In this document: piece after piece, positions 1 through 64,000 of the stretch
Layout of the letters: the number at the start of each line of letters is the position of its first letter
Position numbering within the stretch: the stretch's first letter is position 1
Source: Myxococcales bacterium
GTDB lineage: Bacteria > Myxococcota_A > Polyangia > Polyangiales > Polyangiaceae
Direction of reading: 5' to 3'
DNA length: 64,000 bases
NCBI GenBank assembly: GCA_016794345.1
Contig: JAEUKE010000117.1
Location: 1-64,000, forward strand
Program-made: the position numbers and the translations under genes
The notes under the pieces: generated by a model
Databases searched by the model: none
The model's input: only the letters and a program-made list of their open reading frames with translations
What the model was told of the DNA's origin: nothing

Positions 1-50
1 GGGACAAGGCTTCGCCCACGTCGGTGTCTGACGACGCACGAGAGGACCGG

Positions 51-1235
51 TCATGCGGCGCCACCCGATGGCGGTGCCTGCTGGTTCGGGACGGGACGCC
101 TCTCGAGGGACCGGTCGCAAGACGGGCAGCGAGAGACGTCACGACCGGTGAGGTCGCGGAGCTCGGCGATCCAACCGTCAGCCGCGGCAACGGCGACAGA
201 AGCGCTCGCAGGTCCGTCGGTGGCGCTCTGCGCGAGTTGACCGCGCGCGAGCTCGAGCTCCTTGCTCGAGGCACCGGCGTATAGACCAAAGTGGCGGATC
301 TTGTGGAAGCCATCTGGCAGGACGTGCTGCAGGAAGCGGCGCAGGAACTCGACAGGATGAAGGTCGAGGACTTTGCCTTGCTTGGTGCGAAAGCGAACCG
401 CCACGTCGGAAACGGCCACGAGTCGGCTGTTCGCGATCGCGACGCGATGTGTGTAGCGTCCCAGGTAACGAAGGACGTGGTCCACGCGGCGAAACGGCTT
501 CTTGGCGTAGATGACCCACGTCTTGCTCGCCACCTGGCGGGCGAGGCGCCCGAACGCTTCTGGGTCTTCGAAGGGCGCGTAGCGAACGAACGCGCCCTCC
601 CGGTTGAGTGCGGCCAGCGCGGCGAGCACCTTCGCCCGGAAGACGACCTGCATGGCCGTCACGGGGAACAGGTAACGCTCGCTCGTCGACGCCCATCGAC
701 GGGCGTCGGCGCTGAAGCCGCCGGCCGTGACGAGCGCGTGCACGTGGGGGTGAAACTCCAGCTTTCGCGTCCAGGTGTGGAGCACCATCGTGATGCCAAG
801 CGTCGCCTCGAGCCGCGAACCACCGAGCTCGAGCAACGTCGAGCTCGCCGCAGCAAAGAGGGCCCCGAAGACATCTCGAGGATGCACCTTGGGGAGGGCT
901 CGTAGCTCGCTCGGCAGGGTGAACACCACGTGGAAGTGCTTGACCGGGAGCAGTCGCTCGGAGCGCGCACGGATCCACCGCTCCTGTCGTAGCGCCTGGC
1001 ACTTGGGGCAGTGGCGGTTCCGACAGGAGTTGTACGCGGGATGTTCGTAACCGCAGCCGGTGCAGACGTCGACGTGACCACCGAGAACCGCGGTTCGACA
1101 GGCAGCGATGGCCGAGAGGACACGGCGCTGAGCGAGGCTCAAACGTATCCGTCCCTCCAGCTCGTCGCGATGCCGAACGACGATGGTGGCCAGATCGTAG
1201 CGTGTGCGCCCGGCGCTACCCGGGCTCGCGCTCAA
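51..1235 (-). CDS. IS91-family HUH transposase
   Basis: Single-strand (rolling-circle type) transposase of an IS91-like element. The N-terminal quarter carries a Cys-rich zinc-binding domain with CxxC, HCPKC and further Cys/His residues. The central part has the HUH-type motif HPHVH, followed by the family signature YLGRYTHR, which holds a catalytic Tyr. Length (394 aa) is normal for the family. The first codon of the open frame is TTG (1235); no better ATG precedes the zinc domain, so the exact start is uncertain. It lies 9 bp downstream of a tyrosine recombinase on the same strand, an arrangement known for a subset of IS91 elements. Family call is strong; element boundaries (oriIS/terIS) could not be recognised. 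Confidence 0.93.
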   Translation of the reverse strand: MSASPGSAGRTRYDLATIVVRHRDELEGRIRLSLAQRRVLSAIAACRTAVLGGHVDVCTGCGYEHPAYNSCRNRHCPKCQALRQERWIRARSERLLPVKHFHVVFTLPSELRALPKVHPRDVFGALFAAASSTLLELGGSRLEATLGITMVLHTWTRKLEFHPHVHALVTAGGFSADARRWASTSERYLFPVTAMQVVFRAKVLAALAALNREGAFVRYAPFEDPEAFGRLARQVASKTWVIYAKKPFRRVDHVLRYLGRYTHRVAIANSRLVAVSDVAVRFRTKQGKVLDLHPVEFLRRFLQHVLPDGFHKIRHFGLYAGASSKELELARGQLAQSATDGPASASVAVAAADGWIAELRDLTGRDVSRCPSCDRSLERRPVPNQQAPPSGGAA

Positions 1236-1244
1236 CCGCGCAGC

Positions 1245-2096
1245 CTATCGCCGCATTGGCTTCAGCTCGGGAAGCAGATCGAGCGGGCTCCGTGTCTGGG
1301 CGAGCAAGTGGGTCGAGACGTGCGCATAGATTGTCGTCGTGTCCAGGCTCGAGTGACCGAGCAGCTTCTGGATCACCAGGAGATCGGCGCCCTGCTCGAG
1401 CAGGTGGGTCGCGAACGAATGGCGAAGCGTGTGCGCCGTCACCCGTTTGTCAAGATGAGCGACTCGCCGCGCGATTGCAATGGCCCGAATCGCGACGTCA
1501 GGGTGAAGCGGGTTGCCGCCGCGGCCAGCGAAGAGCCATGGCGGCGTCGGTCGCGCCTGCGCGTAGTAGCTCCGCAGCAAGCCGTAGAGACGCGGGCTCA
1601 GGGTAACGAACCGCTCCTTGCCACCCTTGCCGTGACGCACGTGGATGACGCCGCGGTCTCTCTGGATGTCCCGAGTCTCGATAAGGCACGCTTCGCGCAG
1701 CCGGAGCCCGGTCGCGTAGATGAGCGTGAAGAACATGCGCATGCGCGGCGTCTCGAGCGCCTCCAGCAACGCGAAGACCTCCGTGCGGCTCAGAACCGCC
1801 GGGAACGAACGTTGATGTTTGGGCAATGGAAGGTTCGAGACCGTCTCGGGTGCGCTCACGGTCCGGGTGAAGAAGAACTTCAACGCGCAGACATACTGTC
1901 GGATGCTCACGGGCGAACTCCCGCGCGCCTGCAGGTGGAGCAACCAATTCCGAATGTCATCTCGATCGCATTGGTCGGGGGCCCTGTCGTGGTAGTTCCC
2001 GAATGCGACGAGGGCGGCCGAGTAGACCTTGATGGTGCTCTTCGAATAGGCGGAGAGACGCAGATCCTCCAAGTAGCGCGAGATCGAAGCATGCAT
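1245..2096 (-). CDS. Tyrosine recombinase (XerC/D-like), accessory integrase of IS91-type element
   Basis: Phage-integrase-family recombinase of 283 aa with an N-terminal SAM-like DNA-binding domain (about residues 1-85) and a C-terminal catalytic domain. Visible catalytic residues are Arg in ATGLRLRE, His and Arg in [10 protein letters not shown], His in LLGHSS and the nucleophile Tyr in TTIYAHV. An ATG at 2096 is preferred over the longer open frame because AAGGAGG sits 6-8 bases upstream of it. The gene ends 9 bp before the transposase and is probably co-transcribed with it. Some IS91 elements carry such a gene; its role in transposition is not settled. Similar to XerD-type recombinases, but the mobile context argues against a dif-resolving housekeeping role. 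Confidence 0.9.
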   Translation of the reverse strand: MHASISRYLEDLRLSAYSKSTIKVYSAALVAFGNYHDRAPDQCDRDDIRNWLLHLQARGSSPVSIRQYVCALKFFFTRTVSAPETVSNLPLPKHQRSFPAVLSRTEVFALLEALETPRMRMFFTLIYATGLRLREACLIETRDIQRDRGVIHVRHGKGGKERFVTLSPRLYGLLRSYYAQARPTPPWLFAGRGGNPLHPDVAIRAIAIARRVAHLDKRVTAHTLRHSFATHLLEQGADLLVIQKLLGHSSLDTTTIYAHVSTHLLAQTRSPLDLLPELKPMRR

Positions 2097-2443
2097 GACA
2101 GAAACCTCCTTGGTCCGCGGCGAGCGCCGTGGCAGACAAGAAGGCTCCGTCATTCACGCAGCGTTGACCATTGCGAGCGCAAGGCCTACAGTCTCGATCA
2201 TAATGGTGAGCGCTTGCGGATTGCAGCTCGACGTTCTGGTCGGGACATCCGCCGCGCAGCGGCTTTGTTCAACTATACATTATCCCGCCGGTGTAGCGAC
2301 CTTCCACCTCGGTCAGCGTAAGACTTTTTGCAGCCCCGACTTGGCCCCGGGATCGGAGCCCAAAGGCCCGCAAGTTCAACAGCTTGGCTCGACTGCGGGC
2401 TCGTTCTGTAACGCAATTCTGGCCGATCTCGATAAGCGGGATA
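2097..2443. other. Intergenic region between two recombinase genes
   Basis: About 350 bp without a supportable gene. It must hold the promoter of the leftward tyrosine recombinase and the downstream end of the integron integrase, and probably one end of the IS91-type element. A locally AT-richer stretch near 2262-2290 (reading TATACATTATC on the plus strand) stands out against the high-GC background and could be promoter or element-end sequence. No clear inverted terminal repeats were seen, as expected for IS91 elements, which lack them. Confidence 0.4.
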
Positions 2444-3448
2444 TTAGCGCGAGCCGTCGGCGGGTTTCGCGGCCTTTCGCGGAGGCAGGGCGTCGAGGGG
2501 GCTGCGGACGCCTCGGCCGCCTCGGTTGAGGACATGGGTGTAGATCATGGTGGTGGCGACGTCACGATGACCGAGGAGCTCCTGGATGGTGCGAATGTCG
2601 TAGCCGGCCTGGAGGAGGTGGGTGGCGAACGAGTGGCGCAAGGCGTGGGGCGTGACGTGCTTGGGGATGTTGGCGATCTGGGCGGCCTGGTGGACGGCGC
2701 GCTGGAGGACGCTCTCGTGGAGATGGTGGCGTCGGACCTCGCCGGTCTCGCGATCGGTGTACGTTCGGGTGGCGGGAAATACCCATTGCCATGGCCAGGC
2801 GCGCGGGAGGTTGGGGTACTTTCGGCGAAGGGCATCGGGGAGCTCGACGCAGCCGGCGCCGCGACGGAGGTCGGCCTGGTGCTGCGCCTGAGCGGCGGCG
2901 AGCTGGTCGCGCAAGGGCTCGAGACACGAGTCGGGGAGCGTGGTGACGCGATCGCGGCGGCCTTTGGCGTCGCGGACGACGATTTCACGGCGGTCGAGAT
3001 CGAGGTCTTTGACGCGAAGGGTGGCGCACTCGAGGAGGCGCAGGCCGGCGCCGTAGAGGAGCGACGCCATCAGGTGGGTCGGGCCGCGGAGATTGGCGAG
3101 GAGCGCGGCCACCTCCTCGACGGTGAGGACGACGGGCAGCCGCTGCGGGCGGCGCGCGTGAAGGAACTCGCCGAGCGGCTCGAGCGGCTGGCAATAGACA
3201 CGCGAATGGAGAAACAGGAGCGCCGCGAGGGCCTGATTCTGGGTGGACGCGCTGACCCCCGACTCGGCGAGGTCGTTGAGGAACGCGCGGACGGCTTCGG
3301 GCCCGAGATCGATCGGGTCGCACCCACCATGGAACGCGATGAAGCGCGCGATCCACTTGGTGTAGGCGCGCTCCGTCCGCGGGCTGTAGTGCTCCAGCCG
3401 GAGGGCAGCCCGCATGCGTTCGACGACGAGCTCGGTGATCCGATCCAC
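2444..3448 (-). CDS. intI: Integron integrase (IntI-like tyrosine recombinase)
   Basis: Tyrosine recombinase that in integrons inserts and excises gene cassettes at attI/attC. The C-terminal half resembles IntI closely: the IntI-specific insertion is present (a RKYPN...WPWQWVF block corresponding to the extra helix), followed by RRHHLHES, the [10 protein letters not shown] box, a [13 protein letters not shown] segment and the ending [18 protein letters not shown]. Catalytic Arg, His, Arg, His and Tyr are all visible. With the GTG at 3448 the protein is 334 aa, close to IntI1 (337 aa); a longer frame starting with TTG at 3535 is possible. No attI or attC site or cassette array was recognised upstream (to the right), so this may be a cassette-less or decayed integron. 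Confidence 0.88.
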
Positions 3449-3577
3449 GCACCGCGGCCAGCGAGATTCGTGCCGACTGATCACCGCGCAAAGGCCGCTG
3501 AAACAGACCGCGATCCCCTGGCGCCGCCAGAACAAGGCCTGGCGCCGCCAGGCGCTCGGGCGCCCTCCGCGCAGCGC

Positions 3578-3925
3578 CTACCGCCCGATGAGCCCGGTCA
3601 GGAGCGCCACCAACCGGCTCGCCAGCGCCCCGCACCGGTTCGCCGTCTCGGGGCTCGCCGCCCCGATGTTGGCAGCGAGCTCCACCGCTGCCGCCGCTTC
3701 CCCTGCCTCGCCGCGAGCGATGGCTTACGCCCGCGCCTTGTCGGCCCGCGTCACCCTGCCTGCGCCCTCCGCGATGTTGAGCCCCGCGCTCTTCGCCGCC
3801 CGCATCGCCTGATCCCGAAGCCCGGCGTCCCCGATCCGCGCTCCGTGGATCGCCCGCAGCAGGTCGACCGCGACGGCGTAAGCAACAAGGTTGTGCTGAG
3901 GGAGAGGTCGGCTCTGTTTGGTCAT
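3578..3925 (-). pseudogene. Broken four-helix-bundle protein gene (23S rRNA IVS-type, PF05635-like)
   Basis: Reading leftward from ATG 3925, the frame shows the hallmarks of the small four-helix-bundle family: QHNLVAYAVAVDLL, then LRDQAMRAAKSAGLNIAEG-GR, ADKARA. A TAA stop follows at 3727-3725. The same frame then continues without a shift as AIARGEAGEAAAAVELA and ends in LVALLTGLIGR at a TAG (3580-3578), which is the usual family C-terminus. Homologs typically read KARAYAIARGE here, so a single TAC/TAT to TAA change explains the break. The full product would be about 115 aa. The family's function is unknown; members occur inside 23S rRNA intervening sequences and as free-standing genes. Readthrough or a sequencing error is possible. 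Confidence 0.75.
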
Positions 3926-4040
3926 GCCCCCCGTCGCGAGGTTGTGCTGAGGGAGAGGTCGGCTCTGTTTGGTCATGCCCCCCGCGGCGAGGTTGTGGTG
4001 AGGGAGAGGTTGGCTCTGTTTGGTCATGCCCCCTCTCGCG
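3888..4040. repeat. Three tandem 51-bp repeats carrying the start region of the four-helix gene
   Basis: Three consecutive copies begin at 3888, 3939 and 3990 with only a few mismatches, each starting AGGTTGTG(C/G)TGAGGGAGAG and containing the reverse complement of ATGACCAAACAGAGCC. The period of 51 bp equals exactly 17 codons, so on the minus strand the copies stay in frame with the four-helix gene. They provide three ATG codons (4027, 3976, 3925), each followed by MTKQS(R/Q)PLP. This is best read as tandem amplification of the gene's 5' end, not as a CRISPR array. Confidence 0.92.
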
Positions 4041-4153
4041 AAGGAATCATGACAACGCCGTCTCTCCATAACCTCACCAGTCTCGCCCAGACCTCTCAGC
4101 GGCGTTGGCAGGATTCCTTCGCGTCAAGGGGCTGACCAAACAGAGCCAACCTC
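4006..4153. repeat. Long imperfect inverted repeat flanking a 63-bp spacer
   Basis: The left arm (4006-4048) and right arm (4112-4153) are near-perfect reverse complements: 21 bases at the outer end match exactly, then one indel and four mismatches, then 12 exact bases (CGCGAAGGAATC / GATTCCTTCGCG). A nested 8-bp inverted pair (CAACGCCG at 4053, CGGCGTTG at 4100) lies in the spacer. The left arm is part of the third 51-bp copy, so the right arm is an inverted copy of the same four-helix start sequence. It could form a large hairpin. Confidence 0.85.
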
Positions 4154-4186
4154 GACCGACAACTATGACAATTCCGTCATCAAAAT

Positions 4187-4244
4187 CTCCCCTCCCCCTC
4201 ATCCCTTCCCCTCCCCCTCATCCCTTCCCCTCCCCCTCATCCCT
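4187..4244. repeat. 19-bp polypyrimidine/polypurine direct repeat (about three copies)
   Basis: CTCCCCCTCATCCCTTCCC recurs with a 19-bp period at 4192, 4211 and 4230 (the last copy partial). The minus strand is therefore a run of G-tracts with potential for G-quadruplex or triplex structure. The ccmB stop codon (TGA, 4239-4237) lies inside the third copy, so the repeat covers the end and the 3' flank of ccmB. Confidence 0.9.
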
Positions 4245-4944
4245 CGACCACCAGCTCGAACAGCCCCAGCCCGCCGACCACGAACACGAACCCAAACAGG
4301 CCCAGCAGCGAGAAGTAGTCCGTGAGCTCGGCCAGCGGGACGCCGTCGAACAGCGCGCGTGTCCCCGCCACGCCGGAGAGCAGACACGGCGCCAGCAGCG
4401 GGAACATGACCGCCGCGAGGACGAGGTCGCGCGCGCGCGTCCGCACCGTCATCGCGCCGAAGAGCGTTCCGCTCGCGGCGAGCCCGGGCGTCGCCGCGGC
4501 GAGCAGGAGCGCGAGCGGGAGAAGATAGACGAAGAGATCGATGCCGAAGAGCAGCGCCGTGACCGGCACGACGACCGCCTCCACCGCGGTGACGAACACC
4601 GCGACCCCCAGCGCCTTGCCGGCGAAGATCGCCGGCCGCGAGAGGGGAAAGACCAGCAGACCGCGCAGCGCGCCGTCGTCTCGCTCGCGCTGCCAGGTTC
4701 GCGAGAGCGCGAGCACGCTCGAGAACGCGACGCTGACCCAGATGACCCCGGGCGCCACGTCACGCTTCGCGTCCTCCCCCGCAAAGAAGGCCAGCGAGGC
4801 GATGACCGCCACGAGCACGGCGAAGAAGCCGCTCGTCGTGACGATCTCACCCGTCGCCAGCTCGATGAGCAGGTCTTTTTTGGCGACCAGCGCCACCTGC
4901 CTGAAGAAGCCGGGCCGATTCCGCCCCCCGACGGGCCCCCCCAC
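4237..4944 (-). CDS. ccmB: Heme exporter membrane subunit CcmB
   Basis: Permease subunit of the CcmABCD system that supports heme handling in cytochrome c maturation in the inner membrane. The 235-aa product has six hydrophobic segments and the family-typical start FFRQVALVAKKDLLIELATGE, followed by WVSVAFSSVLALSRTWQRE and DDGALRGLLVFPLSRPAIF. GTG at 4944 gives the usual CcmB length; the longer open frame to 5229 reads through the neighbouring gene in another frame and is not plausible. The upstream gene ends 8 bp before it. No ccmA, ccmC or other ccm gene is adjacent; the downstream side runs into repeats and the mobile patch, so the operon may have been split. Confidence 0.88.
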   Translation of the reverse strand: MGGPVGGRNRPGFFRQVALVAKKDLLIELATGEIVTTSGFFAVLVAVIASLAFFAGEDAKRDVAPGVIWVSVAFSSVLALSRTWQRERDDGALRGLLVFPLSRPAIFAGKALGVAVFVTAVEAVVVPVTALLFGIDLFVYLLPLALLLAAATPGLAASGTLFGAMTVRTRARDLVLAAVMFPLLAPCLLSGVAGTRALFDGVPLAELTDYFSLLGLFGFVFVVGGLGLFELVVEG

Positions 4945-4952
4945 GGACGCTG

Positions 4953-5321
4953 TCAGCCCTTGGCCTTCGCCTCGGCGGCCTTCTTGCGGCGCTCGGACGT
5001 CTTGTAGAGATCCCAGAGGCGCGGCACCGGGTAGGCCGAGAGGCGCTTCTTGTAGCCCTCGTCCTTCGAGCGCTTCTCGTTGTCGAGGATGGCGCCGATG
5101 AGCTTGTCGCGCGTGCCGAACTTCTCCTTCACCGCCGCGAAAGTGGTGTGGAGGCGGAGAAGCTTGGCGTTCGAGACGTGGGAGAGGCCCTTGTCGCCGC
5201 CGCGGTCCGCGGCGGTGCGGCCGAGCCACAGCTCGTCCGTCTGGAAGGCCTTGACGGCCTCGACCAGCTTGGCCTTGTCGCCGAACTTCTCTTTCACGAT
5301 GGTGAGCGGGGACTTCTTCAT
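4953..5321 (-). CDS. Small basic protein with two internal repeats, function unknown
   Basis: A 122-aa Lys-rich soluble protein that I do not recognise. Two similar segments are visible: TIVKEKFGDKAKLVEAVKAF near the N-terminus and FAAVKEKFGTRDKLIGAILD in the middle, suggesting a duplicated helical module. The C-terminus is strongly basic (ERRKKAAEAKAKG). ATG 5321 is supported by GAGGAGC seven bases upstream. It is 8 bp upstream of ccmB and may be co-transcribed, but nothing in it suggests a role in heme export. Nucleic-acid binding is conceivable from its charge; this is only inference. Confidence 0.75.
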   Translation of the reverse strand: MKKSPLTIVKEKFGDKAKLVEAVKAFQTDELWLGRTAADRGGDKGLSHVSNAKLLRLHTTFAAVKEKFGTRDKLIGAILDNEKRSKDEGYKKRLSAYPVPRLWDLYKTSERRKKAAEAKAKG

Positions 5322-5425
5322 GATGATGCTCCTCGGGTGTGCGCGAGCTGACTCGCGCGGCAGAAGGGGCGCATCTCTACCAGAAGCGACGCCGGGTGCA
5401 AAGCCGTGGTAAGCCCACCGGCAAC

Positions 5426-6871
5426 ATGACCACGAGGGTCCGCTTTGCCCCGTCCCCCACGGGATACCTGCACATCGGTGGCGTCCGCACGGCGCTCTTC
5501 AATTGGCTCTGGGCCAAACGAACCGGCGGCGTCTTCATCCTCCGCATCGAGGATACGGACCAGGAGCGCAGCACCCTCGAGAACGAGCGCGTCATCCTCG
5601 ACAGCATGAAATGGCTCGGTCTCGACTGGGCCGAGGGCCCGGACGTGGGCGGCGCCTTTGGTCCGTACCGGCAGATGGAGCGGCTGCCCGTCTACCAGGA
5701 GCACGTGCAGAAGCTCATCGACCGGGGCGCCGCGTACCGCTGCACCTGCACGAAGGAAGACCTCGACCGCCAGCGCGCCGAGCTGAAGGCCAAGGACCCC
5801 AAGGCCCAGTTCCGGTACCCGGGCACCTGCCGCGACAAGAAGATCGGGGCCGAGACGGACAAGCCGTTCGTCATCCGGTTCAAGGCGCCGGCCGGCGGCG
5901 CGGTCACCTACAAAGACCTGGTCTTCGGCGAGGTGACCACGCCCAACACCGCCCAGCAGGACGCCGTGCTCATGCGCTCGGACGGCGTGCCGCTCTACAA
6001 CCTCGGCGCGGTGGTCGACGACATCACGATGGGCGTCACGCTCGTGGCGCGCGGCCGCGACCACATGATCAACACGCCGCAGCAGATCCTCCTCTACGAG
6101 GCGCTCGGCGCGAGGACGCCGCAGTTCGCGCACCTGCCGATGATGCTGAACCAGAAGGGCGAGAAGCTCTCGAAGCGCGACGGCGCCGTCTCGGTGGCCG
6201 AGTACAAGGACATGGGCATCAGCCCCGCCGGGCTCTTGAACTACCTCGTTCGCTTCGGCTGGTCGTACGGCGACGAGGAGGTCTTCTCGCTCGCCGACCT
6301 GACCCAGAAGTTCGACTGGGAGCGCTGCGGCCGAGGCGACGGCAAGTTCGACACCAAGAAGCTCTCGGCGATCGCCTTCGAGCACCTCAAGCGGCCCGAC
6401 CTCACGAGCGACGACGACTACGTCCGCGGAGTCCGCCCGTTCCTGGAGGCCCGCGGGCTCACCCCGACCGACGACGCGATCCGCGCCGCGTTGCCGCTCT
6501 ACCGCGACCGCGGGCAGACCTGGGTCCAGGCCGCGGACCTGATGGACTACCTCTTCCGCGATCCGCCCGCGCCGGACGAGAAGGCGACGAAGAAGTTCCT
6601 CGTCCCCGAGAAGGCGGGCATCCTGCGCGACGTGGCCGACGCGCTCGGCGCCGCGCCGGAGTTCACGCCGGCTGCGCTCGAGGCTCGCTTCACGGCGCTG
6701 CTCGGCGAGCGGGGCCTCGAGCTGAAGGAAGTGGCTCAGCCCGTTCGCGTGGCCCTCACCGGGCGCACCGCCTCGCCGGGGCTCTTCGACGTCGCGGCTC
6801 TCCTCGGCAAGGAGCGCACGCTCGATCGCCTGCGGAGCGCCGCGAAGCTCGCCGAGGCCTCGCAGGCGTGA
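5426..6871 (+). CDS. gltX: Glutamyl-tRNA synthetase
   Basis: Cytoplasmic class I aminoacyl-tRNA synthetase that charges tRNA-Glu (and, in organisms using the amidotransferase route, possibly tRNA-Gln). The Rossmann catalytic domain begins TRVRFAPSPTGYLHIGG, with the HIGH-type motif at residues 16-19 and the KMSKS-type motif KLSKRDG starting at Lys247. The C-terminal part is the anticodon-binding helical domain. At 481 aa it has the normal bacterial length. ATG 5426 is the family start; the open frame upstream is not conserved sequence. Its TGA overlaps the GTG of the following membrane protease gene. Confidence 0.97.
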   Translation: MTTRVRFAPSPTGYLHIGGVRTALFNWLWAKRTGGVFILRIEDTDQERSTLENERVILDSMKWLGLDWAEGPDVGGAFGPYRQMERLPVYQEHVQKLIDRGAAYRCTCTKEDLDRQRAELKAKDPKAQFRYPGTCRDKKIGAETDKPFVIRFKAPAGGAVTYKDLVFGEVTTPNTAQQDAVLMRSDGVPLYNLGAVVDDITMGVTLVARGRDHMINTPQQILLYEALGARTPQFAHLPMMLNQKGEKLSKRDGAVSVAEYKDMGISPAGLLNYLVRFGWSYGDEEVFSLADLTQKFDWERCGRGDGKFDTKKLSAIAFEHLKRPDLTSDDDYVRGVRPFLEARGLTPTDDAIRAALPLYRDRGQTWVQAADLMDYLFRDPPAPDEKATKKFLVPEKAGILRDVADALGAAPEFTPAALEARFTALLGERGLELKEVAQPVRVALTGRTASPGLFDVAALLGKERTLDRLRSAAKLAEASQA

Positions 6872-7914
6872 GCCCCGCGCTCGTCCTGTCGCTGTTCGCG
6901 CAGGCCCTGCCTGCGCCGATGCCGCTGCCCGCGCAGGCCGCGCCTGCTCCGCCGCCTCCGCCGCCCACGCCTTCCATCACGGCCATGCTCGTGCACATGG
7001 CCGTGCCGCTCGTGCTCTTCGTCCTCGTGACGCCAGCGGTCTACTACTTCTTCCGGCGCACCTGGCGCGAGCTCGACGTCGAGGCGCTCGAGCACAAACG
7101 CGCGCTCCTCGCCCGCGGCGAGTATGACACGCGGCCCCTCGCGCTGTTCGTCATCACCGCGATCATCCTGACACTTCAGTACTACTACGACGCGGACTTC
7201 TTCCAGTCCGCGCTCAAGCCCCTGCTCCGCGAGTGGGAGCTCGCCGGCGCGACCTCACCGTGGGGGATCGGCGAGCACGTCTCGCTGAAGCAATACGGCG
7301 ATCTGTACCGCCTCTCGTGGTGGGCGATCACGCGCATCCTCGGGTACACGATCATCCCGTTTGCGATCTGGAAGGTCCTCTACCGGAAAGACAGCCTGCT
7401 CGACATGGGCCTCCGGACACGCGGCCTCCTGAGCCACGCGTGGATCTACCTCGTCTGCCTCGCCGTCGTCGTCCCGGCCGTCTTCGCCGTCGCGAGCCAG
7501 CCCGACTTCGGCAACTACTACCCCTTCTACAAGAAGAGCTCGCGCTCCTGGTTCGACTTCGCCGTCTGGGAGTCGCTCTACGTGCTGCAGTTCTTCGGCC
7601 TCGAGGTTTTCTTCCGGGGGTTCTGGCTGAACACGCTCCGCCGGAGCATGGGCTCGACCGCCATCTTCGCGATGTGTGTGCCGTATTGCATGATCCACTA
7701 CGGCAAGCCCTACTTCGAGACTTGTGGTGCCGTCATCGCGGGCATCGCGCTCGGCAGCCTCTCGATGCGGACCAAGAGCATCTACTCGGGCTTCATGGTG
7801 CACGTCACCGTGGCCCTCCTGATGGACTTCCTCGCGCTCGCCCAGAAAGACGCGCTGCCGCAGATCTGGTACCCGATGATCCCGAAGACGATGATCAGCC
7901 CGCTCGGCTTCTGA
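6868..7914 (+). CDS. CPBP-type (CAAX protease / Rce1-like) intramembrane metalloprotease homolog
   Basis: Polytopic membrane protein of 348 aa with a Pro-rich N-terminal stretch and about eight hydrophobic helices. The C-terminal half has the CPBP motif set in variant form: LEVFFRGFW (EVxxxR instead of the usual EExxxR), YCMIHYGKP with a conserved His, and SGFMVHVTVALLMD with a third-motif His. GTG 6868 overlaps the gltX stop (GTGA), indicating translational coupling; ATG 6919 or 6985 would be alternatives. Members act as prenyl-protein proteases, bacteriocin-immunity proteins or, in myxobacteria, sortase-like processors of MYXO-CTERM proteins. Which applies here is not clear. Confidence 0.78.
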   Translation: MSPALVLSLFAQALPAPMPLPAQAAPAPPPPPPTPSITAMLVHMAVPLVLFVLVTPAVYYFFRRTWRELDVEALEHKRALLARGEYDTRPLALFVITAIILTLQYYYDADFFQSALKPLLREWELAGATSPWGIGEHVSLKQYGDLYRLSWWAITRILGYTIIPFAIWKVLYRKDSLLDMGLRTRGLLSHAWIYLVCLAVVVPAVFAVASQPDFGNYYPFYKKSSRSWFDFAVWESLYVLQFFGLEVFFRGFWLNTLRRSMGSTAIFAMCVPYCMIHYGKPYFETCGAVIAGIALGSLSMRTKSIYSGFMVHVTVALLMDFLALAQKDALPQIWYPMIPKTMISPLGF

Positions 7915-7929
7915 GCGTGCGCGGGGCGA

Positions 7930-8415
7930 TCAGGCTCGCTCACGCGCGAGCAACCGCTCGACGACGAGCGCCTTGCCCTTGTCGCGGCCGCGCCCGTAGA
8001 GGGCCGCGAGCTCCTCCAGGAGCGCGAGGAACACGGGATCGGCGGGCGCCGTCGCGTCGGGGGCCAGCGCCGCGATCCGCCGGAGCAGGAGCGGCTCGAG
8101 CAGCCTCGGTCGCGGCGCGAGCGCGGTCGCCGTTCGACGCACGAGCTCCACCGATCCTGGCTGGGCGCGCAGCGACCGCAAGAAGCTCCCGGCTGCCGAC
8201 ACCCAGCGCCCCGCCTTCGCGGCCGCTTCGCCGGCCTCCGCCAGGGCCAAGGCCCGCGCCTCGGGGGTCTTCGCCTCGCGTGCACGAGCGTGTGCCTCGC
8301 GGATCGCGCTGCTCGCCTTGCGCCCCCCCCGACCGGACATCGGGCGGACCTGCACGATGACGTAGCCCGCGAAGAGCAGCGCCATGACGACCAGGGCGAT
8401 TGTGGTGGGGTTCAA
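7930..8415 (-). CDS. Membrane-anchored alpha-helical protein, function unknown
   Basis: A 161-aa protein with one N-terminal transmembrane helix (about residues 5-22, IALVVMALLFAGYVIV) followed by a soluble Ala/Arg/Leu-rich helical domain. The segment with GRWVSAAGSFLRSL and repeated amphipathic helices resembles TPR-like packing but no full TPR consensus was made out. It converges on the CPBP protease gene and is separated from the CBS gene behind it by about 120 bp. I do not recognise a family. Confidence 0.65.
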   Translation of the reverse strand: MNPTTIALVVMALLFAGYVIVQVRPMSGRGGRKASSAIREAHARAREAKTPEARALALAEAGEAAAKAGRWVSAAGSFLRSLRAQPGSVELVRRTATALAPRPRLLEPLLLRRIAALAPDATAPADPVFLALLEELAALYGRGRDKGKALVVERLLARERA

Positions 8416-8536
8416 GCCGCCTCCGGGAGTACCGCGGCGGAGATCCCCCGTCCACTTCCCGACCCGCCGGCGAGCGGAGCCCGGGCGCGGGGTTTGCGCT
8501 CGATCACGCTTTGGTTGCGCCCTCTGGGCTCGTCCA

Positions 8537-9199
8537 TCACTTCCCGAAGTCGAGCGACGGTCGCTTGCTCACGCTCGTCCGCGGGACGATCGCGCCCGAC
8601 TCTTCGCTCAGGTAGCGGCAGATATCGAGCGACGAGAGGATGCCGAGCAGCTTGCCGTCTTCTCCGATGACGACGAGGTGGTGGACCCGGTTGTGGGCCA
8701 TCATCGCGGCGGCGCGCGCGACCGAGACCTCGTCGCGGACGCGGAGCGGGCGCGGAGTCATGACGTCCGACACCACCGCGCCGGGAGGTGCGGCGAGCAG
8801 CTGCCGGACCTCCACGATGCCGATGGGCATACGGGCGCGATCGACCACCGGAAATGCGCCGACTTCCGCCTCGTGGACGGCGCTCGTCATCCTGGCGGCT
8901 GGCGTCGCGGGCTCGGCGCAGATGACGTCTCGCGTGAACAGGGTCGCGATCGAGGTCGTCCGCGGGGCGCACACGCCCCGATCGTTCTCCACTGAAGCCG
9001 GAGGGCGAACGGCGCGCGCGCAGTCGACGACCACACAACCCATGGCCTCGTCGTACACCGGGCTCGTACCGTGGCCGCACTGCTGACACCGGCGAACGTC
9101 CACCGAGCCGCGCTCCGCCGGGCAGGCCACGACCTCCTCGACCTGCTCCTGCCCGTCCGGTCCGATGACCCGACGCCGATGCACGATCAGCGGCTCCAC
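8537..9199 (-). CDS. CBS-domain-pair protein with N-terminal Cys-rich segment
   Basis: Regulatory ligand-binding protein. The C-terminal 150 residues form two CBS motifs: MTSAVHEAEVGAFPVVD...PIGIVEVRQLL and VSDVMTPRPLRVRDEVSVARAAAMM...HHLVVIGEDGKLLGILSSLD. The N-terminal part has a CQQCGHG motif plus further Cys residues (CPAE, GCVVVDC), suggesting a small metal-binding site. CBS pairs usually bind adenine nucleotides. GTG 9199 is chosen because the residues before it look like shadow sequence; the open frame reaches 9265. It diverges from the lytic transglycosylase gene. Partner and ligand are unknown. Confidence 0.78.
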   Translation of the reverse strand: MEPLIVHRRRVIGPDGQEQVEEVVACPAERGSVDVRRCQQCGHGTSPVYDEAMGCVVVDCARAVRPPASVENDRGVCAPRTTSIATLFTRDVICAEPATPAARMTSAVHEAEVGAFPVVDRARMPIGIVEVRQLLAAPPGAVVSDVMTPRPLRVRDEVSVARAAAMMAHNRVHHLVVIGEDGKLLGILSSLDICRYLSEESGAIVPRTSVSKRPSLDFGK

Positions 9200-9309
9200 G
9201 CCGTGTGGCTTTGCAAGGTGTGGGCCGGGAAGATCTGCCCTCGGCGGCTGTTGCCTCCGCGACAAGGTTGCACCTCCGACGCGCCCCTCGGGTACACTTC
9301 GTCTCGCCG

Positions 9310-10023
9310 ATGCCCACCTCCCGCGCCCCCTACTCTCTTCTGGTCCTCGGACGGCGGGCGCTCGTCGGCGTGGTGATCGCCCTCGGAGCGGGCGCGCTCA
9401 CCGCGGGCGACGCGGAAGCGGACATTTACCAGTACACGGACCCTGACGGCGTCGTTCACTTCACGAACTCCCCGAAGGGCGACGACCGCTTCAAGCTCTA
9501 CGTGAAGAGCACCAGCAAGCGGACGAAAGGAGCTCGCTTCTCGGGCACGGCCGTCCCGCCGAGCGATCGCTCCCCCGAGCGCTTCACCCGTTACGACAAG
9601 TGGATCCGCCAGGCCGCCACGCTCTACCAGCTCCCGGAGGAGCTCGTCCGCGCTGTCATCAAGGTCGAGAGCGACTACGACCCTCGGGCGGTCTCGGGCG
9701 CGGGCGCACAGGGTCTGATGCAGCTCATGCCCGAGACGGCGACGCGCATGCAGGTCCGCGATCCGTTCGACCCGCGCGAGAACATCTTCGGCGGCGTGCG
9801 GTACCTCCGCGTGCTCGCGAACCTCTTCAACGGCGATCTGGATCTGACCGTGGCGGCGTACAACGCGGGCGAGGGCGCGGTCGCGCGGTACGGTGGTGTC
9901 CCCCCCTACCCCGAGACACAGGACTACGTCGTGCGCGTCCGCACTTATTACAGCGCTTATCGAACCAACCGGGACGTGGGCACCGCGTCGACCATCGACG
10001 TCCCGTTCCGGCCCGACCTGTAG
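9310..10023 (+). CDS. Periplasmic lytic transglycosylase (SLT domain) with DUF4124-like segment
   Basis: Murein-cleaving enzyme of 237 aa. It has a signal peptide (hydrophobic stretch about residues 17-36), then a short DUF4124-like segment starting ADIYQYTDPDGVVHFTN, and an SLT goose-type lysozyme fold from about residue 100. The catalytic Glu is E120 in VIKVESDYDP, followed by GLMQLMPETA and the AYNAGEGAV motif. ATG 9310 is placed directly before the signal peptide. This domain order is common in transglycosylases of the SLT family 1 type. It is followed 72 bp later by kamA, with no functional link evident. Confidence 0.92.
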   Translation: MPTSRAPYSLLVLGRRALVGVVIALGAGALTAGDAEADIYQYTDPDGVVHFTNSPKGDDRFKLYVKSTSKRTKGARFSGTAVPPSDRSPERFTRYDKWIRQAATLYQLPEELVRAVIKVESDYDPRAVSGAGAQGLMQLMPETATRMQVRDPFDPRENIFGGVRYLRVLANLFNGDLDLTVAAYNAGEGAVARYGGVPPYPETQDYVVRVRTYYSAYRTNRDVGTASTIDVPFRPDL

Positions 10024-10095
10024 AGGCCCAGGGGGCTTCGGCCACCGCTCGAGGTGGGGCGTGGAGAGCCGCGCAAAAATGCGCTAGAACACGCC

Positions 10096-11505
10096 ATGTC
10101 CACGAGCCTGGTTAGCCTGCCGATCCAGAAGGACGCCCACGCAGCCGAGGGCGCCGTCCCGGCTGTGAAGCCGGCGGTCGACCCGTCGACGCTGCGTCAC
10201 AAGGCCTTCCTCGAAGCCCCCGACTGGCGGCGCATCCCGGCCTACAAAGACGTGACCGAGGAGCAGTTCCTCGACCATCACTGGCAGAGCAAGAAGTCGA
10301 TCACGCGCCCCGACAAGCTGCTCGAGGCGCTGCGTGGCCTCACCTCGGACGAGTTCATCCAGGACGCGACCGCGGGCTTCGCGCACGCGCCCATGAGCGT
10401 GCGTGTGTCGCCCTACGTGATGAGCCTCATCGACTGGAACGATCCGTATTCGGATCCGCTCCGAACGCAGTTCATCCCGCTCGCGTCGCGCATGTTGCCG
10501 GACCATCCGAAGCTCGGGCTCGACTCGCTCCACGAGCAGGAGGACGCGCCGGTCCCCGGCCTCACGCACCGGTACCCCGACAAGGCGCTCTTCCTCCCGC
10601 TCGACACCTGCCCCGTCTACTGCCGCTTCTGCACGCGAAGCTACGCGGTCGGCGTCGACACCGAGGAGGTGGAGAAGGTCAAGCTCCACGTCAGCCCCGA
10701 GCGCTGGGCCAAGGCGTTCGCCTATGTCGCCTCGCGCCCGGAGCTGGAGGACATCGTCGTCTCGGGTGGCGACGCGTACAACCTGCGGGCCGAGCAGCTG
10801 AAGCTCATCGGCAGCACGCTCCTCGAGATGGACAACATCCGCCGCATCCGCATCGCCACAAAGGGCCCCGCTGTGATGCCGCAGAAGATCCTCACCGACC
10901 ACGAGTGGTTCGACGCGCTCACGTCCGTGGTGGAGCTCGGCCGCAAGAAACACAAGGAGGTCGTGCTCCACACGCACTTCAACCACCCGAACGAGATCAC
11001 CGGCATCACACGCGACGCGATGAACCGCCTCTTCGAGCGCGGCATCTTCGTCCGCAACCAGGCGGTGCTCCAGCGCGGCGTGAACGACCGGCCCGAGACG
11101 ATGAAGCTCCTCGTCAAGCGCCTCGGCCACGTCAACGTGCACCCCTATTACGTCTACGTGCACGATCTCGTGAAGGGCGTGGAAGACCTGCGGACCACCG
11201 TGCAGACCGCGATCGATCTCGAGAAGATCGTCCGCGGGTCGACCGCCGGCTTCAACACGCCCACCTTCGTGGTCGACGCGCCCGGCGGCGGCGGCAAGCG
11301 CGACTGCCACTCGTACGAGCACTACAACAAGACCACCGGCGTCAGCGTCTACACCGCGCCGAGCGTGAAGGCCGGGCAGTTCTACACCTACTTCGATCCG
11401 ATCCACCTGCTGCCGGAGGAGGGCCGCCGCCGCTGGGCCGACCCGAAGGAGCACGGCAAGATGATCCAGGAAGCGCTCGACGCCGCGGCCGCGAAGGCGC
11501 GCTGA
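10096..11505 (+). CDS. kamA: L-lysine 2,3-aminomutase (radical SAM, PLP-dependent)
   Basis: Interconverts L-lysine and L-beta-lysine using a [4Fe-4S] cluster, S-adenosylmethionine and PLP. The cluster motif CPVYCRFC (C172, C176, C179) is intact; the PLP-binding Lys is K401 in the DAPGGGGK loop, and the Asp residues that read lysine's epsilon-amino group appear conserved (YVHDLVKG and the Asp of DAPGGGGK). The 469-aa length and the C-terminal extension fit KamA rather than the shorter EpmB. An N-terminal extension of about 60 residues is somewhat long. Beta-lysine can serve as osmolyte or antibiotic precursor; no lysine-degradation neighbours are present. Its 3' end overlaps a convergent gene by 118 bp. 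Confidence 0.9.
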   Translation: MSTSLVSLPIQKDAHAAEGAVPAVKPAVDPSTLRHKAFLEAPDWRRIPAYKDVTEEQFLDHHWQSKKSITRPDKLLEALRGLTSDEFIQDATAGFAHAPMSVRVSPYVMSLIDWNDPYSDPLRTQFIPLASRMLPDHPKLGLDSLHEQEDAPVPGLTHRYPDKALFLPLDTCPVYCRFCTRSYAVGVDTEEVEKVKLHVSPERWAKAFAYVASRPELEDIVVSGGDAYNLRAEQLKLIGSTLLEMDNIRRIRIATKGPAVMPQKILTDHEWFDALTSVVELGRKKHKEVVLHTHFNHPNEITGITRDAMNRLFERGIFVRNQAVLQRGVNDRPETMKLLVKRLGHVNVHPYYVYVHDLVKGVEDLRTTVQTAIDLEKIVRGSTAGFNTPTFVVDAPGGGGKRDCHSYEHYNKTTGVSVYTAPSVKAGQFYTYFDPIHLLPEEGRRRWADPKEHGKMIQEALDAAAAKAR

Positions 11506-13043
11506 CGACGACGTCGCCGGAGCGCGAGCACGAGCCCCAGGATCGCGACGGTCGGGAGACCGAGGCGCCTGGGGCTCTCGCGCGTCGTCGCGCAGCCGCA
11601 GCCGTCGTCCGCGCCGTCCGTCGAATCGCCCGACGCACCGCCGCCACCGCCCGCGCCCGCCGATCCGGCGCCCGCGCCAGTCGTCCCCCCCGAGCCGGCA
11701 CCGCTGCCCGTGGAGCTGGTGCTCGTCGTGCTCGGCTCGGTGCCCACGTTTTTCAAGGTCGCGTCGAGCTGCCAGCCGGGGTTGTCGCCCTCGCCGGCGT
11801 AGGCGCCGCGGAACATCGCCATGCCCTTCGGTGTGCGGTTGAAGTCGACGTCGTAGTGGACGTCCGCAGCCACGGGCGCGAGGTCGACGGCCGAGCCCTG
11901 CGCCTGACCTGGCAACGGGTAGAAGTCCATCGACCCGAGCATCGTCGACGGGCTCGAGACGACCGCGGGCGCGTCAGCGAGCTGGAGGCTCAGGTTGTCC
12001 GCCACGTCCACCGCCGGTCCGGAGAGGAGCTCCGGCGCGAAGACGAGGTTCGCGCGGACGAAGTCACCCTCCGGCGCGCTGCTCCCGAACCGGATGCCGG
12101 TCGCGACCCCGTAGATCGTGTTGTTGTAGATGCGCGCCCGACGGAGCGGCAGATCGTGATCGGTCACCACGATGGCGGCTCCGACCGCGTCGACGAAGAC
12201 GTTGTCGTGGATGCTCACACGGCCCGAGGCCTGGAGCAGCGCCTCGCGCGGGTTGTGGAAGAAGAGGTTGCCGTAGATCTCGTACTGGTTCTCGCTGCCG
12301 GGGCCCGTCTCGGGGAAGCCGCCGACGAGCAGGTTGGGCCTGTCTCCGTCGGGGCTCGGCGCGTCGTTCTTGATGAAGACGTTGTCGCGGATGATGGTCG
12401 ACGTGGGCGTCTCGGGCAGGCCGCTCCCCTGGGGCCACGCGTTCTGGAACTTGATCTGCATGTTGTAGCCGATCGTGTTCATGACGAGATTGTTCTCGAT
12501 CACGCCGTCGACGAACGGCTGGCTCCCGTCCGAGTTGCCGAGATAGAGGCCGGTTCCCGCGCCGTCGATCACGTTGCGCCGGATCACCCAGCCCCAGGTC
12601 GGCGACTTTGTCGAGATGGCCACGGTCTGCTGGGACGCGCCGTGGCCGATGAATCGACACCCCTCGATCGTGATGTGGTGGGTCGTGTTGTTCCCCTTCG
12701 TGCTCACGCCGAAGACGCCATCCAGGCCCTGGCCGTCGATGGTGAGGTTCTTGATGACGACGTAGCTCGAGTCGGTGATCTCGACCGTGTTGCAGCAGCC
12801 GTTCCCGGTGAACACCGCCGAGCCGTCGGCCGGCCCCTGGATGACGATCGGCTGGTCGGCGGTTCCGGCGAGCCCGACGATATCGAGGTTGCCGCTGTAG
12901 GTGCCTGGCGCGAGGTCGAGCGTGTCGCCGGCGACGAGCGCCGGGACGACCGCTTCGTAGTTCGAGGGATCCGCGTCGACCGCCGCCGCTCCTCGTGCGG
13001 CGAGGAAGGTGCCGATGCCGAGAAGCGAGGCGAAGAGCCGCAT
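11388..13043 (-). CDS. Secreted right-handed parallel beta-helix protein with MYXO-CTERM-like tail
   Basis: Surface protein of 551 aa with a signal peptide (residues 1-21). A long series of beta-helix rungs follows: repeated patterns such as IVIQGPADGS, VVIKNLTIDGQ, ITIEGCRFIG, VIENNLVMN, IIRDNVFIKN and ARIYNNTIYG. A Gly/Ser/Thr-rich linker leads to DDGCGCATT, a hydrophobic helix and RRRRRQ, the MYXO-CTERM sorting pattern. The fold is typical of polysaccharide lyases and other carbohydrate-active or adhesive proteins; no catalytic set was identified. Unusually, about 45 residues follow the Arg cluster because the stop lies inside the convergent kamA gene. Confidence 0.85.
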   Translation of the reverse strand: MRLFASLLGIGTFLAARGAAAVDADPSNYEAVVPALVAGDTLDLAPGTYSGNLDIVGLAGTADQPIVIQGPADGSAVFTGNGCCNTVEITDSSYVVIKNLTIDGQGLDGVFGVSTKGNNTTHHITIEGCRFIGHGASQQTVAISTKSPTWGWVIRRNVIDGAGTGLYLGNSDGSQPFVDGVIENNLVMNTIGYNMQIKFQNAWPQGSGLPETPTSTIIRDNVFIKNDAPSPDGDRPNLLVGGFPETGPGSENQYEIYGNLFFHNPREALLQASGRVSIHDNVFVDAVGAAIVVTDHDLPLRRARIYNNTIYGVATGIRFGSSAPEGDFVRANLVFAPELLSGPAVDVADNLSLQLADAPAVVSSPSTMLGSMDFYPLPGQAQGSAVDLAPVAADVHYDVDFNRTPKGMAMFRGAYAGEGDNPGWQLDATLKNVGTEPSTTSTSSTGSGAGSGGTTGAGAGSAGAGGGGGASGDSTDGADDGCGCATTRESPRRLGLPTVAILGLVLALRRRRRQRAFAAAASSASWIILPCSFGSAQRRRPSSGSRWIGSK

Positions 13044-13107
13044 GCCCGAAGCGTAGCGCGAGCTGCCGCGCGCCTCGCGTGAAACCGAGCCCCGTCGCGA
13101 GCAGCCT

Positions 13108-13914
13108 TCAGGGAGCGCGGCGCACGACGAGGTTGGTCACGGCCGTCCCCTCGAGGGGGAAGGTCGCGTTGAAGCCCAGGGCCTCGTAGTCGCCCGCGTG
13201 GGGACCGGCGGATACCGTGAAGAGCGCCGATTCACCCTCCTCGATTGCCACCGGGCTGACCGCGTCGGGCCCGGAGACGAGCCAGCGGCTCTGGAAATAG
13301 AAGCCGTCGAGCTCGCACGTGTCATCGTAGTCGACAACGAACGGCGCGGTGTCGACGACGCCCACCCCGGCGACGAGCAACCAGAGCCGCTCGCCGTCTT
13401 CCGTCCCGCCGCCCGCCGGATCGTTGTCGACGCGCATCGCCAGCCGCCACTCGACCGGCGAGCCGGGGTACACGATGCTCGAGATCGTGCCGGTCGCCGT
13501 GACGCTCGTTCCTTCGACGAACCCCAGCGCGAGCGGAACCTGGCCGTCGCGGAGCGAGAAGCGGAGATCCGAGCCGGGGTCTCCGATGATGACGGTATTG
13601 CCATCGAAGCTGACCCTTCCGCTCGCGTCGAACGGCTTCGCGATCTGCTCGGCCGGCTCGTCGTCGCTCGCGATCACCTCCCCATCCGGGAGCTCTACGG
13701 TCCAGCCGAGCACCGCGCCCGGATCGGTGCAGGCACCTCCGCCCTCGCCCCCGCCGCCGCTCGCGCCTGCGCCGTTGCCGCCTCCGCCGTTACCGCCGCC
13801 CCCATTCGCGCCTGCGCCGTCGTCGTCGGTCGGCTCGACATCGACAGTCTGACAAGCGACAAGCGCGAGGCTCGCGCAAGCCACCACCACCCACGACGAA
13901 GCGAAGTTCCGCAT
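13108..13914 (-). CDS. Lipoprotein, function unknown
   Basis: A 268-aa predicted outer-membrane or periplasmic lipoprotein. ATG 13914 is followed by a signal peptide and lipobox LVAC (Cys about residue 21). A Gly/Asn/Ala-rich spacer follows, then a mostly beta-type domain of about 190 residues with no recognised family. The pattern of alternating hydrophobic residues and a C-terminal FPLEGTAVTNLVVRRAP suggests a beta-sandwich. It sits upstream of the beta-helix gene on the same strand (64 bp apart) and could be expressed with it. Confidence 0.75.
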   Translation of the reverse strand: MRNFASSWVVVACASLALVACQTVDVEPTDDDGAGANGGGGNGGGGNGAGASGGGGEGGGACTDPGAVLGWTVELPDGEVIASDDEPAEQIAKPFDASGRVSFDGNTVIIGDPGSDLRFSLRDGQVPLALGFVEGTSVTATGTISSIVYPGSPVEWRLAMRVDNDPAGGGTEDGERLWLLVAGVGVVDTAPFVVDYDDTCELDGFYFQSRWLVSGPDAVSPVAIEEGESALFTVSAGPHAGDYEALGFNATFPLEGTAVTNLVVRRAP

Positions 13915-14026
13915 GTGCCTCGGAATTGCAACCACTGTGCCGCCCTGCCGAGCAGTCATTTCCCGGCTTCGTTGCGAGCGCCGTCCCGCCCGCAGCTCAC
14001 CTTGGCACAGGCTTGCGTCACGGGCG

Positions 14027-15112
14027 TCAGCTCTTCTTCTTCGGAGCCTTCTTCGGCGACGGCGCCTCCCCCTCGTAACGCGCGAGGGCGTTCGCGAGCT
14101 CGGTCTTCACGCGCTCGCGCAGCTCGGGCGGCTCGATGACCTTGGCGGTCTCGCCGAAGCCGAGCACCCAGGTCGTCACCTCCGTCAGATCGCCGATCTC
14201 CATCGTGAGGCGGATGCCGCCGTCCGGCAGCGACTCGAGCAGCTGGCTCGGGTGCATCTTGCGGGTCTCGACGTATTCGTTCACGCGCGAGTCGAACTCG
14301 ATGACGACGCGCTGAGGCGACTTTCCGCGCCAGATCCCGAACTGCCCCTGGAAGTGGTCGTCGATCCTGAAGTCGTCGGGCAGATCGAAGCGCTCGGTGA
14401 CCGCACACTCGGTGTCGCGCATTCGGTCGAGCAAGAAGGTCCGGATCTCCTTCTTCGCCACCTGGTAGCCCACGCAGTAGATGGCCTCTTTGTAGAGGAC
14501 CATCGCGTACGGGTGGATGATCGTCTTCTCGATCTTCCCGTCTTTCGGGCGCACGTAGCGGAAGTGGAGCGGGCGAAGGTCGGCGACCGCCTGGAAGACG
14601 TCGTCGAGCTCCTCCGTGCGCGACGCGTAGTCCTTCGGGGCGAACGGCAGATAGAGGAAGCGATCTTCGAGGCGGGCGTCGGCGACGCCTGCGTTCGGGC
14701 CACGCCCAGGGCGTCGGGCGACGCCGAGCAGCTTCTCGGAGGCCATCGAGATCTCGTCGTACAGCGCGGAGCCGCGCATGGGCTCGAACAGCCGGCGTGC
14801 TGCGAGCAGCGCGTACGCTTGCGTCCGCCTCACCTCGACCTTGCGCACGGCCTCCCCGGGCCCGAGCTTCCAGAGGACCGGACCGCCCGGCTTCGAGCGC
14901 ACGCTCACGATCTCGAGCTCTCGCTTCACGTGTGCGATGTACCGGCGCAGCGATCGCGGCGTGACCCCGAGCTCCGACGCGAGCTCGTAGAGCGAGAGCC
15001 CCTTCGGATGACGCTGGAGGAGCGAGCGGAGCGTGTCGAGCCGCCTCGCCTGCGTAAACTTGCCGCGGGGTCGGCCGCGTTTCTTCGTGGAAAGGGGCGC
15101 CTCGGTCGTCAT
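14027..15112 (-). CDS. WYL-domain transcriptional regulator
   Basis: DNA-binding regulator of 361 aa. The N-terminus starts with a basic AT-hook-like KKRGRPRGKF, then a helix-turn-helix (LSLYELASELGVTPRSLRRYIAHVKREL). The middle is a WYL domain (LHFRYVRPKDGKIEKTIIHPYAMVLYKEAIYCVGYQ) and the C-terminus a WCX-type extension with VTTWVLGFGETAKVIEPPELRERV. WYL domains often sense nucleic acids or small ligands and control defence or stress genes. It is transcribed away from the giant MopE/vWA gene with a 249-bp shared intergenic region, so it may regulate itself or that gene. Confidence 0.88.
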   Translation of the reverse strand: MTTEAPLSTKKRGRPRGKFTQARRLDTLRSLLQRHPKGLSLYELASELGVTPRSLRRYIAHVKRELEIVSVRSKPGGPVLWKLGPGEAVRKVEVRRTQAYALLAARRLFEPMRGSALYDEISMASEKLLGVARRPGRGPNAGVADARLEDRFLYLPFAPKDYASRTEELDDVFQAVADLRPLHFRYVRPKDGKIEKTIIHPYAMVLYKEAIYCVGYQVAKKEIRTFLLDRMRDTECAVTERFDLPDDFRIDDHFQGQFGIWRGKSPQRVVIEFDSRVNEYVETRKMHPSQLLESLPDGGIRLTMEIGDLTEVTTWVLGFGETAKVIEPPELRERVKTELANALARYEGEAPSPKKAPKKKS

Positions 15113-15361
15113 GACTCTTGCAGTCGAGCGCTGGTCTTACCCGAAGGAGGGGGGTCGGAGAAGCCAGAAGCCCGAGCGGGGTTGGGGCCCCGCTCGGCAG
15201 GCAGAACGCCCCGCTCATGTAGTCAACTCTCGCCAGAGGGACGAGGAGCTTCAGCGTCGTGCGGCAGTGGCCGTTGAGAAGAGGCGCCGGTTGTGTTGTG
15301 CTGACCCTGGATACTTCTACGTCCGCTGACGTCTCGGCAGCGCGCGTACACGAGGACAACC
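15113..15361. promoter_or_regulatory. Divergent intergenic region between WYL regulator and MopE/vWA gene
   Basis: About 250 bp that must carry the promoters of both divergent genes. GAGGAC precedes the ATG at 15362 with suitable spacing as ribosome binding site. No unambiguous sigma-70 or sigma-54 boxes or operator palindromes could be read with confidence. Confidence 0.4.
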
Positions 15362-18300
15362 ATGAACGTAGGCAAGCTCGTCCGTGGGCTCGGCGCACTC
15401 GCCGTCACTGCCGTCGTCTCGCTACCCGCGCCCAAGGCGCAAGCGCAGAACTGCAACTCGCCGAACCCCGCCGACTGGCCGCCCCCGGCTCGGCCCTACT
15501 TCATGCTGGTCGTCGACACGAGCGGGTCGATGATCTCGTGCACGACGCCGCCCAGCACCTACCCGGTCGAGTGCAACCAGAACGCAGCGGGCTACGCGCT
15601 CAACTCCTGCGGCATGGTGCCGAACCGCATCAACGACGCGAAGTGCGCGCTCCGGCAGACGGTTCAGGCCTTCAGCGGAGAGGTCAACTTCGGCCTCGCG
15701 ACCTACGCGTACACGCTGACGAACTGTACCGCCGGCGCCTGCGTCAGCGACTGCGGCACGCCGAACGGTGGCAACTGCAACGGCGACAACTACCAGTGCT
15801 CGAACGGGACCTACCCCGACTCGGGCGGTAGCCAGTGCGGCAACGTCCCGTTCTGCAACAGCGGAGCCGGCCCGGCCGCGCCCGCGTTCCCGGAGAGCAC
15901 CTGGCGGAACGGCGGCAACGTCGTCGTTCCGATGAAGCCCGACCCGATCAGCGGGCCGCCCGCCGCCGACAACACCTCCGAGCTCCTCGAGTGGTTCGAC
16001 GGCCAATGCGGCAACAGCAGGGAGCTCTGGGCGAACGGCAGCACGCCGATCGCCGGCTCGCTCGAGTCGGTCGCCATGTACCTGCGCACGGGCTGGCGCA
16101 TCTGGGACGAAAACGGCAGCTCCCCTGCAGCGGACGCGTATTGTCCGCCCCTGCAATACACGCAGAGCACGCCCATGACGGCGACGGACCCGTCGTGCCG
16201 CCCGGTGAACATCATCCTCGTGACCGACGGCGACGACACCTGCGAGGGCACCGCGCAAGACGGCCTCAACTTCTCGATCGCGGCCGCCTCGGACCTCCAC
16301 AACAACGGCATCACGATCGGCGGCACGAACTGGCCGGTGAACGTCTACGTCGTGAATTTCGCCGGCGGTACGCAGGCCAACACCGACGCGATCGCCGCCG
16401 CCGGCGGCACCGGCTCGTCGCTCTTCGCGACGAACGAGGTCGAGCTCGCGCAGGCGCTGTCCTCCATCATCGCGGGCGCCGTCGCGCCCGAGGTCTGCAA
16501 CAACGGCGACGACAACTGCAACGGCTGCGTCGACGAGGGCTACAAGCACTACTGCAACACCGGCCAGACCTGCTGCTCGTGGAACACGGGTGCCCAGCGC
16601 CTCAGCTGCCTCACGAACTACCAGAACAGCATCACGCCGGCGGATCCGGACGGAGACCTGGCGCTCTTGCCTTGCACCACGCAGGCGCAGGCGGGCAATT
16701 CGGCGACCTGGCTCTGCTACAACCCGGGCGATCCGTGCGACAACGCGGACAACAACTGTGATGCGGGCATCGACGAGGGCGCGACGAAGTGCGGCTCGCC
16801 CGCCCACTGTCCCCTGACCGAGACGTGCAACTCGCAGGACGACGACTGCGACGGCCTCACGGACGAGGCCGGCGTCTGCGGCTCCTGCACGCCCACGCCC
16901 GAGGTCTGCGACGGCTGCGACAACAACTGCAACGGCATCGTCGACGAGAACATCGCGCCCGTCGCGTGTGGCCTGTCCACGCCGGCGAGCTGCGCGGGCA
17001 CGAAGGCCTGTCTGCTCTCGGGCCAGCCCGTTGCCCCCGGCGGCTGCTTGCCCAACGGCGGCTTCGGTCCGTGCAACAACAACCCGCAGGCCGAGGTCTG
17101 CGACACCATCGACAACGACTGCGACGGCATCGTCGACGACGGGATTCTTCCGACCCCGTGTGGGACACCGGGCCTGAACTATGGTCCCAACAGCCATTGC
17201 AAGCAGGGCACCCAGGCCTGCGGCGGGACGTGCATCGGCTTCGTCGGTCCGGCGACGGAGATCTGCAACGGCATCGACGACGATTGCGACGGTCAGGTGG
17301 ACGAGCCCAACCTGCCCGGCGTGGGGCAAGCCTGCGGCGTCAACACGCCACCTTGCTCGCCTGGCGTGACCGCCTGTGTCAACGGCGCGATCGTCTGCCA
17401 GGGCGGCGTGCAGCCGACAGGCGAGGTCTGCGACGGCGTCGACAACAACTGCAACGGCTTCACCGACGAAGCGCCGCTAACCGACGCGCCGCTGCCGAAC
17501 CAGAACGGGTGCTGGAACGTGCCCGGCAACTGCTGCGCGCACGACAACCTCTCCTGGTGCCCGCCCGCGGGCGGCACCTGCTTCGGCGTCGGCGTCCTCA
17601 CCTCCCCTTGCAGCGCGGGCACGCTCGTCTGCGGCGGCGCTCAGGGCTGGGTCTGCCAGGGCGGCACGCTGCCGGCCGGCGAGGTCTGCGACGGCGTCGA
17701 CAACGACTGCGACGGAACGCCCGACGACGGATCCTTCCCCCAGGAAGGGCAGGCCTGCGGCCAGAGCGCCCCGCAGAACCCCGACCCGCCCGGCTGCACC
17801 CCCGGTGGTTGCCAGCAGGGTGTCATCGATTGCCAGGGCGGCGTCCTCGACTGCGTCGGCGACGTGCCTGGCGTCCCCGAGCTCTGCAATGGCGTCGACG
17901 ACAACTGCGACGGCACTTGCGACAACGGCCTGCCGATCGGCGCGCCGTGTGACCCGACCTACGACCAGGGCGACTTCCCCGACACCGATCCGTCGGTCTT
18001 CCCGTGCCAGCTCGGCAACCTGCAGTGCGACGGCCTCGGCGGGCTCATCTGCGTCGGCGCGGTCGGCCCCACGGCCGAGCTCTGCGACGGCAACGACAAC
18101 GACTGCGACGGCAATGTCGACGAGACCGGGCCGCAGCCGAACGGCATCGACGGCACGGCGGACCCGAGTGATCCCAACCACGTCATCGGGCAGCAGTGCC
18201 CGGACGACATGACCGAGATCTGCACCCCCGGCCAATGGCAGTGCGTGAACGCCGACGTCCAATGCGTGGGCGTCGATCAGGGCACGTTCGAAGCCTGTGA

Positions 18301-19423
18301 TTGCCAGGACAACGACTGCAACGGCATCACCGACAACGAAAACGACCGCGGCGAGCCGCTGCTCTGCAGCCCTGGCAAGTCGTGTGTCAACGCCAACGGC
18401 AGCTGCCAATGCGCCATCCCGTGCAACGGCGAGTTCTGCCCCTCCGGGCAGGTCTGCCTCGACGTCGTCTCGAGCGAGACGGGCCAGCCGCTCGGCAAGT
18501 TCTGCGTCACCGACTCGTGCGGGGACTGCGGAACGAAGACCGTGACGGACGCGAACCAGAACGTGCTCTGCGCGCCCGCGGGCACCGTGCTCGACGACTG
18601 CTACGAGCCGCCGACCTGCGTCTGCAAGGGCCAGAACGGTTGCCAGCCGCCCTGCTTCGGCGTCACGTGCTCCACCCCCGAGGTCTGCGCGAGCTATGGG
18701 CCGAACGCCGGGCAATGCGCCGACAACACCTGCTTCAACACGGGCTGCCCGGGTTGCGGAATGGTGTGCAGCGACGACGGAAGCTGCGTGATGAACCCGT
18801 GCACCGACGGCTCGTGCCCGGCCGACCAGGTCTGCAAGCCGAGCGACGACTTCCTGTCGTTCGAGTGCTTGCCGTCCTGCGCGACCGCGATGTGCAACAC
18901 CGGCGAGGTCTGCGTCGACGGCGCGTGCGTCGCCGACTGCAGCCCCGCTTGCCAGGCGGGCGAGTTCTGCGACTACTCGCAGAGCCCGCCGGCCTGCGCC
19001 ACGAACCTGTGCTTGGACGGCGAATACTGCGAGGACGGGTCGTGTTGCGATCCGGCCGACGGCTCGTGCGGCGCCTGCCCGTGCGAAGGCGTGCTCTGCC
19101 CCGACGGACAGGTCTGCGAGAAGGGCGAGTGCAAGCTCAGCTCGACCGGCGAAGGTGGCGGCGGCAGCACCGGCGTCACGACCGGCGCAGGCGGCGGCGG
19201 AACGACCGGGACCGGCGCCGGCGCCTCCGGCGAAGGGGCCGGCGACGCGTCGGGCGTCTGGGGCCTGGCGACCGGCGGCGGCGGCTGCTCGTGCGAGACG
19301 ACCGGGACCTCTTCGCGAGGTGACGGAGCGCTCTTCGCGCTGGCCGCTGTGGCCTTCGTCGGCGCCCGCAGGAAGCGCCGGCCACGCAAGAGCGCGCAGC
19401 GCGGTCAGGAGGCGTCGCGATGA
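15362..19423 (+). CDS. Giant surface protein: vWA domain plus 11 MopE-like metal-binding repeats, MYXO-CTERM
   Basis: A 1353-aa secreted protein. After a signal peptide (cleavage near AQA-QN, residue 29) comes a von Willebrand A domain with an intact MIDAS start DTSGSM at residues 52-57 and VTDGDDTCEG later. Then about 11 copies of the (E/D)xCNGxDD(N/D)C(D/N)GxxDE motif resembling the putative metal-binding (MopE, PF11617) repeat, interleaved with Cys-rich EGF/TNFR-like segments. The end is Gly/Thr-rich, then GGGCSCETTG, a hydrophobic helix and ARRKRRPRK, a MYXO-CTERM sorting tail. MopE of Methylococcus binds copper; metal specificity here is inference. It overlaps the next gene by 4 bp (ATGA) and the two are surely co-translated. 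Confidence 0.9.
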   Translation: MNVGKLVRGLGALAVTAVVSLPAPKAQAQNCNSPNPADWPPPARPYFMLVVDTSGSMISCTTPPSTYPVECNQNAAGYALNSCGMVPNRINDAKCALRQTVQAFSGEVNFGLATYAYTLTNCTAGACVSDCGTPNGGNCNGDNYQCSNGTYPDSGGSQCGNVPFCNSGAGPAAPAFPESTWRNGGNVVVPMKPDPISGPPAADNTSELLEWFDGQCGNSRELWANGSTPIAGSLESVAMYLRTGWRIWDENGSSPAADAYCPPLQYTQSTPMTATDPSCRPVNIILVTDGDDTCEGTAQDGLNFSIAAASDLHNNGITIGGTNWPVNVYVVNFAGGTQANTDAIAAAGGTGSSLFATNEVELAQALSSIIAGAVAPEVCNNGDDNCNGCVDEGYKHYCNTGQTCCSWNTGAQRLSCLTNYQNSITPADPDGDLALLPCTTQAQAGNSATWLCYNPGDPCDNADNNCDAGIDEGATKCGSPAHCPLTETCNSQDDDCDGLTDEAGVCGSCTPTPEVCDGCDNNCNGIVDENIAPVACGLSTPASCAGTKACLLSGQPVAPGGCLPNGGFGPCNNNPQAEVCDTIDNDCDGIVDDGILPTPCGTPGLNYGPNSHCKQGTQACGGTCIGFVGPATEICNGIDDDCDGQVDEPNLPGVGQACGVNTPPCSPGVTACVNGAIVCQGGVQPTGEVCDGVDNNCNGFTDEAPLTDAPLPNQNGCWNVPGNCCAHDNLSWCPPAGGTCFGVGVLTSPCSAGTLVCGGAQGWVCQGGTLPAGEVCDGVDNDCDGTPDDGSFPQEGQACGQSAPQNPDPPGCTPGGCQQGVIDCQGGVLDCVGDVPGVPELCNGVDDNCDGTCDNGLPIGAPCDPTYDQGDFPDTDPSVFPCQLGNLQCDGLGGLICVGAVGPTAELCDGNDNDCDGNVDETGPQPNGIDGTADPSDPNHVIGQQCPDDMTEICTPGQWQCVNADVQCVGVDQGTFEACDCQDNDCNGITDNENDRGEPLLCSPGKSCVNANGSCQCAIPCNGEFCPSGQVCLDVVSSETGQPLGKFCVTDSCGDCGTKTVTDANQNVLCAPAGTVLDDCYEPPTCVCKGQNGCQPPCFGVTCSTPEVCASYGPNAGQCADNTCFNTGCPGCGMVCSDDGSCVMNPCTDGSCPADQVCKPSDDFLSFECLPSCATAMCNTGEVCVDGACVADCSPACQAGEFCDYSQSPPACATNLCLDGEYCEDGSCCDPADGSCGACPCEGVLCPDGQVCEKGECKLSSTGEGGGGSTGVTTGAGGGGTTGTGAGASGEGAGDASGVWGLATGGGGCSCETTGTSSRGDGALFALAAVAFVGARRKRRPRKSAQRGQEASR

Positions 19424-22194
19424 GCCAGCGTCTCCTCTTCGCCTGCGTCGCCGCCGGTACCGTGGCCCTCGCCTTCGCGACGGGGTGCGACACCGAGGCC
19501 TTCTGCTTCGCCGACTGCGGTGAAGGAGCCTCCGCGAGCAACGGCACCGCCAGCGGCGGGAACGACTCGACGGGCTCCTTCAACGCCGGCGGCTCCACCG
19601 GCGCCTTCACCACGGGCTCGGGGATGGGCGGCATGGGCCCTTGCACGCCCACGAACGGCGGCCTCGAGATCTGCGACGGGCTCGACAACGACTGCAACAG
19701 CGTCGTCGATGACATCCCGGGCATCGACTACAACGCCGTCGAGACCTGCGGCCTTTGCAGCAACAACTGCCTGAACAAGCTGCAGTTCATGGAGAACATC
19801 ACCTGCACGCCCAGCCCCATGCCGGGGCAGACCCCGGGCACGTGCAACGGTGACTGCATCCAGGACTATTACGATTTCGACATGAACCCCGACGACTGCG
19901 AGACGTTCTGCCAACAGACGTCTCCGTCGGACACGGTCTGCAACAACAAAGACGACGACTGCGACGGGACGGTGGACGACGACGTCGACCTCTGCACCAC
20001 GACCGACTGCGGCTCATGCGGCAACATCTGCGTCGTCGCGAACGGGACCCCGGCCTGCGTGAAGCTGGACATGGACCCGACCTGCAACGCGAACAACATG
20101 CAGTGCCAGATCGGCAGCTGCTCGCCGGGCTGGGTGGACCTCGATCTCCAGTACGCGACCGGCTGCGAGTACGCCTGCACGCCGACGGGCCCCGAGCTCT
20201 GCGGAGACCAGATCGACAACGACTGCGACGGCCTGGTCGACGGGCTCGACGACCTCACGTTGGATCCCGCGATCGGCCAGCCGTGTTTCGGCGACCCGGA
20301 CGGCATCTGCGCGCTCGCGACCCACGAGGGCATCACGGCCTGCGTCAACGGCGCGGTCGCCTGCACCGGGCCGGACGTCCTCTTCGAAGGCGACGTCCTC
20401 GAGACCTGCAACGGCCTCGACGACGACTGCGACGGCATCACCGACGACAACCCCTCCGACGTCGGCGGAGCCTGCGGCACGAGCAACAACTACCCGTGCA
20501 CGTTCGGCACCTGGCAGTGCGTCGGGGGCGCCCTCGACTGCGCGGGCGACATCAACCCCGGCGTCGAGATCTGCAACGGCGTCGACGACGACTGCGACGG
20601 CCAGATCGATCTCCAGAACGGAAGCGCGCCGTCCGACTCGGTGGGCGCCTGCAATGTCCCCATCCCGCCACCGGCCAACCCGCCGGGAACCACCTCGCCC
20701 TGCGTGGCAGGCACCAAGGCCTGCGTAGGCGGCGTGGTCTCCTGCCTGGGCTCCGTCGGACCGACGGCGGTGACCGACCAGTGCGGGGACGACTCGAACT
20801 GCGACGGCACGCTCAACAATCAGCCCAACTTCCTGACCGACGTCACCCACTGCGGCAACTGCAACACGAACTGCCAGACCGGCGCGGTGAACGCCATCTG
20901 GGCGTGTGTCAACGGCGGCTGCCAGTTTCAGGGCTGCCTCCCAGGCTGGGTCGATCTGAACAACGACCAGCAGTGCGAGTACGCGTGCACCTTCGTCTCG
21001 GCGCAGGAGGCATGCAACGGCCAGGACGACGACTGCGACGGCCAGATCGACGAAAACGTCCTGGCCCCCTCGCCGGTCCAGGTCTGCGGGGTGAGCCCGG
21101 CCGCCACGCGGCCCGAGTGCACCTCGCAGGTCCAGGTGACGTGCAACGCGGGCAACTGGCAGTGCACGTTCCCCGCGGGCGTCTGCGGCCCGAGCTGCGC
21201 GCTGGCGACCGAGACCTGCGACGGCCTCGACAACGACTGCGACGGCTTCATGAACGAAAACGTGGCCGACTACGGACAGCCCTGCGCGAGCGACGACGGT
21301 CTCACGCCAGGCCACGGAAAATGCAGGACCGTGGGCACGAAGGTCTGCCTGAACGCCACCACGACGACCTGCAGCGCGACAAAGGCCGACTGCAACCTCC
21401 TCCCCGGCGGCTGCACCGAGCTCTGCGACGACATCGACAACGACTGCGATGGCCTTGTCGACGAGACCTTCAACAACAAGGGCACCGTCACGGCGCACTT
21501 CTACAGACCGAAGGTCGTGCGGATCTCGAGCGCCCCGAACGTCTGGACCTACCAATACGAGGCGAGCCGCCCCGACGCGACAAACGTCGTGCCGGGGACC
21601 GGGAACGGCTACTGGACGAGCGCGCCGCTCGGCAACACCCTCGACAAGACTGTGTCCTGCTCGGAGCCCACGAAGATCCCGTGGTTCAACGTCACGCCGC
21701 AGGAGGTCGAGCAGACCTGCCAGGCGATGGGCGGCACCATCTGCAGCACCGCGAACTGGAAGACGGCCTGCGCCGTCACGCCCGGCAGCGGCGCCGACTG
21801 CACCTGGGGCTACGCGCCGTTCGGCGCGGCGTGCACCTCGTCCTTCACGGCCACCAAGCAGTGCAACCTCGGCTACTTCGACTTCAACACGTCGTCGGCG
21901 GGCGATCAGGACGGTCTTCTGCCCACGGCCTCGGCGCTGCTCCAGAACTGCAACGCCGACTGGACCGGCCTGCTCGGCAACGTGAACCCCACGAACAAGC
22001 TCTTCGACATCACCGGCAACGTCCGCGAGATCACGCGGCTCAACGCGAGCACGTACATCCTCATGGGCGGCGCGTTCAGCAGCCAGGCGGAGTCGGGCGC
22101 CACGTGCGACTTCGACTTCTACGCGGTCGAGAACGACTTCAAGTTCTTCGACACGGGCTTCCGCTGCTGCTTCACGCAGGATCCGACGCTCTGA
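19420..22194 (+). CDS. Cys-rich lipoprotein with about nine MopE-like repeats and SUMF1-like C-terminal domain
   Basis: A 924-aa protein translationally coupled to the preceding vWA/MopE gene. The signal peptide ends in lipobox FATGC, predicting a lipid anchor. Eight good and one degenerate (DD)NDCDGxxD-type repeats run from about residue 85 to 690. The C-terminal 230 residues switch character: WFNVTPQEVEQTCQAMGG...NWKTAC, FDITGNVREITR, ILMGGAF and GFRCCF follow the order of the formylglycine-generating-enzyme/SUMF1 fold (GN(V)xE, GG(S/A)F, GFRC). The domain is probably used for binding rather than catalysis. Partner surface protein of the preceding gene product is the likely role. Confidence 0.87.
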   Translation: MSQRLLFACVAAGTVALAFATGCDTEAFCFADCGEGASASNGTASGGNDSTGSFNAGGSTGAFTTGSGMGGMGPCTPTNGGLEICDGLDNDCNSVVDDIPGIDYNAVETCGLCSNNCLNKLQFMENITCTPSPMPGQTPGTCNGDCIQDYYDFDMNPDDCETFCQQTSPSDTVCNNKDDDCDGTVDDDVDLCTTTDCGSCGNICVVANGTPACVKLDMDPTCNANNMQCQIGSCSPGWVDLDLQYATGCEYACTPTGPELCGDQIDNDCDGLVDGLDDLTLDPAIGQPCFGDPDGICALATHEGITACVNGAVACTGPDVLFEGDVLETCNGLDDDCDGITDDNPSDVGGACGTSNNYPCTFGTWQCVGGALDCAGDINPGVEICNGVDDDCDGQIDLQNGSAPSDSVGACNVPIPPPANPPGTTSPCVAGTKACVGGVVSCLGSVGPTAVTDQCGDDSNCDGTLNNQPNFLTDVTHCGNCNTNCQTGAVNAIWACVNGGCQFQGCLPGWVDLNNDQQCEYACTFVSAQEACNGQDDDCDGQIDENVLAPSPVQVCGVSPAATRPECTSQVQVTCNAGNWQCTFPAGVCGPSCALATETCDGLDNDCDGFMNENVADYGQPCASDDGLTPGHGKCRTVGTKVCLNATTTTCSATKADCNLLPGGCTELCDDIDNDCDGLVDETFNNKGTVTAHFYRPKVVRISSAPNVWTYQYEASRPDATNVVPGTGNGYWTSAPLGNTLDKTVSCSEPTKIPWFNVTPQEVEQTCQAMGGTICSTANWKTACAVTPGSGADCTWGYAPFGAACTSSFTATKQCNLGYFDFNTSSAGDQDGLLPTASALLQNCNADWTGLLGNVNPTNKLFDITGNVREITRLNASTYILMGGAFSSQAESGATCDFDFYAVENDFKFFDTGFRCCFTQDPTL

Positions 22195-22200
22195 CCCCCT

Positions 22201-22228
22201 AGGCCCCTCCACTCTCGTGGAGGGGCCT
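22201..22228 (+). terminator. Perfect 12-bp stem-loop downstream of MopE lipoprotein gene
   Basis: AGGCCCCTCCAC, loop TCTC, GTGGAGGGGCCT: a perfect 12-bp stem with a four-base loop, 7 bp past the stop of the lipoprotein gene and 18 bp before the GTG of the phosphorylase gene. There is no U-run, so it is either a terminator of the high-GC type or an mRNA-stabilising hairpin. Confidence 0.7.
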
Positions 22229-22245
22229 GTGCTAGGTTTCGGCTC

Positions 22246-23562
22246 GTGAAGAGCCTCGTTGAGCTCATCGCGCACAAGCGCGACGGTGGCGAGCTGTCCC
22301 CCGCCGATATCGAGCGTGTCGTCGGCGCGCTCGTGTCGGGGGATCTCGCCGACTACCAGATGACGGCCCTCTTGATGGCCATCTTCCTTCGCGGGATGAG
22401 CGACACCGAGACGGTCGCCCTCACGAACGCCATGACCCGCTCGGGGGACGTGCTCGATCTGTCGGGCGTGCCTGGGGTGAAGGTCGACAAACACTCGACC
22501 GGGGGCGTCGGCGACAAGGTCTCCATCTGCCTGGCTCCGCTCGTCGCGGCCTGCGGCGTGCCCGTCCCGATGGTCTCCGGTCGCGGCCTGGGCCACACCG
22601 GCGGCACCCTCGACAAGCTCGAGGCGATCCCCGGCTTCTCGGTGAACCTCGACACCTCCCGCTTCGCGGAGATCGTCCGCGACGTGGGCACCTCGATGAT
22701 CGGGCAGACCGCGCGCATCGCTCCGGCGGACAAGCGCATCTACGCGCTGCGCGACGTGACCGCGACGGTCGAGTCCATCCCCCTCATCGTCGCGAGCATC
22801 CTCTCCAAGAAGCTCGCCGAAGGCATCGACGGGCTCGTCCTCGACGTGAAGGTCGGCCGCGGCGCCTTCATGAAGACGGAGGCCGACGCGAGGCGCCTCG
22901 CCTCGGCCTTGGTCCGGGTGGGCACCGCTGCGGGCAAGAGCGTCGTCGCGCTCCTCACGCGGATGGACGCGCCGCTCGGCCTCGCCATCGGCAACGCCAA
23001 CGAGACCCGCGAGGCGCTGCTCGTCCTCGCGGGCGTCGGGCCCGCCGATCTCGTCGAGTGCACCTACGCGCTCGGCGCAGAGATGCTCGTCATGGGCCGC
23101 GCGGCCGGCTCGCTCGAGGAGGCCCGCGCGAAGCTCGCGGCCGCGGTCGCCTCCGGGAAGGCCGCGGAGGTCATGGAGCGCATGATCGCGGCTCACGGCG
23201 GGGATCCACGCGTCGTGGCGGACCCGTCCTTGCTCGCCGTCGCGCCGAAGACGGTCGAGGTCGTCGCAAGCCGGAGCGGCTTCGTCTCGCGCATCGACGC
23301 GCTCGAGCTCGGCCTCTCGGCGATCGAGCTCGGGGCCGGCCGCACGCGCGCCGACCAGGCGGTCGATCACGGCGTCGGCATCGACCTCCGCAAGAAGCCC
23401 GGCGACGCCGTGCAGGCGGGCGAGCCGCTCTGCGTCGTTCGTGCTCGCGACGACGCCGCGAGCACGATCGCCCGGATCGCCGCCGCTTTCGCGATCGACG
23501 ACCGCGGCCCGGAAGACAAGCCCATCGTCATCGGCCGCATCGACAGATCCACCGCGGAGTGA
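22246..23562 (+). CDS. deoA: Thymidine/pyrimidine-nucleoside phosphorylase
   Basis: Cytoplasmic salvage enzyme that splits thymidine/uridine with phosphate into base and (deoxy)ribose-1-phosphate. The 438-aa product shows all family signatures: KVDKHSTGGVGDKVS (phosphate site) at about residues 80-94, SGRGLGHTGGTLDKLE, RDVTATVESIPLIVASILSKK, and the C-terminal barrel-sandwich domain. It could be DeoA or the broader pyrimidine-nucleoside phosphorylase Pdp; the sequence alone does not decide. Start is GTG 22246. It begins an operon with a histidine kinase (3-bp gap) and response regulator, an unusual partnership for a salvage enzyme. Confidence 0.94.
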   Translation: MKSLVELIAHKRDGGELSPADIERVVGALVSGDLADYQMTALLMAIFLRGMSDTETVALTNAMTRSGDVLDLSGVPGVKVDKHSTGGVGDKVSICLAPLVAACGVPVPMVSGRGLGHTGGTLDKLEAIPGFSVNLDTSRFAEIVRDVGTSMIGQTARIAPADKRIYALRDVTATVESIPLIVASILSKKLAEGIDGLVLDVKVGRGAFMKTEADARRLASALVRVGTAAGKSVVALLTRMDAPLGLAIGNANETREALLVLAGVGPADLVECTYALGAEMLVMGRAAGSLEEARAKLAAAVASGKAAEVMERMIAAHGGDPRVVADPSLLAVAPKTVEVVASRSGFVSRIDALELGLSAIELGAGRTRADQAVDHGVGIDLRKKPGDAVQAGEPLCVVRARDDAASTIARIAAAFAIDDRGPEDKPIVIGRIDRSTAE

Positions 23563-23565
23563 CAG

Positions 23566-24510
23566 GTGGGCTACCGGCGGATCGTCCTCTTGCTGGTGAC
23601 GCTCGGCCTGGTCCCCGCCGGGCTCCTCTCGGCGATCGGCGTCATCTTGCTCATGGTGGGCGAGGCGGTGAACCTGCTCATGGGGATCCTCATCCTCACG
23701 TTCACGGGCACGCTCGTGACGGGCACGATCCTCGTCTGGGTCTTCCTCCGTCGTGAGAAGAACCTCTCGGAGCTCCAGTCGGACTTCGTCTCCAAGGTGA
23801 GCCACGAGCTCCGAACCCCGCTCACGTCGATCCGCATGTTCTCCGAGACGTTGAAGCTGAGGCGCGGCGACGTCGCCACGGAGGACCGCTGCATCGAGGC
23901 GCTCGAGCGCGAGAGCACCCGGCTCCAGGGCCTCATCGATCGCCTCCTCGCGTGGGGCCGGATGGAGAGCGGGATGCGCGTCTACGATCTGGCAGAGCAC
24001 GACGTCTCGGCGATCGTGGAGGAGGCGATCGGTGCGTTCGAGCCGACCCGGGAGCGACGCGACGTCGAGGTGACGACCGACGTCCCGCCGCGTCTGCCCA
24101 AGCTCTGGTGCGACCGGGCCGCCCTGGTCGACGCCCTCGTGAACCTCCTCTCGAACGCGTACAAATACGGCGGCAACCCGAAGAAGATCGAGGTCTCGGC
24201 GCGCACCGAGAAGGGCAAGACGAAGATCTCCGTGGCGGACAACGGGCTCGGTATCGCCCCGCGCGAGCAGAAGCGGATCTTCTGGAAGTTCTACCGGGTC
24301 GACGACAAGCTGACCCGCAAGCAGGACGGATCCGGGCTCGGGCTCTCCATCGTGCAGCACGTGGCCAGGGCGCACCGGGGCAAGGTCGAGGTGGAGAGCG
24401 CGCCCGGGGCCGGAAGCAAGTTCACCCTCGTGGTCCCGACAGAGCGCCCGGTCTCCGACGCCCTCATCCCGGAGGGCCGAACGGCGACAAGCGAGAGCCC
24501 GCCCGCATGA
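23566..24510 (+). CDS. Membrane sensor histidine kinase
   Basis: A 314-aa kinase with two N-terminal transmembrane helices (about residues 7-30 and 38-61) and almost no periplasmic loop, so it probably senses membrane or cytoplasmic signals. The H-box FVSKVSHELRTPLTSIR places the phosphorylated His at H80; the ATP-binding domain has N-box NLLSNAYKYG, DNGLGIAPREQ, a phosphatase-like FYRVDDKLTRK and GSGLGLSIVQ. Start is GTG 23566, 3 bp after the phosphorylase stop. It overlaps the response regulator gene by 4 bp (ATGA). Confidence 0.93.
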   Translation: MGYRRIVLLLVTLGLVPAGLLSAIGVILLMVGEAVNLLMGILILTFTGTLVTGTILVWVFLRREKNLSELQSDFVSKVSHELRTPLTSIRMFSETLKLRRGDVATEDRCIEALERESTRLQGLIDRLLAWGRMESGMRVYDLAEHDVSAIVEEAIGAFEPTRERRDVEVTTDVPPRLPKLWCDRAALVDALVNLLSNAYKYGGNPKKIEVSARTEKGKTKISVADNGLGIAPREQKRIFWKFYRVDDKLTRKQDGSGLGLSIVQHVARAHRGKVEVESAPGAGSKFTLVVPTERPVSDALIPEGRTATSESPPA

Positions 24511-25199
24511 CCCCCACGACCCGCAAGACCGTGCTCGTCGTCGAGGACGACGCTTCCATCGCCATGGGTCTCGAGCTGAACCTCACGGCCGAGGGCTACA
24601 ACGTCATCACCGCGGCGGACGGCGAGGACGGGCTCGAGCTCGCGCGCAAGGGGGCCGACCTCGTCGTCTTGGACGTCATGCTCCCCCGGCTCAACGGCTT
24701 CGAGATCGTGAAGAAGCTCCGGGGGGAGAACAACCCCGTGCCCGTCATCATGCTGAGCGCGCGCGGCGCGGAGCTCGACAAGGTCATGGGCCTCGAGCTC
24801 GGCGCCGAGGACTACATCACGAAGCCCTTCGGGTTGGCGGAGCTCCTCGCGCGCGTGAAGGCGGTGCTCCGGCGCGACGCGATCGCTCGCAGGCCGGAGA
24901 GCGTGGTGCGCGCGGCGAGCCTGGAGATCGACGCCGGGGCCCGGGTCGTCCGCAAGCGGGGAGACGTGGTGGAGCTGACGGCGACCGAGTTCGACGTCCT
25001 CTCGTGCCTCGTGAACGCCCAGGGCAAGGTCCTCACCCGCGAGCAGATCCTCGCCCGCGTCTGGGGCGTGAACCACCACGGCACGCCGCGCACGGTGGAC
25101 AACTTCATCCTCCAGCTCCGCAACAAGCTGGAGGAAGATCCGCAGGCGCCGCGGCACATCATGACGGTGCGTGGGGTGGGGTATCGGTTCGCGGCGTAG
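24507..25199 (+). CDS. OmpR-family response regulator
   Basis: A 230-aa two-component regulator. The receiver domain has the acidic pocket EDD (residues 13-15), phospho-acceptor D56 in VVLDVMLPRLNG, and Lys in ITKPFGLAELL. The winged-helix output domain shows VVELTATEFDVLSCLVNAQGKVLTREQIL and ends RTVDNFILQLRNKLE...TVRGVGYRF. ATG 24507 overlaps the kinase stop; together they form a cognate pair. Target genes are unknown; autoregulation of the phosphorylase operon is plausible. Confidence 0.95.
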   Translation: MTPTTRKTVLVVEDDASIAMGLELNLTAEGYNVITAADGEDGLELARKGADLVVLDVMLPRLNGFEIVKKLRGENNPVPVIMLSARGAELDKVMGLELGAEDYITKPFGLAELLARVKAVLRRDAIARRPESVVRAASLEIDAGARVVRKRGDVVELTATEFDVLSCLVNAQGKVLTREQILARVWGVNHHGTPRTVDNFILQLRNKLEEDPQAPRHIMTVRGVGYRFAA

Positions 25200-25307
25200 C
25201 CCACGGACGATGATGGTTGGTCTGCTGCGTCGCCTCGAGCTCGCTGAGCTTCAGCGTGCGCGCGATGTCGTCGCGGATGCGAGCCCCGTGCCGGGAGGCG
25301 GGGATGC

Positions 25308-25742
25308 TCAGGGCGCGCAGAGCTTGTTGAGCTCTTGCACGATCGGGTCCTCTTTCTCGACGGCAGTCGTCAGCGCCGTCCGACCCTTCGCGACGCGATC
25401 CAGGTCTTTTTTCTCGGCTGCGTCCGCGATCTCGCGGGCGGCGGCGGCGACCTCCTTGGCCATCGCGCCGTACCGCTGCGCGATGCCCTTCGTCTCCGGG
25501 AGCGAGAGCGAGAGCTTCTGGGCCTCCTCCGCGGTCTTGTCGGCCGTCTCGGCCATGGCGCGGAGCTCGAGCGTCCCGGAGGGGTCGTTTTTCTCCTGCT
25601 TCTGGCCCTTCTCGAGCGAGCTGATGCCGCGGTTGATCACCCCGACCAGCTCGGTGCACTCCGAATGTTTCTTCGAGCCGCAGCCGGCGACGCTCGAGAG
25701 GAGGGCCGCGGCGACGACCCCCAGGGCCACCAACTCGCGCAT
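25308..25742 (-). CDS. Small coiled-coil lipoprotein, function unknown
   Basis: A 144-aa lipoprotein. ATG 25742 is followed by a signal peptide with lipobox VAGC (Cys about residue 21). The mature part is a highly charged Ala/Glu/Lys helical protein with two Cys (ECTEL and the C-terminal LNKLCAP) that may pair. Its long amphipathic helices (ETADKTAEEAQKL, AKEVAAAAREIADAAEKK) suggest a helical bundle. It diverges from the DUF3293-like gene. No family recognised. Confidence 0.72.
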   Translation of the reverse strand: MRELVALGVVAAALLSSVAGCGSKKHSECTELVGVINRGISSLEKGQKQEKNDPSGTLELRAMAETADKTAEEAQKLSLSLPETKGIAQRYGAMAKEVAAAAREIADAAEKKDLDRVAKGRTALTTAVEKEDPIVQELNKLCAP

Positions 25743-25883
25743 GACGGTTCTTTCTCCGGGCCTCCGGAGCGGGGCCCGAACCCCACTCGGAAGAACTCCG
25801 CATAGCCGGCCCCTCGCATGAGCGCAACTTCCGGGCCTCCAGGGCTTGGTCCGGCGGCACCCATCTGCTACCCCACCGCCACG

Positions 25884-26351
25884 ATGGACCAGGTCCTCCT
25901 CCGGGGCTACCTCGCGACGCTCTACGAGATCCCGACCACCGCGGGCCCGCTGCGGGTGTCGCTCGACGGCGAGAACACCACGGATCCGCGAGGGATGCCG
26001 GAGATCCTGATGCGCCGCTTCGCGCTGCTCACGGCCTACAATCCCCGCTCCATGCTCCTGCCCAGGCGCGTGAACGAGGGGCGGCACCTCGTCCTCCGGG
26101 ATCTGCTCATCCTCGGCTGCTACCGGGTCGAGCCCGTCGTCGGCAGCGAAGGCGAGGGCGAAGGCACCTTCCGGGAGCCTTGCTGGCTGGTGCACGGCAT
26201 GGACCGCGAGGAGGCCATCGCGTTCGGGCGAGTCTTCCGGCAGAACACCGTCGTCTACGCGCAGGACGGCCGGCCCGAGCTCATCGTCACCGACCCAACC
26301 GCCGACGACGTCGGCAGGACCTACCAGGGCAACTGGCGTATCCGCGCATGA
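25884..26351 (+). CDS. DUF3293-like protein
   Basis: A 155-aa cytoplasmic protein. LLTAYNPRSMLLPRRVNEGRHLVLRDLL, the middle CWLVHGMDREEAIAFGRVFRQNTVVY and the overall size match the pattern of DUF3293 proteins (a TAWNP-type motif, a conserved Asn, then a late FGQ-like segment). Function is unknown for the family. ATG 25884 fits the family start; ATG 25818 would add 22 low-complexity residues. Its stop overlaps the ATG of the ABC ATPase gene (ATGA), so it heads the ABC operon. Confidence 0.6.
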   Translation: MDQVLLRGYLATLYEIPTTAGPLRVSLDGENTTDPRGMPEILMRRFALLTAYNPRSMLLPRRVNEGRHLVLRDLLILGCYRVEPVVGSEGEGEGTFREPCWLVHGMDREEAIAFGRVFRQNTVVYAQDGRPELIVTDPTADDVGRTYQGNWRIRA

Positions 26352-27280
26352 TCGAGGTCAGGCGCCTCTCCAAATCGTACGGCTCGTTCCAGGCGGTGAA
26401 GGACATCTCCTTCGAGGTGGCCGCGGGCGAGGTCGTGGGCTTCCTGGGGCCAAACGGCGCGGGCAAGAGCACCACCTTGCGCATCCTGGCCGGCTTCCTC
26501 GGGCCGACCAGCGGGGAGGTGCGCGTCGCCGGCTTCAGCATCACCGATCAGCCGCTCGAGGCACGCGAGAACATCGGCTACATGCCCGAGACCTCGCCGC
26601 TCTACCCGGAGATGCGGACCGACGAGTACCTCCGCTACCGGGCCGAGCTGAAGGGCGTCAAAGGCAACAAGCGCCGCGCGGCCGTGGAAGAAGCGATGCG
26701 CGACGCCGGGCTCGACGGCATGGAGCGCGTCCTCATCGGTCAGCTCTCGAAGGGCTACCGCCAGCGGGTCGGCCTGGCCGACGCCATCGTCGCCTCGCCC
26801 AAGCTCCTCATCCTCGACGAGCCCACGGCCGGGCTCGACCCGAACCAGATCCGCGAGGTGCGCGACCTCATCGCGCGGCTCCGGGAGAAACACACGGTCC
26901 TCGTGTCCACCCACATCCTGTCGGAGGTGGAGGCCATGTGCACACGCGGCATCGTCATCGCCCGCGGGGAGCTCGTGGCCGAAGGGACGATCGACGAGCT
27001 CCGGGCGCTCCGCCGCGCCGACGGCGTGCGCGCGCGGATCCGGGGGGATGCAGACAGCGCGGTCAGCATCATCGCCGCCATCCCGGGCGTCGCCTCGGCG
27101 GAGGCGACGGACGAAAACGGGCACGTGCTCGTCTCCTTCGAAGACGGCGCCGACAGCGACGAGATCGCCGAGAAGATCACGGCTCTGCTCGTGGCCGCCC
27201 AGATCGGCGTCCTCGAGCTGGTCCCGCGCTCCTCGCTCGAGCAGGTCTTCGCCGAGCTCACGAGAGGTGAGCCGTCATGA
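26348..27280 (+). CDS. ABC transporter ATP-binding protein (GldA-like)
   Basis: A 310-aa ATPase. Walker A is GPNGAGKSTT (about residues 35-44), the signature is the variant QLSKGYRQR, Walker B is LLILDEPTAGLDP, and the H-loop sits in VSTHIL. A C-terminal extension of about 90 residues resembles the dimerisation/regulatory tail of GldA/CcmA-type exporters. It is coupled by overlapping start/stop codons to both neighbours and works with the permease and the GldG-like auxiliary protein encoded next. The substrate is unknown. Confidence 0.93.
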   Translation: MIEVRRLSKSYGSFQAVKDISFEVAAGEVVGFLGPNGAGKSTTLRILAGFLGPTSGEVRVAGFSITDQPLEARENIGYMPETSPLYPEMRTDEYLRYRAELKGVKGNKRRAAVEEAMRDAGLDGMERVLIGQLSKGYRQRVGLADAIVASPKLLILDEPTAGLDPNQIREVRDLIARLREKHTVLVSTHILSEVEAMCTRGIVIARGELVAEGTIDELRALRRADGVRARIRGDADSAVSIIAAIPGVASAEATDENGHVLVSFEDGADSDEIAEKITALLVAAQIGVLELVPRSSLEQVFAELTRGEPS

Positions 27281-28023
27281 GAGGGTTCTGGCCCATCTTC
27301 AAGCGCGAGCTGCTCGCGCAGGTCGTCACGCCGGTCGCCTGGGTCCTCGCGGTCGCGTTCCTCCTGTTGCAGGGCCTCTTCTTCTTCCTCCTCGTCGCGA
27401 ACTTCGCGTCCCAACAAGACGTCATCCTCGGCGCCGGCCCCGTCGAGGCCTTCTTCGGCCAGACGGCGCTCTTCTACTTCCCGCTCGCGATCATCTGCCC
27501 GATGCTGACGATGCGCCTCTTCGCCGAGGAGCGACGGACGGGCACGATCGAGGCGCTGCTCACCGCGCCGGTGGGGACGGCCGGGGTCGTGCTCGGGAAG
27601 TACCTCGCCGCGTTCGCCGTCTACCTGGGCCTCTGGGCGCCGACCGTGCTCTACCTGGTCCTGCTCTCGCGGTTCGGCGAGATCGACGTGCGCCTCGTCG
27701 CCACTGGCTACCTTGGGACGGCGCTCGTCGGCGCCGCGTATCTGTCCATCGGCACGCTCGCGAGCGCCATGACATCGAGCCAGCTGGCCGCCGCCGTGGG
27801 CGGGGCGGCGTTCATCCTCCTGCTCTTCGCGTTCGGCTTCGCCGAGTTCTTCCTCGAAGCGGGCCCCTCGCGTGACATCGCGTCTCACATCTCGGTGTGG
27901 GCGACGATGAACGACCTCTCGCGCGGGCTCGTGGACTCGCGCCGCCTCGTCTTCTGGGGCGCGCTCATCGTGGTCCCGCTCTTCGTCACCGTCCGCACCG
28001 TGGAGTCCTGGCGATGGGGGTGA
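27277..28023 (+). CDS. ABC transporter permease (GldF-like, ABC-2 family)
   Basis: A 248-aa inner-membrane protein with six hydrophobic helices. The N-terminal FWPIFKRELLAQVVTPVAWVL and the segment MRLFAEERRTGTIEALLTAPVG are characteristic of ABC-2 permeases of the Gld/Nos type. ATGA overlap with the ATPase gene upstream, and a 10-bp overlap with the GldG-like gene downstream. It forms the membrane channel of the exporter; in Bacteroidetes the equivalent GldF supports gliding, but that role should not be assumed here. Confidence 0.9.
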   Translation: MRGFWPIFKRELLAQVVTPVAWVLAVAFLLLQGLFFFLLVANFASQQDVILGAGPVEAFFGQTALFYFPLAIICPMLTMRLFAEERRTGTIEALLTAPVGTAGVVLGKYLAAFAVYLGLWAPTVLYLVLLSRFGEIDVRLVATGYLGTALVGAAYLSIGTLASAMTSSQLAAAVGGAAFILLLFAFGFAEFFLEAGPSRDIASHISVWATMNDLSRGLVDSRRLVFWGALIVVPLFVTVRTVESWRWG

Positions 28024-29651
28024 GCGAGAAGAAGAAGGTCCGCAAGAAGGCCGCGCCCGAAGCAGGCAAGGCCAAGAAGCCCACGCCGAAGGCGCGCACG
28101 GCCGCCGCGAGCGCGGCGCTCCCGAAGGCTCCCGGCGGGACCGATCGGCTCACGCAGGTCTCGGCCGCGGCCAGCGTGGTCGCCGCGATCGTCCTCGCCT
28201 TCTGCCTCAACGTGCTCGTGAGCCGGCACTACGCCCGGTGGGACCTGACGACCGGAGGCCAGTTCACGCTCTCCGACGCGACCAAGGAGACGCTGGCGTC
28301 GCTCAGCGAGCCGGTGAAGCTCGTGGTCCTCCTCTCCAAGGACGATCCGCTCGGCGTCACGGTCGACGAGATGCTCGAGAGCTACAGCGCGCAGACGAAA
28401 CAGCTCGAGATCGAGCGCGTCGACCCCGATCGGGACCAAGCGAAGCTCCTCGAGGTCCAGAAGAAGTACGGCGTCTTGGCCGGCCAGAAGGGCGACCGCG
28501 TCGTGACCGACACGGCCATCATCGCGATAGCCGGGGAGCGCCACCACTACGTCGCCGGCGACGATCTCGTGCGCGTCGAGGAGGGCGACGAGAGCCGGGC
28601 CCGGCCGCGGCTCGAGCACGCCCTCACCGGGGCGATCCGCAGCGTGCTCACGTCCGACAAGCCGAAGATCTGCTTCACCTCCGGCCACGACGAGCCCTCC
28701 CTGGAGACGGCCGTCACCGGCTACGCGGAGCTCCGCGAGCGTCTGGTGAAGAACAACTTCGACGTCGCGGCGGTGTTCGGCGCAGACGCCGCCGAGCAAG
28801 CGAACCCGCTCGACGGCTGCGCCTTGCTCGTGCTCGCGGGCCCACGGGCTCCAATCCCGGCCGACCACCTCGCCGCGATGAAGACCTTCATCGAAAACGG
28901 GGGGGACGCGCTCCTCGTGGTGGGGCCGGTCCCCAACCCCGAGCAGACCGACTGGATCCCGCTCGGGGTGGAGCCGCTGACGGCGCTCGCCGGCGTCGCG
29001 GTCGAGGCCGACCTCGTGTTCGAGCTCGACCCCACGATGAAGCCCCAGCGTGGCGACGGGGAGGCGTTTTTCCCGAAGGTCCAGGCGCACCCGATCAACC
29101 GGCGCCTCCAGCGCGAAGAAGACAGTGGCGTCATGCCGCTCGTGTTCCTCGCGTCGTCCATCCGGGACCTCGGGACCGCGCTCAAGCCCGAGCCGCTGCT
29201 CCGCACGAGCGAGCGCTCCGTCGGGGTGGAGAGCTTCTGGCAACGATCGGAGTCCGCCGGCATGAAGCCCGGCCCCGACGATCACCAGGGCCCGCTCACC
29301 ATCGCGACCGCGACCGAGCGACCGCCCGCGCCAGGGAAGAAGCGCGGCGCCCGCGTCGTCGTCCTCGGCGCGATCTCTCCGGTCATGGGCGGCAACTGGC
29401 GGCAGACCGAGCACTACGGCACGACCCTCTTCGTCGAGGGGGCGATCACCTGGCTCACGGAGCACGAGGCCTTCCTCGACATCCCCGACAAACCGCTCGT
29501 CACGAGCGGGCTCAAGCTCACCGAGGACGCGCTCTCGAGCATCTTCCGCTTCGTCGTTCTGCTGATCCCGCTGCTCGTGCTCGCGCCGGGGATCTACGTC
29601 GTCTACTCGCGCAGGCGCAGGCCCGCCCAGCCGAAAGAGGCGGAGTCATGA
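28014..29651 (+). CDS. GldG-like ABC transporter auxiliary protein (ABC_transp_aux)
   Basis: A 545-aa protein with a Lys/Ala-rich cytoplasmic N-terminus and a transmembrane helix near residues 50-70. A large periplasmic part begins RWDLTTGGQFTLSDATKETLASL (typical of the ABC_transp_aux family), and a second transmembrane helix lies close to the C-terminus (FRFVVLLIPLLVLAPGIYVVY). ATG 28014 lies inside the end of the permease gene. In related operons this protein partners the ABC permease as an extracytoplasmic subunit. The basic N-terminal 35 residues are an unusual extension. Confidence 0.88.
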   Translation: MGVSEKKKVRKKAAPEAGKAKKPTPKARTAAASAALPKAPGGTDRLTQVSAAASVVAAIVLAFCLNVLVSRHYARWDLTTGGQFTLSDATKETLASLSEPVKLVVLLSKDDPLGVTVDEMLESYSAQTKQLEIERVDPDRDQAKLLEVQKKYGVLAGQKGDRVVTDTAIIAIAGERHHYVAGDDLVRVEEGDESRARPRLEHALTGAIRSVLTSDKPKICFTSGHDEPSLETAVTGYAELRERLVKNNFDVAAVFGADAAEQANPLDGCALLVLAGPRAPIPADHLAAMKTFIENGGDALLVVGPVPNPEQTDWIPLGVEPLTALAGVAVEADLVFELDPTMKPQRGDGEAFFPKVQAHPINRRLQREEDSGVMPLVFLASSIRDLGTALKPEPLLRTSERSVGVESFWQRSESAGMKPGPDDHQGPLTIATATERPPAPGKKRGARVVVLGAISPVMGGNWRQTEHYGTTLFVEGAITWLTEHEAFLDIPDKPLVTSGLKLTEDALSSIFRFVVLLIPLLVLAPGIYVVYSRRRRPAQPKEAES

Positions 29652-31876
29652 GCCTGAGCCCGGCGCTCTTGAAGAGACATTTCGTAAACCTCCTGCTCAC
29701 GGCGCTCGCGCTCGTCGCCGTCGTCATCACGCTCGTGGACAGCGGGTCGGTGACGACCTCGGAGGCCGAGCGGCGCAAGCAGAACCTCTTCCCTGCCTGG
29801 CGGCACGACGACGTCTCCCACGTGGCCGTCGAGCTGCCGGAGGAGCGCTACGAGCTCGATCGAAAGGCAGGTCAGAACGGGCGCACGTGGGACCTCATCC
29901 AGGACGGGATCACCTACGCGGCGGACGAGCAGGTCGTCGATCGGCTCCTCGGGACCTTCGAATACGCGACGTTCTCGCGCGAGGTCCCGGCGGCGAGCGT
30001 CGACCGAGCGGCGATGGGGCTCGACTCCCCGTCCTCGCGGTTCGCGATCACGATGGGCAGTCTGTCGTTCAAGCTCGCGGTCGGAAAGCCGAACGCGGCG
30101 GGCGACGGCGTCTACGTCGAGATCGTCGATCGCGGCGTGTACCTGGTCGCCGCGTCGCTGGCGCGCTCGCTCGTCGTCCCCTCGAAGGAGCTCCGCGGGC
30201 GCGAGTTCGTCCCTTATCTGTCGACCGACCTGAAGGAGATCACGCTCGAGGGTGAGGGCGGGACGCGCAAGTTCGAGCGCGCGCCCTGGGGCGGCGGCCG
30301 CGGGAGCGGCTTCCGCTTCCCCGCCGGAGCCGAGGGGCGCGGCGGGCGCAGGGTGGACGCAACGCGCCTCGACCAGGTGTTCGTCTCCTTCGGTCGCATG
30401 CAGGCGCAGACGTTCCTCGACCCCGAGCGCGCCAAGGCGGCGTCCAAGCCGCGTGTCACCGTCACGCTCGTCCCCCAGGAGGGCCCGCGGGGTGTGCTCC
30501 TGCTCGGCGGGGAGTGCCCGGAGAAGAAGGGGCTCATCGTCGCCATCCGCACCGAGCCGACCCCGCTCTCGGTCTGCCTGCCGGAGGGCGTGCTCGCGCC
30601 CCTCGAGCGACCGCTCGAAGCCTTCGACGACACGGGCCTGCTGGGCGCCACCACGGACGAGATCTCGGAGCTCAAGATCGAACAGGGCGACAAGACCCTC
30701 GAGATCGTCCGCACCGGCTCCGGGTTCTCGATGCGCAGGCCCGATGTGCGCGACGTCGATCTCGAGCTCGGCAACGGCCTGCTCGACGCGATCACGGGCG
30801 CACAAGGGACGCTCACGAAGGAAGACGTACCCTTCGCCGAGGGACCGCGCACCAAGGTGCGCGTCGTGTCGGTCGGCGGCATGCCCGGCCCCGACGGCAA
30901 CGTGCCGGAGCGGGTCGAAGAGCTGGAGATCGGCGCCGCAGAGAGCGGCGAGCTCGTGGCGCTCCGCAAGGAAGACGGCGTGAAGCTCGTGATCGGCGCT
31001 GTCGCGGCGCAGGCCTTCCGCCCCGATGACCTGGCCCTGCGCGACACGGCGCTCTTCACGGTCTCGCCGGAGATCATCCAGGGGATGAGCATCGAGCAGG
31101 GCGGCCGCACGCAGCGGTTCGAGCGCGAGGCGGGGGCGTTCACGCTGCTCGAGCCCAAAGGCAAGGGGCTCGCCGCCGACACGACGTTTGCGGCCGAGGC
31201 CATCACCGCGTTCGCGAAGCTGCGCGCGGAGCGCTGGGTCGCGCGCGCGCCGCAGCCGGCGTTCGGCCTCGGCGAGCCTCGAATCCGCGTCACCGCACAC
31301 CTGGCGGAGGGCGCCGCGAAAGACGAGGCCGGGCGCACCGTGACAATCCGCGTGGGCGCGCGCACGGACGACGGCTCGTACGCGCAGATCGAGGGCAAAG
31401 ACGACGTCTTCGTGATGCCTCGCCGGTTCGAGTCCATCGTCTCCAAGCTCTTCGTCTCCCGGCAGGAGTTCCCCATTCCGCCCGAGCTGATCGAGGAGGT
31501 CACGATGCAGCGAGGCGACAAGAAGCTCACCCTGAAGCGCGACGGCAAGCAGCTCCGGCTCGTGGGCGGGGGAGGCTCGAGCCGCGAGAGCGAGCTCGTC
31601 GACGCGATCGCGGGGCTGAGCCCCCAGGCGGCGGTCGCGACCGGCTCGCCGACCGCCGAGCACGCGCTCGAGCCACCGGCCGTGACCATCGTGGCGACGC
31701 TGCGGAAGTTCCCCGACGATCCGCCGGACGCCGAGTCGCGCGTCACCATCACGCTCGGGGCGCCGGATGTCTGGGACGGCATGCCGGTCTACTTCGCGAG
31801 GCGCGAGGGGATCGACGCGGTCTACGTGGTTCCCAAGGAGCCGGTGCGCGTGATCCTCACCGCCCTCGGGCAATGA
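29648..31876 (+). CDS. DUF4340-domain membrane-anchored protein
   Basis: A 742-aa protein with one N-terminal transmembrane helix (about residues 14-32) and a long extracytoplasmic part. DUF4340-type modules recur: VSHVAVELPEERYELDRKAGQNGRTWDLI, DEQVVDRLLGTF and SLSFKLAVGKPNAAGDGVYVEI, with two or three further similar blocks, suggesting repeats of the domain. ATG 29648 overlaps the GldG-like stop (ATGA). DUF4340 genes habitually follow GldG-type auxiliary genes and probably belong to the same envelope complex. Biochemical function is unknown. Confidence 0.88.
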   Translation: MSLSPALLKRHFVNLLLTALALVAVVITLVDSGSVTTSEAERRKQNLFPAWRHDDVSHVAVELPEERYELDRKAGQNGRTWDLIQDGITYAADEQVVDRLLGTFEYATFSREVPAASVDRAAMGLDSPSSRFAITMGSLSFKLAVGKPNAAGDGVYVEIVDRGVYLVAASLARSLVVPSKELRGREFVPYLSTDLKEITLEGEGGTRKFERAPWGGGRGSGFRFPAGAEGRGGRRVDATRLDQVFVSFGRMQAQTFLDPERAKAASKPRVTVTLVPQEGPRGVLLLGGECPEKKGLIVAIRTEPTPLSVCLPEGVLAPLERPLEAFDDTGLLGATTDEISELKIEQGDKTLEIVRTGSGFSMRRPDVRDVDLELGNGLLDAITGAQGTLTKEDVPFAEGPRTKVRVVSVGGMPGPDGNVPERVEELEIGAAESGELVALRKEDGVKLVIGAVAAQAFRPDDLALRDTALFTVSPEIIQGMSIEQGGRTQRFEREAGAFTLLEPKGKGLAADTTFAAEAITAFAKLRAERWVARAPQPAFGLGEPRIRVTAHLAEGAAKDEAGRTVTIRVGARTDDGSYAQIEGKDDVFVMPRRFESIVSKLFVSRQEFPIPPELIEEVTMQRGDKKLTLKRDGKQLRLVGGGGSSRESELVDAIAGLSPQAAVATGSPTAEHALEPPAVTIVATLRKFPDDPPDAESRVTITLGAPDVWDGMPVYFARREGIDAVYVVPKEPVRVILTALGQ

Positions 31877-31958
31877 GCAGGGGACGCCCCCGGGGAAGAA
31901 TTTCGCCCCTCTCGGGCGTTCGTGGTAACGCTCGCAGCGCTTCCACGGTTCGGCCCCG

Positions 31959-32843
31959 ATGTCGCTCCTGACCCGAAGAGAAAAGCCGCTCACGGTCGAG
32001 CTGCCCTCCCCCAAAGAGGATCGAGCGATCACCTCGAAGGTCGGCCTCGTCGCGGCGATCGGCTTCCTGGTCGGGGTCGCCTGGCCTCGCGTGTTCGGGG
32101 TCGAGGTGGGCCCGATGCGTCCCGGCGGCGGCGCCGAGCAACCAGCGGCGGCCGTCGCGGCCCCGGCCAGCTCTGCAGCGGCTCCGGCCGAGTCGGCCGC
32201 CCCCGCAGCAGCCTCCGCCGCGGTCGAGCCCGAGGACGCCCCCAGCAACAAGCAGACGGTCGTCGTCGGCGATGGCACGGTGAAGTCCTGCCGCAACAAG
32301 AAGGGCGACAAGATCGAGGACTGCGGCAAGCTCCCGCTCGACAAGCTCGTGAAGCCCCGGCTCACCGGGCTCTCCGCCTGCCCTGCCGCGCTCGGGCTGG
32401 ACGGGAAGCTCAAGCTCGGCGTGGCCGTCAACTTCGAGAAGAGCGAGGTCGTGATCGTGGACGACGAGAAGTCGTCGCTGCCCTCGTCCACGGTCCGAGG
32501 TGTCCTCTCGTGCGCCGGCGAGGAGATGAAGGGCGTGGAGCTGGAGAAGGTCCCGCACACCCACGCGCGTTACACGGTCGTCTACGAGATCACCTTCTTG
32601 CCTCCCGGCCGAAGCCTGGAGCCGGAAGCCGGCGACGCCGAAGAGTCGGGCGACAAGGGCCTCGGCCGCGCGACGGTCACCTGGGAGAAGGCGCTCGTCC
32701 GCGAGACCGCGGAGGACGGGAAGGTCGTGACCCGCCTGCCGCAAGGGACACGCGTCAAGCTCATCGAGCAGAAAGACGACTGGTTCCTGATCGAGTCGGG
32801 CAAGACGAAGGGCTGGGTCTACCGGCAGGCGATCGGCAAGTAG
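31959..32843 (+). CDS. Membrane-anchored protein with C-terminal SH3-like domain
   Basis: A 294-aa protein. One transmembrane helix lies near residues 28-46 (VGLVAAIGFLVGVAW), followed by an Ala/Pro-rich spacer, then a domain with paired Cys (VKSCRNKKGDKIEDCGKL; LSACPAALGL; VLSCAGEE). The last 60 residues look like a bacterial SH3 domain (ALVRETAEDGKVVTRLPQGTRVKLIEQKDDWFLIES...GWVYRQAI). Such SH3 domains bind peptidoglycan or scaffold proteins. It follows the DUF4340 gene by 82 bp on the same strand. Confidence 0.78.
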   Translation: MSLLTRREKPLTVELPSPKEDRAITSKVGLVAAIGFLVGVAWPRVFGVEVGPMRPGGGAEQPAAAVAAPASSAAAPAESAAPAAASAAVEPEDAPSNKQTVVVGDGTVKSCRNKKGDKIEDCGKLPLDKLVKPRLTGLSACPAALGLDGKLKLGVAVNFEKSEVVIVDDEKSSLPSSTVRGVLSCAGEEMKGVELEKVPHTHARYTVVYEITFLPPGRSLEPEAGDAEESGDKGLGRATVTWEKALVRETAEDGKVVTRLPQGTRVKLIEQKDDWFLIESGKTKGWVYRQAIGK

Positions 32844-32930
32844 CGCCCCTGCTCCGGTCCGGCCCGCTCCCCATCGGAAGGGGCGCGCGATAGAATGAAG
32901 CTCGCTCCTCGAGCGTAGAAGCCTCGGCAC

Positions 32931-34334
32931 ATGGCAAAGGCAGCGCGTGCTCTCGCCGTCGTGACCTCCGCCCTCGTGCTCGCCGGCACGGGCGGCGCCG
33001 CGGCGTGGCTCCACCGCAGCCTGGAGGGAACGCTCCCGGCGCCGGGCCGCGTCGCGGCGGGCGTGCAGGTGGAGGGGGCGACGATCCCGACGACCGCGGA
33101 CCCTGACGCGTTCGTGCGCGAGCTGGCGGACGCGGTGCTCGACCGCCCCGTCGATCTGATGGACGGCAAGGAGCGCGTCGCGCGAACGACGCTGCGTCAG
33201 CTCGGGGCGGTCGCCGACACGGAGAGGGTCGTCGCGCGCGCCCTCGAGATCGGCCGAACCGGCGACTGGCAGACGCGGGTCTACGACGCGATGAGGAGCC
33301 GCGACCACGGGACATCGTTTTCGATCCCGGTCCACGTCCCGGTCGAGGCCGTAGCCGATCTGCTCGGCCCGTGGAAAGAGGAGCACGACAAGCGCCCGCG
33401 CGGCGCGCGCCGCATGCTCGGGAAGGAGCCCGGTGTCGTCCCGCACGAGCCGGGTCTCTACGTGGACGCGTACGCGACCGCGGAGGCCATCCTGCGCGCC
33501 GCGCGCCGCGGTGAGCCCGCCGTCGCGCTGGGGTCGTACGAGTGGACCCCCGCCGCCACGACGGAGGCGGCGCGCAGCGCCGACCTCTCGCAGGTCATCG
33601 GCGTGTTCGAGACGCGCTACGGCGGACCGCCCGGTCGCGACAAGAACATCGCGCGGGCGGCAGGCGCGTTCCAGGGGGTGGTGCTCGCGCCGGGTGACGT
33701 CGTGAGCTTCAACGAGCTCGTCGGACCGCGCAGCGAGGACAACGGCTTCTTCCCCGCGCCCGAGATCTACAAAGGGGAGATGCGCGAGGGCATCGGCGGC
33801 GGCTCTTGCCAGGTCGCGAGCACGCTGTACGCGGCGGCGTTTTTCAGCGGCCTCGAGGTGCTCGAGCGCCGGAACCACTCGCGACCGAGCGGCTACATCC
33901 GCCCGGGGCTCGACGCGACGGTCTCCTATCCGGTGCTGGATCTCCGCATCAAGAACACGCTCGCGTTCCCGGTGGTGCTCGCCGCGACGATGGAGCCGGG
34001 GAGGCTTCGCTTCGAGGTGCTCGGCAAGGAGCGGCCCTATTCGGTGGAGCTCGCGACCGAGACACAAGGCGTCCTGAAGTACACGCGCAAGGTGCAGCGC
34101 GCCGCCTTGCCGGAGGGTGAGTTTCGGCTGAAGCAGAAGGGCAAACGCGGCCTCCTGATCAAGCGGAAGAAGACCGTGACCCTGGTGGCGACGGGCGACA
34201 AGACGATCGAGGAGAGCACCGACACCTACCCCGCCCAACAGGAGATCTACCTCGTGGGCCCGAAGACGGACGAGGGCTCGCTCCCGCCGCTCGAAGGACC
34301 GGACGCAAAAGGGGCGAACATCGAGGGAGCGTGA
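32931..34334 (+). CDS. VanW-family protein
   Basis: A 467-aa secreted or membrane-anchored protein with an N-terminal hydrophobic segment, a peptidoglycan-binding-4-like region and a C-terminal VanW domain. The VanW part contains NIARAAGAFQGVVLAPGDVVSFNELVGPR, GGGSCQVASTLYAAAFFSGLEV and ERRNHSRPSGYI. VanW was first seen in vancomycin-resistance clusters of the vanB type, but most bacteria with the domain have no resistance link; a cell-wall role is likely. No van ligase or dehydrogenase is nearby. Confidence 0.9.
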   Translation: MAKAARALAVVTSALVLAGTGGAAAWLHRSLEGTLPAPGRVAAGVQVEGATIPTTADPDAFVRELADAVLDRPVDLMDGKERVARTTLRQLGAVADTERVVARALEIGRTGDWQTRVYDAMRSRDHGTSFSIPVHVPVEAVADLLGPWKEEHDKRPRGARRMLGKEPGVVPHEPGLYVDAYATAEAILRAARRGEPAVALGSYEWTPAATTEAARSADLSQVIGVFETRYGGPPGRDKNIARAAGAFQGVVLAPGDVVSFNELVGPRSEDNGFFPAPEIYKGEMREGIGGGSCQVASTLYAAAFFSGLEVLERRNHSRPSGYIRPGLDATVSYPVLDLRIKNTLAFPVVLAATMEPGRLRFEVLGKERPYSVELATETQGVLKYTRKVQRAALPEGEFRLKQKGKRGLLIKRKKTVTLVATGDKTIEESTDTYPAQQEIYLVGPKTDEGSLPPLEGPDAKGANIEGA

Positions 34335-34362
34335 ATGGGCCCGGCGCTGCTACCATTGCACC

Positions 34363-34881
34363 ATGGCGCGTAAGGTCTTTCTGCCGCTGACGCAGGGCTT
34401 CGCGGATGGGCTCGATGGTCCGCCCACCGTGGACTCGATGCGCGCGCGACTCGGTGGTCGCCTGGAAGACTCGCCGCCCGCGTCCATCCTCGCGGGCTCG
34501 CTCGTGACCATGATCACCCCGACCGGGTCGGAGCGCGTGGGCGTGCTCCTCTGCTCGGAGGGCGAGGTCTCCCACGTCTACCTGGAGCGCGGGATCGTGA
34601 AGCGCACCCAGAGCGATCTCCTCCGCGTCTTCGAAGGCGAGACGCCCGCCGATCTCGCGCACATCGTCCGGCAGGCGCGCATCTTCGCGTCGCTCTCCGA
34701 AGGCCAGGAGGTGCACGTCGATCGTGGCCCCGGCCACACCCAGTCGGGCGTGCTCCGCGAGAAATGCCGCTACGGCGGGCTCGTCGAGCTCTCCGAGGGC
34801 AAGCTGCTCGGGGTGGGCTTCGGGAAGCTCTGGCCCGCCGCGGCGCCGCTCGGGCAGGGCGGCGCGACGGGCTCGAATTGA
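34363..34881 (+). CDS. Conserved-looking cytoplasmic protein, function unknown
   Basis: A 172-aa protein with no signal peptide or membrane segment. The central part alternates beta strands (LVTMITPTGSERVGVLLCSEGEVSHVYLERGIVKR) and a helical segment, then a strand-rich end (GLVELSEGKLLGVGFG). I do not recognise the family. It ends in a 4-bp overlap (TTGA) with the DUF2169 gene, which implies joint expression and possibly joint function. Confidence 0.68.
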   Translation: MARKVFLPLTQGFADGLDGPPTVDSMRARLGGRLEDSPPASILAGSLVTMITPTGSERVGVLLCSEGEVSHVYLERGIVKRTQSDLLRVFEGETPADLAHIVRQARIFASLSEGQEVHVDRGPGHTQSGVLREKCRYGGLVELSEGKLLGVGFGKLWPAAAPLGQGGATGSN

Positions 34882-37103
34882 TTGTGCGGCCGCCGATTCG
34901 CGGCGACGTCCCCGCCGCGGCGGTCCTCTGGTCGTCGGCCGGCAGTCGCCCGAGCGCCACGCTCGTGTGCAAGCTGACGTTCGACCTCGCGCCCGGCAAG
35001 CTGCAGCGCTCGCCGGGCCAGGAGCCGATCGTCGAGGCGGATCGATTCTGGGACGAGAGCCCCGCTCGCAGCCTTCGCTTCGCCAGCGATCTCTCGCCTC
35101 GCAAGCCGAAGCTCGACGTCTACGTGGTGGGCCACGCGTACGCGCCGGGCGGCCGCTCGACACGATCGGTGGTCGCGCGGCTCGTCGTGGGGACGCTCGA
35201 CAAGTCGATCGAGGTGCTCGCGGATCGATCGGCAGGCCCCGACGGGACCATCCTGCACGGCCCGAAGTTCTCCCAGATGCCGCTCGTCTACGAGCGCGCC
35301 ATCGGCGGGCCTCGCACGTGGAACCCCATCGGCATTCGCCCCGACGTGCGCGACGCGTACGGGCGCTCGGCGCTCCCGAACCTCTTGCCCGTGTCGGCCC
35401 GGCCCGATGTGACGCCGGAGCCCGCGGGCTTCGGTCCCATCGCGCCCCGCTGGCCCGGCCGGCTGGAGAAGCTCGGCCGCTTCGCGCCGACCTTCCCACA
35501 CGAGGCGTGGACACGCGAGCCGCTGCCGGCCGGCTTCGACTTCGCGTACTTCAACGCCGCGCCGGCCGACCAGCAGCTCGCGGCCTTGCGCGGAGGCGAG
35601 ACGATCCTGCTCGAGAACCTCCATCGCACCGAGAGCATCCTGAGCACCAAGGTCCCGACGGTGCGACCGCGCGCCTCGGCCAAGCGCGCCTCCGGCGTGG
35701 AGCCCGTCGCCATGGTGCTAGACACCCTCGTCATCGACACCGACCGCAGCCTGCTCGTGATGACGTGGCGTGGGTCCTCCGCGCTCGAGCACGCTAGCGA
35801 CATCCCCGCGTTCGACGTCGAGATGGAGACGTTCGCGGCACACGATCTCGAGATCACACAGGGCCTGCGCGATCAGCCCGACGACTCGCTCTTCGTGACC
35901 CACGAGACAGGCGAGCCGCCCGCGGTCCCCACCGCCCGCAGCGCGCGGCACGAGGCGCTCCCCTTCGCGCCGGCCGCCGCGGCGAAGCCCGAGGAGAGGC
36001 CGGCGACCGCTCCCCCACCCCCTTCCCCGGTCGCCGACATCCCCTGGGCCGGAGCTCGGCCTGCGCCGCTCCCGCACCTCGTCGATCCGCCTACGCCTGC
36101 GCCTCCTGCGCCCCCGCTCCCCGCGCCTCCGCTCCCTGCGCCGCACGCCGCAGCGCCGCCCGCCGCAGCGCCCGCCTGGACGCCGCCGCTCTCGCCGCCC
36201 GGCCTCGTCACCCACGCCGCGAACGCGGCGCTCCTCGGCGCGGCCGGGGCCTCGAACGCGGCGAGCGATCCGCGCCAGGCGTCGGCGTTGGCGACGGCGG
36301 GCGGCGGCCCGGTTCGCGCACGCCCGGCCGAGGTGCTCGAGCTCGTGTGGTTCGATCCCGCGGTCACCGCGCGGGTGAAGCGCAACCCCGAGTGGAAGCG
36401 CATCCTCGACGAGCTGGAAGAGACGGAGTTCGATCCGGAGGCCGAGGTGCAGGTCTCGGGGGACGCGCCGGAGGACGCGGACGACAAACGCGAGTTGTTC
36501 GAGGTCCTCACTCGCGCGACGCCGAGCGGGCCCGAGAAGATCGACGAGGCGCTCGCCCTCGCCATCCGCAAAGACGGCTACTTCGCCCCCCGCCTGCTGC
36601 TTGTCTCCGGCGACCTCGCGTTCGAGTTCGAGGAGCTGGAGCTGCTCAAGGCGACGGTCGCGGCCGCCACCCCCTTCGCCGGCGCCGAAGACGACCTCGG
36701 CAAGGCCGTCGAGCGCGCCGCGACCTTCCTCCAGGCGCCCGGCCTCGTCGTCGCGCCCGACGTGGCGCGTGGCTTCACGCAGCGGATCCGGGACGCGTTC
36801 GCCGCATCGCCGCGCCTCGTCCAGGCGAGCTACCTCGAGGAGCAGACCGAGCGCGCCCTGCTCGAGCGCAGGGCCTACCAGCAGCGGAGCGCGTTCGGGC
36901 GACGCCACCTCCGCGGCGAGCTCGTGTTCCTCGGGATGGATGGCGGCGTCCCGACCTACCTCCCCGAGGACCTGGCCAAGAAGCTGCCGATGTTCCGCCG
37001 CTTCCGAGCGCGCCTCCTCACCGAGGTGCATTACCAGGAAGACCAACACGAGGCTCACGCGGCCTCGTTCAAGGCGGTGGCGCTCGCCCGCGTCGTGCGC
37101 TGA
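34878..37103 (+). CDS. DUF2169-domain protein with Pro-rich linker and extra C-terminal domain
   Basis: A 741-aa cytoplasmic protein. The first 300 residues match the DUF2169 pattern (ATLVCKLTFDLAPG, RKPKLDVYVVGHAYAPGG, YERAIGG...NPIG, DFAYFNAAPADQQL). A 130-residue Ala/Pro-rich linker follows, then a mostly helical C-terminal domain (about residues 470-741) I do not recognise. DUF2169 genes usually sit in type VI secretion effector islands; no T6SS, PAAR or VgrG gene is present here, making this an isolated copy. Start is TTG 34878 (overlap with upstream stop) or GTG 34884. Confidence 0.8.
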   Translation: MIVRPPIRGDVPAAAVLWSSAGSRPSATLVCKLTFDLAPGKLQRSPGQEPIVEADRFWDESPARSLRFASDLSPRKPKLDVYVVGHAYAPGGRSTRSVVARLVVGTLDKSIEVLADRSAGPDGTILHGPKFSQMPLVYERAIGGPRTWNPIGIRPDVRDAYGRSALPNLLPVSARPDVTPEPAGFGPIAPRWPGRLEKLGRFAPTFPHEAWTREPLPAGFDFAYFNAAPADQQLAALRGGETILLENLHRTESILSTKVPTVRPRASAKRASGVEPVAMVLDTLVIDTDRSLLVMTWRGSSALEHASDIPAFDVEMETFAAHDLEITQGLRDQPDDSLFVTHETGEPPAVPTARSARHEALPFAPAAAAKPEERPATAPPPPSPVADIPWAGARPAPLPHLVDPPTPAPPAPPLPAPPLPAPHAAAPPAAAPAWTPPLSPPGLVTHAANAALLGAAGASNAASDPRQASALATAGGGPVRARPAEVLELVWFDPAVTARVKRNPEWKRILDELEETEFDPEAEVQVSGDAPEDADDKRELFEVLTRATPSGPEKIDEALALAIRKDGYFAPRLLLVSGDLAFEFEELELLKATVAAATPFAGAEDDLGKAVERAATFLQAPGLVVAPDVARGFTQRIRDAFAASPRLVQASYLEEQTERALLERRAYQQRSAFGRRHLRGELVFLGMDGGVPTYLPEDLAKKLPMFRRFRARLLTEVHYQEDQHEAHAASFKAVALARVVR

Positions 37104-37112
37104 GCTCGGTGC

Positions 37113-38339
37113 TCAGTCGGTCGGGCGCTCGAGGGGCGGCGCCGTCGCGTGGAAGTCGCTCCGCACGCGCACGACGTATTGGTCGAGCAGCTCCTCCACG
37201 CGCGAAGGCGAGGGAGACCGCACGATGAGGCCCAGGTGGTGTTTCTTCTCGAGCCGCCAGACGATCTCGGGGTCGTCGAACGCGGTGGTGTCCGGCTTCT
37301 CCTGTCTCGCGAGCGACACGAGGATCCCGGCGTATTCATCGCGAATCGGCGGCAACACGTAGTGGCCGTCTTCCCCGGCGAGCTCCACACGCGCCCACTC
37401 GCGCCAGGGGTTGAGGCCGGTTGCGGCCTCGATCATCTCGGCGATGTGGGCGCCCCCGACCCGCGCGCTCGTCTCGAGGAAATAGAGCTGTCCGTCCTCC
37501 GCGCCGCGGATGAACTCCGTGTGCGACGAGCCGCGGACGAGGCGCATCGCCCCGAGCACCGCGGTGTTCATCTCCAGGAGGGCGCGAGAGTCGTCGGTCG
37601 AGGCGGGCAAGATGCGCGAGGTGAAGACGTCCCCGGCGTGGGAGACGTCGAGCGGGGGCCGGCCGTAGCGGCTCGCGCGTTGGAAGACGACACGACTGTC
37701 ATGAATCAAGGAGTCGACGTGGAACACGTCGCCCTTCACGAAGCGCTCGAGCACGTACGTCGGCCGTTCGTCTCCGAGCGCGTTGATGATCTCCCAGAGC
37801 TGCTCCTTCGATGCCGCCTTCTTGATCCCGATGGCGCCGGCGCTCGACCGCGGCTTCACCACCCACGGCGCGGGGACGCGCTCGACGAAGGCGTCGATGC
37901 GCGCGTCGTTCAGGAGGTGGACGAAATCCGGGACGCGCAGCCCGGCGCTCAGCGCCCGGGTCCGCATCGCGAGCTTGTCGCGGAAGTAGCGCGTCGTCGT
38001 GTCGCCCATGCCCGGGATGCGCAGGTGCTCGCGGAGCATGGCGGCCATCTCGAGATCGAAGTCGTCCAGCGGGACGATGCGATCGAACTCACGTGTCCGG
38101 GCCAGGAAGCTGACCGCGCGGAGCGTCTCGGCCGGGTCCCAGACCTTCGCCTGGTCCTTCATGAAGAAGAGCTCGTCCACGCACTCGGTGGGCCACTTGT
38201 GCTCGTGCTCGAGGCTCGCCGACGTGATGAGCACGACCCGCCACCCCTCGCGTTTGCAGGTTCGTACGAACTCGTGCCCCTTCTCGTAGCTCGCGATGAT
38301 GAGGATTGTCTTCTGTCGGCTCGACATTTTGGGCATCAT
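37113..38339 (-). CDS. ATP-grasp ligase
   Basis: A 408-aa ATP-dependent carboxylate-amine ligase-like enzyme. The N-terminal pre-ATP-grasp domain starts TILIIASYEKGHEFVRTCK; the ATP-grasp fold shows RDKLAMRTRALSAGLRVPDF, PWVVKPRSSAGAIGIKK, YVLERFVKGDVFHVDSL and the metal-binding HTEFIRGAEDGQLYFLETSARVGG. The substrate is unknown; relatives make peptides or activate acids. ATG 38339 or the internal ATG 38327 could be the start. It is transcribed divergently from an M14 carboxypeptidase with a gap of about 45 bp and converges on the DUF2169 gene. Confidence 0.88.
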   Translation of the reverse strand: MMPKMSSRQKTILIIASYEKGHEFVRTCKREGWRVVLITSASLEHEHKWPTECVDELFFMKDQAKVWDPAETLRAVSFLARTREFDRIVPLDDFDLEMAAMLREHLRIPGMGDTTTRYFRDKLAMRTRALSAGLRVPDFVHLLNDARIDAFVERVPAPWVVKPRSSAGAIGIKKAASKEQLWEIINALGDERPTYVLERFVKGDVFHVDSLIHDSRVVFQRASRYGRPPLDVSHAGDVFTSRILPASTDDSRALLEMNTAVLGAMRLVRGSSHTEFIRGAEDGQLYFLETSARVGGAHIAEMIEAATGLNPWREWARVELAGEDGHYVLPPIRDEYAGILVSLARQEKPDTTAFDDPEIVWRLEKKHHLGLIVRSPSPSRVEELLDQYVVRVRSDFHATAPPLERPTD

Positions 38340-38382
38340 AATCCGGGCGTTCGGCTTCTATGTCTCGAAGAATGAGCCCGCG

Positions 38383-39486
38383 ATGAGGATCGCGACGGAG
38401 TTCGAGGGCGCGCGCGCGCAGGTCGCCGGGATCGAGCGCGGACGCGCGACGGTCACCGTCCCGAGCGACCAGGGAGCCCCCCGGTTCCGCCAGCACTTCG
38501 CGTTCGACGTCCTGGGGACGCCCGGCGACGAGGTCACAATCGAGATCGCCAACGCGGGCGAGTGCACCTGGGCCGACGCGTTTGGCGGTCCGTACCGGGT
38601 CTTCGTCTCCGAGGGAGCGCGTTGGGGCCGCGCCGCCTCGGCGCTCGCGGCCGGGCGCCTCACCATCAAGCACCGGCTGGGCGGCCCGCGGGCTCGCTTC
38701 GCCTACTATCCTCCCTTCGCCACGAGCCGGATCACGCGGCTCAAGAAGATCGCCGCTGCCTCGGGCGCGCAGGTGGTCGAGCTTTGCGCCACCCCGGGCA
38801 AGCGGGCCATCGAGCGGTTCATCTTCGGAGAGAGCCCGACCCCAAAGCGCCACGTCTGGGTCATCGCCCAGCAACACCCCGGCGAGGCCATGGCGGGCTG
38901 GCTCGTCGAGGGCCTGGTGCTGTCGCTCGCGCGGGGGACGGGCATCGCGCGGGAGCTCCTGCAGCGCGCGGTCGTCTCGATCGTCCCCCGGATGAACCCC
39001 GACGGCGTCGCCGCGGGCAACCACCGCACGACGCCCGCCGGGGTCGACCTCAACCGCGCCTGGAACGACGACGCCGCCCCCATCGAGGTGCGCGCCGTCC
39101 GCGAGGCGATGATCAGCTCCGGCGCCGACCTCTTGCTGGACGTCCACGGCGACGAGCGCCTCCCCTGGGTCTTCAGTCAGTCGTCCGATCACGCCGGGCG
39201 CTCGGCGCGCATCGCCCGCCAGGAGCGCCGCTTCGAGCGAGCGATGCTCGCGACGACCCACGACTACCAGACCAAACACAAGTACCCCCAGAGCCCGACG
39301 AGCACGCCCAACCTGTCGTTCGCGTCCAGCTGGGCTCAGCACCGCTTCGGCTGCCTCGGCATGATCCTGGAGATGCCTTTCTCCGACCACCTGGGCAGGC
39401 CCGACCCGCGGGGCTTCTTCCCCGACCGCGCGCGAGCCCTCGGCCGCGCGCTGGTCGCCGGTCTGCTCGCCACGGTCGAAGACTGA
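38383..39486 (+). CDS. M14-family carboxypeptidase (cytosolic carboxypeptidase-like)
   Basis: A 367-aa zinc metallopeptidase without signal peptide. Zinc ligands are visible in QQHPGEAMAGW (HxxE) and LLDVHGDERLPW (His), with NPDGVAAGNHR and DLNRAW in between and the catalytic Glu in MILEMPFSD. The N-terminal 120-residue beta-rich domain plus this order matches the bacterial relatives of eukaryotic CCP/AGTPBP1 enzymes, which remove C-terminal glutamates. ATG 38383 is the natural start. Substrate unknown. It is divergent from the ATP-grasp ligase gene. Confidence 0.88.
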   Translation: MRIATEFEGARAQVAGIERGRATVTVPSDQGAPRFRQHFAFDVLGTPGDEVTIEIANAGECTWADAFGGPYRVFVSEGARWGRAASALAAGRLTIKHRLGGPRARFAYYPPFATSRITRLKKIAAASGAQVVELCATPGKRAIERFIFGESPTPKRHVWVIAQQHPGEAMAGWLVEGLVLSLARGTGIARELLQRAVVSIVPRMNPDGVAAGNHRTTPAGVDLNRAWNDDAAPIEVRAVREAMISSGADLLLDVHGDERLPWVFSQSSDHAGRSARIARQERRFERAMLATTHDYQTKHKYPQSPTSTPNLSFASSWAQHRFGCLGMILEMPFSDHLGRPDPRGFFPDRARALGRALVAGLLATVED

Positions 39487-39494
39487 CAGATCCG

Positions 39495-41207
39495 TTATTC
39501 GTACACGACGAGGTACGAGACGAGATCGATGTTTCCGGACGCGGCCGTCGGCGTCACCCCGTTGCGCAGACCGCGGTACGAGACGGTGCTGGTCGCGCCC
39601 GGGGTCACGTCGGCGGTCACGTCCACCACGTACGGCTCGACCTGCTGGCCCGGGCACCAGCCCCCGCGACCGAACCACCAGGTGCCGGCTTGGTTCGGGA
39701 CCATGCCGTGCTCCATCTGCGGGATGCACTGGTCTTCGGTGCCAGCCTCGGGGAAGTCCTTCGAGTAGACCTGGCCGTCGATCGTGAACTCGTGCTCGTG
39801 GTTGCAGAACTCCGCGCACTGGCCGGCCTCGGCGCCGTGCCCGGTGATGATCGCCCAGAGCTCCACGCGCGCGGCCTCGGCCGGGATGGCCACGTCCATC
39901 GGCAGCTTCGTGTCGTTGTAGGTCGCGTCGAAGACTCCGCCCGAATAGAGGAACGTGACGGCGCGAGGCTTGACGGTCTTGCCCTGGTTCGAGAAGTGCA
40001 GGCGCAGCTTCGTCGCCGTCGGCTGCGGATTCCACGGCGGCGCGAAGGACCACTTGAACGTGCGGGTCCCGCCGGCGAGGAGATGGGCCATCATCGGGGT
40101 CGCGTCGACGACCCAGTGCGATTCGCGGTGGTAGCTCGTGATGAACCGGGCGAGCTGGACGTCGTTGCCCTGCTCGTCCTTCACGAAGAGGTAGGCGAGG
40201 TAGTCCCACGCGCCGCAGTTTCCGATCTCCACCTCGTCGGGGTCCGGGCACGCCATCTCGACCTCGACCTCCATCGTGTCGAAGCCCTCCATCTCCGCGG
40301 CGGACGGCAGCTCGACGGTGGTCTCCGCGAACTCCGAGAGGGTCTCGCCGTCGAACAGGGTCACGACGGTGTTGGTCGGGTCGGCGAGGTGCGCGAGCTT
40401 CTCGTGTTGCGCGTTGAAATAGAGGGCCTCGTGCGCGGTGTAAGCGAGGTTGTTCTTCCACGGCCACATGTCGTTCGCGGCCAGCTGCGAGCTGTACCGG
40501 TCCACGTCCGCGAGGTAGCCGCCACCGCGGATGCGCTGGCTGCGATCGATGCCCATCCCGATGCGGCCGTGTGTCGTCAGCGCGCTGCCGAGCCATCCAT
40601 CGAGGTTCTGCGCGCGCGTGCCGATGACGTGGAGGCGCGCCTTCCAGTGGGCGGCGTCCTCCGCGGGCAGGCCCGCGAGAAGCGTATCGACGCGCCCCTG
40701 CATCGCCGCGATGCTGGCGTTTGCGTCGTCGTCGGTCACCTGCCTCGAGAAGAAGAAATAGTGGACGTTGGGAGGTGAGGCCGCGACGAGCGCGTCCAGA
40801 TCGCTCTCCCACACGCTCGTCGGATCGGCGTCGGAGACGGGCATGCGATCCGTCGAGAAGACATAGGACTCGCAGCCGCTGAAGCGCTCCTCGAACGACC
40901 ACGTCGAGCCGTCGGCCAGCGCGACCGAGAAGCCCTCCGCGACGTCGCCGCGATGCGCGCCGTACGGACCAGCCGAAAACGGCAGCGCCTCGAGCCCGAG
41001 ATCGGTGCAGATGGCGGTCGGGTCCGGCGTCATGCCGCCGCCTCCGCCAACCCCGCCGAGCCCCGAGGCGCCCTCCCCACCTGCGCCGGTCGTGGTCGAC
41101 GACGACGTCGTGGCTCCGCCTCCGGTTCCTGCTTCGTCATCACAGCCCGTGAAGACGCCGAACAGGGTCAGGAGCACACCGACCAGCGGGAGCGAGAAGG
41201 ATCTCAT
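39495..41207 (-). CDS. PNGase F-like lipoprotein
   Basis: A 570-aa lipoprotein with lipobox FTGC (Cys22), a Gly/Ser/Thr spacer and a long N-terminal domain. The C-terminal 280 residues resemble peptide-N-glycosidase F: MEVEVEMACP...CGAWDYLAYLFV, ARFITSYHRESHWVVDATPMM, FKWSFAPPWNPQP, CAEFCNHEHEF and MVPNQAGTWWFGRGGWCPGQQ. The Asp in GAWDY and the acidic residues around the second jelly-roll fit the active-site layout, so the enzyme may be functional on N-glycans of prey or host glycoproteins; activity is inferred. It converges on the M14 gene with 8 bp between stops. Confidence 0.87.
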   Translation of the reverse strand: MRSFSLPLVGVLLTLFGVFTGCDDEAGTGGGATTSSSTTTGAGGEGASGLGGVGGGGGMTPDPTAICTDLGLEALPFSAGPYGAHRGDVAEGFSVALADGSTWSFEERFSGCESYVFSTDRMPVSDADPTSVWESDLDALVAASPPNVHYFFFSRQVTDDDANASIAAMQGRVDTLLAGLPAEDAAHWKARLHVIGTRAQNLDGWLGSALTTHGRIGMGIDRSQRIRGGGYLADVDRYSSQLAANDMWPWKNNLAYTAHEALYFNAQHEKLAHLADPTNTVVTLFDGETLSEFAETTVELPSAAEMEGFDTMEVEVEMACPDPDEVEIGNCGAWDYLAYLFVKDEQGNDVQLARFITSYHRESHWVVDATPMMAHLLAGGTRTFKWSFAPPWNPQPTATKLRLHFSNQGKTVKPRAVTFLYSGGVFDATYNDTKLPMDVAIPAEAARVELWAIITGHGAEAGQCAEFCNHEHEFTIDGQVYSKDFPEAGTEDQCIPQMEHGMVPNQAGTWWFGRGGWCPGQQVEPYVVDVTADVTPGATSTVSYRGLRNGVTPTAASGNIDLVSYLVVYE

Positions 41208-41291
41208 GGCAGCGTGGCAGCATAGCGCAACGCTGATGCCTCGGGGCAGGAGGCCCCGACCGACGACGCGCTCGCGCCCAAACGTACCTCG

Positions 41292-42011
41292 TCACCGAGG
41301 CGCGATCGCTCCTGTCGGGAGGCGCTGCCGGGCGCGCAGCCCGCAGAGGACCTGCCTGATCTCGTCCTCCAGGAGGAAGCTCCCCCAGCGCTGCGTCGTG
41401 ACGCCGTCGAGGAGCAAGCCGAGGTGGAGGTGCCAGGCGCCGTTCGCGACTCCGCTCGTCCCGAGGCGCTCGCCGCCGCGAACCCGACGCCTCGAGGGCG
41501 CGGCGGAAGGCTGCTCGAACGCGAGCTCGGAGAGGTGCGCGTACCAGACGTGTGTGATCGAGCGGTCACCGAAGGCCAGCGGCTCGTCGAGCTCGACGAG
41601 AACCGCGAGGTCTGTGTCACGCGGTGACGACCACAGGCTGTGGCCCGCCTCCGCGTAGACGACCCGACCGCTCGCGACGGCGAAGACCGGCATCTTGATC
41701 CCGGCGAGATCGAGGCCGGTGTCGGCCGCGTAGCCCGCCGTGAACGCCCCGGGCATGGGGTTGTGGAGACCGCAGGCGAGCTTCGGCGCGAGGCTCGACG
41801 GGTCGGGCTCGGGCTCGGGCTCGTCCTCGGGCTCGGGCGCGTCCTCTCGCGTCCCTGCCGCGAGCTCGTCTCCCGCCACGGATGCGCGCTCCGGGCCTCC
41901 GCGCCAGGCCGGCGAGAGCGAGGGCGCGCCGATGCCGCTCTCGATGGAGCGGGCACCGCCCAGGCAGCTCAGGCAGCCGAGAATGACGGCACCAGCAAAG
42001 ATGGCCCTCAC
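41292..42011 (-). CDS. M23 (LytM)-like secreted protein, probably degenerate
   Basis: A 239-aa exported protein with an N-terminal hydrophobic signal, an acidic Glu/Pro/Asp-rich spacer and a LytM-type beta fold. [33 protein letters not shown] and HLHLG align with the M23 pattern. The first zinc ligand, normally the His of an H(R/H)GxD motif, is replaced (YAADTGLD), while the AHL and HxH histidines are kept. Catalysis is therefore doubtful; inactive LytM proteins often activate amidases. The start is GTG 42011. A lone gene between two surface-protein genes. Confidence 0.72.
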
Positions 42012-42081
42012 GCGAGGTCATCGATCCCGGGGCTCGAACTGTGACGCGAGAGGGCGGACGGGTTTGCTAGGATCCGCCGCG

Positions 42082-44535
42082 ATGGGACGCCTGCCTCCGT
42101 TTGCCCTCGGGCTCACGCTCACCGCTTGTTCGGTGCTCGCCGCGCCCGACGCCGGGAGGCTCGGGACGGGAGGAGGAGGCGGCGACTCCGAGGGCGGCGG
42201 CGGCGGCGCCCAGGCGTGCTCCGCGGCCGAAGAGTGCCCCGAGCCGGAGAGCACCTGTCAGGCCCGCGCCTGTGTGGACGACGTGTGCACGGTCGTGGCC
42301 CTGCCGTCGGGGACCGTGCTCGGGACCCAAGCCGCGGGCGACTGCGCGATCAACGTGTGCGACGGCTCGGGCAACACGACGACCGTGGCCGACGACGACG
42401 ACCTCCCGGAGGACGGCTCGGAGTGCACGGACGACCTGTGCACCGACGGCGTGCCATCGAACCCGCCCCTCTCGGCGGGAACGCCCTGTGGAGACGGCCT
42501 CTCCTGCGACGGCGAGGGGCAGTGCGTCGGATGCGAGAGCCCGACCGAGTGTCCCGGCCTCGACGACGCGTGCCAGGCGCGCACCTGCGAGGCAGGTGTC
42601 TGCGGGCTCGATCTGACCGCCGCAGGGACCCCGACACCCACGCAGACGGCCGGCGATTGCCGCGAGGTGCGCTGCGACGGCAGGGGCGGCACCACCGACG
42701 CGGTGCTCGACACCGACGTCCCCGTCGACCAGAACGACTGCACGCTCGAAGGCTGCGACGACGGTACTCCCACGTCGACGAACGCGATACCGGGCGCCAC
42801 CTGCGACGACGGGGGCACGGTGTGCAACGGAAGCGGCGCGTGTGTCGCGTGCAACGCGCCAGCCGACTGCGGCACGACGACGACCTGCCGAACCTTCTCC
42901 TGCAACGCGGGCACGTGCAGCTCCGCCGACACCGGCGCCGGCACGCCCTGCACCGAAGGCGGCGGCCTCAAGTGTGACGGGAGCGGCGCGTGCGTCGCGT
43001 GTCTGTCCGGCCCCGATTGCCCAAGCGGCGTCTGTCAGGGGAACACCTGCGTCGCGGCCACGTGCACCGATCTCGCCAGGAACGGCGACGAGACCGACGT
43101 GGACTGCGGCGGGAGCTGCGCGCCCTGTGGGCTCGGAGACGACTGCCTCGTGCCGGGTGATTGCGAGACCGGCCACTGCCAGGCCACGTGTCAGCCGGTG
43201 ATCGTCCTCGGCACCTCCCCCCTGAACGGCGCCGTCAACGCCCCTGTCGGCGCGCCCATCCAGATCACGTTCAGCGGCGCGATGACGCCGAGCACGCTCA
43301 CCGCCAAGACCTCGCTCGACTCGGGCCCGTGCACCGGCAGCGTCCAGGTCTCGACCGACGGGTTCGCCACCTGCTTGCCGATGACCTCCGCCCTCGCCTC
43401 GATGAGCGCGGACGACAAGACCGCGTCCTTCACACCGGCGCCCGGCCTCGCCTTCGGGTCGACCTTCCAGATCCGCGTGACCACCGCGGCGCAAGACGCC
43501 CAGGGCGCCCCGATGGCGAGCGCGTTCACCACGCCGCAGGGCTTCACCACGCGTTACGGCGTCACCGGCGCCGACGTGGTGATCAGCCAGGTCTACGGCG
43601 GCGGCGGTAGCCCCGGCGCGCCGTACTCCCACGATTTCGTCGAGCTCCACAACCGGAGCGCCGGGCCGGTCGGGCTCGCCGGCTGGTCTCTCCAACACGC
43701 CTCGGCCGGCGGCGCGACCTGGAGCCTGACACATTTGTCAGGAACGATTCCGGCGGGTGGCTACTACCTGGTCCAGCTCGCGAGCGGCGGAGGGAGCGGC
43801 GCCGCGCTCCCGGCAGCCGACGCCGTGGGGCTCTCCAACCTGAGCGCCACCGCGGGCAAGGTCGCCCTGGTCACGACCGACACCCCCCTGCTCGGGGCGT
43901 GCCCAGCGAGCCTGGCGATCGTCGATCTCGTGGGCTACGGCGCGGCGAGCTGCTCGGAGGCGAGCCCCGTCCCGGCGCTGTCGGTCACCACCAGCGCGAC
44001 GCGCGCCGGCGCCAGCTGCGTCGACTCCGGAGACAACGCCGCGGACTTCGGGGTGGCCGCGCCCGCGCCTCGCAACGGCGCGACGGCACCCGCCCTCTGC
44101 ACGATCCCCGTCGCCAACGAGACGTCCCTCTCGTACGAGGCGGACAGCTGCCGCGTCGTCTCTCCCGGCTCGCTCGCGCTCACGGCCGGTCAGCTGTCCC
44201 CGGCCATCACGGGTGAGGTCCTGGAAGCGGGCATCACGGAGCCTCCCGGGCTGGACGCGGGCGTCCTCGCCCAGGTCGGGTACGGACCGCTCACCGCAAA
44301 CCCGCAGCACCAGGCGGGCTGGGTGTGGACCGACGCCGCCTTCGACGCCCAGGTCGGCGACGCCGACCAGCTGGTGGGCTCGTTCATCGCGCCGGCGGCC
44401 GGCGCGTACCGCTTCGCGTTCCGCGTCAGCGTCGACGGCGGCGCGACGTGGACCTACTGCGACAGCGACGGAGCGGGGTCCGCGCCGGGGGCGGCCTTCG
44501 AGCCGCCGCACCTCCCGGTCCTCACGACCAACTGA
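42082..44535 (+). CDS. Cys-rich surface lipoprotein with Ig-like and lamin-tail domains
   Basis: An 817-aa lipoprotein starting at ATG 42082 with lipobox LTAC (Cys16). The first 370 residues are Cys-rich repeats (CxxPxxCPxxxxxCxxxxCxxGxC-like) typical of myxobacterial surface proteins. Next comes a Big_5-type Ig domain ([21 protein letters not shown]), then a lamin-tail domain ([16 protein letters not shown]...[21 protein letters not shown]), then another beta-domain. Lamin-tail domains in bacteria usually sit beside nucleases or surface enzymes; no catalytic motif was seen. Likely an adhesin or surface scaffold. Confidence 0.83.
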
Positions 44536-44536
44536 G

Positions 44537-44565
44537 CCGGGCCCGCGCTCAGCCGCGAGGCCCGG
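44537..44565. terminator. Candidate bidirectional terminator hairpin between convergent genes
   Basis: CCGGGCC (44537) pairs with GGCCCGG (44559) across a 15-base loop, directly after the stop of the lamin-tail lipoprotein and 12 bp before the end of the REC-EAL gene from the other strand. No U-run on either side, so this is a tentative call based on position and stem. Confidence 0.4.
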
Positions 44566-44577
44566 GCGACGGCGGTG

Positions 44578-45777
44578 TCAGGAGAGCCGCGCGGGCTTGC
44601 CGAACAGGTATCCCTGGAGCAGGTGGCAGCCGAGCTCGACCAGGACCTCGCGCTCGGCGTCTGTCTCCACGCCTTCACCCACCACGACGGAGCCGATGTC
44701 GCGGCTCACCTCGGTGACGAGCGCGACCAGCTTGCGCCGCACCTTGTCGGCGTCGATCCCGCGGACGAGCGTCATGTCGAGCTTCACGACGTCGGGGCGG
44801 AGCTGGGCAAACGTCGTGAGCCCGGCGTAGCCCGCGCCGAGGTCGTCGAGCGCGATGCGAAAGCCCATGCTGCGGAGGTCGCCCATCTTGGCCTTCGCCT
44901 CCTCGATGTCGTGCAGGGCCGCGCGCTCCGTGATCTCGAGCACGACGGCGGGCGCGACCTGCGAGAGGGGCTCGCCGCCGGCGGTCAAGAGGTCGTCGAG
45001 AAGATCGTCGGCGTGCAGGTTCACGAACACGTGATGCGCGCCGGCAGCCCGGAGCGCGAAGTCGCCCGCGAGGCGCCGAACGGCGCGGCCGAGCTCGCGC
45101 AGCTCCCCGACGCGCTCCGCGATCGACAGGATCTCGCCCGCACCGCGCAGGGACGGCTCGTCGCTGCGCACGAGGGCCTCGTACGCGTAGACCGCGCCCG
45201 TCGGCCGCACGATCGGCTGGTAGGCCAGCCAGAGCTTGCCCAGGGCCGCGTCGAACCGGCGCGCGTCTTCGGTGCGCTCGCGCTCCATCGTCTCCTGATC
45301 CTCGAGCAGAGACTCGAGGATGTCCGCCTTCGTCCGCTCGCTGTTCCGGGCCTCGAGCGCGCGTGTCGTCGCGTCGACCAGCCTGTCCGCCGCGACGGGC
45401 TTGAGCAGGTACTGGAACGCCCCCTCGTCCACCGCACGCGCCGCGGACTGCACGTCGGGCGCGGCCGTCATCAAGAGGACCGGGAGGTGGGGATCGATCT
45501 CGCGGGCCAGGCGGAGGAGCTCGAGCCCGGGCAACGTGCGGGTGCCCAGATCCGTGATGAGCGCGTCGAACCAGCCGGAGGCGAGGAGCTGACTGGCGAC
45601 GGTTCCGTCATCGGTCGAGACGACCGAGAAGCCGTGTGTCTCCAGGAGACGCGCGACGAGCTTCGCCGGATCGGGGTCGACGACGAGGACGCGCCCGAGC
45701 GTCTCCGGCTCGAGACCGAGCACGCTCGACGCGACATCGAGCTTGGGCGCAGGTCGGCTCTTCCGCTCTTGGCTCAA
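44578..45777 (-). CDS. REC-EAL protein, c-di-GMP phosphodiesterase
   Basis: A 399-aa response regulator with an EAL output domain. The receiver part has the acidic pair D34/D36, phospho-acceptor D76 (ALITDLG), LLMT and Lys in YLLKPVAADR. The EAL domain keeps the catalytic set: YEALVRS, the Asn of FVNLHADDL, EITERA, DDLGAGYAGL, KLDMTLVRG, GEGVET and the late Gln in LLQGYLFGKP. It should hydrolyse c-di-GMP when phosphorylated or released. The open frame begins with TTG 45777; no better start codon was found. No partner kinase in the vicinity. Confidence 0.88.
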   Translation of the reverse strand: MSQERKSRPAPKLDVASSVLGLEPETLGRVLVVDPDPAKLVARLLETHGFSVVSTDDGTVASQLLASGWFDALITDLGTRTLPGLELLRLAREIDPHLPVLLMTAAPDVQSAARAVDEGAFQYLLKPVAADRLVDATTRALEARNSERTKADILESLLEDQETMERERTEDARRFDAALGKLWLAYQPIVRPTGAVYAYEALVRSDEPSLRGAGEILSIAERVGELRELGRAVRRLAGDFALRAAGAHHVFVNLHADDLLDDLLTAGGEPLSQVAPAVVLEITERAALHDIEEAKAKMGDLRSMGFRIALDDLGAGYAGLTTFAQLRPDVVKLDMTLVRGIDADKVRRKLVALVTEVSRDIGSVVVGEGVETDAEREVLVELGCHLLQGYLFGKPARLS

Positions 45778-45955
45778 CGCACAGGGAGTGTCTCGCGTTT
45801 CGGTTTCGATGACGAGTCACTTCTGCGTCGAGCCGACCTGCCTGGTCGGTTACTGTAGGACGGGGGGGACGATGACCTCGTCGATGGGCCTGCCCGCACA
45901 CCCGGAGAATTGGGCGCAGCTCGCGCTCCCTTCGCAAGCGCGCCTCACCTCTTCC

Positions 45956-47422
45956 TCAGGGCTTGATCACGCGGATCTCGACGCGGCGATTCTGCGCCCG
46001 CCCGGCCTCGGTCTTGTTGGATGCGATGGGCTTCGTCTCTCCGAAGCCCACCGCTTCGATCCGGGCCGCGCTCACGCCGGCTTTCACGAGCAGTCGCTTG
46101 ACCTCGTTGGCCCTCCGCGAAGTCAGATCCAGGTTGAACTCGTCGGCCCCGGTGCTGTCGGTGTGGGCCGAGACCTCGATGCGGAGCGCCTTGCCCTGAC
46201 CGAGTAGAAAGGCGGCGAGCCGTTCGATGACGGCGAGCGACTCGCTCTTCACCGTGGCCTTGCCCGAGTCGAACGCGATCATTCTCGAGAGATCGAAGCG
46301 CGTCCCCTCGATGAGCGTCACGCCTTCACCGATCTCGATGCGCTCGGCGAACGCAGTGGCTCCCGCTGTCGGCGTCGCTCCGGCCTGCGAAGGCTCGGGG
46401 CAGCCGTCAGCGTCGTCGAGCCCGTTTTTCGTCTCCGGATCATTGGGGCAGGCGTCCTTTGCGTCGACCACCCCGTCGGCGTCGTTGTCGGGCTCGGGGC
46501 ACCCGTCTTCGTCTTGGAAGCCGTCCTTGTCTTCGGGCTCGTCGGGGCACCGGTCGACGGTGTCCGCGAAGCCATCGCCGTCGCGGTCGGTGCCCGACCC
46601 ACGCGCGCCAGGCGGTCGCGACGGCGCCTCCCCCGTCGGAGCGGGCTCGATCATAACGGAACGCTCACCCCGAGCGGAGGCGCCGAGCGGCGCCAATCCG
46701 ATCTGAAGGATGGCTGCGCATCCGGTCTGGAAGGCTTGGCCTTCGTCTGCCGGCGCGCTCGTCTCACATCTGCCGATCTCGCCCGAGCCGCGCAGACGCC
46801 GCATCGACTCCCGGCGGGCGGCCCCCACGCCGGCGCCCTGCACGTCGACGCCGGCGCCGGCCGAGCCCGACGAGACCGCGTCGAGCGCGTAGGCGCCGAG
46901 AGTCATGCGGCTCACGTAGTGGGTCGCCCCCTCGCAGTCGCCGTCGAGACCGCCGGGCGCGCTCTCCGCTCTCCGCTCCCCCACCGCCACGTAGTTCAGA
47001 TCGAGCGAGCTGCCGGTGGCGAGCTCCCCCTTGAGGCTGGCAGCGCCGAGCGGCAGGCGCGCATACAGCTCGCTCTCGCTCGTGACGCGCAGGGTATCGC
47101 GGGCCGGCGTCACGCCGGTGAAGCGGTAGGTGCCCTTCGAGGTGCACCCGGCGAGGACCTTCAGCGTGCACCCGGCGTAGCTGACGATGACGAGGCCATG
47201 TTTGCTCGTCGAGTCGAGCTGCACTTTGCTCGTGCCGGGCCACTCCACGATGAGCGGGTTGAGCGGGTCCTTGGCCACCTTGCAGGTGGCGACGTCGTCG
47301 GCATCCGCGACCTCGGGGGTCTTGATGAGCACCGGCTCGGAGCAGCCGGTAAGGACGACCAACGAGAGGCCAGGAAGCGCGGCGAACGCGAGAGGGACGG
47401 ACGGGCGCACGTTCGCCACCAT
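45956..47422 (-). CDS. OmpA-family outer-membrane protein with TSP3 repeats
   Basis: A 488-aa lipoprotein-type outer-membrane protein. ATG 47422 starts a signal peptide with lipobox LTGC. After an unrecognised beta-rich domain of about 200 residues come calcium-binding thrombospondin type-3-like repeats (DRDGDGFADTVDRCPDEPED, DNDADGVVDAKDACPNDPE) and a C-terminal OmpA domain for peptidoglycan binding (IAFDSGKATVKSESLAVIERLA, VSAHTDSTGADEFNLDLTSRRA, VGFGETKP). It probably tethers the outer membrane to the wall. The adjacent IgGFc-like gene is 57 bp upstream on the same strand. Confidence 0.92.
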   Translation of the reverse strand: MVANVRPSVPLAFAALPGLSLVVLTGCSEPVLIKTPEVADADDVATCKVAKDPLNPLIVEWPGTSKVQLDSTSKHGLVIVSYAGCTLKVLAGCTSKGTYRFTGVTPARDTLRVTSESELYARLPLGAASLKGELATGSSLDLNYVAVGERRAESAPGGLDGDCEGATHYVSRMTLGAYALDAVSSGSAGAGVDVQGAGVGAARRESMRRLRGSGEIGRCETSAPADEGQAFQTGCAAILQIGLAPLGASARGERSVMIEPAPTGEAPSRPPGARGSGTDRDGDGFADTVDRCPDEPEDKDGFQDEDGCPEPDNDADGVVDAKDACPNDPETKNGLDDADGCPEPSQAGATPTAGATAFAERIEIGEGVTLIEGTRFDLSRMIAFDSGKATVKSESLAVIERLAAFLLGQGKALRIEVSAHTDSTGADEFNLDLTSRRANEVKRLLVKAGVSAARIEAVGFGETKPIASNKTEAGRAQNRRVEIRVIKP

Positions 47423-47479
47423 ACGCCGCAACAGCCCAGGCAGAAAGGCCGCGCGCTCGCCGGCGCGCGGTCCGGCCGG

Positions 47480-49255
47480 CTACTGCGGAACGGGCGGGAC
47501 GATCACCGTGTTGATGGGCTCCACGCTCATGCCCGCCGGGTAGGCGTAGCTCGCGTATTGGTCGTAGCCCCAGACCGTCAGGCCGAAGGGGACCTCGCTC
47601 GTCGCGGTGTGCGCTCCGTTGTTGCAGGACCCGAGCGGCGCGAAGTTCTGCACGATGGGCAGGCGGGAGATCTCGTATTGCCCGCCGGAGCCGAGCGGCT
47701 CCCAGCCGGTGACCGGGTTCATGCAGTCGAGCACGACGTCCTTGAAGAGGTTGTCGGGCCCCTTCTGCCGGACGAACACGAGCGACGTGTTCGCGTAGGT
47801 CGGATCCGTGGCGAAGAGGTACTTGTCCAGGAACTGCTGGGGCGGGACCAGGTTCACGTACTCGGGGTCGCCGACGCCGTTCGCCACCGCGCCGCCGGTC
47901 ATGTAAGCGGCCATGTAGAAGGGGTGGTCGGCGTCCTGGCTCTTCACGTGGAACGGCTGGGTGGTGAAGAAGGTGACAGCGGTGCCGACGTCGATCGTCG
48001 AAGGGGCGCCCGGCGGCGGCGCCGGGTCGTAGGTGAGCGTCGTGCCGTCCACCGTGCCCACGATGAGGTACGGCGCGTTGTCGTCGCCGCCCCGAGGTGG
48101 ATACCGGACGGCGGCGTATTCGTTGCCGAGCGCGGGGACCGGGAGCAGCTGCTGGTGTGCGGCGTCACACGCGACGTTGCCGTCGGGGATGTTCATGCAG
48201 CTGGCGCCGCCCCAAACGCTGACAGGCTTGTCAGCTTGAAGGACGGAGCCGGCCAGGCGCTCCGACTGGAGGAACTGCGCGACCTGCCCTCGGTTCAGCG
48301 TGAACGTCATGGGCGTGTTGGCCGCCCCGCCGGGCAGGCCGTTGCCCCCGACGACGTTGACCTTGGGCACCATCGTGACCTGCGTCCCGTCTTGCGAGGC
48401 GACGATCTGCGTCCACGGGTAGCCGTATTGCGGACCCCAGCCGTCCGCGGTGACGAAGTTGGTCCCCCACGTCGGCGTGGGCACGAGCAGGGTGGCGCTC
48501 GTGACGAAGCTCGACGCGCCACCCCACGGGTAGACGTCGTAGGCGACGACGGGAGCCGTCGTGGTGATGTGGAACGCCTGCCCCAGGCCTGTGATGCCCT
48601 CGTAGGCCCCGGCGCCGTTGTCGACCTGGGTGTTCATCTCGAGCGCCTGCGGGACGGGGCAGTCGATCTGGTAGACGTCGCCGGACTCGTATTTCGAGAG
48701 GAAGAGGATGCCGAGCTGACCGGCGCCCAGCATTCCTCCGCTGAGCGGCGAATACGTGAGCGACTGGCCTTGCCCCTGAGGCACGTAGGTGTAGGCGGAC
48801 GCGTCGATCGTCTGGCCGCCGAACTCCGCCTGGATCGTGATCGGGCTCGTCCACGTGTTCGCGATCATCACGGCGAAGCAGCTGCCGCGCGACTCGGCGA
48901 TGACGGCGGGCGTGACGCTGTAGAAGTCGCAGCCGATCGTGCTCTTGTTGAGCTCGGCGGACTGGCAGGAGGGCACACACGAGCCGTCCGGGGCGCACCC
49001 CTGATCCGGCGGGCACTCCTTGATGACGGTACCGTTACAATCCACGACGGAGTGCAGGTCCGCGGAGCACTCGAAGCAAGTGCCCGAGCCGGTGCTCGGC
49101 CCCGTCGTGAAGGTGCCGGACGAGCCGCCCGAGCCAGAGCCCTTGCCGGTGCTCGCGCCCGCGCCGTCCGACCCGCCCGCGGCGTCATCCGACCCTGCGC
49201 TGCAACCCATGAGGAGCGCGACAGCGCCCCACGCCAAGCCAAGCCTTCGCGCCAT
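47480..49255 (-). CDS. IgGFc-binding-domain-like lipoprotein
   Basis: A 591-aa lipoprotein. ATG 49255 is chosen because GGAGG lies 6 bases upstream. The signal peptide ends in lipobox LMGC; a Gly/Ser/Thr-rich linker and a Cys-rich segment (CFECSADLHSVVDCNG...CPPDQGCAPDGSCVPSC) precede a large domain with the IgGFc-binding family traits: FYSVTPAVIAESRGSCFAVMIANTW, AFHITTTAPVVAYDVYPWGG and VSVWGGASCMNIP. These proteins are common on the surface of myxobacteria and are thought to be adhesins. Probably co-transcribed with the OmpA gene. Confidence 0.85.
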   Translation of the reverse strand: MARRLGLAWGAVALLMGCSAGSDDAAGGSDGAGASTGKGSGSGGSSGTFTTGPSTGSGTCFECSADLHSVVDCNGTVIKECPPDQGCAPDGSCVPSCQSAELNKSTIGCDFYSVTPAVIAESRGSCFAVMIANTWTSPITIQAEFGGQTIDASAYTYVPQGQGQSLTYSPLSGGMLGAGQLGILFLSKYESGDVYQIDCPVPQALEMNTQVDNGAGAYEGITGLGQAFHITTTAPVVAYDVYPWGGASSFVTSATLLVPTPTWGTNFVTADGWGPQYGYPWTQIVASQDGTQVTMVPKVNVVGGNGLPGGAANTPMTFTLNRGQVAQFLQSERLAGSVLQADKPVSVWGGASCMNIPDGNVACDAAHQQLLPVPALGNEYAAVRYPPRGGDDNAPYLIVGTVDGTTLTYDPAPPPGAPSTIDVGTAVTFFTTQPFHVKSQDADHPFYMAAYMTGGAVANGVGDPEYVNLVPPQQFLDKYLFATDPTYANTSLVFVRQKGPDNLFKDVVLDCMNPVTGWEPLGSGGQYEISRLPIVQNFAPLGSCNNGAHTATSEVPFGLTVWGYDQYASYAYPAGMSVEPINTVIVPPVPQ

Positions 49256-49324
49256 AACGAACCTCCGGGACCCCTCGATGGTACAGGCGGAAAAGTCCGT
49301 TCGGAAAGGGAGTCGTACCGGACC

Positions 49325-49560
49325 TGGACGAAGTCCAGCCCCGCTGGACGGAGTCCACGCAGGGCCGATGACGTCCCGTTGGCTGGCGAGCCGCGAAGCG
49401 GCGAGCATCCAGCAAGGGTGCCCAGGGACGGATCGACCCGAGTGGACGGAGTCCAGCCCCGCTGGACGGAGTCCACGCAGGGCCGATGACGTCCCGTTGG
49501 CTGGCGAGCCGCGGAGCGGCGAGCATCCAGCAAGGGTGCCCAGGGACGGAATCGAACCGC
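49325..49560. repeat. Two 118-bp direct repeats overlapping the 3' end of tRNA-Phe
   Basis: Unit 1 starts at 49325 and unit 2 at 49443, with only a few differences. Each contains two copies of TGGACGGAGTCCA (hairpin-forming) separated by GCCCCGC, a GCCGCGGAGCGGC-type stem, and ends with the sequence of the tRNA-Phe 3' end. In unit 2 this is the real tRNA (from 49537); in unit 1 (from 49419) it is a partial copy of about 20-24 bases with two single-base losses. It fills most of the intergenic space between the tRNA and the IgGFc-like gene. Confidence 0.9.
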
Positions 49561-49609
49561 CGACACGGGGATTTTCAATCCCCTGCTCTACCAACTGAGC
49601 TACCTGGGC
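49537..49609 (-). tRNA. tRNA-Phe (GAA)
   Basis: A complete 73-base cloverleaf on the minus strand: acceptor GCCCAGG, D-arm AGCTCAGTTGGTAGAGC, anticodon stem GGGGA with loop TTGAAAA (anticodon GAA), T-arm GTCGGCGGTTCGATTCC-type and acceptor CCTGGGC plus discriminator A. CCA is not encoded. It lies at the end of a leftward unit (membrane protein, M1 peptidase) and its 5' half overlaps the 3' end of the membrane protein gene. Confidence 0.97.
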
Positions 49610-50477
49610 TCGCGACGGGGTCGACTACATACCCCAGGCCTTCGCTTTCGCGCAAGGCCTCACGATCGTTTCGGGAAAGACGGACGAGACACCCCAACCA
49701 GACAGCCCGGATCCACGCGAGCACGGCCAGGGTCACGAGCGCGAGGACGCCTCCGAGCCAGGCCGCGGGGGCGCCCGGGCGAACGACGGCAGCCGCCACG
49801 AGCCCAACGCCCGCGGATGCGGCCGCCGTCGCGGCCAGCACGAGCGCGCCATAGATCAGGGCGAGGCGGAACGGACGCCGCGCGACGACGACCCAGGCGG
49901 CGCGGCCACGAGCGGTCCAACTGGGCTCGCCCACGACCACCTGCACGCGGAGCGAGTCGGCGAGCGCGGCGCCGAAGCAGGCGGGGACGAGCGCCAGCCC
50001 TCCCAACAGCACGGCTGCCCCAGCTCGCGCGGGCGTGCCCGGCGGGAACAGATCGATCAACGACGCAGCCGTCGAGAGCCCGAGGTACGCCACCAGCGAG
50101 AGAACGAGCGCGGACAGGCCGGACACGAGCGCCAGCGGCGGGGTGACGCGGATCCCGCGTGCGAGGCGCTCGATCAACGCCCCGCGTCCGCGAGCGAGGT
50201 CCTCGATCAGCGCGCCCGATACCGGCAGGCAGATCACGTGGGAGAGGAGCGCCAACGTGCCGACCGTCAACCCCAGGCCCGACGCCATCGGTGACCGGCG
50301 GCCGAGCTCGGCGAGGAGAGCGCCCTCACGCTCGAAGAGCGCGAGCTCACCCGACGGAAACTGCCGGACCCGATCGAGCACGGCGTTCGACGGCACGACC
50401 CCGATGACGAGGGCAAACGTCGCGCGGACGACCACCAGCAAGAGGAGCGGCTTGAACGCCGCGCGCAGCGCGCTCAT
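49575..50477 (-). CDS. Polytopic membrane protein, function unknown
   Basis: A 300-aa protein with about six hydrophobic helices (for example VVRATFALVIGVV, LTVGTLALLSHVICLPVSG, VSGLSALVLSLVAYLGL, IYGALVLAATAAASAGVGLV). No family recognised. ATG 50477 overlaps the M1 peptidase stop (ATGA), indicating coupling. Its last codons and stop are provided by the tRNA-Phe gene on the same strand: the final residues PGSSVGRAGD and the TGA come from the tRNA 5' half and anticodon loop. The biological C-terminus may thus be partly fortuitous. Confidence 0.75.
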   Translation of the reverse strand: MSALRAAFKPLLLLVVVRATFALVIGVVPSNAVLDRVRQFPSGELALFEREGALLAELGRRSPMASGLGLTVGTLALLSHVICLPVSGALIEDLARGRGALIERLARGIRVTPPLALVSGLSALVLSLVAYLGLSTAASLIDLFPPGTPARAGAAVLLGGLALVPACFGAALADSLRVQVVVGEPSWTARGRAAWVVVARRPFRLALIYGALVLAATAAASAGVGLVAAAVVRPGAPAAWLGGVLALVTLAVLAWIRAVWLGCLVRLSRNDREALRESEGLGYVVDPVASPGSSVGRAGD

Positions 50478-52408
50478 GGGCCCGCGACCGTGAGGGCCAA
50501 GCCGCCGAGGAGGGCGCCCAAGGTCAGCGCGCGCGGAGCCAACGAGGCGGGCGAGGTGCGCAGCGCGTCGTTCGAGCGGTCTTCGTCCACCAGGACGAGG
50601 TTGTCAGGATCGACGACGACGGCCACGGCGCGCGCCCCCGTCTTCGCGGTGAGCTTCGCGAAGGTCCCGCGACCGTTCCAGGGGATTCGCGTCCGACCTC
50701 CACCTTCGTCGAGCACCTCGAGCGCGACCGGCACCTCCAGGTCACCGCGCCGGCGCACGGTCACGTTGACGCGAAACCCGCCTTCGTCGCGCGGCTCACT
50801 GGTGAGCGAGGCCGGCTCGAAGTCGACCCAACCTCGTTCGAAGACGGCCCGGTGGAAAAATGCCGCCGGCTGGTCCCCTCCTGCCTCTCGAATCGCCGCC
50901 TCGAGCGCGAGGGGACCGGGGTGACCGAAGCGGTGCTCGCGGGCGTAGGCGCCGACTGCACGGAGCGCCGCGCCGTCCCAGACGCGATCGATCGTGCGCA
51001 AGACGGTCGCAGCGCGGGCATAGACGAGGCCGCCGTAGTCGCCTCCGGTGGCGAACCCGTTCGCGGAGGTGGCGATGGGCGCCGCCTGCGCGAGGCCCGG
51101 CCGCGTGGCCCGATCGACCGCGTCGAGCTCGAGCGGGAGCAACGAGGTGACCGAGTGCCCGTAGGCGCGCCGGAGCGCCTCCCCTGTCGCGTAGGTCGTG
51201 AGCCCTTCGTCCAGGAACGGGAACGCGTTTTCGTTCGTGGCGACCAGACCGTAGAACCACTGATGCGCGAGCTCGTGCAGCGTCAGGTGCTCGAGGACGA
51301 GCACCGGCGCGTGAGCCAGCCAGAACGGCCCGCCCGTGGTGATGAGCGTCGGGTACTCCATGCCGCCGGCCTCCGCGGCCGAGTCGGGCGGGTGCACGAT
51401 CGTCAGCGTCCGGTACGGGTACGCGCCGAACGCCTCCCCGTAGACCGCGAGCCCGCGGGCGGCGGCCTCGAGCTCGGCGTCGGCGGCCGCCTCGAGGCCC
51501 GGCGGAAACAGACAGCGGAGCTCCACCCCGCCGGACTCTCGCGTGCGCTCCTGGAAGCGGTCCCATGCAGCAAACGCGAAGTCGTGCACGCCGCGTTGCT
51601 CGAACGTGTGGCGCGCCCGACCTTCCGACGCGGCGACGGCCTGCGCGGCGCCCGTCGCGCCGACGACGAATCCTTGCGGCACGTCGATCACGACACGATA
51701 GTCGGCAAAGTCCGCGTAGAACTCGCTCAGACGCTGGTAAGGGAAGTGGGCGAAGGTGCCGTCCGGCTCGAGCTTGGCCACCTTCGGGAACCACTGGGAG
51801 ACCATGTGGAAGGACCCCGCGTACCCGGCGCGGAGGACGACGGACGGCAGCTTCGTCGCGAACGCGAGCTCGACGTCGAGGCTCGCGCCCGGCGCGACCT
51901 CCTGCCCCAGCTCGACGCGGATATCGGTCGCGTCGTCCGGATCGCCGGGCGTGTGCGCCTCCGCCGTCCAGAGGTCGCGGCCGAGCTGCCGCACGAAGAA
52001 CCGCTTCACCTCGATGTGCCCCCCGTCGGCGGCGGCGCTCCCGCGAAAGCCACCGATCTTGTCGCGCCGAAAGACCGTCCGCTCATGTGCGAACGCGTTC
52101 ATGTAGAGGTGAACCCAGAGCTCGCGCACCGGTCGCTCCGAGGTGTTCGTCCACCGAATGGAGCCCGAGCCTTCCACGGTGTGGGCTTCCGGATCGAGGC
52201 GCGCCTCGAGATCGTAAGACACGACCGGCACGACCTCGTCGAGCCCTCGCAGCTCGCCGCTTCGTCGGTCAGCCGGAGGCGCTGGCTGGCCCAGCGCGAC
52301 CGCGTCCGGGCGAGCCCCCGTGAAGAGCCCCGCCGCCCAGGCGAGGGCGAGCACACCGGCGCCGAGCTCCGCCCCGCGCCGGAGCGCGGCGCTTCGCCGA
52401 GTGCTCAC
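50474..52408 (-). CDS. M1-family metallopeptidase
   Basis: A 644-aa aminopeptidase-type gluzincin. A hydrophobic N-terminal segment (GVLALAWAAGLFTGA) suggests export or membrane anchoring, and the C-terminal end is hydrophobic too. The exopeptidase-type motif is GGMEYP (GAMEN equivalent), followed by HELAHQWF and the third ligand Glu in FLDEGLTTY, 18 residues on; Tyr residues of the active site lie downstream. Start is GTG 52408, overlapping the previous gene's stop. It probably degrades peptides in the periplasm or outside the cell. Confidence 0.9.
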   Translation of the reverse strand: MSTRRSAALRRGAELGAGVLALAWAAGLFTGARPDAVALGQPAPPADRRSGELRGLDEVVPVVSYDLEARLDPEAHTVEGSGSIRWTNTSERPVRELWVHLYMNAFAHERTVFRRDKIGGFRGSAAADGGHIEVKRFFVRQLGRDLWTAEAHTPGDPDDATDIRVELGQEVAPGASLDVELAFATKLPSVVLRAGYAGSFHMVSQWFPKVAKLEPDGTFAHFPYQRLSEFYADFADYRVVIDVPQGFVVGATGAAQAVAASEGRARHTFEQRGVHDFAFAAWDRFQERTRESGGVELRCLFPPGLEAAADAELEAAARGLAVYGEAFGAYPYRTLTIVHPPDSAAEAGGMEYPTLITTGGPFWLAHAPVLVLEHLTLHELAHQWFYGLVATNENAFPFLDEGLTTYATGEALRRAYGHSVTSLLPLELDAVDRATRPGLAQAAPIATSANGFATGGDYGGLVYARAATVLRTIDRVWDGAALRAVGAYAREHRFGHPGPLALEAAIREAGGDQPAAFFHRAVFERGWVDFEPASLTSEPRDEGGFRVNVTVRRRGDLEVPVALEVLDEGGGRTRIPWNGRGTFAKLTAKTGARAVAVVVDPDNLVLVDEDRSNDALRTSPASLAPRALTLGALLGGLALTVAGP

Positions 52409-53883
52409 AGGCGGAGCGAGTCGACGACCACGACGCCTTGCTCGCGCATTTCGTAGAGGAGCCGCAGCGCGTCGAGCTGCGGCATCCCCGACATGTCGAG
52501 GATCTCGTCGAGCGTCGCCACGCCGTCGATCAGGGAGATGAGGAAGCCCGAGCGGTGGTCGAGGCTGAGGCCTTGGATCTCGTCCGATCGCATGGCCACC
52601 CGGAGCACCTGCTCTCCGCTGCCGAGTCGGCCGAGGTACATCTGCGCGAGCGCGTCACGGGCGCTCTCCAGGTAGCGCTGCGCCGCGGCGTGGTCCGGGA
52701 TCCGCTCGAGGAGCGCCTCCGCGCGCAGCGCGGCGCCGAAGTAGTCACCCCGATCGAAGCGCTCCTGGATGGGCACGAGGTCGGGGTCGTCCTCCGAGAG
52801 GACAGCGAGCGCCTCGGCTTCCGAAAGCGAGGCGTCTTCGACCTCGATGCTCTCCGGCACGACGCTGATCGCGGGCGGCTCGGAGGGGCTCGGGGCAGGA
52901 GCCGGCGCCGCGACCTGAGTCGTCACGAGGGGCGTGGGCCGCGCGTTCGCGCGCGTGGCCGGGCTGGCCGGCGTCGCCTTGGCCGGCGGCGCTTTGGTTT
53001 GAGGCCTCGTGAGCGACGGCAGGCGAGCGCTCGGAGCGACGAGCGGCGTTCGCGTCGCCTCGGTCGGCTCGGCGTTCGCCGCGCTCGGGGACCGCGCAGG
53101 AGGCTCGGGCGGCGGTCGGCTCGACCGCGCGGTCGCGAGCATCTCGTCGACGGGGAGCGAGTCCAGGTCCTCCGTATCCGAAGGCTCAGCCGGGGGCGGG
53201 CTGGTCACCGCGCGCAAGCGCTCGGCCAGCTCCTCCGCCTGCAGGCCGCGCTCGGACCGAGGCGCGGCCCCGGTCTCGGGCTCGCCGAGGAGATCCAGGC
53301 CGTCGAGGTGGAGGTCGAGCGGCGGCTGCGAGGTCGGCCGCGCTCCCGGCTCCGCCATGGCCGGATGGCTCACCAATGTCGTCTTGCGCTGCTGCGCCAT
53401 CACCTTGCGCGGGAGGTTCTCCGACGCCAGGCGGAGAGAGCGACTCGCGACGGTCGGCGACGGCTTCGAGGACGACGGCTTCGGTGCCTCGGGCTTGGGA
53501 GCAAACACGCCTGCCGGCGGTGTCGGCCTGCTGTGGATGGGGTCGAACGTCTTCTTGCCCGATTCCTTGTCCACCGACGGTGGGCTCGGGGCGCGCCCGC
53601 CGAGACGGATCGTGCTGCCAGCTGCGCGCGTACGCATCTGCTTCAGCTCTTCGTCCGTCGCGCGCCGCGTGGTCGGCGGCTCCGAGATCGGCGCACCGTC
53701 CGTGCTGGCCGAGGCGAGCGCGGCATCCATCCCCGGCGGGCTCGACGGGGTGGTCGCCTCGGACTCCCGCAGGCTCCCACGGAAGTTCGCGAGGAGCCGC
53801 GCAGAGTCTACCGCGCGGGTGACAGGGGCCTCTTCGTCCCCGTCGTCCCACCCGGAGTCGACTTCGTCTTCGTCGCCGCTCAC
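52405..53883 (-). CDS. Pro-rich scaffold-like protein with C-terminal winged-helix-type module
   Basis: A 492-aa cytoplasmic protein. The first 330 residues are low-complexity (Pro/Ala/Ser/Thr) with acidic patches. From about 350 on there is a short TPR-like helical part (FDRGDYFGAALRAEALLERIPDHAAAQRYLESARDALA) and a final module SGFLISLIDGVATLDEILDMSGMPQLDALRLLYEMREQGVVVV. That module is also found, in similar form, at the N-terminus of the J-domain protein nearby. Start is GTG 53883, 16 bp after dnaK's stop. No known function; it may link signalling proteins to the DnaK system. Confidence 0.72.
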   Translation of the reverse strand: MSGDEDEVDSGWDDGDEEAPVTRAVDSARLLANFRGSLRESEATTPSSPPGMDAALASASTDGAPISEPPTTRRATDEELKQMRTRAAGSTIRLGGRAPSPPSVDKESGKKTFDPIHSRPTPPAGVFAPKPEAPKPSSSKPSPTVASRSLRLASENLPRKVMAQQRKTTLVSHPAMAEPGARPTSQPPLDLHLDGLDLLGEPETGAAPRSERGLQAEELAERLRAVTSPPPAEPSDTEDLDSLPVDEMLATARSSRPPPEPPARSPSAANAEPTEATRTPLVAPSARLPSLTRPQTKAPPAKATPASPATRANARPTPLVTTQVAAPAPAPSPSEPPAISVVPESIEVEDASLSEAEALAVLSEDDPDLVPIQERFDRGDYFGAALRAEALLERIPDHAAAQRYLESARDALAQMYLGRLGSGEQVLRVAMRSDEIQGLSLDHRSGFLISLIDGVATLDEILDMSGMPQLDALRLLYEMREQGVVVVDSLRL

Positions 53884-53899
53884 GCGCTGATCGCCTGGG

Positions 53900-55726
53900 T
53901 CAGTGAGGACGCGAGACGACGCCCTTGAACATGCGATGGGTCCGGCTCAACGCCTCCATCTGCTCCTTCACGGAGTTGGCGTCTTTCTTGTCCATCGCTT
54001 CGCGCGTCTTCTGCAGGATGCCGCGCGCCTTGCTGAGCGCCTCGCGTCCGAAGTCGCTCGACGCGACGACCGACTCGACCTGGGGGAACATCTTCTCGAT
54101 GTCGGTGACGAGCTTCTCCGCCTCCTGGCGAACGCCCTCGAACTCGTCGCTCTCCTTGCTCTGGACGAGGAAGTCCTTGGCCTTGTCCATCATGGACTTG
54201 ACCTCGTCCTTCGTCAGGCCGCTCGAAGCGGTGACCTGGATGCTCTGCGCCTGGCCGGTCTCCAGATCCTTCGCGCTAACGCTGACGATACCGTCACTGT
54301 TGATCTCGAAATTGACCTCGATCTCGACCTGCCCCTTCGGCGCGCGCCGGAGGCCCGTGAGGATGAACTCGCCGAGAAGCTCGTTTTCGTTGGCTTGCTC
54401 GCTCTCGCCCTGCATGACGAGGATCTTCACCGCGGTCTGGTTGTCGCGGCTCGTCGTGAAGATTTTCGAGCGGCTCGTGGGGACCGTCGTGTTCTTCGGG
54501 ATGAGCTCCTCGAACTTCGATCCGGCCGTCATGATGCCCAGTGCGTGCGGCGTCACGTCGAGGAGGATCATCTCGCGGCTCTCGTCGACGAGCGCGGCGC
54601 CTTGCACGGCGGCGCCGAGGCCGACGACCTCGTCCGGGTGGACGCCCTTGCATGGCTCGCGGGCGAAGAACTTCGTCACGGCCTCCTGGACCGCGGGCAT
54701 TCGGGTCATGCCGCCCACCAGCACGACCTCCTCGATCTCGTCTTTGTCGAGCCGCGCGTCTTCCAGCGTCTGCCGGCAGATCTCGACGCAGCGCTCGATC
54801 AGGTCCTCGCAGAGCTGCTCGAGCGTGGCGCGGCTGAGCGCGCGCTGGAGGTGGAGCGCGTCGTTGCGACCGCTCGAGATGATGAACGGCAGGTTGATCT
54901 CGGTCTCGGTGACGCCCGAGAGCTCACACTTCGCCTTCTCGGCTGCGTCCTTCAGGCGCTGGAGGGCCATGCGATCTTGGCGCAAGTCCACGCCGTTCTG
55001 CTCTTTGAAGCCGTCGACCAGCCAGTCGATGATCCGACCGTCGAAGTCCTCGCCGCCGAGGAACGTGTCGCCCGCCGTCGCGATGACCTTGAACACCCCG
55101 CCGGAGCTGATCTCCAGGATGGAGATGTCGAACGTGCCGCCGCCGAGATCGAAAACGGCGAGGACCTTGTCGACGTTCTTGCCGAAGCCGTACGCCAGCG
55201 CGGCTGCGGTCGGCTCGTTGATGATGCGGATGACGTCGAGCCCGGCGATGGTGCCGGCGTCCTTCGTGGCCTGACGTTGGTTGTCGTTGAAGTACGCCGG
55301 GACCGTGATGACAGCCTTCGTCACGGGCTCGTTCAGGTAGTCCTCCGCGAAGAGCTTCACCTCCTGGAGGATCATCGCGCTCATCTCGGGGACGCTGTAG
55401 GTCTTGTCACGCAGGACGATGCGCACGTCGCCGTGGGGACCCTCGACGATCTTGTAGGAGGCCGTCGAGACCGCGTTCTTGACCTGGGGGCTCGTCCACT
55501 TTCGGCCGATGAGCCGCTTGGCGGCGTAGACGGTGTTCTCGGCGTTGGTGATCGCTTGTCGTTTCGCGATGTGACCCACCAGGCGCTTGCCCGCCTCGGT
55601 GATCGCGACCATCGACGGGGTCGTCTTGTAACCGCCCCGGTTGGGGATGACCGTAGGGACTCCGTCCTCGACGATCGCAACGCAGGTGTTGGTCGTACCC
55701 AGGTCGATTCCAAGAACGCGTTCCAT
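53900..55726 (-). CDS. dnaK: Hsp70 chaperone DnaK (paralog)
   Basis: A 608-aa Hsp70. The ATPase domain shows GIDLGTTNTCVAIVEDG, AYFNDNQRQATKDAG, INEPTAAALAYG, FDLGGGTFDISIL and EVVLVGGMTRMPAVQ; the substrate domain and short lid follow. ATG 55726 is the family start. It ends without the EEVD-type or long Gly-rich tail of typical DnaK and no grpE/dnaJ operon is adjacent, so it is probably a specialised second copy rather than the heat-shock DnaK. Myxobacteria are known for several hsp70 paralogs, such as SglK, which is needed for social motility. Upstream lies a J-domain protein on the same strand. Confidence 0.93.
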   Translation of the reverse strand: MERVLGIDLGTTNTCVAIVEDGVPTVIPNRGGYKTTPSMVAITEAGKRLVGHIAKRQAITNAENTVYAAKRLIGRKWTSPQVKNAVSTASYKIVEGPHGDVRIVLRDKTYSVPEMSAMILQEVKLFAEDYLNEPVTKAVITVPAYFNDNQRQATKDAGTIAGLDVIRIINEPTAAALAYGFGKNVDKVLAVFDLGGGTFDISILEISSGGVFKVIATAGDTFLGGEDFDGRIIDWLVDGFKEQNGVDLRQDRMALQRLKDAAEKAKCELSGVTETEINLPFIISSGRNDALHLQRALSRATLEQLCEDLIERCVEICRQTLEDARLDKDEIEEVVLVGGMTRMPAVQEAVTKFFAREPCKGVHPDEVVGLGAAVQGAALVDESREMILLDVTPHALGIMTAGSKFEELIPKNTTVPTSRSKIFTTSRDNQTAVKILVMQGESEQANENELLGEFILTGLRRAPKGQVEIEVNFEINSDGIVSVSAKDLETGQAQSIQVTASSGLTKDEVKSMMDKAKDFLVQSKESDEFEGVRQEAEKLVTDIEKMFPQVESVVASSDFGREALSKARGILQKTREAMDKKDANSVKEQMEALSRTHRMFKGVVSRPH

Positions 55727-55857
55727 CTGACTCCAGTGCCTGAGGGGGCGATTCGGCTAGGAAGGCCCCGAAACGTGCCGCCGCGTCCGCCAGCGACACG
55801 GAAAGCATCCCACGGGTTCGAGACAAAGGGCGAGTGTTTTGGCGCGCGGCCCTGGCC

Positions 55858-58197
55858 TCACCGCTTCGGACGCCGGTCCGCTGCGTCGGGGTTCACGACG
55901 CTGTATGCCCCAGACAGCCTGGGCTGCAGCGGCGGCTGGGTGGGATGTTGTGGCTGCGGCTGTTGGGTCGAGTCGCCATCGGCGGCGACCGGGGGGAACG
56001 GCTTCGAAGGTGTCGGGCGCGTGTGGACGGAAGGGTCCGGGGCCTGGCCGAACGCGATCTGCGGGCTCGACGGCTGCGGGAGACGAAGGCCCGCCGCCTG
56101 CGGCACCACGCCGGATTGCCCCGCCTGAGCGGCGGAGACCTGCGGGTTTCCTGGTTGAAACGACGCCTGCGGGGAGTGGACTTGTTGTGCGAAGCCCACC
56201 TGCGCCGGAGGGTAGCCCGACTGGGGATGGGCCTGCTGCGGGTAGCCCTGCTGCTGCGGATAGCCCTGCTGCTGTTGCGGATAGCCCTGCTGCTGCGGAT
56301 AGCCCTGGTGCTGCGGGTAGCCCTGCTGCGGGTAGCCCTGCTGCTGCGGGTAGCCCTGCTGCGGATAGCCCTGCTGCTGCGGGTAGCCCTGCTGCGGATA
56401 GCCCTGCTGCTGCGGATAGCCCTGCTGCTGCGGGTAGCCCTGCTGCGGGTAGCTTTGCTGCGGCGCCGGCGCGGGCTGCGACGGGTACGCCGGCTGTTGA
56501 GCCGGGTACCCCTGTTGCGGCGGGTAGCTCGGCTGTTGCGGTGGGTAGCTCGGCTGTTGCGGCGGGTAGCTCGGCTGTTGCGGCGGGTAGCTCGGCTGCT
56601 GCGCAACGAACCCGGGTTGGGATGGCGAGCCCAGCCCCGATGGAGAGCCCAGCCGCGGGATGGCGGGCTGACCGGGGGACGACGGCGTGGGCGCTGCCGC
56701 CGCGGCCATCTGACCGGACCTGCGCGCCTCGCGCCTCTCTTGGGCGGCGCGCTCCTCCGAGATCTGCTGCATGTACTGCTTGATCGCGTCGCGCGCGGCG
56801 GCCACGTTGGCGGCGACCTTCTCGTCCTTGCCGCCGATCTCGAGCGCTCGATCGAGCTCGGCGTTTGCGCTGCTCTCGAACCCGGCGGCCATGAAGCAAT
56901 ACGCGAGGGTGATGCGCATCTGCGGCACCTTCGGCGCGAGCTCCACCGCGCGCCGACCGAGCTCGACCGCCCTCCGCGGGTTGGCCTGCCCGCGGAACGT
57001 CGCGAAGGCGGCGCGCTCGTGCAGCTTCGCGTCCTCCGGTCGTCCCTGGCACGCTTTCGAGAAGCTCACGGCGGCCTCGGCGAAGCGCTCCTGGTGGAGC
57101 TCGAACTCGCCCTGCCGCGCGAAGTTGTCCGCGAGCGCGGTCGCCGCGAGCGAGGCGACCTCGGCAGCCTCGCGCTGCACCGCGGCGTCGTTCGGCGCGA
57201 TGGACGCGGCGATCTTGAAGTAGTTGGCCGCAGCCGCCCACTCCGCCGCGCCGATCGCCTTGCGTCCGGCCGAGACGTAGTGATCGAGCTGCGCGCGCTG
57301 CGCTTCTTGTTTGGCGTATTCGTACCGGACGCGCAGCGCCTCGGCGGCGGCCTTCGGGTCCATGTACGGCTGCGCGGCCGCCTTCTCTTCGGGCGCGGGA
57401 GCCGCTTGTTTGTAGCGCCCCTTGCCGAGCTTCGCGGCGAGCGCGCGCTTCTTGTCGGCGAGATCCTGTTGTTTCTTCGCGTCGTTCGGGTCGACACCGG
57501 CCGCGGCGCGCGCCTGCTGCTCGATGGCCGTCTGCGCTTCCTGGATCGCCGCTTGCGCCTGCGAGAGGATCTCGCTCGCCTTGCGGTTCGCCTCGAAGGT
57601 CTTCAGGTACTCGTCGTATTCGGCCCGCTTCTGCTTCGAGGTGAGCGTGTCGTGCGCGAGCGTCAGGCGCGCGAAGATGGCCTCGATCTTCGGCTTGTAG
57701 CTGCCCAGGTTCCGCTTGAAGAACTTGTCCGGGTGAAACTCCGGCGCGATCGCGTAGTAGGCCGCCTTCACCTCCTTGCGATCGACGAGCTGGTGCAGAC
57801 CGAGCAGCTCGTAGAACGAGAGCCTCTCGAGCCTGCTGAAGGCGTCGAGGATCTGCTTCTTCTTTTCGAGATCGAGATCGACCGTCTCGGTCAGGAGCTT
57901 GTCGTCGTTGCTGGTGAGCTTCCCCAGCGCGCCGCCGAACGCCAGCGCGGCCGCGGCCTTTGTGGTCTTTTCGGTCTGCTCCTTCGCGAGCTTCGCGTCG
58001 TCGACGACCTCGGCCGCACCGAGCTCCACCAGTCGTTCGATGGCCCGCGCGACCGTGTCCACGTGGAAGCCGGTGAGCCGGGTGATGTCGGCGTCGGTTG
58101 CCTTGCCGTCGATCTTCGAAAAGACCGTCCCTTCCGCCGGCGTGAGGGGCAGCTTCTTGTAGTCGACGCCTGCGACGAGCCGGAGCTGACGGGCCAT
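55858..58197 (-). CDS. J-domain/TPR protein with Gln-Gly-Tyr-Pro repeat tail
   Basis: A 779-aa protein. Residues 1-70 form a winged-helix-like module ([44 protein letters not shown]). A J-domain follows at about residues 127-197 with HPD at 155-157. Long Ala-rich helices and TPR-like repeats ([61 protein letters not shown]) extend to about residue 480. The remainder is low-complexity, with four PQQPSYP repeats and about a dozen QGYPQQ-type repeats. It should stimulate the neighbouring DnaK's ATPase, with the tail driving assembly or condensate formation; the latter is inference. Confidence 0.88.
56240..56600 (-). repeat. In-gene minisatellite encoding PQQ(Q)GYP repeats
   Basis: Tandem 21- and 24-bp units (reading CAGGGCTATCCGCAGCAG-like on the minus strand) code for PQQPSYP repeats followed by alternating PQQGYP and PQQQGYP units. 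Nucleotide identity between units is high (TAGCCCTGCTGC recurs on the plus strand), pointing to recent expansion and likely length polymorphism between strains. Confidence 0.93.
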
Positions 58198-58276
58198 CCT
58201 TCCGGTCAGGTTACCCCCCCGATCGGCCGGCGCGCCAGGATTGTCCGGTTTTTCCGCCCGGGGGGGCCCGGGCCGG

Positions 58277-58864
58277 CTACTCGACTGGTTCGTCGCGCAG
58301 CGCCTCGTCGAGGACCTTTTCTTGAAGCGTCATCGCCGTGTCGAACGCCTGGAGCGCAGCGGCTCGGGCCGACTCTGCGCCGGCCTCGTCCCCCGCGTCG
58401 GACAGCGCCTTCATCCGCCGCTCGTGCACGACCCCTCGTGCCATGAAGAGGTTGGCGCGAAACAACGTGGGGTCCTTCGCGTGAGCCAGCCCGCGGTCGA
58501 CCTCTTTCTCGGCCTCGGCGAAGTCGCCATCCGCTGCGAGGATCTCGGCGACACGCGCGTGCGCGTCCGCGAGCACCTCGGCGACCTCCGGGGAGATGGC
58601 CGGGCGAGCCCCCTCGGTGAGCCTGCGGAGGTGACCGAGCGCGGCGCTGCGATCACCCTTGTCCAGGGCGAGATCGGCCGCGTGGTTGGCGGCCCGCGCC
58701 TTCGAGAGGAACGCGACCAACGTCTGGTCGACGACCGCCGGCCCCGAAGCCGATGCGGCGGGAGATCGGCCAGGAGCGTCTTCACTCCGGCAAGCGGACG
58801 TCGCGAGCCCCAACGTCAGGGCCACGAGCGTGAGGAGGCTTCGACCGCGCCGACGATCGCTCAC
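58277..58864 (-). CDS. Lipoprotein with TPR-like helices, third gene of sigma-factor operon
   Basis: A 195-aa lipoprotein. GTG 58864 overlaps the stop of the anti-sigma gene (GTGA) and is preferred over the longer frame. The signal peptide ends in ATSAC (lipobox Cys about residue 25). The mature part is a run of amphipathic helices ([49 protein letters not shown]) of TPR type. As the third gene of the ECF operon it may act as periplasmic sensor or effector for the anti-sigma factor. Confidence 0.78.
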
Positions 58865-59538
58865 TCGAGCCCCCACGCGCGGTAGCGGTTCTGCCTCAGG
58901 TCGGAGGCGCGAGCCGCGGTGATCCTGTCCGCTCGCTCGCTCGTCTTTCCGCCGCCCTGGGGAAAGTCGTCGACCGAAAACAGGGGGGCGGTCGAGCGGA
59001 CCTCGACCATGCCCGGCAGCCGCCCGGTCTGCGCGGAAGGCAGGTCGCCTCCACGACCAGGGCTCGAGAGCCAGAGCCCCAGGACCCCCGCGGCGAGCGC
59101 CAGCGCGCCCGCGACCGCCGCGTAGACGGCGGTCGGTCGTGCGCGCCCCGAGCCGCGCAGCTCGCGGCGCAGGATCGCCTCGCTGCGGATCTCCGGCAGC
59201 TCGCGAGGCGAGTGCGCGGCCCGGATCGTCTCGGCGACGCGCGCGAGCGGGTGCTCCTCACGCGCCCAGCTCGAGCCTTCGAGCGCGCGGCGCAAGCCCT
59301 CGGCGGCCTCGCGCTCCGGCGCCTCCGCGGGCGGCTCTTCCCCGAGCACCGCGTCCTCACCGAGCACGCTCGCGAGGATGCGATCGTGCGCCTCCTGGGC
59401 GAGGTCTCGCGGGCGCGCTGCGGCCGCGAGGAGCGAGGCGAGCGGTTCCGCCCCGCCCTCGACGGCGCGGCGCCGTTCGTCGGCGCCAGCCTGCTCCTCG
59501 GCAGAGGGCGTGCTGTCCGGGAGGTCGTCGTCCTTCAT
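58861..59538 (-). CDS. Putative transmembrane anti-sigma factor
   Basis: A 225-aa protein encoded directly after an ECF sigma factor, overlapping it by 4 bp. ATG 59538 has GGAGG four bases upstream. The acidic N-terminal cytoplasmic part (MKDDDLPDSTPSAEEQA) and long helical region are followed by one transmembrane helix (TAVYAAVAGALALAAGVLGLWL, about residues 135-156) and a periplasmic tail. No ZAS motif was found; the anti-sigma role is inferred from gene order, overlap and topology. Confidence 0.7.
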   Translation of the reverse strand: MKDDDLPDSTPSAEEQAGADERRRAVEGGAEPLASLLAAAARPRDLAQEAHDRILASVLGEDAVLGEEPPAEAPEREAAEGLRRALEGSSWAREEHPLARVAETIRAAHSPRELPEIRSEAILRRELRGSGRARPTAVYAAVAGALALAAGVLGLWLSSPGRGGDLPSAQTGRLPGMVEVRSTAPLFSVDDFPQGGGKTSERADRITAARASDLRQNRYRAWGLE

Positions 59539-60143
59539 GACGCCTCCTTCTCGAGCTGGCCATCCATCTTCGCGATCGCTTTCTTGAGCGACGTGAGCGC
59601 TCGATGCAAAACCACGTCGAACGTCGCGACGGTCACGCCGAGCTCCTTCGCGACCTCCTCTCGGGAGCGCTCCTCGAGCACACGGAGACGGATCGCCCGC
59701 TCGTAGCGCGGGTTCAGCTGCCGCAGCGCGGCGTCGACCTTGGCGCGACCGGCCTCGAGGTCTCGAGCCTCGAGCACCTCCGCGTCCGGCGAGGAGGCGC
59801 CCGCTCGCTCGCTCTTGTCGATCTCCCGTGCCAGGTCCTCCGGCTCGAAGAGGCTCTCGCGCTTGCGGGCACGGAGAATGTCGAGCGCGATGCGGAGCGC
59901 CACGACTCGGAGCCAGGGATAGACCCCGCAGTCTTGCCACGTGTACTGGTCGAAACGCTCCACGACGCGCGCGTACGTCTCGGCGAGGGCATCCTGTGCG
60001 ATGGCCTCACTGCCGAGGCGCGGCAAGAGCACGGCTCGGTAGAGGGCTGGGCCATAGGCCCGCAGGATCTTCCCGAGCGCGGCACGATCGCCGGCTTTCG
60101 CGCGCTCGCAGAGCTCGCGCTCGAGAGCCGCTTCGAGCCTCAC
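59535..60143 (-). CDS. ECF-type sigma factor
   Basis: A 202-aa RNA polymerase sigma factor. Region 2 is visible as SEAIAQDALAETYARVVERFDQY...VYPWLRVVALRIALDILRARKRE, and region 4 as LRQLNPRYERAIRLRVLEERSREEVAKELGVTVATFDVVLHRALTSLKKAI. The length is right for ECF factors. Start is probably GTG 60143 (GTG 60152 is possible); the open frame beyond looks non-coding. It heads a three-gene operon with a membrane anti-sigma factor and a lipoprotein, so it likely responds to envelope stress. Confidence 0.9.
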   Translation of the reverse strand: MRLEAALERELCERAKAGDRAALGKILRAYGPALYRAVLLPRLGSEAIAQDALAETYARVVERFDQYTWQDCGVYPWLRVVALRIALDILRARKRESLFEPEDLAREIDKSERAGASSPDAEVLEARDLEAGRAKVDAALRQLNPRYERAIRLRVLEERSREEVAKELGVTVATFDVVLHRALTSLKKAIAKMDGQLEKEAS

Positions 60144-60337
60144 GACCGCCACCCGCGGGACAATACCCGCCCCCCACCCGCAATGCACCATCTTGACGGC
60201 GTGCCACTCTGGCCAGCCCGGAACGAACCGGGCGGCTTCCGAGGGAGCTAGGCAGATCGCGGTCACGAAAGGGGAACGCGGAGCCGCGCCCCCACCTTAC
60301 GGGGCTCCGGCCGACCGCTCGTGTCATAGTGCCGCGG

Positions 60338-61204
60338 ATGCCGGACCGCGAGCTCCGTTGCGCGTGTGGTGCCCTCAATGACGAGGGATTCGCCACCTGT
60401 ATTCGATGTGGGAGCCCCCTCAGGGCCGGCGTTCCGGTCGGCGGCGGGGGCTCGCCGCGGGCGATCCCCCTTCAGGCAGATCGCCCCGCCCGCGCCGTGG
60501 TCGTCCTCGGCGTCCTCTGCTCGGTTGTGTTCGCCTTCCAGATCCTCCTCGCGCTGAAGCTCCGAGGCAGCTTGCCGATCCTCGGCGCCGGCTCACGGCT
60601 CGAGGCCGTGCGGTCGGGGGCGCTCGAGATCGACCCGGCGCTCTTCCTCGCCGAGCCCTTCCGGCTCCTCAGCGCGGTCTTCGTCCACTTCGGGCTCATC
60701 CACTTCGGCATGAACATGATGGGCTTCGTCTGGCTGGGGAAGATCGCCGAGCGGCTCGTCGGCCCCGGTCGGACCATCATCGCCTTCGTGGTCACCGGCG
60801 TCGCCGGCTTCACCGCGACGGTCGCGCTCGCCATCCTGAGCGGCACCGCCAACGGGACGCTGACCGCCGGCGCCAGCGGCGGCATCCTCGGGGTCATGGG
60901 CCTCGTCGTCGGCGTGCTCCTTCGCCGCCGTGACCCGCGCTGGAAGCCCTTCGTGTTCCAGACCCTCTTCTACACGCTGCTCTTCGGCTTCGCGGTCAAC
61001 GCCGGCAAGTCGTCGATCTCCGTCAACAACGCGGCCCACCTCGGCGGCCTCGGCGCCGGCGTGCTCTTCGGCCTGCTCTGGGCGGGCAAGGGCGAGCGCG
61101 AAGGGCTCCTCACGCGTGGGGTGGCCGGGCTGCTCCTCGCGGCCTCCGTCGGGTCCCTCGTGCTCGCCGAGCTCAGCGAGCGTTGGCGCGCGCTCGCGAG
61201 CTGA
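60338..61204 (+). CDS. Rhomboid-family intramembrane serine protease with N-terminal zinc ribbon
   Basis: A 288-aa protein. The first 30 residues have CACG...CIRCG, a zinc-ribbon signature; then six or seven hydrophobic helices with HFGLIHFGMNMMGF, the catalytic GASGGILGVMG (Ser) and AAHLGGLGAGVLFGLL (His). The Ser-His dyad is intact, so proteolysis within the membrane is expected. ATG 60338 is preferred over the GTG at 60329. It diverges from the ECF operon. The zinc ribbon may recruit a partner or substrate. Confidence 0.88.
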   Translation: MPDRELRCACGALNDEGFATCIRCGSPLRAGVPVGGGGSPRAIPLQADRPARAVVVLGVLCSVVFAFQILLALKLRGSLPILGAGSRLEAVRSGALEIDPALFLAEPFRLLSAVFVHFGLIHFGMNMMGFVWLGKIAERLVGPGRTIIAFVVTGVAGFTATVALAILSGTANGTLTAGASGGILGVMGLVVGVLLRRRDPRWKPFVFQTLFYTLLFGFAVNAGKSSISVNNAAHLGGLGAGVLFGLLWAGKGEREGLLTRGVAGLLLAASVGSLVLAELSERWRALAS

Positions 61205-61214
61205 GCACGCGGCC

Positions 61215-62333
61215 TCAGAGCCGCTCGGGGCGGACGACGTTCCTGCGGAGCGAGACGCTCATGAGGAGCGACAGCCCGAGCATGTTCGTGCTGATGCTGC
61301 TGCCCCCGTACGAGAAGAGCGGGAGCGTGACCCCGACGACCGGCATGAGCCCGCAGGTCATCGAGAGGTTCACCACGGCGTGCCAGAAGAACATCGCCGT
61401 CACGCCCACGCAGAGCACCGCGCCGAACCGATCTCGCGCCTGCGACGCGATCCGGATGCCCCAGAGGCAGACGAAGAGGTAGAGCCCGACGAGCACGACG
61501 CTCCCGAAGAACCCCCACTCCTCCGCGAAGACGGGGAACGGGAAGTCCGTCGACTGGTCGGGCAAGAACAGGAACTGGTTCTGCATGCCCTGCAGGTAGC
61601 CGTTGCCGAAGACCCCTCCGTTGCCGATCGCGACGCGGGCATGGTGGGCGTGCCAGCCTCGCCCGAGGATGTCCGCCTCCGGGTTGAGAAAGACCTCGAT
61701 CCGGCCGCGCTGATAGTCGTGCAGCACGTTGTGGTAGGCGAAATACGAGCCGGCCACCGACGTCATCACGAAGAGGAGGACGCTCCGCAGCCTGACCTTC
61801 GTCACGGCCGCGACCGTGAGGAAGATGAAGATGTGGATGAGCGCGGTCCCGAGATCCGGTTGACGGAGGATCAACACGGCGGGAACGGCGGAGATGACCG
61901 CCGGGATGATGAGGTCCTTCAGGCTCCTCCCCTCGTTGCGAGGATCGGCGTGCAGGTACTTCGCCAGCGCGACGATGAGCGCGATCTTGGTGAACTCGCT
62001 CGGCTGGAACTTGAAGCTACCGAACTCGATCCACCGACTGGAGCCGCGCACGTCGCGGGCGAGCACGAGCACGATGAGCAAGCAGAAGACCCCGACGACG
62101 TAGACCACGTAGCCGTAGCGCTCGACGTGCCGGTAGTCGAAGGCGCAGATCACGGCGCCCACGACGCCCGCGCCGAGCAGCCAGTAGAGCTGGCTGATGT
62201 AGCGCTCCGCGATCGCCGTCTGGTAGACGCTCGTCGCGCTGTAGAGGTTGACCACGCCGAGCACGGCGATGAGCACCGCGCCGATGAAGAGCGGCCAGTC
62301 GAACCGAGCGCTCAGCGCTTCTTGCTGGCGCAT
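61215..62333 (-). CDS. rodA: Rod-shape peptidoglycan glycosyltransferase RodA
   Basis: A 372-aa SEDS-family polymerase with about ten transmembrane helices; it polymerises lipid II in the elongasome. Visible signatures are NLYSATSV, SRWIEFGSFKFQPSEFTKIALIVALAKYL, LRQPDLGTALIHIFIF, FLFLPDQSTDFPFPVFAEEWGF and the C-terminal GVTLPLFSYGGSS. ATG 62333 overlaps the stop of mrdA (ATGA); the longer frame beyond is antisense to nothing real but lies in mrdA. RodA works with PBP2 encoded next, the classical mrdAB pair. Confidence 0.95.
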   Translation of the reverse strand: MRQQEALSARFDWPLFIGAVLIAVLGVVNLYSATSVYQTAIAERYISQLYWLLGAGVVGAVICAFDYRHVERYGYVVYVVGVFCLLIVLVLARDVRGSSRWIEFGSFKFQPSEFTKIALIVALAKYLHADPRNEGRSLKDLIIPAVISAVPAVLILRQPDLGTALIHIFIFLTVAAVTKVRLRSVLLFVMTSVAGSYFAYHNVLHDYQRGRIEVFLNPEADILGRGWHAHHARVAIGNGGVFGNGYLQGMQNQFLFLPDQSTDFPFPVFAEEWGFFGSVVLVGLYLFVCLWGIRIASQARDRFGAVLCVGVTAMFFWHAVVNLSMTCGLMPVVGVTLPLFSYGGSSISTNMLGLSLLMSVSLRRNVVRPERL

Positions 62334-64000
62334 CAGGGCCTCCCGGGGCGCGGCCTGTCGGCCGGCTTCTGTCGGTCGGAGGCGCGCCTCCCCTCCCCGG
62401 CGCGCTTGCCTGCCCGCTGCGCCGCGAGCTCGTTGTAGGCGCGGATAACCTGGAAGGCGATCGGGGCCGCGTGTTTTCCGCCGGCGCCGCCGTGCTCGAC
62501 CAACACGACGATGGCGACCTCGGGCGCGTTCGACGGCGCGTAACCGGAGAACCAGGCGTGGTCGCGGTTGAAGTACCAGACCTTCTCCGCCTCGATGCCG
62601 CGCACGAGCTTGTGGCCGACCTGAGCCGTACCGGTCTTGCCTGCCATGTCGACGCCCTCGATACGCGCGCGGAACGCCGTACCGCCTTCCTCCTGCACGC
62701 CGGCGATGAGCGCCTTGTGCACGAGCTTCACGTTCTCCGGGTCCATCTCGATCTGGCGGCGCACCCGCGGGGAGAACTCCTGGACGACGGTGCCGTTCGA
62801 GGTCTCGACCGCGCGGACGAGCTGGGGCTGGTAGAGCGTGCCGCCGTTGGCGAGCGCCGCATAGGCGAGCGCGAGCTGGAGCACCGTCACCGTCGTGGCG
62901 CCCTGCCCGATGGCTGCGTTCAGGGCGAAGCCCTGCAGGTATCGGCCCTTGTTTCGGTAGGTCATCCACGCGCGCGTCGGCATGCGTCCCGACGCCTCCG
63001 CGTTGATGCCGAGGCCGGTCTTCTGACCGAAGCCGAAGCGCTGAGCGGTCTCGGCGATGATGTCCATCCCGACCTGGTACTGGGTGACCAGGTTCCAGAA
63101 GTAGACGTTGCAGCTCTCGCCGATCGCCTTGTGCAGGTTCGTCGCGCCGTGCACGTGTGTGCACCCGTACATCTTGCGGCCGAACTTCGTGAACCCACGG
63201 CACTGCACGCTGAGGCTCGGATCGATGAGCCCCTTCTCGAGCGCGGCGAGAGCGGTGAACGGCTTGAAGGTCGACCCCGGTGGGTACGAGCCGCTCAGCG
63301 TCTTGTCGACGGCGGGCTTGAGCGGATCGGAGTAGAGCTGCCGGAACGACTGACGGATGACAGCCTTGCCCTGCGCGCCCGAGAGCGCGTTCGGGTCGAA
63401 GCCCGGCTTCGAATACAGCCCAAGGATGCGCCCGGTCTTCACCTCGACGACGGCGACGCCTCCGGCGAGCTCGCCGCGGAACGCCTTGTCGATCGCGACC
63501 TGCAGCTCCGCGTCCAGCGTGAGGCGGAGATCGCGGCCCGGCACCGGCTCGACCTGCTTCTCGTCGTCTTGGATGATGCCGGGCGCGTCCCGCATGCGGC
63601 CCTTGGCGTCGACGAGGACCTTCTCCCAGCCGCGCGTCCCGCGCAGGTAGCTCTCCCAGGCGCGCTCCACCCCGGTGACGCCCAGCCTGTCTCCTTCGAC
63701 GTAGCCAGCACCCTTCAGCTTGGCGAGCTGCTCGGCGTTGACCTCGGCCATGTAGCCGATGACATGCGAGCCGACCTCCCCGTACGGGTAGAAGCGCACC
63801 GGCACCGGCACGACAGTGACGCCCTTCAGATCGGCCGCGTGTGTCTTCAGGATGGCGACCGCGTCGCGATCGATGTCCTCCTTCAGGAGGATCTGCTGTT
63901 CTCTCCGAGGGTTCTCCTTGTCCGCCTGGATGGTTCGGAGCTTCTCTTCGAGGCGGATTCGCTCTTCATGCTGCAGGCCCACCCACTCCGCGAGCTTGGG
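62333..64000 (-). CDS. mrdA: Penicillin-binding protein 2 (transpeptidase), 5' end beyond window
   Basis: The C-terminal 555 residues of PBP2, the transpeptidase partner of RodA. The frame is open to the window edge, so the N-terminal membrane anchor is missing. All penicillin-binding motifs are seen: SxxK as STFK (catalytic Ser codon 63274-63272), SxN as SCN in GESCNVYFWN, and KTG in MAGKTGTAQVG. The dimerisation domain with SHVIGYMAEVN is also present. It is translationally coupled to rodA. The C-terminus is extended by a basic tail (RAGKRAGEGRRASDRQ). Confidence 0.95.
   Translation of the reverse strand, partial: PKLAEWVGLQHEERIRLEEKLRTIQADKENPRREQQILLKEDIDRDAVAILKTHAADLKGVTVVPVPVRFYPYGEVGSHVIGYMAEVNAEQLAKLKGAGYVEGDRLGVTGVERAWESYLRGTRGWEKVLVDAKGRMRDAPGIIQDDEKQVEPVPGRDLRLTLDAELQVAIDKAFRGELAGGVAVVEVKTGRILGLYSKPGFDPNALSGAQGKAVIRQSFRQLYSDPLKPAVDKTLSGSYPPGSTFKPFTALAALEKGLIDPSLSVQCRGFTKFGRKMYGCTHVHGATNLHKAIGESCNVYFWNLVTQYQVGMDIIAETAQRFGFGQKTGLGINAEASGRMPTRAWMTYRNKGRYLQGFALNAAIGQGATTVTVLQLALAYAALANGGTLYQPQLVRAVETSNGTVVQEFSPRVRRQIEMDPENVKLVHKALIAGVQEEGGTAFRARIEGVDMAGKTGTAQVGHKLVRGIEAEKVWYFNRDHAWFSGYAPSNAPEVAIVVLVEHGGAGGKHAAPIAFQVIRAYNELAAQRAGKRAGEGRRASDRQKPADRPRPGRP

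Follow-up and report, generated by a model that had tools for sequence, protein, structure and literature searches.

Myxobacterial genomes encode dozens of MYXO-CTERM proteins, and the function is known for few of them. One case is traA/traB of Myxococcus xanthus, two genes that overlap by four bases, function jointly, each being required, and provide the outer-membrane-exchange receptor (PMC3325183). In MXAN_5598, a MYXO-CTERM motif lies inside a single ORF, which was suggested to derive from the fusion of two genes and to give a product processed by myxosortase (PMC11980579). With regard to the repeats considered below, the reference protein is MopE, which acts in copper uptake, holds Cu(I) at a site formed by His132, His203 and a kynurenine, and was protected by calcium from proteolysis during purification (PMC3423442). 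Searches of open-access papers gave nothing relevant on the gene pair reported here or on PF11617 in myxobacteria.

The pair lies in the window, that is, the whole stretch of 64,000 nucleotides that was analyzed, which belongs to a genome of 9.66 Mb in 321 contigs. Sequence comparison confirmed the pair, showed it to be conserved with co-evolving partners, and indicated that the two genes probably specify one two-headed surface adhesin or contact receptor.

Layout of the gene pair and its neighborhood

Table 1. Positions of the gene pair, its domains and the adjoining regulator in the window.
Feature	Position	Strand	Support or detail
Divergently oriented transcription regulator (WYL/WCX/HTH_11)	14027..15112	-	Pfam
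Intergenic region shared by the WYL gene and ORF1	15113..15361	.	
ORF1: vWA-headed surface protein with a signal peptide, a Cys-rich stalk of 11 repeats and a MYXO-CTERM anchor	15362..19423	+	1353 aa
vWA domain, residues 31-380	15452..16501	+	complete MIDAS: D52-T-S54-G-S56, T228, D289
ORF1 stalk, 11 repeats E-x-C-[DN]-x(2)-D-x-[DN]-C-[DN]-G-x-x-D	16490..18337	+	PF11617, E=2.6e-30
Predicted substrate of myxosortase: MYXO-CTERM tag of GGGGCSC, TM helix and an Arg-rich tail	19277..19381	+	TIGR03901
ATGA, ORF2 start overlapping ORF1 stop	19420..19423	+	DNA at 19420 = ATGAGC
ORF2: lipoprotein with a lipobox, a stalk of nine repeats and a head of SUMF1/FGE-like (C-type-lectin) fold	19420..22194	+	924 aa
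Lipoprotein signal peptide	19420..19488	+	lipobox LAFATG before C23, then conserved DTEAFCFADCGEG
ORF2 stalk, 9 repeats of the same kind	19666..21465	+	PF11617, E=4.6e-25
SUMF1/FGE-like head, residues 687-923, without the catalytic Cu-binding Cys pair	21478..22188	+	

Both ORFs and their ATGA stop/start overlap are located where the preliminary description had put them (Table 1), and its estimate of about 20 DxDxDG/Cys repeats is in keeping with the 11 and nine counted here. Its portrayal of ORF1 as a vWA protein with a MYXO-CTERM anchor is borne out by the intact MIDAS and by a TIGR03901 score of 24.8 bits (cut-off 20) over residues 1306-1340. That of ORF2 as a lipoprotein with a SUMF1-like C-terminus agrees with the lipobox, the Pfam matches of relatives and the predicted fold, and the divergent WYL regulator is likewise matched by Pfam. 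The term 'giant' is slightly strong for proteins of 1353 and 924 aa, but it suits relatives with open frames of up to 1980 aa and fused forms of up to 3162 aa.

A Pfam scan of both window proteins returned PF11617 alone, and none of the model libraries matched a vWA or an FGE domain in them directly. The PF11617 scores were 104.8 bits for ORF1 and 88 bits for ORF2 against a gathering score of 27, and the 11 and nine D-x-[DN]-C-[DNG] cores compare with means of 0.5 and 0.4 in shuffled sequences (maximum 4 and 3, n=1000). In the head of ORF1, a Rossmann-like fold bears the metal site DxSxS...T...D. Alignment with 29 relatives, seven of which were matched by Pfam VWA, showed that the D, S, S and D of the MIDAS are invariant and that the T is kept in at least 90%. 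The AF2 model of this head (pLDDT 88.7) was nearest to the vWA domains of the pilus-tip and biofilm adhesins PitA, PilB, SpaC and LapA (Foldseek, probability 1.00), and a search of PDB sequences with the vWA profile gave no match. Counted in residues, the stalk of ORF1 exceeds that of ORF2 (about 970 vs. 690) and includes an additional Cys-rich segment close to the membrane, which counts against the two-headed reading proposed below. The genome encodes a T2SS secretin (TIGR02517), as well as 10 CPBP-family loci, none of which was recognized as MrtX. One of these ten, a CPBP/Rce1-like (PF02517) membrane protein encoded at 7561-7812 (+), 8 kb upstream of the pair, may be a myxosortase candidate. 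Also upstream, at 11388-13043 (-), lies a gene for a 551-aa MYXO-CTERM-like protein (DGCGC...TM...RRRRRR) that resembles a parallel beta-helix.

At the lipobox region, most relatives of ORF2 share the pattern C-x-x-x-A-[FY]-C-[FWY]-x-[DK]-C. The FGE-sulfatase fold of the ORF2 head was recognized in three ways: PF03781 matched 10 of the 24 relatives, the head profile matched FGE, SUMF2 and CalU17 in the PDB (1.9e-6), and the AF2 model had FGE and the ligand-display proteins TvpA and Mtd as fold relatives in Foldseek. Across pairs, the SUMF1 domains share 24-67% identity. Equivalents of the Cu cysteines of FGE (human Cys336/Cys341) were absent from all 24 aligned members, in which the region reads GGAFxTxxExGAxC, and modeling together with this loss suggests that the head is most likely a binding head rather than an FGE. 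TIGR03525 (GldK) did not match ORF2, and the relative L224 scored 21.8 bits against a cut-off of 350. A diversity-generating system acting on the lectin-fold head was considered and rejected, as the C-terminus is strongly conserved and not variable. For the whole lipoprotein the AF2 pTM was only 0.46, so the stalk shape in this model is provisional.

Orthologues of the WYL regulator (44-79% identity) are divergent from, and adjoin, the vWA gene at 20 distinct loci, and the regulator therefore forms part of the locus in one clade. The shared intergenic region contains a perfect 10-nt inverted repeat, CCGAGCGGGG-N6-CCCCGCTCGG, at 15172-15197, a possible WYL operator or terminator. On the other side, a thymidine phosphorylase gene (22246-25199, +) follows the pair here and in about 20 related loci, in some of them on the opposite strand, and a histidine kinase and a response regulator are also encoded near the pair in a few. 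The synteny of the thymidine phosphorylase is conserved, yet these neighbors are probably bystanders.

Conservation, fusion and matched repeat numbers

Relatives of the ORF2 head were found at E<=1e-5 in 72 of 108 genomes of the same family, a count that includes more distant SUMF1-like proteins, and relatives of the vWA head in 39 of the 108. The carriers include Polyangium fumosum, other Polyangium species and many MAGs of Polyangiaceae and Myxococcota, in which the genes are arranged as vWA-lipoprotein, as vWA-vWA-lipoprotein or as the pair repeated twice. In L109 and L247 the order is reversed, the lipoprotein gene preceding the vWA gene. In the host genome itself, contig C31 (L017) carries another pair, which is shorter and consists of a vWA and MYXO-CTERM-like protein and, after a 4-nt overlap, a lipoprotein, with 4/3 repeats compared with 11/9 in the window. 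Its lipoprotein begins with C-DIQAYCFSDCGEG, the equivalent in ORF2 being C-DTEAFCFADCGEG. The vWA protein on C31 (L017:6058-9606, -) has an extra N-terminal region with a weak match to AgmC (adventurous gliding motility) below the cut-off.

Overlaps of 4 nt are common in operons. Across Myxococcota, 61 adjacent vWA-lipoprotein pairs were collected, all at distinct loci, and their junctions show a 4-nt overlap in 54 cases and a 1-nt overlap in two, with one case elsewhere and four not resolvable, although such counts are inflated because the overlap is co-inherited by descent. The second gene starts with ATG in 44 of the 54 overlaps and with GTG in 10; since several of the latter read GTGATG, the true start there may be ATG with a 1-nt overlap. 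An origin of the ATGA overlap by chance was rejected, given that 56 of the 57 resolvable junctions are of the 4- or 1-nt type and that other junctions in the same operons differ, the vWA-vWA junctions of the Polyangium triple operons having gaps of >350 nt.

The preliminary description had taken widespread occurrence of each gene without the other as an argument against a partnership. Within Polyangiaceae such a pattern was not found, and lipoproteins of the close group without an upstream vWA gene lie mostly at the ends of contigs or of the examined regions. True single lipoproteins are distant: L233-L239, from another class, have four or five repeats as counted here and the head, with no vWA neighbor. 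Frames of 646-648 aa in three Polyangium genomes are vWA-only paralogues. These cases suggest that each part can act alone or with other partners elsewhere.

At 17 further loci, both genes are joined in a single open frame, 1661 to 3162 aa long (L168 and L172, and, in other families of the order, L213-L225, L232 and L252). In mid-protein, at the fused junction, the lipoprotein signal peptide comes immediately after the Arg-rich tail of the MYXO-CTERM tag, as exemplified by L213 (VLAAGGCMCRATGGGSSSSGGWLALLLLGAVFLRRRRRRGSKGLGKGAAAAAAVAALLFASG, then CDVDPFC). The internal tag scored above the TIGR03901/TIGR03382 cut-off in L219, L224 and L172, and in L168, L213 and L215 the MYXO-CTERM pattern is present with scores below it. 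In L213, L219 and L224, ATG, GTG and TTG are absent from 45 to 12 residues ahead of the lipobox Cys, so the second half is unable to start separately in the usual way, and by their codons these three junctions are read as polyproteins. L172 keeps a plausible internal ATG, at which internal initiation may take place. The fused topology would be consistent, with the tag helix running from outside to inside, the Arg loop inside and the signal peptide running from inside to outside. On the best SUMF1-domain tree, built by a quick method and rooted at the midpoint, the fused or split state changes seven times, at least three of them on well-supported branches. Assembly frameshifts were rejected as the source of most fusions, which cluster in several genomes and include one on a 10.75-Mb contig (L225) and three start-less junctions. 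In the fused L213 and L216, further Cys-rich and unidentified modules are located C-terminal to the SUMF1-like head.

The numbers of repeats in the two partners rise together, from 4/3 through 8/6, 11/9 and 14/12 up to 18/16. Counts made with one regular expression in 75 pairs gave a Pearson r of 0.946, which became 0.914 (p 2e-30) for phylogenetic contrasts on the quick tree, and stalk length in residues gave r = 0.80. Within the 18 genomes holding more than one pair (L126 and L246, with broken or partial vWA frames, being left out), r was 0.98, and 0 of 20000 within-genome permutations reached this value. Pairs of different size coexist in nearly all of these 18 genomes, each matched to its own partner, a pattern that a common surface-layer thickness would not produce. 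This length-matching rule predicts which chains pair in multi-copy genomes.

Proposed role of the pair and alternative readings

The conserved 4-nt overlap, the repeated fusions, the matched repeats and, at 20 loci of one clade, the conserved divergent WYL gene lend good support to the two-partner complex that had been suggested at the outset. We propose that the vWA protein would be secreted by Sec and anchored at its C-terminus via MYXO-CTERM (lipidation, myxosortase cleavage and type II secretion), with its N-terminal vWA/MIDAS head at the tip of a rigid repeat stalk stabilized by disulfides and probably by calcium. The lipoprotein would be anchored at its N-terminus and carry, at the C-terminal end of a stalk built from the same repeat, a non-enzymatic, SUMF1-like head of C-type-lectin fold. 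Because ORF1 is C-anchored and ORF2 N-anchored, with opposite polarity, equal stalks would bring both heads level, and in a physical complex on the cell surface they might act jointly on a ligand as a two-headed adhesin or contact receptor. Production in a 1:1 ratio from one membrane site would be provided by the 4-nt overlap or, in the fused loci, by the membrane hairpin of MYXO-CTERM helix and signal peptide. For the role, the simplest assumption is adhesion or contact sensing. The lipoprotein could instead be located at the outer membrane on its periplasmic side.

The preliminary description had further proposed metal capture, and this part found no support, for copper in particular. In such a reading, the pair would be a surface capture device for copper or another transition metal, the repeats serving as metal-loading sites as in MopE. 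PF11617 is indeed named after MopE, a protein of copper uptake (PMC3423442), but the Cu(I) site of MopE (His132/His203/kynurenine) is not part of the PF11617 repeat, and the C-terminal Cu(I) domain with its two His and kynurenine was not found in the pair. The repeats are nearly free of His: six such residues occur in ORF1 and four in ORF2, none of them within a repeat core. ORF2 gave no match at E<=1 to the MopE chains in the PDB, the Cu cysteines of FGE are missing from the SUMF1-like head, and no metal-transport gene was seen adjoining the pair. We consider capture of copper or its like very improbable, and the 'Cu-binding_MopE' label of PF11617 should not be taken as evidence of copper binding. 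The spacing of the repeat motif reads as that of a DxDxDGxxD calcium loop. Since calcium stabilized MopE (PMC3423442), a structural calcium role fits better than copper, and calcium-stabilized stalks are plausible. Calcium-dependent adhesion, the other option in the preliminary description, is a fair hypothesis that would fit both these loops and the MIDAS.

The two genes might also encode independent surface proteins, adhesins or decoys that are merely co-expressed, with repeat numbers matched so as to reach past the same surface layer. The same repeat does occur in many other proteins of the host genome, but pairs within a genome are matched solely to their own partner, fusion into one ORF has occurred repeatedly and the overlap is nearly invariant, and we regard independence as unlikely. 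It is less probable still that the SUMF1-like head acts enzymatically, as an oxidase of the FGE or EgtB type modifying its partner or a surface glycoprotein, with the vWA protein as scaffold. The FGE fold and weak NCBIfam matches of fused relatives to EgtB, SenA and GldK point that way, but these scores lie far under the family cut-offs, and no aligned member retains the two cysteines. A jointly acting two-headed adhesin or receptor is thus the reading we prefer. More tentatively, and with expectations somewhat short of even, the pair could represent a new class of heteromeric receptor, in which chains made at one site through overlap or polyprotein, a hairpin cut by myxosortase and lipoprotein signal peptidase, and a pair-specific repeat number acting as molecular ruler are combined. 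One large MYXO-CTERM group becomes a defined, testable system with respect to partner identity, stoichiometry, anchor topology and the length rule, and the fused forms, with an internal tag followed by a lipoprotein signal peptide, offer a natural test of myxosortase topology.

Comparison with known systems

PitA, PilB, SpaC and LapA likewise present a MIDAS vWA domain on a surface-anchored protein, but their anchors, stalks and partners are different. CglB of gliding motility is a bacterial vWA adhesin as well. The C-type-lectin/FGE fold of the ORF2 head is shared with TvpA, Mtd and GldK/PorK, of which TvpA and GldK are also borne on lipoproteins. Unlike TvpA and Mtd, the ORF2 head is, as far as seen, not diversity-generated, its C-terminus being highly conserved, and the GldK/PorK family is set apart by the score of L224 far below the cut-off. 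MopE of Methylococcus capsulatus shares the PF11617 name, whereas its copper domain and kynurenine/histidine site are absent here.

The fused loci resemble MXAN_5598 in that one ORF contains the MYXO-CTERM motif internally. However, the C-terminal half of MXAN_5598 is an outer-membrane beta-barrel with OmpA domains rather than a second, lipidated protein with a matched stalk, whereas in the fused loci the tag abuts a lipoprotein signal peptide. TraA-TraB comes close in organization, as it too combines a MYXO-CTERM surface protein, a distal head, a Cys-rich repeat stalk and a partner ORF with a four-base overlap, and the window pair does have a MYXO-CTERM gene overlapping its partner by four bases. 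On the other hand, TraA has a PA14 head and TIGR04201 repeats and TraB is an OmpA-domain outer-membrane partner, in contrast to the vWA head, the PF11617 repeats and the lipoprotein with a SUMF1-like head found here; the Pfam scan detected neither PA14 nor OmpA domains in the window pair. As far as seen, the TraAB account (PMC3325183) describes neither matched stalks nor repeated fusions. Although it is not a member of that system, the pair may thus work in a way analogous to the TraA-TraB type of two-partner surface receptor.
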